Part shown: positions 1 through 46,086 of the stretch, in pieces
Numbering within the stretch: position 1 is the first letter of the stretch
Layout of the letters: every line of letters begins with the position of its first letter
DNA from: Candidatus Nomurabacteria bacterium RIFCSPLOWO2_01_FULL_33_24
Lineage (GTDB): Bacteria > Patescibacteriota > Minisyncoccia > Phycocordibacterales > MFUP01
Assembly: GCA_001785735.1 (NCBI GenBank)
Contig: MFUP01000008.1
Location: 1 to 46,086 of the forward strand
Length of the DNA stretch: 46,086 nt
Direction: 5' to 3'
Program-made: the position numbers and the translations under genes
Notes under the pieces: model-generated
Told to the model about the DNA's origin: nothing
The model's database searches: none
Seen by the model: only the letters and a program-made list of their open reading frames with translations

Positions 1-505
1 GGAGGATTGCTCCAAATCTCTTCTGTGCACGAACATGAGCAAATAGCGGATGGTCAGCCGTAAGGCACATGACTCTCGCATACTGGGGTTTCAATTCGTA
101 CACATTGTTTCTTGTCGAAGAAGCAAATTAACAATGTAAGTTTTAAATATATGACAACAGCTCAAAAACAAAGTTGTATGTTTGTCGGTATCGATGTCCA
201 CAAGGACACTCATACAGCAGTCGGAATCTCTCCCTATGGAGAGAAATTGTTTGAAATCACGGTCGGTAATTACAAAGAAGATTTTGAAGCGCTCGACAAG
301 AAGGTGAAGGAACATTCTGGAGTTTTTTCACCATTCTTTGGGCTGGAAGATGTGCGAGGGTACGGAGAAAGACTGTCAGGATATTTGTACGATAAATATC
401 CTGTATATCATGTGCCGAGCATTTTGGTGGACAGACAGAGACAAAATGCAACACATCCAGAGAAAAATGATTCCCTGGATGCGCTAGGAGTCGCTAAAGT
501 CATGA
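1..505 (+). mobile_element. Remnant of an IS110-family element: noncoding left end plus 5' part of the transposase, 3' truncated near 497-505
   Basis: Transposase N-terminal DEDD motifs are present, but the reading frame then enters the 3' end of an antisense zinc-ribbon gene. The left boundary is outside the window or at its edge. Confidence 0.6.
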
Positions 506-531
506 TACAAAATATGTTCCACCCTCACTAG
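151..531 (+). pseudogene. IS110-family transposase, N-terminal RuvC-like domain only (truncated)
   Basis: ORF 112..531, probable start MTTAQ. Motifs FVGIDVHKDTHT, FGLEDVRGYG and EKNDSLDALGVAKV. Ends after about 127-139 aa with the C-terminal domain missing. Confidence 0.75.
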
Positions 532-787
532 CCGACTCGTAAGTTATCCAAGTTAGTGCGGCACCAATAATTAACGTGATAACACCTACCGCTATATCAC
601 CATTACCAGAACTACTACTAGAGTTATCGTGGTCTGAAAAATCAAAGCTAGTTTTTCTATTGTGAGTTTCGTTTAGCGCACTATATTGGATACGGTCATC
701 TGGTATTTTTTCTGCTGTTGTGGCACCGCAATAACCACAAAATTTTTCATCATTATTTATTTGTTTTTTGCAGTTTCCGCAGATCAT
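500..787 (-). CDS. Zinc-ribbon membrane protein, C-terminus probably truncated by the IS110 fragment
   Basis: MICGNCKKQINNDEKFCGYCG double CxxC ribbon, one TM segment, abrupt end at ...GGTYFVS*. Confidence 0.65.
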   Translation of the reverse strand: MICGNCKKQINNDEKFCGYCGATTAEKIPDDRIQYSALNETHNRKTSFDFSDHDNSSSSSGNGDIAVGVITLIIGAALTWITYESASEGGTYFVS

Positions 788-792
788 ATTAT

Positions 793-1176
793 TTAAAAAA
801 ATTTCTTAAACTCCTTTTTCCATTGTGGCTTCTTTGCGAGCGCAATGTAAAGAAAAGTTATTTTGATTAACCTTACAACAACCACCCAAATAATTAGTGT
901 GAGAAGTGAATACCAAAATGCTTCTCCCGCTGTATCGGTGTACGAGCGAGTGTAATAATCGTAATTTGAGCTATTTTCGCTCCACACAAGAGGAACTACG
1001 AGCAAGAGAGGTAAATACAAAAATACATATGCTACTTTTGCTAACCGGTACCACCATTTTTCATCTGAAAGTGCAGTAGTTTTTTCCTCTTTTGCTCCGA
1101 GCGTGTTTGAATGGCCACACTTTGTGCAGAATTTGTGCCCATCTTTTAATTTATTTCCGCAATTTTCGCAAAACAT
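793..1176 (-). CDS. Zinc-ribbon membrane protein
   Basis: MFCENCGNKLKDGHKFCTKCG plus two hydrophobic segments. Confidence 0.7.
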   Translation of the reverse strand: MFCENCGNKLKDGHKFCTKCGHSNTLGAKEEKTTALSDEKWWYRLAKVAYVFLYLPLLLVVPLVWSENSSNYDYYTRSYTDTAGEAFWYSLLTLIIWVVVVRLIKITFLYIALAKKPQWKKEFKKFF

Positions 1177-1178
1177 AA

Positions 1179-2069
1179 TTAGTAGGAATATAAGTAATCA
1201 TAAACTTCTTGTTCTACCTCAACCCCTCCGTCTATTGCTCGTTGAAAATAAAATCTTGCGTTGGCTTCGTCTTCTTTAATCGCATATGACCAACCAAGCC
1301 AATAAGCAATATAAGGGTCGCTACCTTGTGAGGAGAGCAAAGAAATTGTCCGATCATAGTTCTCGTTAAAGAAATGAGCTATCGCTAGATTCTGCGTCGC
1401 AATATTTTTTACATCAGAAGTACTAACATCAAACGCTTTTTGAGCATGAGTCAGTGCTTTTGGATAATTGACATAGTTGGGGGCGATGCTCTCTAAATCG
1501 AGATAGAATAAATTTAAAGCGTTGTTGATTTGAAAGTCGCTAGGACTTAATTCATACGCTTTGTTATAGCTTATTTGAGCGGCATTTGGTTTTCCTTCCA
1601 GCAAAGCAATTTCTCCAGAAACTAGGTAGTGGTCAAATGATCCTGCACTTGCATAAGTAAGAGCTTCCTTAAAGGATTGCAACGCTTGGGCATATTGTCC
1701 CTCACTGAAATAAACATAGCCAAGATTTTTTAGGGTATTTAATTTTGTGTCGGAACCAGTGGCTTCTTGGGAGGCCTGTTGAAATTGTCTAATTGCTTGC
1801 TCACTATCTCCAGAATCAAAATTGGATATTGCCTGATTGTTCTTCTCTATAGCTCCGTCGTCCATAGAGCCCCAGATACCCAACCCAACAATAGCGAGAA
1901 TTACGATTATTCCTATAATCTTTCCGACTGGCGACCCTTTTGGTTTGGGGGGAGAAGATTGAGAAAATATCGGCTCACCTTTTTCGGCAGATGTTGAAAA
2001 AGGTGCGCCACAGCTAGTGCAAAACTTCTGATCTCCCTCCGATTTTTCCCCGCATTTTTTACAAAACAT
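1179..2069 (-). CDS. Zinc-ribbon, TM and TPR-repeat protein
   Basis: MFCKKCGEKSEGDQKFCTSCG, TM (IGIIVILAIVGLGIWG), then TPR-like repeats (LKNLGYVYFSEGQYAQALQSFKEAL). Confidence 0.75.
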   Translation of the reverse strand: MFCKKCGEKSEGDQKFCTSCGAPFSTSAEKGEPIFSQSSPPKPKGSPVGKIIGIIVILAIVGLGIWGSMDDGAIEKNNQAISNFDSGDSEQAIRQFQQASQEATGSDTKLNTLKNLGYVYFSEGQYAQALQSFKEALTYASAGSFDHYLVSGEIALLEGKPNAAQISYNKAYELSPSDFQINNALNLFYLDLESIAPNYVNYPKALTHAQKAFDVSTSDVKNIATQNLAIAHFFNENYDRTISLLSSQGSDPYIAYWLGWSYAIKEDEANARFYFQRAIDGGVEVEQEVYDYLYSY

Positions 2070-2625
2070 AAGTATCTATAAATGTCTTAAAATTAGTAAA
2101 TTCCTTTTTGCTCTTCTTAAGTCTGATCGCTTTTTCTCCATCACCTACGACAATGTATTTATCCTTCTCAAAGGATAAATGATTTTTTAGCTTATCCTTG
2201 GAGATTTCAACAAATATATATTCTCTGTAATTTTCAGATGTGAGGTTATTTTCTAAAAGCCAAGCGTTGCGAGCATTTTGACGCTTTTTCCGATCGCTTG
2301 AATTTCCAATAGCAGCTCCTATCGCCGCACCTATGATATTGAAAAGTACCAAGCCAATAATCAAACCCCATGTACCGCCACTTGTTTTTGGAAATTGGAG
2401 TATATAAAACTTATCTTTAGTTACTAAAATGTCGTGATACGGAAGTGAAGCAATCGCAAAATGTTTTGCTCTTATCCAATCTTGACCATAATATAAAATC
2501 TCTCCAGCAGAATTTTTTGGTTGCGATTTAACAGACGCTCCTTTTTCGTCTTTTGCGCTTGCTCCACAGTTTTGGCAGAAAACTGCGCCTTCTTCAATTT
2601 TTGTACCACAATTTGAACAATGCAT
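2059..2625 (-). CDS. Zinc-ribbon protein with C-terminal membrane/hypothetical domain
   Basis: MHCSNCGTKIEEGAVFCQNCG; Gly-rich TM (GLIIGLVLFNIIGAAIGAAIG). Confidence 0.7.
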   Translation of the reverse strand: MHCSNCGTKIEEGAVFCQNCGASAKDEKGASVKSQPKNSAGEILYYGQDWIRAKHFAIASLPYHDILVTKDKFYILQFPKTSGGTWGLIIGLVLFNIIGAAIGAAIGNSSDRKKRQNARNAWLLENNLTSENYREYIFVEISKDKLKNHLSFEKDKYIVVGDGEKAIRLKKSKKEFTNFKTFIDTYVL

Positions 2626-2629
2626 ATTT

Positions 2630-2836
2630 TTAATTGATTAACTCATCAACGGAAACGCCGAACGCCTTGGCGACCTTTCGCAAGGTTTCAAGTGTTGGAT
2701 TCTTGTTTTCCCCTGATTCCATTTTAATAATCGTATTGTTGGCGACATCGGCCAATCTCGCCAATTTCTCTTGCGAAAGACCTTTTTGCTTTCGCAACTT
2801 TTCCACATTTTTTGCTAAATTTTCGTTCTTTGACAT
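2630..2836 (-). CDS. XRE-family HTH transcriptional regulator
   Basis: MSKNENLAKNVEKLRKQKGLSQEKLARLADVANNTIIKMESGENKNPTLETLRKVAKAFGVSVDELIN, a complete HTH_3. The upstream extension in the ORF track is probably not translated. Confidence 0.85.
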   Translation of the reverse strand: MSKNENLAKNVEKLRKQKGLSQEKLARLADVANNTIIKMESGENKNPTLETLRKVAKAFGVSVDELIN

Positions 2837-2940
2837 ATTATTAGTATAGTAGTAACATTGAAATGGAAGTATATAAATCTTTTCAACTATTTCAATGTTA
2901 CATCTAAAAGGACAAAAAGTCAAAATTGTATGCCCGCCCG

Positions 2941-2965
2941 CCGAAAAAAATCGGGCGAAGCCCGA
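2941..2965 (-). terminator. Intrinsic terminator
   Basis: Minus strand TCGGGC-TTC-GCCCGA followed by TTTTTTT. Confidence 0.7.
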
Positions 2966-2970
2966 AAAGC

Positions 2971-3019
2971 AAAAGGGCAAAAAGGAAGGGGGTTGGGGGG
3001 AAGGAATTTTTGCCCTTTT
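2971..3019. repeat. Perfect 13-bp inverted repeat with a 23-nt purine (G-rich) loop
   Basis: AAAAGGGCAAAAA (2971-2983), GGAAGGGGGTTGGGGGGAAGGAA, TTTTTGCCCTTTT (3007-3019). Confidence 0.85.
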
Positions 3020-3034
3020 ACGAATTAGAATAGA

Positions 3035-3189
3035 GCGTTTCCGCTTTTCTCTGATTAAGAGAAAACCAAAACAGAAAATTTTTCATTTCCTATTAAAAGA
3101 AAAAAATGGGGGGCAGAAAAAAATAAAAAATGTAATGAAAAAATTTCTGTTTTGGTTTGCCGTAGCGGAGCGGAGGCAAGCGGAAACGC
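3035..3189 (-). other. Putative multi-branched structured element
   Basis: Outer stem GCGTTTCCGCTT (3035-3046)/AAGCGGAAACGC (3178-3189); hairpin TTCTCT/AGAGAA (3047-3063); long stem 3064-3086/3135-3157; short hairpin GCC/GGC (3159-3177). Confidence 0.5.
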
Positions 3190-3221
3190 ACCTCATTATT
3201 CTGGATTCTGTTCAAAAAAGG

Positions 3222-3283
3222 TTAGAATTTCAACCAAAAGGCACCGCAGGTGCGTAAAACTTCCGAAACTTCTGAAATTCTAA
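3222..3283 (-). other. Hairpin, 11-bp outer stem with an inner GCACC-GCA-GGTGC hairpin
   Basis: TTAGAATTTCA (3222-3232)/TGAAATTCTAA (3273-3283); inner palindrome at 3241-3253. Confidence 0.55.
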
Positions 3284-3288
3284 ATTTG

Positions 3289-3373
3289 CGGAGGGTATGG
3301 GATTTGAACCCATGAGGGGTTGCCCCCTACTCGCTTTCCAAGCGAGCGCACTAGACCACTATGCGAACCCTCC
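3289..3373 (-). tRNA. tRNA-Ser (anticodon GGA)
   Basis: Minus strand GGAGGGTTCGCATAGTGGTCTAGTGCGCTCGCTTGGAAAGCGAGTAGGGGGCAACCCCTCATGGGTTCAAATCCCATACCCTCCG. Acceptor GGAGGG/CCCTCC, anticodon loop TTGGAAA, variable arm, T-arm GGGTTCAAATCCC. Confidence 0.95.
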
Positions 3374-3414
3374 AATAGATTAAAAATAACCTATTTTCTC
3401 CATATTTCCAAATG

Positions 3415-3440
3415 AAAAAGCTCCCGAACGGAAGCTTTTT
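3415..3440. terminator. Bidirectional terminator-like hairpin
   Basis: AAAAAGCT-c-CCG-AA-CGG-a-AGCTTTTTT. Confidence 0.55.
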
Positions 3441-3763
3441 TGTTTTTTTATCTTCTTATCTTACATTTTTGAATCCCAATAAAGAATAATTTTTATTTCC
3501 TTGCCCCTTTGTGCTTTTTCCATGGCAAGTGTGTCTGGAACAAGATGAAGCTAATATTGAAATAAAAATTATGATTAAGAAAAAAACATTTTTTATCTTC
3601 ATGTATAATAATTTTTATTTTATTTTAATTAAAAAACCTCTCTTGTATGATACCACAGTACATATTAAAAGTCAAGAGTTAGAAAATAGTGAAAATAAAA
3701 GGGAAAATTGGTATAATAAAAACTATTATCTTTTAATTTATTGAATCCTCCAGAAAAACAAAA

Positions 3764-4852
3764 ATGCGTTTTATCCCAACTAATATCATCTTGTATTTTT
3801 TTCTAGTAATTCTCGGAATGAGCGGAGTTGTTTTTGCCGTTATTTGGCCTCAAGCAATAGGTTTCTATATCTTTATTGCCTTTGCTGCCGTTGGAGGGCT
3901 TGGGGTTGCCGTTAATATTTATTACACCAAAAGAAGAAACAAACAACTTATTTGTCCTATTGGTTCTGATTGTAATGCTGTTATTAATAGTCAATACGCT
4001 AAGTTTCTAGGAATACCTCTAGAATATTGCGGAATGTTTTATTATGCGATTATTCTTATTTCTTATCTCTTTCTAATTTTTATTCCCCACATATTTTCTA
4101 ATAATTTATCGTCCGCTTTAATAATACTGACGGCTGGGGCTTTTCTTTTTTCTCTCTACCTCTTGTTTGTCCAAGCTTTTATTTTAAAGAAATGGTGTAT
4201 TTGGTGTCTTCTTTCTGCCATGCTTTCTATTGGAATTTTTATAGTTTCTTTGGCTAAGGTAGATTTTGCTGTGACTTTTTTTATGAAAGTGGAAACCATT
4301 ATTGAAATAATTCATACTCTTGGTTTTGTTATTGGAATGGGGGGGGCAACCATAACCCTCTTTCTTTTCTTTAAGTTTTTGCGTGATTTTAAGATTGATG
4401 AAACTGAATTAAAAATACTCCAAGGAATTTCAGAATTTGTCTGGCTCGGGTTGGTTCTTGTTTTAGTAAGCCAATTTATTTCTTATGTTGTTTATCCAAA
4501 TCTTTTAGCTTCGTCTGGTTTATTTTTAATTGAAACGCTAGCTCTTTTGGTGGTCGCTGTTACGGGAGCTATTTTACTAATAATTTTTGCTCCCTTGCTT
4601 TCCATCATTCCCTTTAGTAGTAGAGAGGATAAAAATAATAATCTTTCACCGCTTGAAACATTAAAAAAACCATTATTTGTTCTAGGAGCTATTACTGTCT
4701 CTTCTTGGTATTTTGCCTTTATTATGAATTATTTATCAGAATATAGTTTTTCAAATTTATTTCTAGTGTATCTAGTAGTTTTGATGATAGCCAGTTTTTT
4801 GTCTTTGCTCATAGAAAAAAATATTAACAAGAAGAATTTTGATATTTCCTAA
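3764..4852 (+). CDS. Vitamin K epoxide reductase (VKOR) family membrane protein
   Basis: CPIGSDCNAVINSQYAKFLGIPLEYCGMFYYA loop and CIWC active-site motif; multiple TM segments. Confidence 0.85.
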   Translation: MRFIPTNIILYFFLVILGMSGVVFAVIWPQAIGFYIFIAFAAVGGLGVAVNIYYTKRRNKQLICPIGSDCNAVINSQYAKFLGIPLEYCGMFYYAIILISYLFLIFIPHIFSNNLSSALIILTAGAFLFSLYLLFVQAFILKKWCIWCLLSAMLSIGIFIVSLAKVDFAVTFFMKVETIIEIIHTLGFVIGMGGATITLFLFFKFLRDFKIDETELKILQGISEFVWLGLVLVLVSQFISYVVYPNLLASSGLFLIETLALLVVAVTGAILLIIFAPLLSIIPFSSREDKNNNLSPLETLKKPLFVLGAITVSSWYFAFIMNYLSEYSFSNLFLVYLVVLMIASFLSLLIEKNINKKNFDIS

Positions 4853-4952
4853 TAAATAAAAACACCGATCAAGATTTAAGGTTTTTTATTTGAGAATTAA
4901 TGCAAAGTATGTTAAAATAAAAGAAACATTGTTTATTTAAATATCAAAGCCA

Positions 4953-5465
4953 ATGAAAATTAAATATTTTTTAATTTTATTTTTACTAACTTCTGCTTGT
5001 ACTAAAAAAAGAAATGTTATAGATTGTATCCCAGGATGGGAAAAATGTTCTTATAAAAGTCAGTTTGAAGCTAGTAAAAAATTTAAATTTTACCACCTTA
5101 ACAAAGATCAAAAAGAAATTATTCAAGGATTAGGCATTCTCCCCTGCAGAACTAGTTATAAAATTTTTGTTTTCGAAGAAACAAAAAATAATTGGAGTGA
5201 AATAAAATTACCTCCAGAAATATTAGAATGCAAAATTATAATTAACAATATTAGTATTTTTGGATTCAAAATTATTTTTTCTTGTCTGGGTAAAAATTAT
5301 TATTATCACTATTGTTATAAGACAGGGAAATGGCAAAAAGAGAAAGAAGTTATAAAAAAACAAAAGATTAAAAAGGAAAGAAATATTCCGCAAAATTACC
5401 AGTATTATATAAAAAATAAACCCCGATTAACGGGGTTTTATTTATATAGTTTAGTAATTATCTAA
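4953..5465 (+). CDS. Hypothetical lipoprotein
   Basis: Lipobox-like N-terminus MKIKYFLILFLLTSAC. The ORF reads through the terminator at 5418-5438. Confidence 0.6.
   Translation: MKIKYFLILFLLTSACTKKRNVIDCIPGWEKCSYKSQFEASKKFKFYHLNKDQKEIIQGLGILPCRTSYKIFVFEETKNNWSEIKLPPEILECKIIINNISIFGFKIIFSCLGKNYYYHYCYKTGKWQKEKEVIKKQKIKKERNIPQNYQYYIKNKPRLTGFYLYSLVII
5418..5438. terminator. Intrinsic terminator
   Basis: AAACCCCG-ATTAA-CGGGGTTTTATTT between convergent genes. Confidence 0.8.
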
Positions 5466-5730
5466 TTTTACCATTATTTTTATAAGCTATTTTACGGACA
5501 AAGTTGTTCCCATCTCCATATTTTTCTGTAAATTTTTCTAACTCTTCTTGATTAATCCCCAGTTCTTCTAAAGGAATATTTTCTTTTTTGATAAAATCCT
5601 TGAGACTTGTTAATATTTGTAAATTGTTTCTGCTTCCGTTTTTCCTCAATTTGCCAATATTTCTTTTAGCTGTTCCCATTCTTTGATTCAATGCTTTTCT
5701 TTGTTTTAATTTCTTTTTTTCTTGACCCAT
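5458..5730 (-). CDS. Small basic hypothetical protein
   Basis: 90-aa intact ORF with its own upstream AT-rich region; no recognised domain. Confidence 0.5.
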   Translation of the reverse strand: MGQEKKKLKQRKALNQRMGTAKRNIGKLRKNGSRNNLQILTSLKDFIKKENIPLEELGINQEELEKFTEKYGDGNNFVRKIAYKNNGKIR

Positions 5731-5822
5731 ATATATTTTTTAAGTTCTAAAATATTTTCATTATTATCATAGTCTATTTACATTTTAAAGTCAATCAGGC
5801 TATTTTAGGTTATAATAAAATA

Positions 5823-7322
5823 ATGACTATTTCTAAATCGGAATATATCATGTTTCTTAAACACCCGGCTTGGCTATGGTTAAAGAAACATGACAAAGAA
5901 AAAATTCCCGAACCCAACGCTATTCTTCAAGCATTATTTGATGACGGGAAACTTTTTGAAGAATATGCTGAAAAATTGTTTCCCCACGGGGTGAAATTAG
6001 GATTTACTGGTTATGGGGATTATCTTAGTCTTCCCAAGAGAACACAAGAGTTATTGGATAAAGGCGAAAAAACAATATTCCAAGGAAGATTTGAAGCCAA
6101 TGACATAACTTGTATTGTCGATGTGCTTGACAGGGTAAAAGATAATACTTTTGATCTCTATGAAATTAAATCAAGCACTAAAGCTAAAATAGATCACGAA
6201 CATGATCTTGCTTTTCAAGTTATTGTTCTTGAAAAAAGAGGATTGAAAATAAGAAATATTTCGGTTATTCATGTAAATAATGAGTACCAAAGAGACGGGA
6301 AGATTGATGTCAAACAACTCACTACCATCACAAATCTAAATGAAGAAGTGAGAGAAAAAATAGAAATTACTAAGGAAAAAATAAAAATGGCTCACGAAAT
6401 AGTAGCTCAAAAAGAAATGCCTGATCCCTCTCCGCGTTATGTTGGATTAGGAGCTTTAAAAGATTGGATGGAAATATATGAAATAATCAAAGGTAAACCA
6501 GAGAAATATAGCATTTATAATTTATGTTCCCCGGGAGTTAAGCGTCTTGGAGAATTAGAAGATTTGGGAGTCAAACTAATATCTGATATTCCAGATGATT
6601 TTAATCTTACTATTAAACAGCAAAGACAAACAATGGTCACCAAGAACGGATCCCGTCATCTTGAAAAAGAAAGTATTAAATCTTTTCTTAATGAGTTAAA
6701 ATACCCTCTTTATTTTTTGGATTACGAAACTTTTTCAGGAGTGATACCAGCCTTTGATGGGATCAGACCATATCAACAAATACCATTTCAATACTCTCTC
6801 CATATTTTAAGAAGCCCCGAAGCAGAATTAGAACATAAAGAATATTTACATACTGAAAATACTAATCCAATCAAACCACTAGTAGAACAATTAAAAAAAG
6901 ATATTGGAACAAAGGGGTCAATTTTGGTTTGGTATCAAGTTTTTGAAAAAGGACGAAACAAAGAAATGGGAGAGATGTTTCCAGTATATAAAGATTTTCT
7001 TACAGAGATAAATGAGAGAATTGTTGATTTAATGATTCCTTTTGCCGATGGTTGGTTTTGTGATAAGGAATTTTTTGGGAGCGCTTCCATTAAAAAAGTG
7101 CTTCCTGTAATTATTCCTAATTTATCTTATCAAGAGCTTGATATTCAAGAAGGAAATACGGCTCAACGAAAATGGATGGAGACAATAATTGATGGGAAAA
7201 ATAGTGATCTAAAAGAAAAAATTATGAATAATCTTATTGAATATTGTAAATTGGACACTTTAGCCATGTCAGAAATTTTTAAATATCTTCACAACTTGAT
7301 TGAGGAGGGAGGTATGATATAA
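5823..7322 (+). CDS. DUF2779-type protein: N-terminal PD-(D/E)XK-like nuclease plus C-terminal exonuclease-like domain
   Basis: IVDVLDRV...LYEIKSSTK nuclease motif and YFLDYETFSG...PFQYSLH, typical of DUF2779. Confidence 0.75.
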   Translation: MTISKSEYIMFLKHPAWLWLKKHDKEKIPEPNAILQALFDDGKLFEEYAEKLFPHGVKLGFTGYGDYLSLPKRTQELLDKGEKTIFQGRFEANDITCIVDVLDRVKDNTFDLYEIKSSTKAKIDHEHDLAFQVIVLEKRGLKIRNISVIHVNNEYQRDGKIDVKQLTTITNLNEEVREKIEITKEKIKMAHEIVAQKEMPDPSPRYVGLGALKDWMEIYEIIKGKPEKYSIYNLCSPGVKRLGELEDLGVKLISDIPDDFNLTIKQQRQTMVTKNGSRHLEKESIKSFLNELKYPLYFLDYETFSGVIPAFDGIRPYQQIPFQYSLHILRSPEAELEHKEYLHTENTNPIKPLVEQLKKDIGTKGSILVWYQVFEKGRNKEMGEMFPVYKDFLTEINERIVDLMIPFADGWFCDKEFFGSASIKKVLPVIIPNLSYQELDIQEGNTAQRKWMETIIDGKNSDLKEKIMNNLIEYCKLDTLAMSEIFKYLHNLIEEGGMI

Positions 7323-7340
7323 TTTCTTTATAAATAAACA

Positions 7341-7985
7341 ATGAGCGAAATGCAATCAGTAATTCAATCCCTTGGTGCCCTCCCCTATGGTGGCATTTTT
7401 GTTTTATTTACGGTGATCAATGCGCTAATTCCTTTTCCGGAAGAGTTATTGATTATTGGGCTTGGTTACTTAGGTCAAATGGGGGCAATTAATATTTTTA
7501 TTGCTACTCCCTTGGCAATTCTTGGTTTAATTATTAGTGATGTTATTATTTTTTCTTTGATTAAAAGTGGAAATAAATATATTATTCGTCTTTCTAATAA
7601 GTTATTTGGAAACTTTGATGAAAACCAAGAATTTGTTGATAAACATATCAGAAAAATTATATTCTTCTCCCGTTTTGTTTTCGGTTTTCGTTTTATTGGG
7701 TTATTTACTGCTGGTTTTAAAAAAGTTTCTTTTAGAACATTTATTTTTTATGATCTCTCGGCCATTATTATTCTAGTTCTCTCTTTGGTATTTATTGGTG
7801 TTTATTTTCAATCTCGGTTTGAAAAGATTTTTGCTGGAATTGAAACCATAAGACACATTGGTTTTTTGGCAATCACCACTATTTTGATATTATTTTTGGG
7901 TCGAATAATTAGGCGGAAGATTTTAAAGTTTATGATAATAACAAAAAATAATAATAAAAATAATAAAATTGATGAAAATAAATAA
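7341..7985 (+). CDS. DedA/VTT-domain family membrane protein
   Basis: FPEELLIIGLGYLGQMG, ...FFSRFVFGFRFIGLFTAGFKKVSFRTFIFYD. Confidence 0.75.
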   Translation: MSEMQSVIQSLGALPYGGIFVLFTVINALIPFPEELLIIGLGYLGQMGAINIFIATPLAILGLIISDVIIFSLIKSGNKYIIRLSNKLFGNFDENQEFVDKHIRKIIFFSRFVFGFRFIGLFTAGFKKVSFRTFIFYDLSAIIILVLSLVFIGVYFQSRFEKIFAGIETIRHIGFLAITTILILFLGRIIRRKILKFMIITKNNNKNNKIDENK

Positions 7986-8006
7986 AAACCCCGCTGAGCG
8001 GGGTTT
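7986..8006. terminator. Intrinsic terminator
   Basis: AAACCCCGC-TGA-GCGGGGTTT. Confidence 0.8.
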
Positions 8007-8016
8007 AAAATTAGTT

Positions 8017-8607
8017 CTACTTCAAATTATTTTCCTTTTGATATTTTTTCCAAAGCGGAAGCCAATCTTTCTTGTAAACAGCTAGCAAAACTTCATCACA
8101 ATAACTTCCTCTAACAAAAAATTGTTTTTTCCTTAACCCCTCAATTTGGTAACCGCATTTTTGATTATATTTTTGACTCCTTTTATTAAAATCATAAGCG
8201 GTTGAACAAATTTTTCTTAAATTAAGAGTATTGAAGGCATAATTTAATAAAATCATTTTAGCGTCAGTTCCATAACCTTTCCCCCAATATTCTTTTTCTC
8301 CAAGACAAGCTCCGGTAAAAGCTGTTTTACTAATCCAGTTAATTCTATGTAGGCCCATTAATCCTACTAAACGAGAATCTTCCCTTGTTTCTATTGAGAG
8401 GATAACATTATCGTTTTTACCCACCTGATTGTCAAACCAGTTTTCTTCGTCCCTTATTGTTTTAGGAAAGACTGAAGAAAGATAAAAACGAACCTCTGGG
8501 TCATTAAAAAAACGAGTAAATAATTCTAAATCTGTTTCTTTTCTAATAGGGCGAAGGATAACTTTATTTCCTTCTAGGAAAATAATTTTTTCTTTTTTTT
8601 CTTTCAT
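8017..8607 (-). CDS. GNAT-family N-acetyltransferase (RimJ/RimL-like)
   Basis: VILRPIRKETDLELFTRFFNDPEVR..., GKGYGTDAKMILLNYAFNTLNLRKICSTAYDFNKRSQKYNQKCGYQIEG. Confidence 0.85.
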   Translation of the reverse strand: MKEKKEKIIFLEGNKVILRPIRKETDLELFTRFFNDPEVRFYLSSVFPKTIRDEENWFDNQVGKNDNVILSIETREDSRLVGLMGLHRINWISKTAFTGACLGEKEYWGKGYGTDAKMILLNYAFNTLNLRKICSTAYDFNKRSQKYNQKCGYQIEGLRKKQFFVRGSYCDEVLLAVYKKDWLPLWKKYQKENNLK

Positions 8608-8630
8608 TTTTTAATTTTTAAATGAACAAA

Positions 8631-8663
8631 ATAAAAACTGCCCAATCTTAGGGCAGTTTTTAT
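8631..8663 (-). terminator. Intrinsic terminator/attenuator upstream of the GNAT gene
   Basis: Perfect 13-bp stem ATAAAAACTGCCC/GGGCAGTTTTTAT with a 7-nt loop and T-rich tail on the minus strand, between the 8800-8828 promoter and the GNAT ATG. Confidence 0.8.
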
Positions 8664-8682
8664 TTTTAAACCAAATAACTTG

Positions 8683-8790
8683 TTAATATCTTAAGGAGTT
8701 TTGAAAAACAAAAATTGCCCAAACATTTTGGAAAGGGGAGACTATCCCATTTAAGGCAGTTATTCTTTTTTCTAATCTTTGATTTTCCAT
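8683..8790 (-). CDS. Putative 35-aa leader peptide
   Basis: MENQRLEKRITALNGIVSPFQNVWAIFVFQNSLRY*; the ATG lies about 3 nt downstream of the predicted +1. Confidence 0.4.
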   Translation of the reverse strand: MENQRLEKRITALNGIVSPFQNVWAIFVFQNSLRY

Positions 8791-8799
8791 AATGCTTAT

Positions 8800-8828
8800 A
8801 TAATAACAATATACAATAAATTTGTCAA
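8800..8828 (-). promoter_or_regulatory. Strong sigma70-type promoter
   Basis: Minus strand TTGACA, 17 nt, TATTAT. Confidence 0.8.
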
Positions 8829-8881
8829 GTTTGAGATTATTTAGTTTAAAAAAGCTTGGTTTTGTTATATAATTGATTAAT

Positions 8882-9613
8882 ATGGATAAAAATAAAGGAC
8901 ATCTCCACCCCCTAACAATTATTATCCAAGATATGGTGACTATTTTTTCAGAATTAGGTTTCTCAGTAGCCTTTGGTCCAGAAATTGAGTCAGAAGAAAA
9001 TAATTTTGATTTATTAAATATTCCCAAAGACCATCCTGCTCGGGATATGTGGGACACTTTTTTTATTAAAAATGAAGAACAGAAGGTGTTAAGAACTCAC
9101 ACCTCGCCGGTTCAAATTAGATACATGAGAGGAAAACAACCCCCTTTCAGAATTATTTCTCCAGGAAAGACTTTTCGTTACGAAGCCACCGACCTTACTC
9201 ATGAAGCCCAATTTTTTCAATTAGAAGGATTAATAATTGATAAAAAAACATCTCTCGCCGAATTAAAAGGAACTTTAAATTATTTTCTTAAAAAAATATT
9301 TAACAACGAAAATATAGAAACTAGGTTTAGACCAAGTTATTTTCCATTCGTTGAACCGGGTTTTGAAGTGGATATGTCTTGTTCTCAATGTGAAAAGAAA
9401 GGATGTTCTTTTTGTAAACAGACTGGCTGGATTGAACTTCTCGGGGCAGGAATGGTTCACCCTAATGTTTTAAAAAATGTTGGCCTTGATCCAAAAAAAT
9501 ATCAAGGTTTTGCTTTTGGAGTGGGGGTTGATCGGGTAGCAATGCTTAAATATAGGATTGATGATATCCGATTATTATATCAAGGAGATTTAAGATTAGT
9601 TAATCAATTTTAA
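8882..9613 (+). CDS. pheS: Phenylalanyl-tRNA synthetase alpha subunit, N-terminally reduced
   Basis: GHLHPLT, GFSVAFGPEIESEENNFDLLNIPKDHPARDMWDTFF, TSPVQIRYM, FRYEATDLTHEAQFFQLEGLIID, GFAFGVGVDRVAMLKY. Confidence 0.95.
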   Translation: MDKNKGHLHPLTIIIQDMVTIFSELGFSVAFGPEIESEENNFDLLNIPKDHPARDMWDTFFIKNEEQKVLRTHTSPVQIRYMRGKQPPFRIISPGKTFRYEATDLTHEAQFFQLEGLIIDKKTSLAELKGTLNYFLKKIFNNENIETRFRPSYFPFVEPGFEVDMSCSQCEKKGCSFCKQTGWIELLGAGMVHPNVLKNVGLDPKKYQGFAFGVGVDRVAMLKYRIDDIRLLYQGDLRLVNQF

Positions 9614-9614
9614 T

Positions 9615-11495
9615 ATGCGTTTTTCTTATAATTGGATTCAAAATTATTTTAGTGATAAGTTGCCTGAACCAAAAGAATTGGCAGAAATTTTGACAATGAA
9701 GTCTTTTGAGGTAGAAGAAATTATTTCTCGTTCGACAGGTCTAGGGCAAGCGAATGATGATTTTATTCTAGAGATAGATGTTTTACCAAACAGATCACAT
9801 GATTGCCTCTCCCACTATGGAATAGCCAGAGATATTTCAGTTATTTTAAACAAAAAATTAAAAGAAGACAAAACAGAAAAAAATTTAGAAAGATATAAAC
9901 TATCTAAAAGTGAATTTAAAGTTGAAGTTTTAGATAAAGATAAATGCCGAAGATATATTGGGACGGAAATTAAAAATATAAAAGTGGCTTCATCTCCAGC
10001 GTGGTTGAAAGAAAAATTAGAAATAGTTGGGCAAAGATCTATTAATAATATTGTTGATCTTGCTAATTATATAATGCTTTCATTTGGGCAACCCCTTCAT
10101 GTTTTTGATGCTGGTAAATTAAGGGGTAAAAAGATAGTTGTTCGGAGAGCTAAAAATGGAGAGAAAATGACTACTCTAGACGGAGAAGAAAAGGAGCTAA
10201 ACGACTCAGTGTTGGTTATTTCTGACGGAGATACTCCCTTAGCTATTGCGGGCATAAGGGGGGGGGTAGGGGCGGAAGTTGACGAAAACACAAGGAATAT
10301 TGTCGTGGAATCAGCTAATTTCGAGTCAGTTAATATCAGGAAAATCTCTCGGAAACTAAATCTCTTTACTGATGCTTCAAAAAGGTTTGAAAACGAAATT
10401 ACACCCGAATTAGCTCAATTAGGAATGGCTAAAGTAGTAGAATTAATTATAGATATTGCCGGAACCGAAAAAACTGAAATTATGGAAGCAATAGATATTT
10501 ATCCTAAACCAGTTTCAAATTGGCAAATAGAAATAACAACCGAGGAAATAAATAAATTACTTGGATCAAATATTTCTAAAACAGAAATAAAAAATATTTT
10601 TAGGAGATTTAATTTTGAATTTTCTGAAAAAAATAACAAGTTTGATATAAAAATTCCAAATTACCGGCTTGATTTAAAAATAAAAACAGATCTAATAGAA
10701 GAAATAGGGAGAATTTATGGTTATGAGAAAATAGAAGCTAAAATTCCTGAATCCATAAAAATTTCAGAAATAAATAAAGAGTTTTATTACACTACTAAAA
10801 TTAGAAATATTTTGGTTTCACATGGGTTTTCAGAAGTTTATACTTATTCTTTTGTGGAAAAAGGAGAAATTGAAATAAGAAATCCGCTCGCCTCTGATAA
10901 AAAATTTTTAAGAAGTAATTTAACAGAGAGATTAAATAAAAGTAATGAATTAAATAACAAAAATTTACCATTGATTGGATTAAAAAAAACTAAAATTTTT
11001 GAAATAGGAAAAGTTTTTAATAAAAATAAAGAATATCTATCTTTAGCCTTAATTGGAGATAAAAAAAAAGAAACAACAGAAAAACTCTCAGAACAATTTG
11101 GAAATAAATTTGGAATTGAAACTAATTTAACAGAGCTAATAGAAAAACTCCCAGACCCAAAATCTTATGATGATTTGAACTTAGAATTATCTGCCAAAGA
11201 AATTAAATATCAGAAAATATCTTCTTATCCATTTATTCAAAGAGATATTGCTCTTTGGGTTCCAGAGGATATTAAAATTGAAGAGACCCAAAAGTTAATA
11301 AAAGAAAACGCCGGAGAACTGTTAGTTGTTGGACCAAATCTTTTTGATGAATTTCATAAAAAGGAAAGAGTTTCTTATGCCTTTAATATGGTTTTTCAAT
11401 CTCTAGAGCGCACTCTAACTGATGAAGAAGTAGGCAAGATAATGAAAAACATAGAAGCCAAAATAGCTCAAAATAAAGGGTGGGAAGTAAGGTAA
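9615..11495 (+). CDS. pheT: Phenylalanyl-tRNA synthetase beta subunit, lacking the EMAP domain
   Basis: MRFSYNWIQNYF, NRSHDCLSHYGIARDIS, VDLANYIMLSFGQPLHVFDAGKL; C-terminal FDX-ACB-like YPFIQRDIALWVP. Confidence 0.95.
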   Translation: MRFSYNWIQNYFSDKLPEPKELAEILTMKSFEVEEIISRSTGLGQANDDFILEIDVLPNRSHDCLSHYGIARDISVILNKKLKEDKTEKNLERYKLSKSEFKVEVLDKDKCRRYIGTEIKNIKVASSPAWLKEKLEIVGQRSINNIVDLANYIMLSFGQPLHVFDAGKLRGKKIVVRRAKNGEKMTTLDGEEKELNDSVLVISDGDTPLAIAGIRGGVGAEVDENTRNIVVESANFESVNIRKISRKLNLFTDASKRFENEITPELAQLGMAKVVELIIDIAGTEKTEIMEAIDIYPKPVSNWQIEITTEEINKLLGSNISKTEIKNIFRRFNFEFSEKNNKFDIKIPNYRLDLKIKTDLIEEIGRIYGYEKIEAKIPESIKISEINKEFYYTTKIRNILVSHGFSEVYTYSFVEKGEIEIRNPLASDKKFLRSNLTERLNKSNELNNKNLPLIGLKKTKIFEIGKVFNKNKEYLSLALIGDKKKETTEKLSEQFGNKFGIETNLTELIEKLPDPKSYDDLNLELSAKEIKYQKISSYPFIQRDIALWVPEDIKIEETQKLIKENAGELLVVGPNLFDEFHKKERVSYAFNMVFQSLERTLTDEEVGKIMKNIEAKIAQNKGWEVR

Positions 11496-11569
11496 ATTAG
11501 GGATAAAAGTTATACACAATTTTGGAGAAAATCCTTGTTTTTAAAGGATTTTTTTAGTAAAATAGAGTT

Positions 11570-13552
11570 ATGAAAAAGGAAGAGGAGAAAGGGAAAAAAA
11601 CCAAAGACAGAGGGTCTTATACAGCCAAAGATATATCTGTTTTGGAGGGGCTAGAACCGGTTAGAAAAAGACCGGGAATGTATATCGGGGGAACCGGAGA
11701 AGAAGGTCTTCATCATTTAATTTGGGAGATTTTTGATAATGCTCGAGACGAAGCGATGGTTGGTTTTTGTGATACTGTGGAAATTGTTCTTTTACCAAAT
11801 AATCGAGTTCGCATTACTGATAATGGCCGAGGAATCCCAGTTGATATTCATCAAGGAACAAAAGTTTCCGCCCTAGAAACAATCATGACTACTCTTCATG
11901 CCGGAGGAAAATTTGGACAGGGAAGTTATCAATTTTCTGGAGGACTTCACGGAGTTGGAGCATCTGTCGTGAATGCTCTTTCTTCTTTTACCAAAGCGGA
12001 AGTTCATCGTGATGGAGGGGAATATATGCAAGAATATGCTAAAGGAAAGATAAAAAATAAAGTAAAAAAAATTAAAGCCTCAAAGAATATAGGAACTATT
12101 ATTACTTTTGTTCCAGATAAAGAAATTTTTGGTGATCTTAAATTTGATTTTGATAAAGTTGTTAATCACTTACGACAACAATCTTATTTAGTCAAAGGAT
12201 TTAGAATAGTGATTATTGATGCTAGAGAAGTTGAAGAAAAAATTGATGATAGCAATGTGTTTTTTTTCAAAGAACTTAGTTTAGAAGTTCCTTCAATCAC
12301 TTTTTATTTTGAAGGAGGATTGGTTTCTCTCGTTCAGTTTTATAATAAATTTCAAAAACCAATCCATGATAAAATTTTTCATGTTGAGAAAGAAACAGAA
12401 GGAGTAATCGTTGAAGTATCTTTGCAATATGTTGATGATATCAGTTCTCGAATTGTCGCTTTTGCTAACAATACCTATAATCCCGAAGGAGGAACTCATA
12501 TTACTGGATTTAAAACTTCTTTAACTAGATTTTTAAATAGTTACAGTAAAAAGAATAATCTTCTGAAAGAATCGGAGGGAAATTTCACCGGAGAAGATGT
12601 TTTGGAAGGGTTAACAGCTGTTGTCTCGGTTAAATTACAAGAAATTCAATTTGAAGGACAAACTAAGAGTAAGTTGGGAAGTCCTGAAGCGAGGGGAGCC
12701 GTGGAAACTGTTTTTGGTGATGCTTTTTCCGCTTTTCTTGAAGAGAACCCCGAAGTGGCCAAAGGAGTAGTTAATAAAGTATTTTTGGCCCTTAAGGCAC
12801 GAAAAGCAGCCAAGGCAGCTAAAGATAGTATCTTGCGAAAGGGAGCTATGGAAGGTCTAACTCTCCCGGGAAAATTAGCTGATTGTCAGACAAGAGACGC
12901 CAAACAAGCTGAAATTTTTATTGTTGAAGGTGACTCTGCCGGTGGTTCTGCCAAAATGGGAAGAGACCGAAAGACCCAAGCCATTTTACCTCTAAAAGGG
13001 AAAATTTTAAATGTAGAAAGAGCTCGAATCGATAAAATGATGGCTTTTGTTGAAATAAAAGCTCTCATTATCGCTTTAGGAACTTCAATTGGAGATACTT
13101 TTAATATAGAAAAAATCAGATATCACAAAATTATTATTGCCACTGATGCCGATGTTGATGGTGCCCACATTACAACTTTGCTCCTAACTCTCTTTTATAG
13201 ATACTTCAGACAAATTATTGAAGTTGGTTATCTTTATATTGCTCAACCCCCTCTTTATAAAATAAAAAAAGGGAAAGATGTTTCTTATGTTTATACTGAA
13301 GAAGAAAAAGATAAAATTACCAGAGGAGATGAAGAAGGTTTTACAATTCAACGTTATAAAGGGTTAGGAGAAATGAATCCTGATGAACTTTGGGAAACAA
13401 CGATGGATCCAGAAGTTAGGATTTTAAAACAAGTAAATATTGAAGATGCTCAAATGGCTGATAAAGTTTTCGATACCTTAATGGGGTCGGATGTTTTGCC
13501 TCGTAAAATATTTATTCAAACTCATGCCAAAATGGCTGAGATTGATATATGA
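11570..13552 (+). CDS. gyrB: DNA gyrase subunit B (type II topoisomerase ATPase subunit)
   Basis: LEGLEPVRKRPGMYIG, DNGRGIPVDIH, GGLHGVGASVVNALS, EGDSAGGSAKMGRDRKTQAILPLKGKILNVE, QRYKGLGEMN. Confidence 0.9.
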   Translation: MKKEEEKGKKTKDRGSYTAKDISVLEGLEPVRKRPGMYIGGTGEEGLHHLIWEIFDNARDEAMVGFCDTVEIVLLPNNRVRITDNGRGIPVDIHQGTKVSALETIMTTLHAGGKFGQGSYQFSGGLHGVGASVVNALSSFTKAEVHRDGGEYMQEYAKGKIKNKVKKIKASKNIGTIITFVPDKEIFGDLKFDFDKVVNHLRQQSYLVKGFRIVIIDAREVEEKIDDSNVFFFKELSLEVPSITFYFEGGLVSLVQFYNKFQKPIHDKIFHVEKETEGVIVEVSLQYVDDISSRIVAFANNTYNPEGGTHITGFKTSLTRFLNSYSKKNNLLKESEGNFTGEDVLEGLTAVVSVKLQEIQFEGQTKSKLGSPEARGAVETVFGDAFSAFLEENPEVAKGVVNKVFLALKARKAAKAAKDSILRKGAMEGLTLPGKLADCQTRDAKQAEIFIVEGDSAGGSAKMGRDRKTQAILPLKGKILNVERARIDKMMAFVEIKALIIALGTSIGDTFNIEKIRYHKIIIATDADVDGAHITTLLLTLFYRYFRQIIEVGYLYIAQPPLYKIKKGKDVSYVYTEEEKDKITRGDEEGFTIQRYKGLGEMNPDELWETTMDPEVRILKQVNIEDAQMADKVFDTLMGSDVLPRKIFIQTHAKMAEIDI

Positions 13553-13559
13553 TAGAAAT

Positions 13560-13673
13560 ATGATAATTGTTAGAATAATAATCGCTATCATAATTATTTG
13601 GCTTCTAGCAAAAATTTTTCCCCTAGGTCAAATATTTAATGATATTGTCAATTTCATCGGAGGTTTATTTTAA
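13560..13673 (+). CDS. Small hydrophobic membrane peptide (37 aa)
   Basis: MIIVRIIIAIIIIWLLAKIFPLGQIFNDIVNFIGGLF, immediately after gyrB and before a terminator. Confidence 0.4.
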   Translation: MIIVRIIIAIIIIWLLAKIFPLGQIFNDIVNFIGGLF

Positions 13674-13687
13674 ATAAATCCAAAAAA

Positions 13688-13713
13688 AAACTTCTATTGG
13701 GGAAAAGAAGTTT
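13688..13713. terminator. Intrinsic terminator
   Basis: AAACTTCT-ATTGGGGAAA-AGAAGTTT followed by CTTTAT. Confidence 0.65.
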
Positions 13714-13765
13714 CTTTATCTTGAAATAGGTATTTAAGCGAGAATGTTGTCTCAATCGGTGTTTT

Positions 13766-15505
13766 TTATCTTCTCTCTTTTATTTCTCCTTTTATTTTCT
13801 TAATAAATTCTTCCGTTTTTATTTCTTTTAATTTTTGATCATTCCTTCCTTCCACGGTAATAGTTTTATTTTTTATTTCTTCTTCTCCGACAATAATTAA
13901 GTAGGGGATTCTTTGTGTCTTGGCATTTCTGATTTTTTTCCCTAGACTTTCATTTTCATTATGAAGTTCTACTCGAAGATCTTCTTTTTTAAATTGACTG
14001 TATATTTGCTCGGCGTAACTATTTTGTTTTTCTGAAATTGGGAGAATGGCTATTTGAACAGGGGACAACCAAACTGGAAACGCTCCGACATAGTGTTCAA
14101 GTAAAATCATGATAAATCTCTCCGGGGAACCGATTATTGCCCTATGTAACATCACGGGACTTTTTTCTTTTCCATCTTTATCCGTATAAACAAGACTAAA
14201 TTTTTGAGGCGTCACAAAATCAATCTGAATAGTTGAAAGTTGCCACTCTCTCCCAAGAGCATCGGTGGCAATTAAATCCATTTTTGGGGCATAAAAAGCG
14301 GCTTCTCCCGGACCGTCAAAATATTCAATATTATTTCTTTGCATAATTTCTTCAGTCCATTTTTCAACCCTGTCCCAAACTTTTGGATCACCTGAATATT
14401 TTTCAGGGCGCCTAAGATCTCTTGTTGAAAGTCTATATTTATATTTTAAACCAAATGTTTTCATTACTTCTTTAATCATATTCAACATATTATCTATTTC
14501 TTTATTAACCTGATCTTCTCTGCAGAAAATATGACAATCATCTTGTGAAAAAGATCTAACTCTAGCCAAACCGCTCAATTCCCCCGGTTTTTCATCCCTG
14601 TAAAGCATGGCAAAGTCTGTATATCGTAAAGGTAAATCTCGATAACTTCTCATTTTGCCAGCATAAATTTGAGTATGTTGAGGGCAATTCATCGGTTTAA
14701 GATAAAACTCCTCTTTTGAATAATTAGAAATTACTTTGAACATTCCATCTTTGTATTTATCATAATGACCAGATGTTTTAAAAAGATCCGCTTTGGCAAT
14801 TTGTGGTGTCCAAACTTGAGTACAATCAGATTTTAATTGCAAAGATTCAATATAATCATTAAGTAATCTTCTTATAAGGGCGCCTTTTGGAGTATATAGA
14901 GGCAAACCACTACCAATTAGTTCTGAAAAAGTAAACAAATCCAGTTCCTTGCCCAATTTGCGATGATCTCTTTTTTCGGCTTCTTTTATCATCTTTTCAT
15001 ATTCTTCCAATTCCTTTTTTGTTTTGAAAGCTAATCCGTAAACGCGCGTAAGCATCGGATTTTTTTCGTCGCCGCGCCAATAGGCGCCGGCTATTCTATC
15101 CAATTTCCAACTGCCAAATGGCACCTTTGACATATTATCTATATGCCCGCCACGGCACAAGTCCTCAAAATCGCCGGATTTATAAAAAGTAATCGGCTCG
15201 CCGTTCTTTTCAATTTCTTCTATTAGTTCTAATTTATACGAATTATTTTTGAAAAATTCTTTGGCTTCGGCGGGTTTAATTTCATGTCTTTCAAATTTGT
15301 TCCAAGTTGGCAGAATTTTTTTCATCATAGCTTCAATTTTAGGTAAATCGTCCTCGCTGATTTTTAGGTTGTCAAAATCGTAATAAAAACCGTCGTCCAC
15401 GGCCGGTCCGAGAGTGGGCTGAGCGTTCGGATAAAGCTCTAAAACCGCCGCCGCCAGCAGATGTGTCAAAGAATGTCTTTTGTTTTCTAAATTATCTTTT
15501 GTCAT
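13766..15505 (-). CDS. thrS: Threonyl-tRNA synthetase without TGS domain
   Basis: HSLTHLLAAAVLELYP, RGGHIDN, MNCPQHTQIY, RYTDFAMLYRDEKPGELSGLARVRSFSQDDCHIFC, HRAIIGSPERFIMILLEHY. Confidence 0.95.
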   Translation of the reverse strand: MTKDNLENKRHSLTHLLAAAVLELYPNAQPTLGPAVDDGFYYDFDNLKISEDDLPKIEAMMKKILPTWNKFERHEIKPAEAKEFFKNNSYKLELIEEIEKNGEPITFYKSGDFEDLCRGGHIDNMSKVPFGSWKLDRIAGAYWRGDEKNPMLTRVYGLAFKTKKELEEYEKMIKEAEKRDHRKLGKELDLFTFSELIGSGLPLYTPKGALIRRLLNDYIESLQLKSDCTQVWTPQIAKADLFKTSGHYDKYKDGMFKVISNYSKEEFYLKPMNCPQHTQIYAGKMRSYRDLPLRYTDFAMLYRDEKPGELSGLARVRSFSQDDCHIFCREDQVNKEIDNMLNMIKEVMKTFGLKYKYRLSTRDLRRPEKYSGDPKVWDRVEKWTEEIMQRNNIEYFDGPGEAAFYAPKMDLIATDALGREWQLSTIQIDFVTPQKFSLVYTDKDGKEKSPVMLHRAIIGSPERFIMILLEHYVGAFPVWLSPVQIAILPISEKQNSYAEQIYSQFKKEDLRVELHNENESLGKKIRNAKTQRIPYLIIVGEEEIKNKTITVEGRNDQKLKEIKTEEFIKKIKGEIKERR

Positions 15506-15583
15506 ATTTATTTATCATATCACTTTAAATTAATAATTTAAAGGTTTTATTGCTTTTTTAACTGAAATAAGTATACTAATTAT

Positions 15584-15811
15584 ATGTCAGTTAGAATGCG
15601 ACACACAAGAGCTCATACTAAAAACAGACGATCCCATCATGCCTTAAAGGGACCGGCTGTTTCCAAGTGTAGTAATTGTAGCGAATCTCATATTCGTCAC
15701 AAAGCTTGTTTGAAATGTGGTTCGTATCGAGGCCGACAAGTTATTGATGTTGTTAAAAAATTAAAAAAGAAACAACAAAGAATAAAAGAAAAAGAAAAAC
15801 AACAACAATAA
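15584..15811 (+). CDS. rpmF: 50S ribosomal protein L32
   Basis: RMRHTRAHTKNRRSHHALKGPAVSKCSNCSESHIRHKACLKCGSYRGRQVID. Confidence 0.9.
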   Translation: MSVRMRHTRAHTKNRRSHHALKGPAVSKCSNCSESHIRHKACLKCGSYRGRQVIDVVKKLKKKQQRIKEKEKQQQ

Positions 15812-15820
15812 TAATAACCA

Positions 15821-16723
15821 TTGATACTAACTATGGCTAATAGGCACCTTTCAAGATCAATTGTTCTCCAAACTCTTTTTGAGTTGGATTTTGATGTTCA
15901 AAACCAAAAAAGTCCTCTTTCTATTTTAAACAGAAACACTAAAGATTTTGGTCCTGGGTTGGAAGATTCTTCTTTTATGGAGACGCTTCTCTTGGGTGTT
16001 TTAGAGAAAAAAAAATCTATTGACGAAATAATAGAAAAAGCTGCTCCCGAGTGGCCTCTTAATAAAATTTCAGGAGTTGACAGAAATGTTTTGCGTTTAG
16101 GATTATATGAACTTTTATTTAGTGATCATGATCAAGTTCCTCCAAAAGTAGCTATTAATGAATCAATTGAACTAGCTAAAAGTTTCGGAGGAGAAAGCAG
16201 TAGCAAATTTATTAATGGGGTTTTGGGAACTGTTTATAAAGAAATTGGGGAACCCGGAAAAGATCAGATAAGTAAAAAGAAAAAAGATGAACCAGTTGAT
16301 ATTTCTAAATTACCAATAAAAAGATTGGGAGGAGCAGTTATTTATACCAGAGACGGAGATGAAATAAAATTAGCCCTAGTCCACGATGTTTTTGGTTACT
16401 GGACTTTATCTAAGGGTGGAATTGAAGAAAAAGAAACAGATGAAGATGGAACAAAAAGAGCTATAAAAGAAGAAATTGGTCTTGATGTTAATATAAAAAC
16501 TAAACTTGGAGAAAATGAATACATTGCTTCTCATCCAGAAGAAGGAAAAATAAGAAAACAAGTAACTTATTTTATGGCCGAGTCAGTTTTTCAAGAATTA
16601 CAATTAGCAGAATCCGGAGGACTAGATGGTGCCAGATGGTTTAATTTAGAAGAAATAGGTGATCTTAAAATTTATGACGATATTCTTCCGCTTATTGCCA
16701 AGACTGTTGAAAAAATTACATGA
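15821..16723 (+). CDS. nusB: NusB domain fused to a Nudix hydrolase domain
   Basis: N-term NRHLSRSIVLQTLFELDF...GVDRNVLRLGLYELL...NESIELAKSFGGESSSKFINGVLG (NusB); C-term GGIEEKETDEDGTKRAIKEEIGLD (Nudix box with RA in place of RE). Confidence 0.85.
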   Translation: MILTMANRHLSRSIVLQTLFELDFDVQNQKSPLSILNRNTKDFGPGLEDSSFMETLLLGVLEKKKSIDEIIEKAAPEWPLNKISGVDRNVLRLGLYELLFSDHDQVPPKVAINESIELAKSFGGESSSKFINGVLGTVYKEIGEPGKDQISKKKKDEPVDISKLPIKRLGGAVIYTRDGDEIKLALVHDVFGYWTLSKGGIEEKETDEDGTKRAIKEEIGLDVNIKTKLGENEYIASHPEEGKIRKQVTYFMAESVFQELQLAESGGLDGARWFNLEEIGDLKIYDDILPLIAKTVEKIT

Positions 16724-17412
16724 TTAATTTTACTCAATTTGAAAAAAGAACTGGAATTACTTTTAAAAATAAAAACTTGCTAAAGCAGGCTTTTGTCCAT
16801 CGTTCTTATTTAAATGAAAATCCAAAATTAAAAATCTCTCACAACGAACGTCTTGAGTTTTTAGGTGATGCCGTCTTAGAATTAGTAGTAACTGATTTTC
16901 TTTTTAATAAATATTCCAACAAAGCTGAGGGAGAACTAACTTCTCTTAGATCAGCCCTAGTTAATACTATTACAATTTCTCAAGTGGCTACAGAATTAAA
17001 AATGAATGACTTTTTACTTTTATCAAAAGGGGAAACAAAAGATGCCGGAAAAGCTCGTCAATACATATTAGCTAATACTTTTGAGGCTTTTATTGGGGCA
17101 GTTTATTTGGATCAAGGATATCAACCAGCCCAAAAATTTATAAAGTTTAATCTTTTGGGCCGGACAAATGAGATAGTTTCAAAAGGATTATGGAGAGATG
17201 CTAAAAGTTTAATTCAAGAAAAGGCCCAAGAATATATAGGAATTACTCCTTTTTACCAAGTAATAGACGAAGAGGGACCAGATCATAACAAAAAATTTAC
17301 AGTTGGTATTTATTTTGACAAAGAACTTATGGCTGAAGGCAGGGGAGATTCAAAACAAGAAGCCGAACAACAAGCTGCTCAACTAGCCTTGAAAGTAAAA
17401 AATTGGGAGTAA
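16720..17412 (+). CDS. rnc: Ribonuclease III
   Basis: HNERLEFLGDAVLELVVTDFLF, NTFEAFIGAVYLDQGY, C-terminal dsRBD GRGDSKQEAEQQAAQLAL. Confidence 0.95.
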   Translation: MINFTQFEKRTGITFKNKNLLKQAFVHRSYLNENPKLKISHNERLEFLGDAVLELVVTDFLFNKYSNKAEGELTSLRSALVNTITISQVATELKMNDFLLLSKGETKDAGKARQYILANTFEAFIGAVYLDQGYQPAQKFIKFNLLGRTNEIVSKGLWRDAKSLIQEKAQEYIGITPFYQVIDEEGPDHNKKFTVGIYFDKELMAEGRGDSKQEAEQQAAQLALKVKNWE

Positions 17413-17413
17413 T

Positions 17414-19657
17414 ATGAAATTAAAAAGTATAGAACTTCTAGGGTTTAAATCTTTTGCTAAAAAAACAGTTATCAAATTTGATAACCCCATTGTCTCAATT
17501 GTTGGTCCTAATGGTTCTGGAAAATCAAATATTGCCGAAGGAATTAGTTTTGTTTTAGGAGAACAATCAATAAAATCTCTTCGAGGGAAATCAGGAGCTG
17601 ATCTTATTTTTAAGGGCTCAAAAAATTTAAGTCATTTTAATAAAGCCTCTGTCTCAGTTGTTTTTGATAATAAAGATAAAAAATTTACTCTAGCTAGTGC
17701 GGATTCTAAAAAAGAAATAAAACTAGATTATAACCAAATTACTATTAGTCGAGAAGTTTATCGTGATGGAATAAATCGTTATTTAATCAATGGGAGCGAA
17801 GTTCGTCTAAAAGATATTTTATCTGTTTTAGCTTCGGTTAATGTCGGAAGTTCTGGACACCAGATTATTTCACAAGGAGAAGCTGATCGAATTTTAAATT
17901 CCTCATTAAAAGATCGTCGAGAGATGATAGAAGATTCACTAGGTCTTAAAGTTTACCAATATCGTTTAAAAGAAAGCGAAAGAAAACTGGAGAAAACAAA
18001 AAACAATATTAAGGAAGCTCAATCATTACGTCGGGAAATTGCTCCTTATATAAATTTCTTAAAAAAACAAGTTGAGAAAGTGGAAAAAACTGAAAAAATG
18101 AGAACAGAACTAGAATTACTTTATAAAGAATATTTTAAAAAAGAAGAAAATTATATTGAGAAAGAAAAAAACATATTGAACCAAGAAAAAAAAATTATTA
18201 ACCAGAAATTAGAAAAAATAACCAAAGCTCTTGAAGAAACAAAAAAAGAAGAGAAAAATAATTTTATCCCCGAGCAAGAACAACTACAACCAACAGAAGA
18301 AAAAATTCAAAAAATCCGTATTTTAAAAGATGAATTATCAAGAAAACTTGGAAGAATTGAAGGAAGGCTAGAGATTAATTCTAAAAATCTTGTTGTTTTG
18401 CCAGTATCTATGGAAGAAATTGATGTTTTTATTTCTGATTTACAAGATTATCTCGATCAAGCTTTATTAGGAAATGAACTCCAGGAAGTGTTTGATATTT
18501 TGGAAAGAATAAAAGTTTTAGTTGATCAGTTTAACCCGTCTCTTAAGGATGAAAAACCAACTAATTATAAAAATGATGAATTAATTAAAACTAAAAATGA
18601 TATTTTAAAGGAATTAAGCGCCTTAGAAGCTGAAGAAAAAAAATTTTACCAATTAATAAAAGAATTTAGAACGACAATAGATAGAAAAAGGATGGATGAA
18701 AGGGAAGAAGAAAAAGAGCAATTTAAATTAAAAATAGAAGAAAAAGATATCAAATCTCAAGATAATTTAATAAGTATTCAAGAGGACAATTTATATAAAA
18801 CAGAAGTTAATTTCAAAGAAGAGATAAGAGAAGCAGAGGTATTAATTGGTCCAGTTATTTTTTCTTATAAAAAATTTAAACTCTTGATTGAATCTGAAAA
18901 TGAAAGCAGAGAAATTCAAGAAATTAGAAGAAAAAAAATAGAAAGGATTAAAATAAGATTAGAAGATATTGGAAGTATTGGAAGTAGTGAAGTAATAAAA
19001 GAATATCAAGAAGTAGCCGAAAGGGATGAATTCTTATCAAAAGAAATTGAGGATTTGAATAAAAGTGTTGAATCTTTGAAAATTTTAATAAAAGAATTGA
19101 AAGAAAAAATAGATGGAGAATTTAAAGAGGGGATTGATAAAATAAATAAACAATTCCAGAAATTCTTTGAGTTAATGTTTGGAGGAGGAAAAGCAAGTTT
19201 GTCAGTTATTAATGCCTCAAATAGAAAAAAAAAACAACAAGACGAAGAAGATATAGAGTTTAAAAATATTCCAACTTTAATTGAAGAAGAAGGGGAAATA
19301 GAACAAGGAATTGATATTAATGTTTCTCTTCCTCGAAAAAAATCAAAGGATCTCCATATGTTTTCTGGCGGGGAGCGCTCTTTAACTTCTATTGCTTTAT
19401 TATTTGCAATTTCACAAGTTAACCCTCCGCCATTCTTGATTTTGGATGAAACAGACGCTGCTCTTGACGAAGCTAACTCTAGAAAATATGGAGATATGGT
19501 GGAAAATTTATCTAAACATTCTCAACTTATTCTGATTACCCATAATCGAGAAACAATGTCTCGATCTCATGTTTTATATGGGGTAACTATTGGAATAGAC
19601 GGAGCCTCTAAACTTCTTTCAGTTAATCTCTCTCAAGCCGTTCAAATAGCGAAATAA
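17414..19657 (+). CDS. smc: SMC-type ATPase, short form (747 aa)
   Basis: MKLKSIELLGFKSFAKKTVIKF, GPNGSGKSNIAEGISFVLGEQS, FSGGERSLTSIALLFAISQVNPPPFLILDETDAALDEAN. Confidence 0.9.
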   Translation: MKLKSIELLGFKSFAKKTVIKFDNPIVSIVGPNGSGKSNIAEGISFVLGEQSIKSLRGKSGADLIFKGSKNLSHFNKASVSVVFDNKDKKFTLASADSKKEIKLDYNQITISREVYRDGINRYLINGSEVRLKDILSVLASVNVGSSGHQIISQGEADRILNSSLKDRREMIEDSLGLKVYQYRLKESERKLEKTKNNIKEAQSLRREIAPYINFLKKQVEKVEKTEKMRTELELLYKEYFKKEENYIEKEKNILNQEKKIINQKLEKITKALEETKKEEKNNFIPEQEQLQPTEEKIQKIRILKDELSRKLGRIEGRLEINSKNLVVLPVSMEEIDVFISDLQDYLDQALLGNELQEVFDILERIKVLVDQFNPSLKDEKPTNYKNDELIKTKNDILKELSALEAEEKKFYQLIKEFRTTIDRKRMDEREEEKEQFKLKIEEKDIKSQDNLISIQEDNLYKTEVNFKEEIREAEVLIGPVIFSYKKFKLLIESENESREIQEIRRKKIERIKIRLEDIGSIGSSEVIKEYQEVAERDEFLSKEIEDLNKSVESLKILIKELKEKIDGEFKEGIDKINKQFQKFFELMFGGGKASLSVINASNRKKKQQDEEDIEFKNIPTLIEEEGEIEQGIDINVSLPRKKSKDLHMFSGGERSLTSIALLFAISQVNPPPFLILDETDAALDEANSRKYGDMVENLSKHSQLILITHNRETMSRSHVLYGVTIGIDGASKLLSVNLSQAVQIAK

Positions 19658-19669
19658 ATTTAAATAATT

Positions 19670-22513
19670 TTATTCGATAGTAATAATCGGCGGGGAGATT
19701 TCTCCGTTTTTAGATATAATAACGGAATTTTGGGCGAAGTCTTCTTTCGAGAGGTTATTAATTTGCGAAATAGCTTCGTCTGTTTTGCTAATTTTAGGAT
19801 GACCATCAGAATCAATTTTAATGGGAATTATTTTCCCATTATTCCATTCGCCATTGTTTTTTAAAGATATCATTAACATCGCTGATGTTTCTAATGATTT
19901 ATCCCATCTAGAACTCTTGTCTCCAGCAAAATTGCCTAGTGAATAAGCAATAAGTTTTCCATTATAAAATTCCATCCCTCTTAAAATATGAGGACCAGAG
20001 CCAACTACTAAATCAGCTCCCGAATCAACAGCCACCCGGGCAGCTTTTCTCAAATTACCTCTGTCTTCATCCAAATAAAACTCATTACTATCAGGGATAT
20101 TTCCTTTATCTACCCCCTCCGCTCCCCCATGGAAGAGAGCGATTACTAAGTCAGCTTGTTTCTTGGCTTGTTTTATTAAATTTTCTATCTCATTATAATC
20201 TAATAATGAAGCGGATCTTGGACTTGTGGAAAATCCAACAATAGCAATGTCAAAATTGTCAATTTTTTTTGTGATAATATTTTTATCTCTTACAGAACTT
20301 AGGCCAGATCTATCTAAAACACTGATAGTATTTAAATAACCATCTTGCCCATAATCAAAATTATGATTATTAGATAGATTTATAACATCAAAGCCAGCTT
20401 GACTTAACTCATTAGCAAAAGAGGGAGATCCACGAAAAGTAAAACAAGTCTCTTTATTGAAATACTCATAGTCACATTTTGATGTGCCATTGTCGGTCAA
20501 GACTCCTTCAAGATTTCCAATCATGATATCTGGCTCTTTTAATACACTTTTTACATCACTAAAAATATCTTCTCCTAATTGGGTCTCCTTATTTGGAAAT
20601 GGAAAAATATCTCCCACCCAACCAATCTCAATACTTATTTCTCCCTTTTTATCATTGATTGTATTTTTTAAGAATAAATTAACAACATCTTCTGGGGGTG
20701 TTATTATCTCTGAACTTGTTAAACTAGGTTGATAAAATTGATTTAATTGAACAGTTTTTTTGATAATTTGTTTTATTTTTTTTTCTTCAATCTCTATTTC
20801 CAACATTAATCCTTTCATTGTTTTATCAGAGAAATATTGATCAAAAATAAAATTACCTAAACTATAAGCAATTATTCCACCATTATAAAATTCAGTTGCT
20901 TGTTCAACATGGGGATGATGGCCGATTATAATTTTAGCTCCGGAATCAATTGCTAAATGAGCTAATTTTTCTTGACGTTCATTATATTCAACATATTCAT
21001 CCCCAAAATGAAATGTTACCACTAATAAGTCTACCTGCTGACTTGCCCCCCTTATTGTCTCAGTAAAATCAAGACTGCGAGTTAAAAGAATTCCTGGTTT
21101 TTCTCCTTCAACCTTCATCCAATCAGGACCAACATCTGAAAAACCAAGAAAACCGATTTTTAAATCATTAACATTAATAATTTTTGGTCTTTTGGCTTCG
21201 GTTTCATTTAAACCACCACCAACGGCTAAAATATTACTCTCCTCAAATCTGGCTAATGTATCTTCAAAAGCCTCTTGTCCCCAATCGCCAGCATGATTAT
21301 TAGCTACTGACAACACATCAAAACCAGCCTTATCTAAAGTTGAAATTGTTTCTGGATTCATTCGAAAAGAATAAAGATTTCCCAAATCTTTTCCTTTATC
21401 GGAAACAGGTCCTTCCAAATTACCAAAAAGAATATCAGCCTTTTTCAAATATTCCATATTTTCAAACAAAAACATTTGGTTATCAAGAAAGTTTTTTTGG
21501 ATGGACATTTTTACTCCTCTATCCATCATAATGTCTCCGACAAACATAAGACTAGCTTTGCCACTTCTGTTTTCGTCAGCTTCTAAAATATTTTCTTTTA
21601 AAACTACAAGGCTAACCCCGTCATCTCCCCGTTCACCGTAATAAATATTATCTTTTAAATAAGAAAGAATAGTTTCAACATCTTTTATTCGATTAGTACT
21701 TTGGAGTAAAATAAGAGCAATTTCCCTATCTTTTTCTGAGGGCATTTCAAAAATAGATACTAAGGTTCTTTGAGCGGCGCTAGTATATCCAGTTTTTCCT
21801 CCAAGAAAATCCTTTTTTTGAGCAAGTCCATTAATATTTATCCAATTATCATTGCCAACTTTTACCGTAGTATTATTAGTTATTTCAAATATATAGTTTT
21901 CGTTTTTTCTGAGATAACGGGCAAATTTAAATAAATCAGAGGCAGTAGAAATGTTAGAACTAGATAAACCACTCGGGTCTTTAAAGGCGGTATTAAAAAG
22001 ACCAAGGGAGGCCGCTTTTTGATTCATTTTTATTATAAAGTTGTCTCTTCCTTCGTTTCTTGCTATTTTTTCAGCGGTAGAATTACTTGATTTTAAGAGT
22101 AGGGGATAAAGTAATTCATTGTCTTTGTCTGACAAAGAGGCTGTCATTAATTTTGAGACAGAAGCGATTGGAAAAGTTTCATTAATATTTTTACTTAAAA
22201 TAATTTCACCAGTTTCTAAATCCCCAACTAAATAAACAAGAGCGCTAACCTCAAGCGATTTATCGGGGTCTTTGGCAAAATAATCTAAGGGTGGTTCTGT
22301 TTTTTTGCTTGCTTGGGGGGGAGAAATTTGATCTTTTAAAATATCTTTTTTGACCAAGTTTTGTTTTAGTTCATTTATTTTTGAATCAGCAAATGAATAA
22401 ACAGTATTTCCTCCCTTGGCTAATAAAAAAACAATTAAAATTCCAATTATTATAGCCAAGATCACCCAAACCCCATGATGAATTATTTTTTTAGTTATTT
22501 GCATACTAAACAA
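19670..22513 (-). CDS. Trimodular protein: TM, D-Ala-D-Ala carboxypeptidase-like, CapA-like, CapA-like
   Basis: FPIASVSKLM (SxxK), SSN, GGKTGYT; then GDIMMDRGV/GNLEG/NNHAGDWG/GHHPHVEQ/YSLGNFIFD; then GDIFPFPN/GNLEG/NNHNFDYG/GSGPHILRGME/YSLGNFAGD. Confidence 0.85.
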   Translation of the reverse strand: MFSMQITKKIIHHGVWVILAIIIGILIVFLLAKGGNTVYSFADSKINELKQNLVKKDILKDQISPPQASKKTEPPLDYFAKDPDKSLEVSALVYLVGDLETGEIILSKNINETFPIASVSKLMTASLSDKDNELLYPLLLKSSNSTAEKIARNEGRDNFIIKMNQKAASLGLFNTAFKDPSGLSSSNISTASDLFKFARYLRKNENYIFEITNNTTVKVGNDNWININGLAQKKDFLGGKTGYTSAAQRTLVSIFEMPSEKDREIALILLQSTNRIKDVETILSYLKDNIYYGERGDDGVSLVVLKENILEADENRSGKASLMFVGDIMMDRGVKMSIQKNFLDNQMFLFENMEYLKKADILFGNLEGPVSDKGKDLGNLYSFRMNPETISTLDKAGFDVLSVANNHAGDWGQEAFEDTLARFEESNILAVGGGLNETEAKRPKIINVNDLKIGFLGFSDVGPDWMKVEGEKPGILLTRSLDFTETIRGASQQVDLLVVTFHFGDEYVEYNERQEKLAHLAIDSGAKIIIGHHPHVEQATEFYNGGIIAYSLGNFIFDQYFSDKTMKGLMLEIEIEEKKIKQIIKKTVQLNQFYQPSLTSSEIITPPEDVVNLFLKNTINDKKGEISIEIGWVGDIFPFPNKETQLGEDIFSDVKSVLKEPDIMIGNLEGVLTDNGTSKCDYEYFNKETCFTFRGSPSFANELSQAGFDVINLSNNHNFDYGQDGYLNTISVLDRSGLSSVRDKNIITKKIDNFDIAIVGFSTSPRSASLLDYNEIENLIKQAKKQADLVIALFHGGAEGVDKGNIPDSNEFYLDEDRGNLRKAARVAVDSGADLVVGSGPHILRGMEFYNGKLIAYSLGNFAGDKSSRWDKSLETSAMLMISLKNNGEWNNGKIIPIKIDSDGHPKISKTDEAISQINNLSKEDFAQNSVIISKNGEISPPIITIE

Positions 22514-24422
22514 AATTATAATCTATAATTCTTCTTTTTAAATCAGTAGCGATAACTTTTATTTTTACCTGACTGCCGATTTTATATTTTTTTTCATCAA
22601 TATTTCTTAATTTTACCATTCCTTCGCACTTGGTTTCTTTTTCTTCAACATAAATACCCCAGTTAGTAATACTAGTAATAACTCCATTAAATACTTTACC
22701 AAGATGATAGGACATATATTCAACTTGCTTGTATTTTATCGAAGCCCATTGAGCTTCTTGAGCCTCTTTTTCTCTTTCTGATGAGATATTAGATATTTTT
22801 TCATAATATTTCCAATCTTCTTTATTTAGTCTTTTTCCTTCTAAATAATTATTTAATAATCGATGAACAATTATATCTGGATAACGACGAATAGGAGAAG
22901 TAAAGTGGGTATAATGATTAAAAGCCAATCCATAATGACCGATATTTTTAGTTGAGTAAATCGCTTTTGCCATTGAGCGAATAATAATTGTTTGGATAGC
23001 GTCAGCCTCTGGTTTATTATTTAAGCTTTTAAGAATATTGTTTATTTCTTTTGAAGGAATCATTCCGTTTATCATTTTAAACTTATACCCAAATCCTCTT
23101 AAAAAATCAGCCAATTCATTCATTTTTTCCTTGTTGGGTTTATCATGGATACGGTAAACAAAAAGATTTTTTTGGTTTTTTTTATCAACAAAACATTCAG
23201 CTACTTTTCTATTAGCTAAAAGCATAAATTCCTCAATTAACTTATTAGTATCGCCACGGACTTTTTTCTCAATTTTTATAGGGACTCCTTTTTTATCAAG
23301 AGTAAATCCTACTTCTTCTTTATCAAGATCAATTGATCCTTCGTTAAATCTTTTTTCCCTTAATTTTTTTGCTAATTTATTAATAATATCTAACTCTCTG
23401 TAAAACTTTCCGATTTTTTCATTTAAATTTTTCTGAGCTTCTTTATAAGTAAATCTTTTTTGAGAATGAATTATTGTTTTTCCAAACCACTTTTCTAAAA
23501 TATTCCCAGTACTATCTAAAATAAAAACAGCCCCGAAAGTTAATCGGTCTTCGTTTGGTTTTAAACTACAAAGATCATTAGATAACACCTCAGGAAGCAT
23601 CGGGATAGTTCTGTCAACCAAATAAACAGAAGTGGCTCTTTTTAGAGCCTCTTTATCTAAAACTGAATCTGCTTTGACATAATAAGAAACATCGGCAATG
23701 TGAATTCCTATTTCATATTTATTCTTCTCCAATTCTTTGAAAGAAAGAGCATCATCAAAGTCTTTTGCGTCATCCGGGTCAATAGTGAAGGTTAATGTTT
23801 TTCTAAAATCTTTTCGTTTTCCTATTTCTATTTCAGTTTGTGAAGTATTTTGAGATTGTTGAAAGATTAAGTTTACTGATTCTTCCACTGGAATAGGGAA
23901 TTGTTCAGAAAATCCTTTTTCTAAAGCAATTGCTTGCATCTCTGCCTCGTTTTCTTGTGGTTTCCCTAAAATTTTTATTATTTCTCCAATAGGATATCTA
24001 TTTGGTTTCCAATCAACTATTTTTCCAAAAATCAAATCACCAATTTTTCCTTTTTTCAATTTATCTACAGGAATAAAAATATTGGCGTACATTTTTTGGT
24101 TATTAGGAATTAAAAAGAAATTACCATTCTTTTTTTCTAAAACACCAGCAAAACCAACATTGGATCTTTTTGTTATTTCTATTATTTCGCCACTTTTTCT
24201 TCGCCCTCCTTTTTTAGAATGAAGTAAAATTTTTACTTTATCTTTATGAAGAGCGGTATTTAAAAGATTAGGAGCTATTTCTATATCATCTTCTAATTGA
24301 TCAACCTCAACATAACCCACCCCCTTAGAAGTCAAAAAAAGTGTTCCCTCGAGATATTTTGATTCCCTAATTGTTTTCCTTTTGGGTCTTGTTTTTCTCT
24401 TCATTACTTGAATATAGCACAA
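22506..24422 (-). CDS. rnr: Ribonuclease R
   Basis: TFTIDPDDAKDFDDALSF, IGIHIADVSYYV, FTSPIRRYPDIIVHRLL, C-terminal S1-like domain. Confidence 0.9.
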   Translation of the reverse strand: MCYIQVMKRKTRPKRKTIRESKYLEGTLFLTSKGVGYVEVDQLEDDIEIAPNLLNTALHKDKVKILLHSKKGGRRKSGEIIEITKRSNVGFAGVLEKKNGNFFLIPNNQKMYANIFIPVDKLKKGKIGDLIFGKIVDWKPNRYPIGEIIKILGKPQENEAEMQAIALEKGFSEQFPIPVEESVNLIFQQSQNTSQTEIEIGKRKDFRKTLTFTIDPDDAKDFDDALSFKELEKNKYEIGIHIADVSYYVKADSVLDKEALKRATSVYLVDRTIPMLPEVLSNDLCSLKPNEDRLTFGAVFILDSTGNILEKWFGKTIIHSQKRFTYKEAQKNLNEKIGKFYRELDIINKLAKKLREKRFNEGSIDLDKEEVGFTLDKKGVPIKIEKKVRGDTNKLIEEFMLLANRKVAECFVDKKNQKNLFVYRIHDKPNKEKMNELADFLRGFGYKFKMINGMIPSKEINNILKSLNNKPEADAIQTIIIRSMAKAIYSTKNIGHYGLAFNHYTHFTSPIRRYPDIIVHRLLNNYLEGKRLNKEDWKYYEKISNISSEREKEAQEAQWASIKYKQVEYMSYHLGKVFNGVITSITNWGIYVEEKETKCEGMVKLRNIDEKKYKIGSQVKIKVIATDLKRRIIDYNFV

Positions 24423-24523
24423 AAAACTCTATTTTATCGATATGTTGACTATTATTTTTAGGAAAGAATTGTTTTTTAGTAATGAAGTTGATATTTTAGT
24501 AGAGATTTGGTAGTATGATTTCT

Positions 24524-24874
24524 ATGTTAAAGATTAGATTACAAAGAATAGGAAAAATAAACCAAGCTCATTTTCGGGTGGTGGTGGCTGATTCCAAAAT
24601 TGGGCCAAAAAGCGGGAAGTTTTTAGAGATCCTTGGTTTTTATAATCCAAAAACAAAAGACCTTAATTTAAAAGAAGACAGAATTAAACATTGGATGTCT
24701 CATGGAGCTCAGGTTTCTGACACAGTTCATAATTTTTTAATTGATAAAAAAATTATTCAAGGAAAGAAAATAAATGTTCTTCCTAGAAAAAGTTCTACCC
24801 TGAAGAAAAAAGAAATAAAAGCTGGACCCAAAGTAGAAACTCCAGCACCCAAAGGGGCCGAAAAAAACAAGTAA
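24524..24874 (+). CDS. rpsP: 30S ribosomal protein S16
   Basis: MLKIRLQRIGKINQAHFRVVVADSKIGPKSGKFLEILGFYNP. Confidence 0.95.
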   Translation: MLKIRLQRIGKINQAHFRVVVADSKIGPKSGKFLEILGFYNPKTKDLNLKEDRIKHWMSHGAQVSDTVHNFLIDKKIIQGKKINVLPRKSSTLKKKEIKAGPKVETPAPKGAEKNK

Positions 24875-24877
24875 GGA

Positions 24878-24906
24878 TTGACTTTTAAAAAAGAATAGAA
24901 TATAAT
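24878..24906 (+). promoter_or_regulatory. Strong sigma70-type promoter
   Basis: TTGACT, 17 nt, TATAAT just after rpsP and upstream of the KH gene. Confidence 0.75.
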
Positions 24907-24961
24907 ATACAATAGCTGTACTATTATAAAGTCGAGATAGTGCACTTAATTAAAAGATAAG

Positions 24962-25291
24962 TTGGATGATAGAAAAATGGAGCTAGATCAAGAATTTCTT
25001 GAGTACGTTGTTAAGTCTCTAGTCGACAATCCAAAGAATGTCAAAGTTAACCGAAAGGTTGATGAAATGGGCGTTCTAATGACTCTCGATGTTCATGTAG
25101 ATGACATGGGGAAAATAATTGGGCGACAGGGAAATACAGCCAAAGCTATCCGAACCCTCTTGCGAGTAATTGGAATGAAAAACAATGCTCGAGTTAATCT
25201 GAAGATTAATGAGCCTGAGGGATCCTTAAAACCAGCGGCTGCTAATCCAGCTGAGGCGGTTGATGAAGCGATGGAAGAGCTTAAAAAATAA
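24962..25291 (+). CDS. khpA: KH-domain RNA-binding protein (KhpA/YlqC-like)
   Basis: VHVDDMGKIIGRQGNTAKAIRTLLRVIG (GxxG KH motif), adjacent to rpsP. Actual start may be at 24977. Confidence 0.85.
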   Translation: MDDRKMELDQEFLEYVVKSLVDNPKNVKVNRKVDEMGVLMTLDVHVDDMGKIIGRQGNTAKAIRTLLRVIGMKNNARVNLKINEPEGSLKPAAANPAEAVDEAMEELKK

Positions 25292-25303
25292 ACTCAAATA
25301 TTA

Positions 25304-25339
25304 TAACAAAAACCCCCGCTTTGGCGGGGGTTTTTGTTA
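25304..25339. terminator. Intrinsic terminator
   Basis: TAACAAAAACCCCCGC-TTTG-GCGGGGGTTTTTGTTA. Confidence 0.9.
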
Positions 25340-25383
25340 AACAACACCAAAAGTGCTGGCTGGGGAATTATAAACACCGGCTC

Positions 25384-25416
25384 TTGACGCGGAGAGAGAG
25401 AGAGAGAGAGTACTAT
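25384..25416 (+). promoter_or_regulatory. Promoter-like -35/-10 pair separated by a (GA)n microsatellite
   Basis: TTGACG (25384-25389), 21-nt spacer containing (GA)9.5 (25392-25410), TACTAT (25411-25416). Confidence 0.5.
25392..25410. repeat. Dinucleotide microsatellite (GA)9.5
   Basis: gagagagagagagagagag read directly. Confidence 0.98.
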
Positions 25417-25452
25417 AAGAATATTATTAACTTTAATTATTAATTTAATGAT

Positions 25453-25617
25453 ATGAATGATAAATTTAAAGACCCAGTTTACTTTTCAGAGTTTATACAA
25501 CGACTTAAGGCGGGAAATACATCATCGGAAGAGGACATACAGTTTGAGCAAGCTTTGAAAGAAATGTCGGAAACAATTGAAAGAATTTCATCTCTAGCCA
25601 GAGATATTAAAAGTTAA
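25453..25617 (+). CDS. Hypothetical 54-aa protein
   Basis: MNDKFKDPVYFSEFIQRLKAGNTSSEEDIQFEQALKEMSETIERISSLARDIKS*; below the ORF-track length cut-off. Confidence 0.5.
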   Translation: MNDKFKDPVYFSEFIQRLKAGNTSSEEDIQFEQALKEMSETIERISSLARDIKS

Positions 25618-25635
25618 CAGTAAGAAATAAATTTT

Positions 25636-25992
25636 ATGACAAATAATTTTGAAAGAACACCATCCCTAAACGGGAAAAACGAGAAAGAAGCCACGGTGGA
25701 AAAATTAAAAAAAGAGTTGGAAGGGTTGTCTAGACAATACAAAAATTTTAAAAGAGGTATGGTTTTCAATTTAAAAGAGGCCATACCCCTATACCCATTA
25801 CTGGAGTCATTCTCTGACGAAGATTTGAACCAAGATTGGAGAGGCAAAATTACCTCTGGCGTTATTGGTTTAGCCGGAGCTAATATCATACCTGGTTTGT
25901 TTGAGTCCTGTCAAACGGGGGTTGATATGATTAAAACATATAAAGAAATATTAGATAAAAAAAGAGAGCTTAAGCAAAAAGAAAATATTTAA
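25636..25992 (+). CDS. Hypothetical protein
   Basis: Intact 118-aa ORF 18 bp after the 54-aa ORF; no recognised domain. Confidence 0.55.
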   Translation: MTNNFERTPSLNGKNEKEATVEKLKKELEGLSRQYKNFKRGMVFNLKEAIPLYPLLESFSDEDLNQDWRGKITSGVIGLAGANIIPGLFESCQTGVDMIKTYKEILDKKRELKQKENI

Positions 25993-26082
25993 AAATGCAC
26001 CAGATCTTTAGATAAAATGAACATTTCCCGTTTTGACCGGAGTAAGTATGTGAATAAGAAAAAAAATCTGTAATTTTTAAAT

Positions 26083-26109
26083 AATTCAGACAATTCAGAC
26101 AATTCAGAT
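26083..26109. repeat. Tandem repeat, 9-bp unit x3
   Basis: AATTCAGAC AATTCAGAC AATTCAGAT. Confidence 0.9.
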
Positions 26110-26125
26110 AATCAAGCAATTGAGT

Positions 26126-26167
26126 AAAATGACACAAGTTCTGCCTAGGCAGAACTTGTGTCATTTT
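26126..26167. repeat. Perfect 42-bp palindrome
   Basis: AAAATGACACAAGTTCTGCCT|AGGCAGAACTTGTGTCATTTT; every base pairs. Confidence 0.98.
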
Positions 26168-26190
26168 TGGTTTCAGTATAAAATTACATT

Positions 26191-26670
26191 ATGTCCATAG
26201 TTGGAGAGATTTTAAGAGAGCTTTGGGATAAGGAAATAAAATATAAAGGTATGTCCGTTAATCTTTTCGGTATTCCTCGTTTGGGAATTTATTCAAAAAG
26301 AACCCTACGTTCCACCGTTGACCGTTTGTTTAAGGATAAGTTAGTCAGAAAAGAATTGAACGGTTTTATCATAACCATTAATGGGAAAAAATATTTAAAG
26401 AAAAAAGAAGATTCACTTAAGTCTTTTTCAAAACTTCCCATAAAAGATTCATCTAAAAATCTTTTAGTAATGTTTGACGTGCCGGTGGCTCAAAAAGCCG
26501 AAAGGGAATGGCTTCGTTTTCATTTGAAAAAATTTGGTTATATTATGATTCAAAAAAGCGTATGGGTTGGACCGTCGCCCTTACCCACAGACTTTCTTTT
26601 GTACTTGAAAGAAATAAAACTCAAAAATTACATTAAAACCTTTAAACTTACCAACCCATATAAAAAATGA
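26191..26670 (+). CDS. wHTH plus Cas2-like (PaaX-like) protein
   Basis: N-terminal winged-helix-like region; C-terminal KNLLVMFDVPVAQKAEREWLRFHLKKFGYIMIQKSVWVGPSPLP resembles the Cas2/PaaX ferredoxin-like fold. Confidence 0.7.
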   Translation: MSIVGEILRELWDKEIKYKGMSVNLFGIPRLGIYSKRTLRSTVDRLFKDKLVRKELNGFIITINGKKYLKKKEDSLKSFSKLPIKDSSKNLLVMFDVPVAQKAEREWLRFHLKKFGYIMIQKSVWVGPSPLPTDFLLYLKEIKLKNYIKTFKLTNPYKK

Positions 26671-26693
26671 CACATTATAAAAAATGACACATT
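26660..26693. repeat. Perfect 17-bp tandem duplication
   Basis: ATAAAAAATGACACATT at 26660-26676 and 26677-26693; the first copy contains the Cas2-like stop codon. Confidence 0.95.
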
Positions 26694-26720
26694 CTCTGCC
26701 ATAGCGGAGAATGTGTCATT
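26683..26720. repeat. Inverted repeat (14-bp stem, 10-nt loop) related to the 26126 palindrome
   Basis: AATGACACATTCTC-TGCCATAGCG-GAGAATGTGTCATT. Confidence 0.95.
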
Positions 26721-26754
26721 GTGGTTTTTTATTATTTTAGATTATAGTATTTAT

Positions 26755-27417
26755 ATGACTTTTCATATTATTACAATTTTTCCAGAAATGTTTGATTCCT
26801 ATTTTAAGGAGTCTATTCTTGGTCGAGCTATTAAACAAAAAATAATAAAAATAAAATTTTATAATCCAAGAGACTTTATCCCTCGACCTCACTCGGGACA
26901 AGCCAAACACAAACAAATAGACGACAAACCTTATGGTGGCGGTCCGGGAATGGTAATGATGGCTGAACCAATAATTCGAGCGGTCGCTCATATAAAATCA
27001 AGAATCAAAAATCAAGATTCAAGAATCATGATTTTATCTCCAAACGGAAAAAAATTTACCAATAAATATGCAATTACCCTAGCAAAAAAACATCAGCATC
27101 TAGTTTTGATATCTGGTCGTTATGAAGGAATAGATGCTCGGGTTAAAAAAGTTTTAAGAGCTCAAGAAATATCAATCGGGGATTATGTATTAACAGGAGG
27201 AGAATTACCAGCAATGGTTATAATTGATATTATCACTCGTCAGATCAAAGGTGTTTTAGGAAAAAATGAGTCAGTAGAAGAAAATCGTATTTCTAGCCCC
27301 GAGATTTATACTCGTCCAGAAATTATTAAATACAAAAATAAGAATTATAAAGTTCCCAAAATTTTACTCTCTGGTCACCATAAAAATATAGAAAATTGGA
27401 AGAAAAAAAGGACCTAA
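26755..27417 (+). CDS. trmD: tRNA (guanine37-N1)-methyltransferase
   Basis: MTFHIITIFPEMFDSYFKESILGRA, DDKPYGGGPGMVMM, GRYEGIDARV, SIGDYVLTGGELPAMVIID. Confidence 0.95.
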   Translation: MTFHIITIFPEMFDSYFKESILGRAIKQKIIKIKFYNPRDFIPRPHSGQAKHKQIDDKPYGGGPGMVMMAEPIIRAVAHIKSRIKNQDSRIMILSPNGKKFTNKYAITLAKKHQHLVLISGRYEGIDARVKKVLRAQEISIGDYVLTGGELPAMVIIDIITRQIKGVLGKNESVEENRISSPEIYTRPEIIKYKNKNYKVPKILLSGHHKNIENWKKKRT

Positions 27418-27436
27418 CTATGATTAAGCTAGGTCC
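27403..27436 (-). terminator. Intrinsic terminator for the minus-strand gene
   Basis: GGACCTA (27410-27416)/TAGGTCC (27430-27436), with minus-strand TTTTTTT tail at 27409-27403. Confidence 0.75.
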
Positions 27437-27454
27437 CCAATGGAGTTTTTAGTC

Positions 27455-28456
27455 CTATTTATTTTCCCGTTCTTGACGGAGAACCTTGAAAGTCTTTCTT
27501 TTTTTGTATACAAGACTTTCAGTAAGACATCTCAAAATTTTTTTTATCTCTAGCTTAGTCGGGGGAGCGGTCGCTGTTTTGCTCCCGTTCAGAAAGAACT
27601 GCCCTTCTTCGTGGTAGAACCAATTACTTGCTCCTTTTACGTATCCCGGGGCTTTTAGTTCCTCCCAGTTACTGGTGATGACTTTTTTGTTTGCCACCTG
27701 TTCGGCAAACCGAATTTTTGCAAAGGCGCACGCTAGAGAGATTTTAGGAATGCCTATTTTTTTATTTATATAAATTTGGACATTTCCACTCTCTCCTTTT
27801 TGAACAATGATTCCTACTCCTTTGCTCAACCCCACTTTTGACAACATAATATTGTCTCCATAAACCAAGGCAATTGAAATCATCTTTTGTTCATTAAAAT
27901 TACTCACTAGAGTAATTTTAAAGATTTCCGACTTTTTTTCAAACTCTTCTTCTGCCTCAAGAAACATCAGTTGCTTCCGGTATTTAACTTCTAGTGGTTC
28001 CATGGCCCACCTCACTACTTCCTGATGATCTTCTTTTTCGTGAAGATCAAAGTAGTCTTTTATTAGGTTTGCAAATTCCCATGGGTGAGCGCCGGCTTTT
28101 TTATCATTTTGAAAAACATATTTTAAAATATAGTTAAGAGCAGGATCATCATCTGCTTCTAAATATTGAGCAACCAAGGTTGCGCAACACTCTTTTTCTG
28201 TTTTTTTCTGATGGTCATCGAATTTCCCCCCTCCAATCCCAAGAAAAAGATAACCCTTTTTCTCCAACTCCTCAAACGAGGTACCGTTTGGTCCTATATG
28301 CCGGTCGGGATGAAAAAGAATTTTAGCCTTTTTGATTCCGGGGAATTCCTCCGTTCCCCATTTTTTTAAGATCCACAGAGCCGCTACCTCATCTAGGTGC
28401 GGATTATTATGTGTTACCACATATTCAATTCCAATAGGGATTTGTTTCTGTAACAT
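27455..28456 (-). CDS. MYG1-like/DHH-superfamily phosphoesterase-type protein
   Basis: VTHNNPHLDEVAALWIL and GIGGGKFDDHQ resemble the HNxxxHxDE and GGxxDHHQ motifs of MYG1 proteins; SD AAAGGAGG upstream of the ATG. Confidence 0.55.
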   Translation of the reverse strand: MLQKQIPIGIEYVVTHNNPHLDEVAALWILKKWGTEEFPGIKKAKILFHPDRHIGPNGTSFEELEKKGYLFLGIGGGKFDDHQKKTEKECCATLVAQYLEADDDPALNYILKYVFQNDKKAGAHPWEFANLIKDYFDLHEKEDHQEVVRWAMEPLEVKYRKQLMFLEAEEEFEKKSEIFKITLVSNFNEQKMISIALVYGDNIMLSKVGLSKGVGIIVQKGESGNVQIYINKKIGIPKISLACAFAKIRFAEQVANKKVITSNWEELKAPGYVKGASNWFYHEEGQFFLNGSKTATAPPTKLEIKKILRCLTESLVYKKRKTFKVLRQERENK

Positions 28457-28611
28457 TTAAATCCTCCTTTGTTTGTATTCCGCTTTGCGCAGAATGGTTA
28501 TAAAATGTGTTAAAGAACTTCCTAATTATACCATACCTAATACTAATTTGTCAATCCTTTTGCCAATATCTTATTTAGATTTTATCTTTAAAATAGGCTA
28601 TAATTCCTAAT

Positions 28612-30585
28612 ATGTTGGGTGACCCAGAAAAAATTACTTATTTTGCTGAAACTGATTATCGCAATAACAAAGTTCCCTTTGGGATTAAGGCCAAAGATCG
28701 TACTCGACATGTCTATGTAATTGGAAAAACAGGAATGGGAAAATCTACTCTTTTAGAGAATATGGCCATTCAGGATATCATCGAAGGAGAAGGAATGGCT
28801 TTTATTGATCCTCATGGGGGAACTGCCGAAAAATTACTTGATTATATTCCCGAACATAGAATAAAAGATGTCATTTATTTTGCTCCTTTTGATATGGATT
28901 ACCCAGTTTCTTTTAATGTGATGGAAGATGTCGGAATAGATAAACGCCATTTAGTAGCTAGCGGATTAATGAGTGCTTTTAAAAAAATTTGGGTGGATGC
29001 TTGGTCAGCTCGAATGGAATATATTTTGAATAATATTTTATTGGCTTTACTTGAATACCCAAATGCAACTCTTTTAGGAGTGAACCGGATGTTAGCTGAT
29101 AAAAATTATCGTAAAAAAGTAGTTAATAACATTTCTGATCCATCAGTTAAAGCTTTTTGGGTAGACGAATTTGCTAAATATGGAGATCGTTATATGCAAG
29201 AAGCCGGAGCCGCTATACAAAATAAAATTGGTCAATTTGTTTCTAATCCCCTTATTCGTAATATTATTGGTCAACCAAAATCAACTTTTGATATTAGAGA
29301 AGTAATGGACAAAAGAAAGATTTTGATAATGAATCTTTCTAAGGGAAAAATTGGCGAGCAGAATTCAAATTTATTAGGAGGAATGTTGATTACAAAAATT
29401 TATCTTGGAGCCATGTCTCGAGCGGATGTTTCGGCTGGAGCCTTAGAAAGACTTCCAAATTTTTATTTTTATGTGGATGAATTTCAGTCTTTTGCTAATG
29501 AATCTTTTGCTGATATTTTATCCGAGGCTCGAAAATATAAACTTAATTTAACTATTGCCCATCAATACATAGAACAAATGCCGGAAGAAGTTCGAGCCGC
29601 TGTTTTTGGCAACGTGGGGACAATGATTATTTTTAGAGTTGGTTCTTTTGATGCGGAAATCTTTGAAAAAGAATTCTCTCCTTATTTTTTTATAGATGAT
29701 ATTGTTAATCTTGGATTTGCTCAGATTTATTTAAAACTTCTAATCAATGGCATTGGTTCTAAGCCGTTTTCAGCTGTTACTATTCCCCCTATTAAAGAAC
29801 CGCCAATTAATTTTAAAGAGCAAATCATTCTTAATTCAAGAAAAGCATACTCGCGCCAACGTGCCTTTGTGGAGGAAGAAATAAAATCTTGGCATGATAC
29901 TATCGAAGAAGAAAAAGATGAAAGATCTTTATTAAATAAAGATTTCAAAAAAAAAGAATTTAATTCAACAACAAAATTACCCACTCCTAATTATAGACCG
30001 CGACAAAACGATACGAAATTCCAAAGATCCCAAACACCTCTAAGATATGAAAAATCTCAATCGTTACTAACAAACCAAAGATCTGAAAAATCTCAAACAG
30101 AAATAAAAAATAACCCCCCGATTACCACCTGGAAACCTGATAAGAATATTCAAACTCAAACAACAATAAATCATCCAAAAAAACAAAGATCTCAAATGCA
30201 AAAAATAGAACCATCATCCCCCAAACTTAAAGAACTACTCAATAAACTCGAAGGGGGGACTAACCCCGACTCTAATTTTAAAAATAGAGAGTTTTTAACT
30301 GACGAAAAAGTTAAGATAGAAAAAAATGAAAATTACGGAAAAACAGTCCCTCTTTCTCAACTAAAAGAAAAAGTTCCTCAAAAAGATCCTTCTGCTCAAA
30401 ATTTATCACAATTAAAAGAGGTTCTTAACAAAGCTCTTGAGAATAGAGAAAACAAAAAAAATTCTATTCCCCCTTCACAAAATCAAAGATTGTCGATTTC
30501 AACGGAATCACAAATTGGAACAGAGAAAAAACTTAACCCTCCTAAAGAAGTGCCTGAAGATGTTTTAAAAAAGATTTTAGAATAA
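28612..30585 (+). CDS. VirD4/TraD-like type IV secretion coupling ATPase family protein
   Basis: VIGKTGMGKSTLLENMAIQD (Walker A), AFIDPHGGTAEKLL, NFYFYVDEFQSFANESF (Walker B), followed by a long low-complexity tail. Confidence 0.85.
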   Translation: MLGDPEKITYFAETDYRNNKVPFGIKAKDRTRHVYVIGKTGMGKSTLLENMAIQDIIEGEGMAFIDPHGGTAEKLLDYIPEHRIKDVIYFAPFDMDYPVSFNVMEDVGIDKRHLVASGLMSAFKKIWVDAWSARMEYILNNILLALLEYPNATLLGVNRMLADKNYRKKVVNNISDPSVKAFWVDEFAKYGDRYMQEAGAAIQNKIGQFVSNPLIRNIIGQPKSTFDIREVMDKRKILIMNLSKGKIGEQNSNLLGGMLITKIYLGAMSRADVSAGALERLPNFYFYVDEFQSFANESFADILSEARKYKLNLTIAHQYIEQMPEEVRAAVFGNVGTMIIFRVGSFDAEIFEKEFSPYFFIDDIVNLGFAQIYLKLLINGIGSKPFSAVTIPPIKEPPINFKEQIILNSRKAYSRQRAFVEEEIKSWHDTIEEEKDERSLLNKDFKKKEFNSTTKLPTPNYRPRQNDTKFQRSQTPLRYEKSQSLLTNQRSEKSQTEIKNNPPITTWKPDKNIQTQTTINHPKKQRSQMQKIEPSSPKLKELLNKLEGGTNPDSNFKNREFLTDEKVKIEKNENYGKTVPLSQLKEKVPQKDPSAQNLSQLKEVLNKALENRENKKNSIPPSQNQRLSISTESQIGTEKKLNPPKEVPEDVLKKILE

Positions 30586-30594
30586 GTTAAAATA

Positions 30595-32031
30595 ATGAAA
30601 AATTTAATAAAAGTTTTTTTTGTTCTAATCATTATCTTATTTACTCATAATATTTTTGCTCAAGTAATTATTAATGAGATTGCTTGGATGGGGAACAGTA
30701 ATTCTTCTTCGGATGAGTGGATTGAATTGTATAATTTGGGCGGAAGTGATATTGATTTAACTAATTGGACCCTTGAAGCAACGGATGATTCTCCCAGTAT
30801 CACCCTCTCAGGATTTCTTCCCTCTTTTAATTTTTTTCTTTTAGAAAGAACTGACGATAGTTCTGCCCCAACCATTTCTGCTGATTTTATTTATACAGGA
30901 GCTCTTTCTAATGATGGAGAACATTTAATTTTAAAAAATGATTTAGGAGAAATTATTAATCAAATAGATGCTTCCACCGGTTGGTTGGCTGGCGATAATG
31001 CAACCAAAGAGACAATGCAATGGGATGGGGCTGTTTGGCAGACCGGAGAAGCTACCCCAAGAGCGACAAATATAGGCAGTTCTTCTAATCATGGAGGAGA
31101 AAGTGGTGGTAGCAGTAGTAAAGAATTGATTATTATAGATGAAAACATTCCTGTTTTCTCTTTACCCACCAAAATGTCAACAAAAATAATTGCTCCCGAA
31201 TCAATGATCGCTGAAGCCCCTTATATTTTTAGTAGTAAAACTTTGAATTCTGGAGGAGAAATTTTAATTAAAGGAAAATATACATGGAATTTTGGAAATG
31301 GAGAAATAAGGGAAGATCAAGAAAATAAAGATTTTGAATATACTTATTCGCATCCCGGGGAATACGTTGTTATTTTAGAGTATCGCAAGAATTTTTATAA
31401 TTTAAATCCTGATGTTACTGATCGGATAGTAATTGAAGTTATCCCAGCTGATTTGTCTATTTCAAATGTTTTTGAAGATGGTTCCATTGAACTTTTTAAT
31501 GAATCAGATAATGAAATTAATATTGGAAAATGGTCACTTAAATCTAATGACAATTATTTTAATATTCCCAAAAATACATTTATTCTATCTGGAAAAAAAC
31601 TCGTTTTCTCTCCCTCAGTGACTGGTTTTACAAATATCGCTTTAAATCAAATGGCCCTAATTTACCCTAATCAAAAAATTGCTTCTGATTACAAAAAAGA
31701 ACCAGAACCAAAGAAAATTCCTCAAAAGATAGTTTACGAAAATTCAGTGGCTAAAACATTTGTTCAAGAAGAAATAGATCAAATTAAAGAAGAAAATAAT
31801 ATTTTAGTAGAGAATAAAACCAATCTGGATTCTAATTTGTCTGAAATACCCCTTGAAGCAAGTATTATAAAAACTTTACCTGAGAACAGGGTTAATAACA
31901 AAAAAAGTAATTCTTATATTTGGTTTCTAGTTTTAATTGGTCTAGTCAGTTTGGCTGTCCTTTCCATTTTTTTTATCAGGAATAGTGGAAAGAGGACTAA
32001 TAATTTCGATAGTTTCAAAATCATCGATTAA
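30595..32031 (+). CDS. Secreted, membrane-anchored lamin-tail-domain (LTD) protein with PKD-like region
   Basis: Signal peptide; VIINEIAWMGNSNSSSDEWIELYNLGGSDIDLTNWTL (LTD); YTYSHPGEYVVILEY (PKD-like); C-terminal TM. Confidence 0.8.
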   Translation: MKNLIKVFFVLIIILFTHNIFAQVIINEIAWMGNSNSSSDEWIELYNLGGSDIDLTNWTLEATDDSPSITLSGFLPSFNFFLLERTDDSSAPTISADFIYTGALSNDGEHLILKNDLGEIINQIDASTGWLAGDNATKETMQWDGAVWQTGEATPRATNIGSSSNHGGESGGSSSKELIIIDENIPVFSLPTKMSTKIIAPESMIAEAPYIFSSKTLNSGGEILIKGKYTWNFGNGEIREDQENKDFEYTYSHPGEYVVILEYRKNFYNLNPDVTDRIVIEVIPADLSISNVFEDGSIELFNESDNEINIGKWSLKSNDNYFNIPKNTFILSGKKLVFSPSVTGFTNIALNQMALIYPNQKIASDYKKEPEPKKIPQKIVYENSVAKTFVQEEIDQIKEENNILVENKTNLDSNLSEIPLEASIIKTLPENRVNNKKSNSYIWFLVLIGLVSLAVLSIFFIRNSGKRTNNFDSFKIID

Positions 32032-33147
32032 AGTTTCTTCTTTTATTGTTACAGGAGTTAATTCCTCTAGCTCTTGTAAATCTTTTTTAATAACTTCTCC
32101 GACATCATTAATTATATTTTCTAACGAATTTGATAATCCCTCACTGGTTCTTATTTCATCTTTTAGAGACAAAAGAAGACTTAACTCGTCAGCCTTTTGA
32201 TTTATTTTCTGCAAGACAAGAAATGTTTCTGCATCATTATCTTTAACCTCAGGTTCCTTGTCAACTTTTCCTTTAAGTTCTTGAATCTTAGCTAGTTTTT
32301 CATCTATATCATTAGCAAATGTTTTTGAGGCAGGTATTTTTAGATTGTCTACCACAAATTGCAACTCATTAACTTTTTTTTCTGCTTCTTTAATTTTTTT
32401 CTGAATATTGATTTCCCCATCAGTATCTATCCCTCCTTCTTCAGCTATTAGTTTTTTACTTTCATTTTTATTTTCCGATGATTTAATTGTCTTTTCATAA
32501 GTCTTAGAAAGAATATCATCTATATTTTTTTCGCTCTTCGTTTCTTCTTTTATAGCCAATAAAACTGTCGTATGAACTCCAAGGGAAGTTTCTAACTGTG
32601 AATGTATCTCTACTGCTAATTTAGGATTTTTTACCTCAATTTTTTTAGTTTCTTTATCTATTTTATCCGCATGTTTATCTAACTGATTATTTATTTTTTC
32701 ACTGGCACTGGAGGTCATTTTATCTTTCAACACTAGTTCGGCTGCTTCTTGAAGACGTCTTTCAGTTCTTTCTATCTCCCAGATTGCTTTTTCTTTTGAT
32801 CCTGAAATAAAAATACCTCTTATTTCTTCGTTAATTTCTACTTTTATAGGGTAAAGGGCATCTCCGGGAAGAGATTGTTCAGCCGCATAAGAAAAACTGC
32901 CACCAGTCAAAAGAGTGATTACAAGACTAGTCACCATAATAATTCGCATAGGTTTTTTTATTAAAGAAAAGTTAAATAATTTTGAAGAAATAAAATATGG
33001 TGATTTAATAAAAAAAGGAGAATTAATTGGAGCTGGATTTTTTTCCATAAATGACAAAAGCCTCCCTTTAATAAGAGTTTTTTCATCTTCTTGAAGAACA
33101 ACTTTCTTTATCTTTTCTATAATTTTTTTAAAAATATCATTTCTCAT
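31942..33147 (-). CDS. DUF5667-type membrane protein (candidate anti-sigma partner)
   Basis: Single TM then GGSFSYAAEQSLPGDALYPIKVEINEEIRGIF; overlaps the sigma factor gene. Confidence 0.75.
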   Translation of the reverse strand: MRNDIFKKIIEKIKKVVLQEDEKTLIKGRLLSFMEKNPAPINSPFFIKSPYFISSKLFNFSLIKKPMRIIMVTSLVITLLTGGSFSYAAEQSLPGDALYPIKVEINEEIRGIFISGSKEKAIWEIERTERRLQEAAELVLKDKMTSSASEKINNQLDKHADKIDKETKKIEVKNPKLAVEIHSQLETSLGVHTTVLLAIKEETKSEKNIDDILSKTYEKTIKSSENKNESKKLIAEEGGIDTDGEINIQKKIKEAEKKVNELQFVVDNLKIPASKTFANDIDEKLAKIQELKGKVDKEPEVKDNDAETFLVLQKINQKADELSLLLSLKDEIRTSEGLSNSLENIINDVGEVIKKDLQELEELTPVTIKEETLIDDFETIEIISPLSTIPDKKNGKDSQTD

Positions 33148-33652
33148 ATTCTCTTAAAATACTTTTTATATCCTTTAATCCTCGATGGAGACGAACAGAT
33201 ACATTGTTTTCTGTCTCTTTTATAATTTTAGCGATTTCTTTTATAGAAAAGTCATCAACATAATGCATAATAATGACTTCCCTATATTTATCGTCAATTT
33301 GGTCTAAGACCTTAATAACTTTTTTTCCATCAATTACTTCTTCAGTTTTTTCTTTTTCATCAAATCCATAATCAAATCCATATTCTACCATCTCATCCAA
33401 GGAAAAATTTTTTTTCTTTCGTGATTGATCAATAATCAAATTATTAGCTACTTTATACAAAAAAGCTCTAATATTTTCGATCTCCCTCTTTTCTCCCCCA
33501 GAGAGATATTCCCAAGTTTTCATAAATGTTTCTTGAGTAATATCTAAAGATAAATCTCGATTTCTGGTTTTAAAGAGACAAAATCGAAAAATAGCATCTG
33601 AATATTCATCATAGGCCCTTAAAAATTCACTATTTTGTTTATTTACTTTCAT
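33137..33652 (-). CDS. RNA polymerase ECF-type sigma factor
   Basis: DAIFRFCLFKTRNRDLSLDITQETFMKTWEYL (region 2); DDKYREVIIMHYVDDFSIKEIAKIIKETENNVSVRLHRGLKDI (region 4). Confidence 0.9.
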   Translation of the reverse strand: MKVNKQNSEFLRAYDEYSDAIFRFCLFKTRNRDLSLDITQETFMKTWEYLSGGEKREIENIRAFLYKVANNLIIDQSRKKKNFSLDEMVEYGFDYGFDEKEKTEEVIDGKKVIKVLDQIDDKYREVIIMHYVDDFSIKEIAKIIKETENNVSVRLHRGLKDIKSILREYEK

Positions 33653-33737
33653 CTATTATGACGATCCAATAAGGCATTTATTACACAGTTTTACCTTATG
33701 ATATAAGCCATTTTAGCTTAAATTGTAGTAAAATGGA

Positions 33738-36383
33738 ATGATGGAACTTATTTGGCATACCAAGAGCTACAAAGAAATAATCCAAGAATTATCTTCTAGG
33801 GAAAGTGGTCTGAACAACTCTGAGGTTCAAAAACGTTTAAAAGAATACGGATCTAATGAATTACCTGATCCGAAAGTTGATAGTTTTTTTTCTATATTTT
33901 TAAAACAATTTCAGAGTCCTCTTATTTATATTTTATTTTTAGCCAGTCTAATAATTTTTTTGATGGGGGAGCTGACAGATGGGTTTATTATTCTCTTTGT
34001 TCTTTTCTTTAATGCTCTAATAGGAACCATCCAAGAAGGAAAAGCTCAAAACACTCTTTTGTTACTAAAAGAGTTTTCCGAAACTAATACTTTAATTTTA
34101 CGCGAAGAAAAAGAAATAATCATTTCATCAAAAGAAATTGTTCCAGGAGATATTATTATTTTACAAGATGGAAATAAAATTCCTGCCGATGCTAGGATTA
34201 TTGATTCCCACTATTTAATTCTTGACCAATCTACTTTAACCGGAGAGTCTGTCCCAGTTCACAAAGTTAATCTTAAATCATTAAATAAAAAATTAAGCCC
34301 AGCCGACCAAAATAATATGGTATTTAAAGGAACTCATATTGTGGCCGGAAACGGGAAAGCCATTGTGGTTGCCACCGGACTTAATACTATTCTAGGGAAA
34401 ATTTCAAAAAAAATTGAAACAATAAATACTGAGATACCGCTTAAAAGAAATATTGAGAATATCGCCAAAATAATCATTACCCTAGTTGGAATAATAAGTT
34501 TATTATTATTTATAATAGGGATCTGGTCAGGAAATAATATTAGAGAAATGTTCAAGATTGTTGTTTCTCTTTCTGTTTCAGTTATCCCTGAGGGATTACC
34601 AATTGTTATTACTCTAATTTTAACCAGAGGTGTTTTTAAAATGAGTAAACAAAATGTTTTAGTAAAAAGGCTTCAAGCAGTAGAGTCTTTGGGAGAAGCG
34701 GAAATAATTGCTGTTGATAAGACTGGAACCATTACTAAAAATGAAATGATTATCCAGAAAATATATACTAATAATAAACTTTTTGAAGTTGGGGGTATCG
34801 GTTATGAGCCCAAAGGAAAAATTTCTTTTAATGGAAAAATAATTAATCCTCGAAATTATCCTGAACTCATGATGATGGGGAAATTAGCCCTTTTTTGCGC
34901 TAATGCTCGTGTTTTTTATTCTGAAGAAAAAGATCAATGGTTAGTCAGCGGAGAACCAACCGAAGCCTCTTTGTTGGTTTTAGGACATAAAATTGGTTTT
35001 AATAAAAGTAAATTAGAAGAAAAATATCCTTTAATAATAGATATTCCTTTTAGTCATGCTAATAAATATCATGGAACTACTCATTTGATTGATAATAAAG
35101 GACTTTTAAAGATAGTTGGAGCTCCAGAAACAGTTTTATCCCTTTGTTATAAGTTATCACTTGAAGAAAAAAAAATAATTGAATCGATGATCAGAAAAAT
35201 GTCTAAGCAAGGACTTCGTGTTTTAGCAGTAGGGATAAATGAAAATGTTTCTTTTGAATATAAAGAAGCAGATACAAAAAAATTAACTTTCATTGGTCTT
35301 TTCGGGATGAAAGATGGCTTGCGTCCAGAAGTAATTGAAGCAGTTAAAAAAACAAAATTAGCCGGGGTAAAAGTGATAATGATTACCGGTGATCACAAAA
35401 TTACCGCTCAGGCAGTTGCTCGAGAGGCAGGCATTTTTATAGAAGGAGATAGTATCCTAACAGGTAAAGACATTGATGAATTATCTGACGAGGAATTTAA
35501 ATTTGAACTAGAAAAAACCACTGTTTTTGCTAGGGTTAGTCCAGAGCATAAATTAAAAATTATTAAAGCTTATAAAGATAATGGAAAGATTATTGCTATG
35601 ACAGGTGATGGAGTTAATGATGCCCCGTCTTTAGTAGCTGCTGATTTAGGAGTGGCTATGGGAAAGATTGGAACAGAAGTAGCTAAAGAAGCTTCAGACC
35701 TTGTTCTTTTAGATGATAATTTTGGCAGTATTGTCGATGCTATTAAAGAGGGAAGGAATATTTATAAAAATATCAAGAGAGTCATCCTGTATCTTTTTTC
35801 TACTGGAATTGGAGAAATAATGGTTATCACAGTGGCTATTATATTAAAATTACCATTACCTCTTTTAGCAGCCCAAATTATTTGGTTAAATTTAGTGACA
35901 GATAGTTTTCCAATTTTAGCCATGTCTTTTGATTCAAAAGGGGGTCAAAGTTTTTATCATGAAAAATTTAGCCACCGAAAAAAAATTATCGACTCTTTAA
36001 TGATTCAAAGAATGATTATAATGGCTACCCCCATGGTTATTGGGACTTTAATTTTATTCAAATATTATTTACAAATTGATTCAATTAAAGCCTTAACAGT
36101 TTCTTTAACAGTTCTAGCTGCTTTTCAATGGCTTAATGCTTGGAATTGTATTTCCAAGACACAATCTTTGTTTAAGGAAAAAATTCTTCAACATAAATTT
36201 CTTATTGGAGCGACCCTATTAGTTATCGGACTTCAATTATTAGCTGTTTACACTCCTTTTTTCCAAAAAATATTACACACAACCCCCTTATCATTTATAG
36301 ATTGGCTTTTGATTATTGTAGTTGGATTTTCTGTTGTTATTTTTGAAGAAATTCGCAAATGGCTTTACCAAATTTTTGATTAA
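33738..36383 (+). CDS. Cation-transporting P-type ATPase (P2A Ca2+-ATPase-like)
   Basis: LTGES, PEGLPIVITLIL, AVDKTGTITKNEM, MITGDHKITA, MTGDGVNDAPSL, WLNLVTDSFPILAMSFD. Confidence 0.9.
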   Translation: MMELIWHTKSYKEIIQELSSRESGLNNSEVQKRLKEYGSNELPDPKVDSFFSIFLKQFQSPLIYILFLASLIIFLMGELTDGFIILFVLFFNALIGTIQEGKAQNTLLLLKEFSETNTLILREEKEIIISSKEIVPGDIIILQDGNKIPADARIIDSHYLILDQSTLTGESVPVHKVNLKSLNKKLSPADQNNMVFKGTHIVAGNGKAIVVATGLNTILGKISKKIETINTEIPLKRNIENIAKIIITLVGIISLLLFIIGIWSGNNIREMFKIVVSLSVSVIPEGLPIVITLILTRGVFKMSKQNVLVKRLQAVESLGEAEIIAVDKTGTITKNEMIIQKIYTNNKLFEVGGIGYEPKGKISFNGKIINPRNYPELMMMGKLALFCANARVFYSEEKDQWLVSGEPTEASLLVLGHKIGFNKSKLEEKYPLIIDIPFSHANKYHGTTHLIDNKGLLKIVGAPETVLSLCYKLSLEEKKIIESMIRKMSKQGLRVLAVGINENVSFEYKEADTKKLTFIGLFGMKDGLRPEVIEAVKKTKLAGVKVIMITGDHKITAQAVAREAGIFIEGDSILTGKDIDELSDEEFKFELEKTTVFARVSPEHKLKIIKAYKDNGKIIAMTGDGVNDAPSLVAADLGVAMGKIGTEVAKEASDLVLLDDNFGSIVDAIKEGRNIYKNIKRVILYLFSTGIGEIMVITVAIILKLPLPLLAAQIIWLNLVTDSFPILAMSFDSKGGQSFYHEKFSHRKKIIDSLMIQRMIIMATPMVIGTLILFKYYLQIDSIKALTVSLTVLAAFQWLNAWNCISKTQSLFKEKILQHKFLIGATLLVIGLQLLAVYTPFFQKILHTTPLSFIDWLLIIVVGFSVVIFEEIRKWLYQIFD

Positions 36384-36468
36384 TTGAAATATTTTTAATA
36401 GCTTGCTATTCTGATTATATTGTGGTATTTTAAGTAATATATTATTTTGTTCATTAAAATTAATATTT

Positions 36469-38550
36469 ATGGTAAAAACAGGTATTGTTAACAAGGCAGT
36501 TAAAAAAAGATTAACTTTTCATGAAGCCAAAGAGGCTCTCAAAAATATTAAAAATATTTTAACAAAGGAACAATTTTTATTTTCAGGAGCGATCCTTCAA
36601 GAATCTAAGGCCTCCGGTTTTTATGGAGTTGTTTCTTTTAATTGTAAATCTACCTCAAAAAAAGCTCATGAATTTTTAATTTTTATGGGTTTTCCAAAAT
36701 CAAAAACTAGCTGTTCAAAAGGAAAAATAAGGTTGTTTCAATTAATTCCTGACAAAATTATCCACCCGAAAAAGAAACAATCAGACCAGTTTCTAAAAGG
36801 AAAAACTTTTCTTCAAACAAAGATAACTGAAGTAGAAGAGAAAAAAGAAGTTCCGTCACCAAAAAACAAAAGAGAAAAAATTCCAGCTGACTCTAAAACT
36901 TTTGAATATGCCAAAATGGTTGAAAACTTAATTGGGAATATATTTAAAAAATATAGCATCCCAATCATTTGGAGTAGTAACGTAACTCAAAAAGATTCAA
37001 AAACCACTGACAGCAAAAAATTCAGATTTTCTAAAAAGAGCCTGGTAGTCAGAGCAAAAAAAGCTTTAAGAAGGGCGGGATTTGATGATATTAGTGTCGC
37101 TGACAATAGTCAGCCAGCTACTAGTTTAAAAGAGGAAATTCACGAAATAGAAGTGTTGCTTATTATGCCAACAGAAAAGGGAGAAAAAAATAATTTAACT
37201 CCCGATCTTGAAATAGTTGAGATGGATGAAAAAAAAGAACAAATTTTTTCTCCTAGCGAATATTCACCAAAAAAAATTCTTCAGATTACTGGAAAAATGA
37301 GAGCAATGCAAATTTTAGATATCATTGAAAATAAACTCAATATTAAGAGTTTTGGGGAAAGTATTAATTCTTATTTGTCAGGAAAATTAGTATCTTATAA
37401 GACTGGATATATTAGGTTGAAATTTAAAATTGTTAACCCCAATGATTTTAGTGTTCAAAGTGTATTTGAGTTTTTTAGGCAACAGAAATTTGGAGCTTTT
37501 ATCAAAAATGATTTTCTCTATATTTCTTTGTGGGAAGGGCCATATTTAATCATCAATAGTCCAAACAAATTAAAAAAGGAAATTAATATGGAAAAAAAAG
37601 AAAATCCCATTATTCCCTCGCTGTATGAAGCCAGAAAAATGATTCGTGATATTGTTCGGAAAAGTACTTTTCGTTTCAATCTTGCTTTTCCGGTTTTTGA
37701 TTTTTCCAAGAACAACAAGAAAGATATTGGAATAGCAATGAAGTTTTCTAACAGAGAGGAGTTAGAACAGGTAAAAACTCTTTTTGACGAGAATCTTTTT
37801 AAGGTAATCTCGAATTCAGAAAGTTTATTGCTAAAAGTCTTGTGGTTATTTGAGGTTAATCTTCCCAAAATTCCTCAAGAAAAAAAAGGATATCCTTTAA
37901 AAGATGAAATTATCCGAGGAAAAAACTCAAATGAATTGATAACAATATTGAAAGATATTGTGAATAAAGAAAGAATTAAACTTTCTCGTCCTATTAGAAT
38001 TTTTTCAAGAGGGATAAAAATGAGAACCTTCAGAACAGGATCTGCTTACAGATTGAAAAATATATTAATAAAAAAAGGTTTTGATGCCAGAATAGCCAAA
38101 ACTAAAGGAATCATAGGAAAAGAATTGATTGTTAATATAATTTTACCAACTACAATGACGACTACCAGGCAAAGAGGGAAAGCTGTAATTATCCCAATCA
38201 AATCTCAAAAAAAGGATAAAAAAGCAAGAAAAAAAAGGAACTCCCCCCGGACTGAATCTGTTTTGGTTAAATCAATTAAAGAAGCAATCAAAAACGACCG
38301 CGAGCTTCAGGAAGAGATTTTAACAATTATAGATCAAGATTTAATTGAGAAAATTTCGCCGCCACCATTGGTTCCGGATCCAATGGTTTTTTTAAAAAAT
38401 ATCTTTAAAAAGGCAAAGGAAAATAATTTTTTTATCTCGTTTGAGTTAGGGGTAATTAAATTCCTTAAAAGTTCCGGAATAGTGACTTCTGAAGTTACTG
38501 GTCCAGAATTAGAAAACTTTCTAAAGGAAGTTACAAAGATGTCTTATTAA
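36469..38550 (+). CDS. Hypothetical protein with degenerate internal repeats
   Basis: 693-aa ORF with recurrent ~80-aa alpha/beta-like modules; no recognised family. Confidence 0.7.
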   Translation: MVKTGIVNKAVKKRLTFHEAKEALKNIKNILTKEQFLFSGAILQESKASGFYGVVSFNCKSTSKKAHEFLIFMGFPKSKTSCSKGKIRLFQLIPDKIIHPKKKQSDQFLKGKTFLQTKITEVEEKKEVPSPKNKREKIPADSKTFEYAKMVENLIGNIFKKYSIPIIWSSNVTQKDSKTTDSKKFRFSKKSLVVRAKKALRRAGFDDISVADNSQPATSLKEEIHEIEVLLIMPTEKGEKNNLTPDLEIVEMDEKKEQIFSPSEYSPKKILQITGKMRAMQILDIIENKLNIKSFGESINSYLSGKLVSYKTGYIRLKFKIVNPNDFSVQSVFEFFRQQKFGAFIKNDFLYISLWEGPYLIINSPNKLKKEINMEKKENPIIPSLYEARKMIRDIVRKSTFRFNLAFPVFDFSKNNKKDIGIAMKFSNREELEQVKTLFDENLFKVISNSESLLLKVLWLFEVNLPKIPQEKKGYPLKDEIIRGKNSNELITILKDIVNKERIKLSRPIRIFSRGIKMRTFRTGSAYRLKNILIKKGFDARIAKTKGIIGKELIVNIILPTTMTTTRQRGKAVIIPIKSQKKDKKARKKRNSPRTESVLVKSIKEAIKNDRELQEEILTIIDQDLIEKISPPPLVPDPMVFLKNIFKKAKENNFFISFELGVIKFLKSSGIVTSEVTGPELENFLKEVTKMSY

Positions 38551-38557
38551 AAGACAA

Positions 38558-38582
38558 GGCGCCCAATTCGGGTGCCTTTTTA
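38558..38582 (+). terminator. Intrinsic terminator
   Basis: GGCGCCC-AATTC-GGGTGCC-TTTTTATTTC. Confidence 0.8.
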
Positions 38583-38617
38583 TTTCTAATGAAGATATTT
38601 TGTGATAAAATCAAACC

Positions 38618-39166
38618 ATGGAAAGACAAGAAGCAACCCAAAGAAATATCCAAGAAAAATCAAAATTAAAAGGAAGAACTTTATTTATCATTTTGGCGGT
38701 TCTGGGGGCGGTAATAATGGGATATTTAATTTCTCTCCATTATACTAATCAAGCCAATTCTATCTGTGAATTTGGAGAGAAATTATCCTGTGATTTGGTT
38801 AATAAAAGTCATTACTCGGAAATATTAGGAATCCCTTTTTCTGTTTTGGGTTTTGTTTATTTTTTGGGAACTCTGGGGGCGGGGATTGGCTGGTATAACA
38901 GATTTACTCTCAAAAAAGTTATTTTCTTTTCAATTTTATTTCTCGGCCCCGCTCTCTATCTAACGGGAACTGAAATTTTTCTCATAAAAAGTTTTTGTCT
39001 TTTTTGTGAAATATCAAAAATTTTAATGATTAGCATTGTCATTAATTCCTACCTGGCCTTGAAACCAGAAAAATTTGATCATAAAGAACTAGTAGTTGGA
39101 ATGGTAATAGCGATATTTTTAGGAGGAGCTACTTACCTTCTTCATTCAATTACTTTGTTGAATTAA
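38618..39166 (+). CDS. VKOR family protein (second copy)
   Basis: CEFGEKLSCDLVNKSHYSEILGIPFSVLGFVYF and CLFC motif. Confidence 0.85.
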   Translation: MERQEATQRNIQEKSKLKGRTLFIILAVLGAVIMGYLISLHYTNQANSICEFGEKLSCDLVNKSHYSEILGIPFSVLGFVYFLGTLGAGIGWYNRFTLKKVIFFSILFLGPALYLTGTEIFLIKSFCLFCEISKILMISIVINSYLALKPEKFDHKELVVGMVIAIFLGGATYLLHSITLLN

Positions 39167-39728
39167 TTTTTTCTAATACTCTGGGGAGTTTTTTAAAGTC
39201 CTCGATAAGCACTTCTCTCATTGAGCCGTTATAAAGGGCAGCCGCTGGATGGTAAAGAGCCAGAAAAGTGTCTCCAATTTTTGTTTTCTTTTTTAAAATT
39301 TTTCCATGAACCTCGGAAATTTTTTCATTAGGAAAAAAGTTTTGAAGAGAATGTCGCCCAAGAAAAACAATCAACTTTGGATTAATAATTTTTATTTCTT
39401 CTTCTAGCCATTCAACACAAGACTCTTTTTCTTCAGGTAAGGGATCGCGATTATTAGGTGGGCGATATTTAACCACGTTGGTAATATAAATATCTTCCCG
39501 TTTCATTTTTATATCCTCCAGCATTTCGTTTAAAAATTTTCCGGCCGCTCCCACAAACGGTTTTCCTTGAAGATCTTCTTCTTTTCCGGGGGCTTCACCA
39601 ATAAAAATAATTTCTGAATCAGGGTTACCATGTCCGGGAACCCCCTGAGTAGCTTCTTCTTTTAATTGGCACTTACATTTTTTTAGCCATTTTTCATGAA
39701 CTTTTTCCAATTTTTCTTGTTTGGTCAT
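39150..39728 (-). CDS. Uracil-DNA glycosylase, family 4-like
   Basis: IIFIGEAPGKEEDLQGKPFVGAAGKFLNEML, ITNVVKYRPPNNRDPLPEE, LYHPAAAL. Confidence 0.85.
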   Translation of the reverse strand: MTKQEKLEKVHEKWLKKCKCQLKEEATQGVPGHGNPDSEIIFIGEAPGKEEDLQGKPFVGAAGKFLNEMLEDIKMKREDIYITNVVKYRPPNNRDPLPEEKESCVEWLEEEIKIINPKLIVFLGRHSLQNFFPNEKISEVHGKILKKKTKIGDTFLALYHPAAALYNGSMREVLIEDFKKLPRVLEKINSTK

Positions 39729-39750
39729 ATTATGGATTTTAATATATCTT

Positions 39751-41139
39751 TTAATAATCTTTGTAACAATTATTTTTTGCCAGAAACATTTCATAGTTTA
39801 ATTCTATTCCATGTTCACCACTTATTTCTACACAATTATTTTCTTTTTCTTCTATTAGGCAGAAGTTTTTGAACATTTCATGATATAAATTTTCTTGAAT
39901 ATCGGCAAGACAAGCATTTAGTGATTCATTTTTTTTCCTTAATTGGGCTTCCATTTCTGTTAAGTTAAAATATTTCTCAAGTCTTTTATTTTCATCTTTT
40001 ATAAATTCCAAGGTTTCTTTTAATGATTTTGACTTTGGGTGTAGCTCTAGAGCTTTTTTAAGGATGGCTATTGATTCTTGGTATTCTGCCATATACCACC
40101 GCGCTTTAGCTAATGGCCCATAACAAAAAGATTCTGGGCTTATCTTAATACATGTTTTTGCGGCCTCTATCGCCAAGTTATATTTTCCTAGATCAATATA
40201 GATATAAGATAAATGTCCATAAGCATAATTTGTTGGATCATATTTTATTGATTTTAATATATTTTCTAGAGCTTCATCTTGTTTCCCCATATAACTATAT
40301 CCATTTGCTATCCAATATAGAGCATAAGCCTCTTCCTTTTTATTATTGGCGACTAATAATGCCTCACTGGCTTTATTTTTCACTTGTTCACCAACATTAA
40401 AAAAGTAAGTTCTATTTTTTATAGAACCACTTAATTCGCCGGATCCAGCTTCTGATAATAAATGAAACAATCCTCTAGACTCAAGTATTTTAGCCTCATA
40501 GTTTGATCTTAGATTATTTAAACTTATTATTCCACCAAACAAAGCCAGAATTACGAAGAAAATAATAAGAACTTTATAACCAATATTTTTATTGAAAATA
40601 AATAAAAGAAAAGAAGATATTAAAAATAAAATACTAATTATAAATATTGTTTCTATAAAATCATAATAAACAAAATCAGTTTCAATGGCCTTTATTATAT
40701 CAAAAGTGTCTGAAAAGATAGGAAACTGAATTATTGGTCGTATGGGTGTAAAAGCGATAATCAGAGAAGAAATTAAATATGTGTGAAATACGTAAATCTG
40801 TTTTTTATTAAACTTTAAGTTTTTCAAAAAACTCAAAGTTGTTTCTATTGTTTGGTGAATATAATAATAAATACGTTTAGCGATAGAATAACCCACCACA
40901 AATGTTATTGTATAAATTCCAGCATTTTTTAGAATATCTAGTAATAATTTAAAATTGAATTTACTTATCTCGCTTACTACTATATTTTTCCAAACAGAAA
41001 TCAATATTGTGAAGACAACGATAATAAATACTAATATTGCCTCTATTGTCACAGCTTCTTTTAGACTGATATTTGGGCGAAGATTATTAGATTCTTCTAT
41101 TTTTTTAGTTATTCTTTTTTCATTTTCTCCTTTGATCAT
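39751..41139 (-). CDS. TPR-repeat membrane protein
   Basis: Several N-terminal TM segments, then TPR-like repeats (AYGHLSYIYIDLGKYNLAIEAAKTCIKISPES). Confidence 0.75.
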   Translation of the reverse strand: MIKGENEKRITKKIEESNNLRPNISLKEAVTIEAILVFIIVVFTILISVWKNIVVSEISKFNFKLLLDILKNAGIYTITFVVGYSIAKRIYYYIHQTIETTLSFLKNLKFNKKQIYVFHTYLISSLIIAFTPIRPIIQFPIFSDTFDIIKAIETDFVYYDFIETIFIISILFLISSFLLFIFNKNIGYKVLIIFFVILALFGGIISLNNLRSNYEAKILESRGLFHLLSEAGSGELSGSIKNRTYFFNVGEQVKNKASEALLVANNKKEEAYALYWIANGYSYMGKQDEALENILKSIKYDPTNYAYGHLSYIYIDLGKYNLAIEAAKTCIKISPESFCYGPLAKARWYMAEYQESIAILKKALELHPKSKSLKETLEFIKDENKRLEKYFNLTEMEAQLRKKNESLNACLADIQENLYHEMFKNFCLIEEKENNCVEISGEHGIELNYEMFLAKNNCYKDY

Positions 41140-41168
41140 AATTTAATTATATTATATAATAGGATTAT

Positions 41169-41396
41169 ATGAATCATTATGTTTGTACAGGAGGATGTGA
41201 TGAGGTCTCGGATAATCAAGGAGTTTGTCAAAATAAAAATTGTTTAAAAAACGGGCAACCCCTTCATAAGTGTGATTGTTCCGATAAAACCCATCATGGT
41301 CTTATTACTATTTGCCAAAAATGTGGCACTCTCTGTCGCACTAAAGGTGGTTGCGAGGTTGAATCTTTTAAATCTGAATTAGGATTAGGAGAATAA
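41169..41396 (+). CDS. Small Cys-rich (putative metal-binding) protein
   Basis: MNHYVCTGGCDEVSDNQGVCQNKNCLKNGQPLHKCDCSDKTHHG...CQKCGTLCRTKGGC; many paired Cys. Confidence 0.65.
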   Translation: MNHYVCTGGCDEVSDNQGVCQNKNCLKNGQPLHKCDCSDKTHHGLITICQKCGTLCRTKGGCEVESFKSELGLGE

Positions 41397-41397
41397 T

Positions 41398-41619
41398 ATG
41401 TTTAAAAAATTTTTAATGAAACAAATGCTGAAACAACAGATGAAAAATGTTCCTAAAGATCAGCAGGAAAAAATATTAAAATTAGTTTCCGAGAACCCGG
41501 AGCTTTTTCAGAAAATAGGGAGTGAAGTCCAAGAGAAAATGAAACAAGGAAAAGATCAGATGACGGCTACCATAGAAGTAATGAAAGCTCATCAGGATGA
41601 ACTTAAGGGAATAATGTAA
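41398..41619 (+). CDS. Small hypothetical protein
   Basis: 73-aa ORF 2 bp after the Cys-rich gene, followed by a terminator. Confidence 0.55.
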   Translation: MFKKFLMKQMLKQQMKNVPKDQQEKILKLVSENPELFQKIGSEVQEKMKQGKDQMTATIEVMKAHQDELKGIM

Positions 41620-41636
41620 ACTTCTTCAACTTTTTT

Positions 41637-41667
41637 AAAATGCCACACCAAAAAAGTGTGGCATTTT
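41637..41667 (+). terminator. Intrinsic terminator
   Basis: AAAATGCCACAC-CAAAAAA-GTGTGGCATTTT. Confidence 0.9.
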
Positions 41668-41898
41668 TCTGCTCCTTTTTATTTGAAAATAACTATATTT
41701 CTGATATATTCTTACCATATCTCTCAAAATTGAAATTGTCAAGGTGTAAAAAATAATTTTTATTTTGATAAAACTAAAGCAATTCTTTTTACTCTTACAA
41801 TAAAAATTTCACCAAATAAACATTCTCACTATAAATATAAATTGAAATAACAAGGGTTTCGTTTTACACTTTTATGTGTTAAAATATATGGGTTATTT

Positions 41899-44800
41899 AT
41901 GAAAATTAAGACAGAAAACCAAACATTAGAACCCAAAGAACAAGTTTCTCAATTTGAAGTGAATTTAAATTCAGAAAATAAAGAAGAAGAAGAAAAGGAT
42001 GTATTAGAAAAAGAAATTGAAAGAGAGATTGATCCAATTTTAGAAGTGCTTTGTCCAGAAGGGGAAGATTTTGATGTTTATAGAGAAAAAATACTTAACG
42101 AATTGTTTAATGACGCAGAAAAAATAAAAGTTATTCAGAATAAATTATATCAGAACTCAAAAGATTTTGTTGCCAATGCCAAACATATCTTAACCTCGCG
42201 ACTTCGCGCTGTTCTGGAGGATATTAATAAAAGTGTCGCCCATAATATGTCTATCGAAGATCAGGAAAAGAAAGATAATGCCATAAGAGCAAAAGCCGGA
42301 TTGCTTATTTCTGGGGAGGAGCTACCTGAATTTGCAAGACAACATTATGGATTGAGCTATTTAGACTCAAAACCCGAAAAGCTTATCAAAAAAAATATTG
42401 AAAAGTATATGGCTGAGTATAATACTAAAAAAATTGAAATAATTTTAGATAATCTGCATTCTTCTTATAAAATACCTAAAGAAAAAGATTTGCCAAATAA
42501 TATATTGCCAAGGTTAAATAATAGTTTTAATTACCAAGAGAAAATACAGGAAGAAGTGCTTCGTGGAAAGTTGCCATATTCAATTTTTTCTGGAAATCAA
42601 AATTTTTCTGGTTATACTCAAGATTTTGAAAAAAATGAGCTATTCAAAAAATTTATTCCAAAACTTCATTATAATCGAGATGTCATTAAGAGAATACGGT
42701 CAAATCAAACTTTTTTTGCTATAGCGATTAAAGAAAATACCCCTGAAGCCCAAATGATACAAAAGGTACTAGATATGGAAAACGACTATGAGGTAAATGA
42801 CTTACTAGGTGAAGAAATGAGCGATGAAGAGGTTTTAAGAACTTCAAATTTTGTTAAAGAAAAGGAAAAAGAAAATATTTTTTCACTTGATTATCATTCT
42901 CAGAGAATTCTTTTTAGGATTTTTACTGTAGAAGATTTTAAATATTTAATAAATGAAAAGAATACAGATTTGAATTATCTTTTTCCTGAAAATTTACCCA
43001 TTGAAAGTAAACCAGAGATTCGAAAATATTTTAAGGAATTATGGAAAAGTCATATTTCAGAGTTGAATTTTAATAGCTCAAACAATTCATATAATACAAG
43101 TGAAAACATGAAGAAAGTTTATTCGTGTTTTAGTTTGGATGATTTTGAAGAATTTTTTCTTAAAAACATTCCAATAAACACAGATTTAGTCAACACAGAA
43201 ATGCTGACAGGATTACTTAATTCCCCAAATATTACTGCATCCAAAAAACTCAGATCTGCATTAGAGACAAAACTAGCGAATGACTTAAATAGAAAATATA
43301 TTTCCAGCACAAATGAAACTCTTATAGAAGAAGGAGCATTTCGGAAAGAATTTTTAGAACAGCCAGGAATAAAAGAAAAAGGTTTTGAAATGTTAAAAAC
43401 AAAACTTAAAGGAGGAAACTTGGATGATTCTATAAAAATATTAACACTACTTCCTGTAGAGAAGGCCAGCCTTGATTCAGAAGAAATCAGAGAACTAGCA
43501 ATAGAAGGAATTACAAAATTGAAATTAGATGGTTGGCATGACCTTAACTCTTCATATCTCGAAAACCATTATTCAAAAGTGAGAAAAATATCAGAATATA
43601 TTAAAATCCCAGAATATTTTTTAAAATCAGAAGAAGTAATAAACAATATTAAAACTTCTAAAATTGAGAGTATTAAGATTGTGGGGAAAAAAATAATTAG
43701 GCAAGTTTTTAATTCTTCAGAGCCGGAGGTTATTTATGAAAAAATACTTGAGCGTTTAGAAGAGATAAAAGATTATAAAAAAATAATTACAAACGAAGAT
43801 TGGCTTATCCTGTATCTTTCCAAATTTGAAGAACATGGAACTTTAGAAGAAAAAAAAGAGTTCGCAACTTTTATAGAAAAGATTTCAGAAAATGTGCCTC
43901 ATGATTTTGCGTGGAAAAACTTCAAGTATCTTTATGAAAAATTTAGTGTGTTATCCAGCGTTGAAATGGAAAGACAAAGAATTTTCATTCAGAAACTTGT
44001 ACCACACCTTTCCTCTGTTTTTTTAAAAAACATTTCATTTCCTAAAGCATTTGAACAGTTTTTATCATATACATCAGAACAACAAGATCAATTATTTAAT
44101 GTATTAAAAGAAAATCCTTCTTTTAATACTATTGATTTCTTAAAAAATAATTGGATGGAAAATCTTATAATTTATGTGAATGATGTTGAAGAAGCAGAGA
44201 ATTTAATATCAAAAGATGAAGAGAGAAAGAAAAAAGTTATAGAATTATTTTTAGGTGAATATAAGAATATTGCTCTTGATGGTATGAGTGGAGAATGGAA
44301 GAATTTTTTAAAAAGTAAAGATAAATTTTTCCCCCCAGGTATTTTTTTGATAAGTAAATTAATTAAGAATGTTGGTGGAGCGGGCAATTTAAAACACGTT
44401 GAATCACTTGGAAATCTTATATATCAGATGAATATTATTTTACAAAATCCCAAAACGACAGAAAAGACAAAGAATGAGATAAGAAGCTTATTATCAGAAC
44501 AAGAAAAAAAGTTTGAAAAAGAAAAATGGTCGCAAGATGACTGTTCAGAATTTTATAATCTCTCTCGGGATATTATGGAAGCGGCTCCGAGCTTATATAC
44601 TGCTTTTTCTCCAATATTTAAGCAAATGTCTCCAAAAGATATGAAAACTTTTATGAAAGAAGTTTTTCCATTTTATCAAGCGCAATTGGTAATTATTCAG
44701 GAAATTAGTGATGATGATGTTAAATATAAACCTAAAGAGCTTGTCAATGTTCGACAATCTTTAAAAGATATAGCAGAAAAAATGAAGCAATCTTTTGAAG

Positions 44801-46086
44801 ATAGGAAAAATATTTTTAATGAAGAAAGATCTCGACTTTTAGAAATTGTAAAAAGTGGTTTTAAGGATCGTTTTGGTCTTATTAAAATTCCAGAAGAATT
44901 TAGTAAAGATAATTTACGATCTATTCAAAATTGTATTCGATATATTGGCAATATTAGTGAGCGAAACATTAAAAGAGAAACAGTTATTGCATTTTATCTT
45001 GGCCTCGAACTTAATGATGAATGGGATGCATTTCGTCAAGGGAAAGAAATAAAACTTGAAGATTATTTTTCAGGGAAACAACTTGATTTAATTAGACCAT
45101 TAGTAGAGGAAAAAATGAAAGGCTATAAAATACTTGAAGAAACTTTAAGTATTTCAAAAGAACAGATGCCAAGATTTCAAGAAATACTGCAAGAAGATAC
45201 CATTAGTAATATGATGGGAAATATCCAAACCATTGATGTTAAATTAGGAAATGCAAAACGAAACATTGAAGAACTGGCTGATCTGGACATCTATCCCAAT
45301 CAGCAGGATAAAGATATCCTTGCCCTTCTTTTGAAAGAAGGAAAAATTGTCGGAGGAGTGTTGGCAAAAACATTTAGTAAAGTATCTGGCAAAAAAATAG
45401 AAATGACCCAAGTCGAAAAAGTGATCCAAATAGAGATAGCAAAAATATTTGGAGTAAGTCTATGGAATGCGGAGCAAGTGAAGAGAATACAAGATGCAAT
45501 TCAACCGTTTAGTTTGATTGCCAATATGATAAATAAAATGGAGGAAGAAAAAGTAGATGAAAATATAGAAGAGCTTCAAAAAAGACTCATTCCCCCTAAT
45601 AAAATTATAGAGATATTTAATCATCTTGGTGAAGAATTTAAACAAGAATCTGGCGCTATGGCATTATCTAAGGATATTACTTATCTTGAAAATTTGATAG
45701 TAAAAGATGATAAGAAAATAACCCCAGAAGAAAAAGCGGAAGTCCAATCTTACTTAGATGCGATAAAAGAAAAAATGAAAGATCTTGAAAATATACTTGA
45801 TAAAGTGAGAGAATATTTTAATAAAATAAAAAAAAGTGCTCATTTAGAAAATCATGAACTTTTAAAGAATCGTTTAGCTGATATTGAGAAGATTATCTAT
45901 TCGACAGATTCTAATGCAATGATTGTAAGTCATATGACAAAAAATTTGAATTTGATTATTGAAAATATGCGTGCCTGTCTTGGGTGTATGAGAAAAGAAA
46001 CAAACAATGACACAAATCTTGCTTTTAGCGATTATAATAAATTTTACATGATGAATCAGGGAGAGAAAGAAAAGGGTAGTATTTCA
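41899..46086 (+). CDS. Giant hypothetical protein, 3' truncated by window edge (at least 1396 codons)
   Basis: Frame from ATG at 41899 ends in frame at 46086 (4188 nt). Absent from the ORF track because no stop is reached; I read the first ~380 codons and the last part by eye. Contains RACLGCMRKETNNDTNLAFSDYNKFY near the right end. Confidence 0.8.
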   Translation, partial: MKIKTENQTLEPKEQVSQFEVNLNSENKEEEEKDVLEKEIEREIDPILEVLCPEGEDFDVYREKILNELFNDAEKIKVIQNKLYQNSKDFVANAKHILTSRLRAVLEDINKSVAHNMSIEDQEKKDNAIRAKAGLLISGEELPEFARQHYGLSYLDSKPEKLIKKNIEKYMAEYNTKKIEIILDNLHSSYKIPKEKDLPNNILPRLNNSFNYQEKIQEEVLRGKLPYSIFSGNQNFSGYTQDFEKNELFKKFIPKLHYNRDVIKRIRSNQTFFAIAIKENTPEAQMIQKVLDMENDYEVNDLLGEEMSDEEVLRTSNFVKEKEKENIFSLDYHSQRILFRIFTVEDFKYLINEKNTDLNYLFPENLPIESKPEIRKYFKELWKSHISELNFNSSNNSYNTSENMKKVYSCFSLDDFEEFFLKNIPINTDLVNTEMLTGLLNSPNITASKKLRSALETKLANDLNRKYISSTNETLIEEGAFRKEFLEQPGIKEKGFEMLKTKLKGGNLDDSIKILTLLPVEKASLDSEEIRELAIEGITKLKLDGWHDLNSSYLENHYSKVRKISEYIKIPEYFLKSEEVINNIKTSKIESIKIVGKKIIRQVFNSSEPEVIYEKILERLEEIKDYKKIITNEDWLILYLSKFEEHGTLEEKKEFATFIEKISENVPHDFAWKNFKYLYEKFSVLSSVEMERQRIFIQKLVPHLSSVFLKNISFPKAFEQFLSYTSEQQDQLFNVLKENPSFNTIDFLKNNWMENLIIYVNDVEEAENLISKDEERKKKVIELFLGEYKNIALDGMSGEWKNFLKSKDKFFPPGIFLISKLIKNVGGAGNLKHVESLGNLIYQMNIILQNPKTTEKTKNEIRSLLSEQEKKFEKEKWSQDDCSEFYNLSRDIMEAAPSLYTAFSPIFKQMSPKDMKTFMKEVFPFYQAQLVIIQEISDDDVKYKPKELVNVRQSLKDIAEKMKQSFEDRKNIFNEERSRLLEIVKSGFKDRFGLIKIPEEFSKDNLRSIQNCIRYIGNISERNIKRETVIAFYLGLELNDEWDAFRQGKEIKLEDYFSGKQLDLIRPLVEEKMKGYKILEETLSISKEQMPRFQEILQEDTISNMMGNIQTIDVKLGNAKRNIEELADLDIYPNQQDKDILALLLKEGKIVGGVLAKTFSKVSGKKIEMTQVEKVIQIEIAKIFGVSLWNAEQVKRIQDAIQPFSLIANMINKMEEEKVDENIEELQKRLIPPNKIIEIFNHLGEEFKQESGAMALSKDITYLENLIVKDDKKITPEEKAEVQSYLDAIKEKMKDLENILDKVREYFNKIKKSAHLENHELLKNRLADIEKIIYSTDSNAMIVSHMTKNLNLIIENMRACLGCMRKETNNDTNLAFSDYNKFYMMNQGEKEKGSIS

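Follow-up and report, generated by a model that had tools for sequence, protein, structure and literature searches.

A candidate ribosome-mediated transcription attenuator with a near-leaderless ORF ahead of GNAT and MFS genes in Patescibacteria

Patescibacteria are a vast group, mostly uncultured and with tiny genomes, and the locus examined here concerns the RNA leader in front of one of their genes. The window, that is, the whole stretch of DNA that was analysed, is a 46-kb contig of a Candidatus Nomurabacteria genome (398 kb, 67% complete), the nearest relatives of which among the genomes compared are other Patescibacteria, each in another family. Here a GNAT acetyltransferase gene (8017–8607, minus strand; 196 aa; Acetyltransf_3, E 6.9e-25) is preceded by a short transcription unit of its own, and leader and gene are both on the minus strand and diverge from pheS of the neighbouring pheST. 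The closest PDB structures to the GNAT protein are spermidine N1-acetyltransferases, and aminoglycoside N6'-acetyltransferases (AAC(6')) match more weakly. Near the contig start (112–531, plus strand) we noticed by eye a fragment resembling the N-terminus of an IS110-type transposase. We suggest, with a probability of roughly four in five, that the leader is a transcription attenuator governed by the ribosome, following the logic of Bacillus subtilis vmlR.

All parts of the leader are on the minus strand. A sigma-70 type promoter with an extended –10 (8800–8828; TTGACA at 8828–8823, TATTAT at 8805–8800, spacer of 17 nt, 11 of 12 consensus matches) has similar counterparts in most relatives and is followed by a near-leaderless ORF of 35 codons (8683–8790), the ATG of which begins at 8790, 9 nt past the –10, and the stop codon of which occupies 8685–8683; the predicted peptide is MENQRLEKRITALNGIVSPFQNVWAIFVFQNSLRY (35 aa). 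Four segments follow one another: S1 (AACTGCC, 8755–8761), the 5' arm of a putative anti-antiterminator, for which pairing with S2 may reach across leader nt 19–43; S2 (GGGCAATTTTT, 8710–8720), which lies within the ORF and has either S1 or S3 as its partner according to sequence comparison and folding; S3 (AAAAACTGCCC, 8651–8661), which by the same evidence is both the 5' arm of the terminator and the alternative partner of S2; and S4 (GGGCAGTTTTT, 8633–8643), the 3' arm of the terminator with the start of the T-run. The intrinsic terminator hairpin spans 8628–8666 (7-nt loop, –20.7 kcal/mol), and a boxA-like element, GTTCATTTAA (8618–8627), stands 3' of it. The promoter, the ORF and the four segments are thus where the first-pass annotation had placed them, as is a terminator before the GNAT gene, although its stem, given there as a perfect 13 bp, is longer, with 16 contiguous pairs. 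No Shine–Dalgarno sequence is visible ahead of the GNAT gene in the window, and since no second promoter was seen in the 20 nt between the terminator and the start codon, expression of the gene probably depends on readthrough.

Within the window itself, S2 and S3 pair at 10 of 11 positions, just as had been claimed, and their complementarity extends to about 23 nt per side and exceeds that of all 40 dinucleotide shuffles (z 8.2); the fold of the whole leader has a z of –3.05. When leader nt 1–45 are masked, the transcript up to S3 folds into the S2:S3 antiterminator, masking of S2 means that S2:S3 cannot form, and the full transcript folds into the terminator. The terminator and the antiterminator are mutually exclusive. 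The unmasked transcript up to S3 already has the antiterminator as its minimum-energy fold, and termination without translation therefore relies on kinetics. The proposal of four mutually competing segments holds from the window alone for S2:S3, whereas S1:S2 is there at chance level (duplex p 0.225; equalled by 4 of 60 shuffles) and emerges as significant only across relatives.

The comparison drew on 40 orthologous GNAT loci in other Patescibacteria (L029–L068), 38 of them non-redundant. In 35 of these 38 a terminator hairpin precedes the GNAT start codon, and the same order is shared: a strong promoter, an ATG, an ORF, S2 within the ORF, and a terminator directly 5' of the gene. An equivalent ORF, of 24–62 codons, occurs in all 35 leaders, always with S2 inside it, and its ATG usually lies 5–9 nt after the –10 of a TTGACA-N16/18-TANNNT promoter, close enough that, if transcription starts about 7 nt after the –10, these ORFs too would be leaderless or nearly so. 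Terminator stem sequences differ widely among the relatives, and each has an upstream S2 complementary to the 5' arm and loop. S2:S3 complementarity beats dinucleotide shuffles in 33 of the 35 leaders (at most 3 of 40 shuffles equal; mean z 4.4), as against a mean z of –0.08 by the identical measure for 117 unrelated terminators of the same loci, a difference that the choice of S2 register does not inflate because the controls were handled in the same way. Pairs within one locus number 12.0 of 15, compared with 7.0 of 15 when S2 and S3 are taken from different loci. In the S2:S3 helix double changes are found at 13 of 15 pairs (covariation score reached by 0 of 500 shuffles) and 83.6% of cells are paired, a percentage inflated by a register picked to maximise pairing; the S3:S4 stem covaries as well, with double changes at 8 of 10 pairs (0 of 500 shuffles). 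S1, which mostly falls within leader nt 8–45, pairs with S2 in the relatives, the duplexes of the GNAT set averaging –18.8 kcal/mol for own against –12.6 kcal/mol for mismatched partners, with a mean z of –3.6 in a second leader set. Conservation of the segments and of the leader ORF, which the first-pass annotation had named as a check, is therefore seen for S2:S3, for S1:S2 and for the ORF. On the evidence across relatives, a predicted S1:S2 anti-antiterminator is present, and a putatively translatable leader ORF with a promoter directly upstream covers both S1 and S2 and so overlaps the segment that decides the fold.

Moreover, the leader is not restricted to GNAT genes. A first covariance model, from terminator to boxA, had yielded no consensus structure, variable spacer and stem lengths having spoiled the MAFFT alignment; the working model (R2) comprises the terminator and its 3' tail and was run against 397 genomes of the order. 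About half of its best 30 hits lie before the orthologous GNAT gene and 14 before MFS transporters of about 390–410 aa; also among these 30, L167 precedes another GNAT and L149 looks degenerate. Extending the search to the class brought in four more GNAT and two more MFS loci, two further true loci (L185 and L186, one MFS and one GNAT) were found among weaker hits, and nothing outside the class was found in the phylum sample at E 1e-6. Hits below about 36 bits, among those read, proved to be generic terminators. At L149 and L184 the leader and its terminator are wholly or almost intact, and the next gene is not recognisable as GNAT or MFS. In all, 17 MFS loci with the leader were recorded among the R2 hits read, their leaders having promoter, ORF, S1, S2 and terminator as in the GNAT leaders and in most cases the boxA-like element. 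All 22 further leaders beat shuffles in S2:S3 pairing (mean z 6.1 versus –0.08 for the 117 control terminators), and the S2:S3 scores of the 35 and 22 leaders set against those controls, together with the retained S1:S2 pairing and leader ORF, give good support to the attenuation logic originally proposed. The nearest NCBIfam models to the pumps are Tet(40) and TetA(P), which they match at 75 bits where the cut-off is 800; judged by these matches, the pumps are relatives of Tet(40)/TetA(P) and not members. No relative of the MFS pump was found on viral contigs.

The boxA-like element, of GTTCWTT type, follows the terminator in 27 of the 35 orthologous GNAT leaders, and it matches the GTTCNTTGA- or CTTTGAMAA-type boxA-like sites of 16S rRNA leaders of related genomes (L139–L145). 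Elsewhere in the window, boxA-like TGTTCATTAA and AGTTCTTTAA are seen at 36448–36457 (plus strand) and 28510–28519 (minus strand), just 5' of two other genes, the latter directly following a TTGACA/TATAAT promoter. Such sites may belong generally to 5' leaders in the lineage. In L146–L148 (G107:C5), the 16S rRNA match falls into several pieces, which fits an rRNA gene interrupted by an insertion or intron. Just 3' of the T-run, GTTTAGC or a similar sequence forms a partial second copy of S2 (L034, L041, L043, L049, L052 and others); in many relatives this copy is able to pair with the loop of the terminator (GCTAAAC), with covariation judged by eye, possibly as a pseudoknot or as a hairpin formed after readthrough.

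We propose that RNA polymerase would start 0–3 nt before the leader ATG and that the ribosome would load at the 5' end of the transcript. During free translation S2 would at first be covered; once the ribosome had gone, S2 would re-pair with S1, S3:S4 would form and transcription would terminate short of the GNAT gene. Without a loaded ribosome, S1:S2 would form first and the outcome would again be termination. With a ribosome stalled in roughly codons 1–18, S1 would be covered and S2 accessible, so that the S2:S3 antiterminator would form and polymerase would read through into the GNAT gene. From the attenuation logic and the target genes, we infer that ribosome stalling would be the trigger, and that a translation-blocking drug is probably what causes it, the likely signal being an early elongation arrest by a ribosome-targeting compound. 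That translation stress or ribosome-targeting drugs would induce the gene gains in likelihood from the occurrence of this leader before pumps whose closest models are Tet(40)/TetA(P). In addition, because relatives use the leader for MFS efflux pumps as well, it may be a modular cassette through which detoxification or resistance-type genes are induced. To a fuller version of this proposal we give even odds: that of a single antibiotic-sensing cassette peculiar to Patescibacteria, with a near-leaderless ORF and four segments, set before the unrelated GNAT and MFS families, confined to one class in the phylum sample, and with a boxA-like site after the terminator coupling readthrough to Nus-type antitermination.

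The same four-segment logic would serve an attenuator that senses tRNA charging, as in trp/ilv leaders, and phenylalanine might be the amino acid in question, with Phe at codons 20, 27 and 29 of the window ORF and pheST divergent next door. Against this, the 28 leader peptides compared have no run of codons for one amino acid in common, and the leaders control GNAT and MFS pump genes instead of biosynthetic ones. The peptide is itself divergent, the window C-terminus FVFQNSL standing at the place of the relatives' (L/F)xFSRDxF, and what recurs, an Asn near codon 9 and a C-terminal FSRD or FSRG, coincides with S1 and S2 and is thus explicable by RNA pairing. We therefore consider amino-acid control improbable. 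When the leader peptide was considered as a possible conserved small protein, a search of 60 relatives gave no homologue with a useful E-value, and its many matches at E about 0.1 fell within one TrwB/TraD-type ATPase and were dismissed as chance. With the peptide poorly conserved outside the RNA-constrained segments, any drug-specific arrest motif is putative.

A conserved structured RNA ahead of resistance-type genes could also be a ligand-binding riboswitch or a protein-bound leader acting on the same terminator and antiterminator, with the ORF incidental. Yet at gathering score Rfam left the leader unmatched (tRNA and tmRNA were the only matches), an aptamer-like conserved core beyond the pairing segments is absent, and a near-leaderless ORF across S1 and S2 has been maintained, all of which makes this reading very improbable. 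Still less can be said for an ordinary terminator of a small independent gene, with the S1/S2 likeness due to chance and the GNAT gene expressed through leaky readthrough: the promoter–ORF–terminator unit is indeed complete, but the arm complementarity is kept with covariation in nearly all leaders and is absent at the 117 other terminators, and strong model hits precede GNAT or MFS genes.

Attenuation by a translating ribosome is a known kind of mechanism (vmlR, trp/ilv, toiL). For the vmlR leader of B. subtilis, the anti-antiterminator/antiterminator/terminator logic has been shown experimentally (PMC9226507); there too the uORF lies inside the anti-antiterminator hairpin, and an antibiotic-stalled ribosome leads to the antiterminator and to no intrinsic termination before the resistance gene. 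In contrast to the 24–62 codon near-leaderless uORF, GNAT/MFS targets and boxA-like element after the terminator described here, vmlR has a 3-codon uORF with a Shine–Dalgarno sequence, an SD-sequestering hairpin and an ABC-F target, and belongs to Firmicutes (PMC9226507). The trp/ilv attenuators (ilvB1 of M. tuberculosis, PMC13236596) likewise have a leader peptide, mutually exclusive terminator and antiterminator, and an outcome decided by ribosome position; they differ in their regulatory codon runs and biosynthetic targets. The comparable toiL uORF of topAI-yjhQP in E. coli senses several ribosome-targeting antibiotics, stalling at different places, but acts on translation and Rho-dependent termination and has no intrinsic terminator switch (PMC12121999). 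Leaderless attenuator ORFs are also known from mycobacteria: the polycysteine leaderless short ORFs (Canestrari 2020, as cited in PMC13236596) act as attenuators, although in that account they are cysteine-responsive, work through translation attenuation and belong to another phylum. Our literature search found no attenuator, translation-sensing or otherwise, described in Patescibacteria. Most likely new are the leader family itself, the phylum in which it occurs, its placement ahead of two gene families and the boxA-like element that follows its terminator.

Finally, the conserved leader would mark those Patescibacteria genes that answer to ribosome stress, and it makes the GNAT and MFS proteins candidates for inducible resistance factors. 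Because the sequence is compact, a laboratory strain or a purified transcription–translation system would suffice to test it, with no need to culture the organism.
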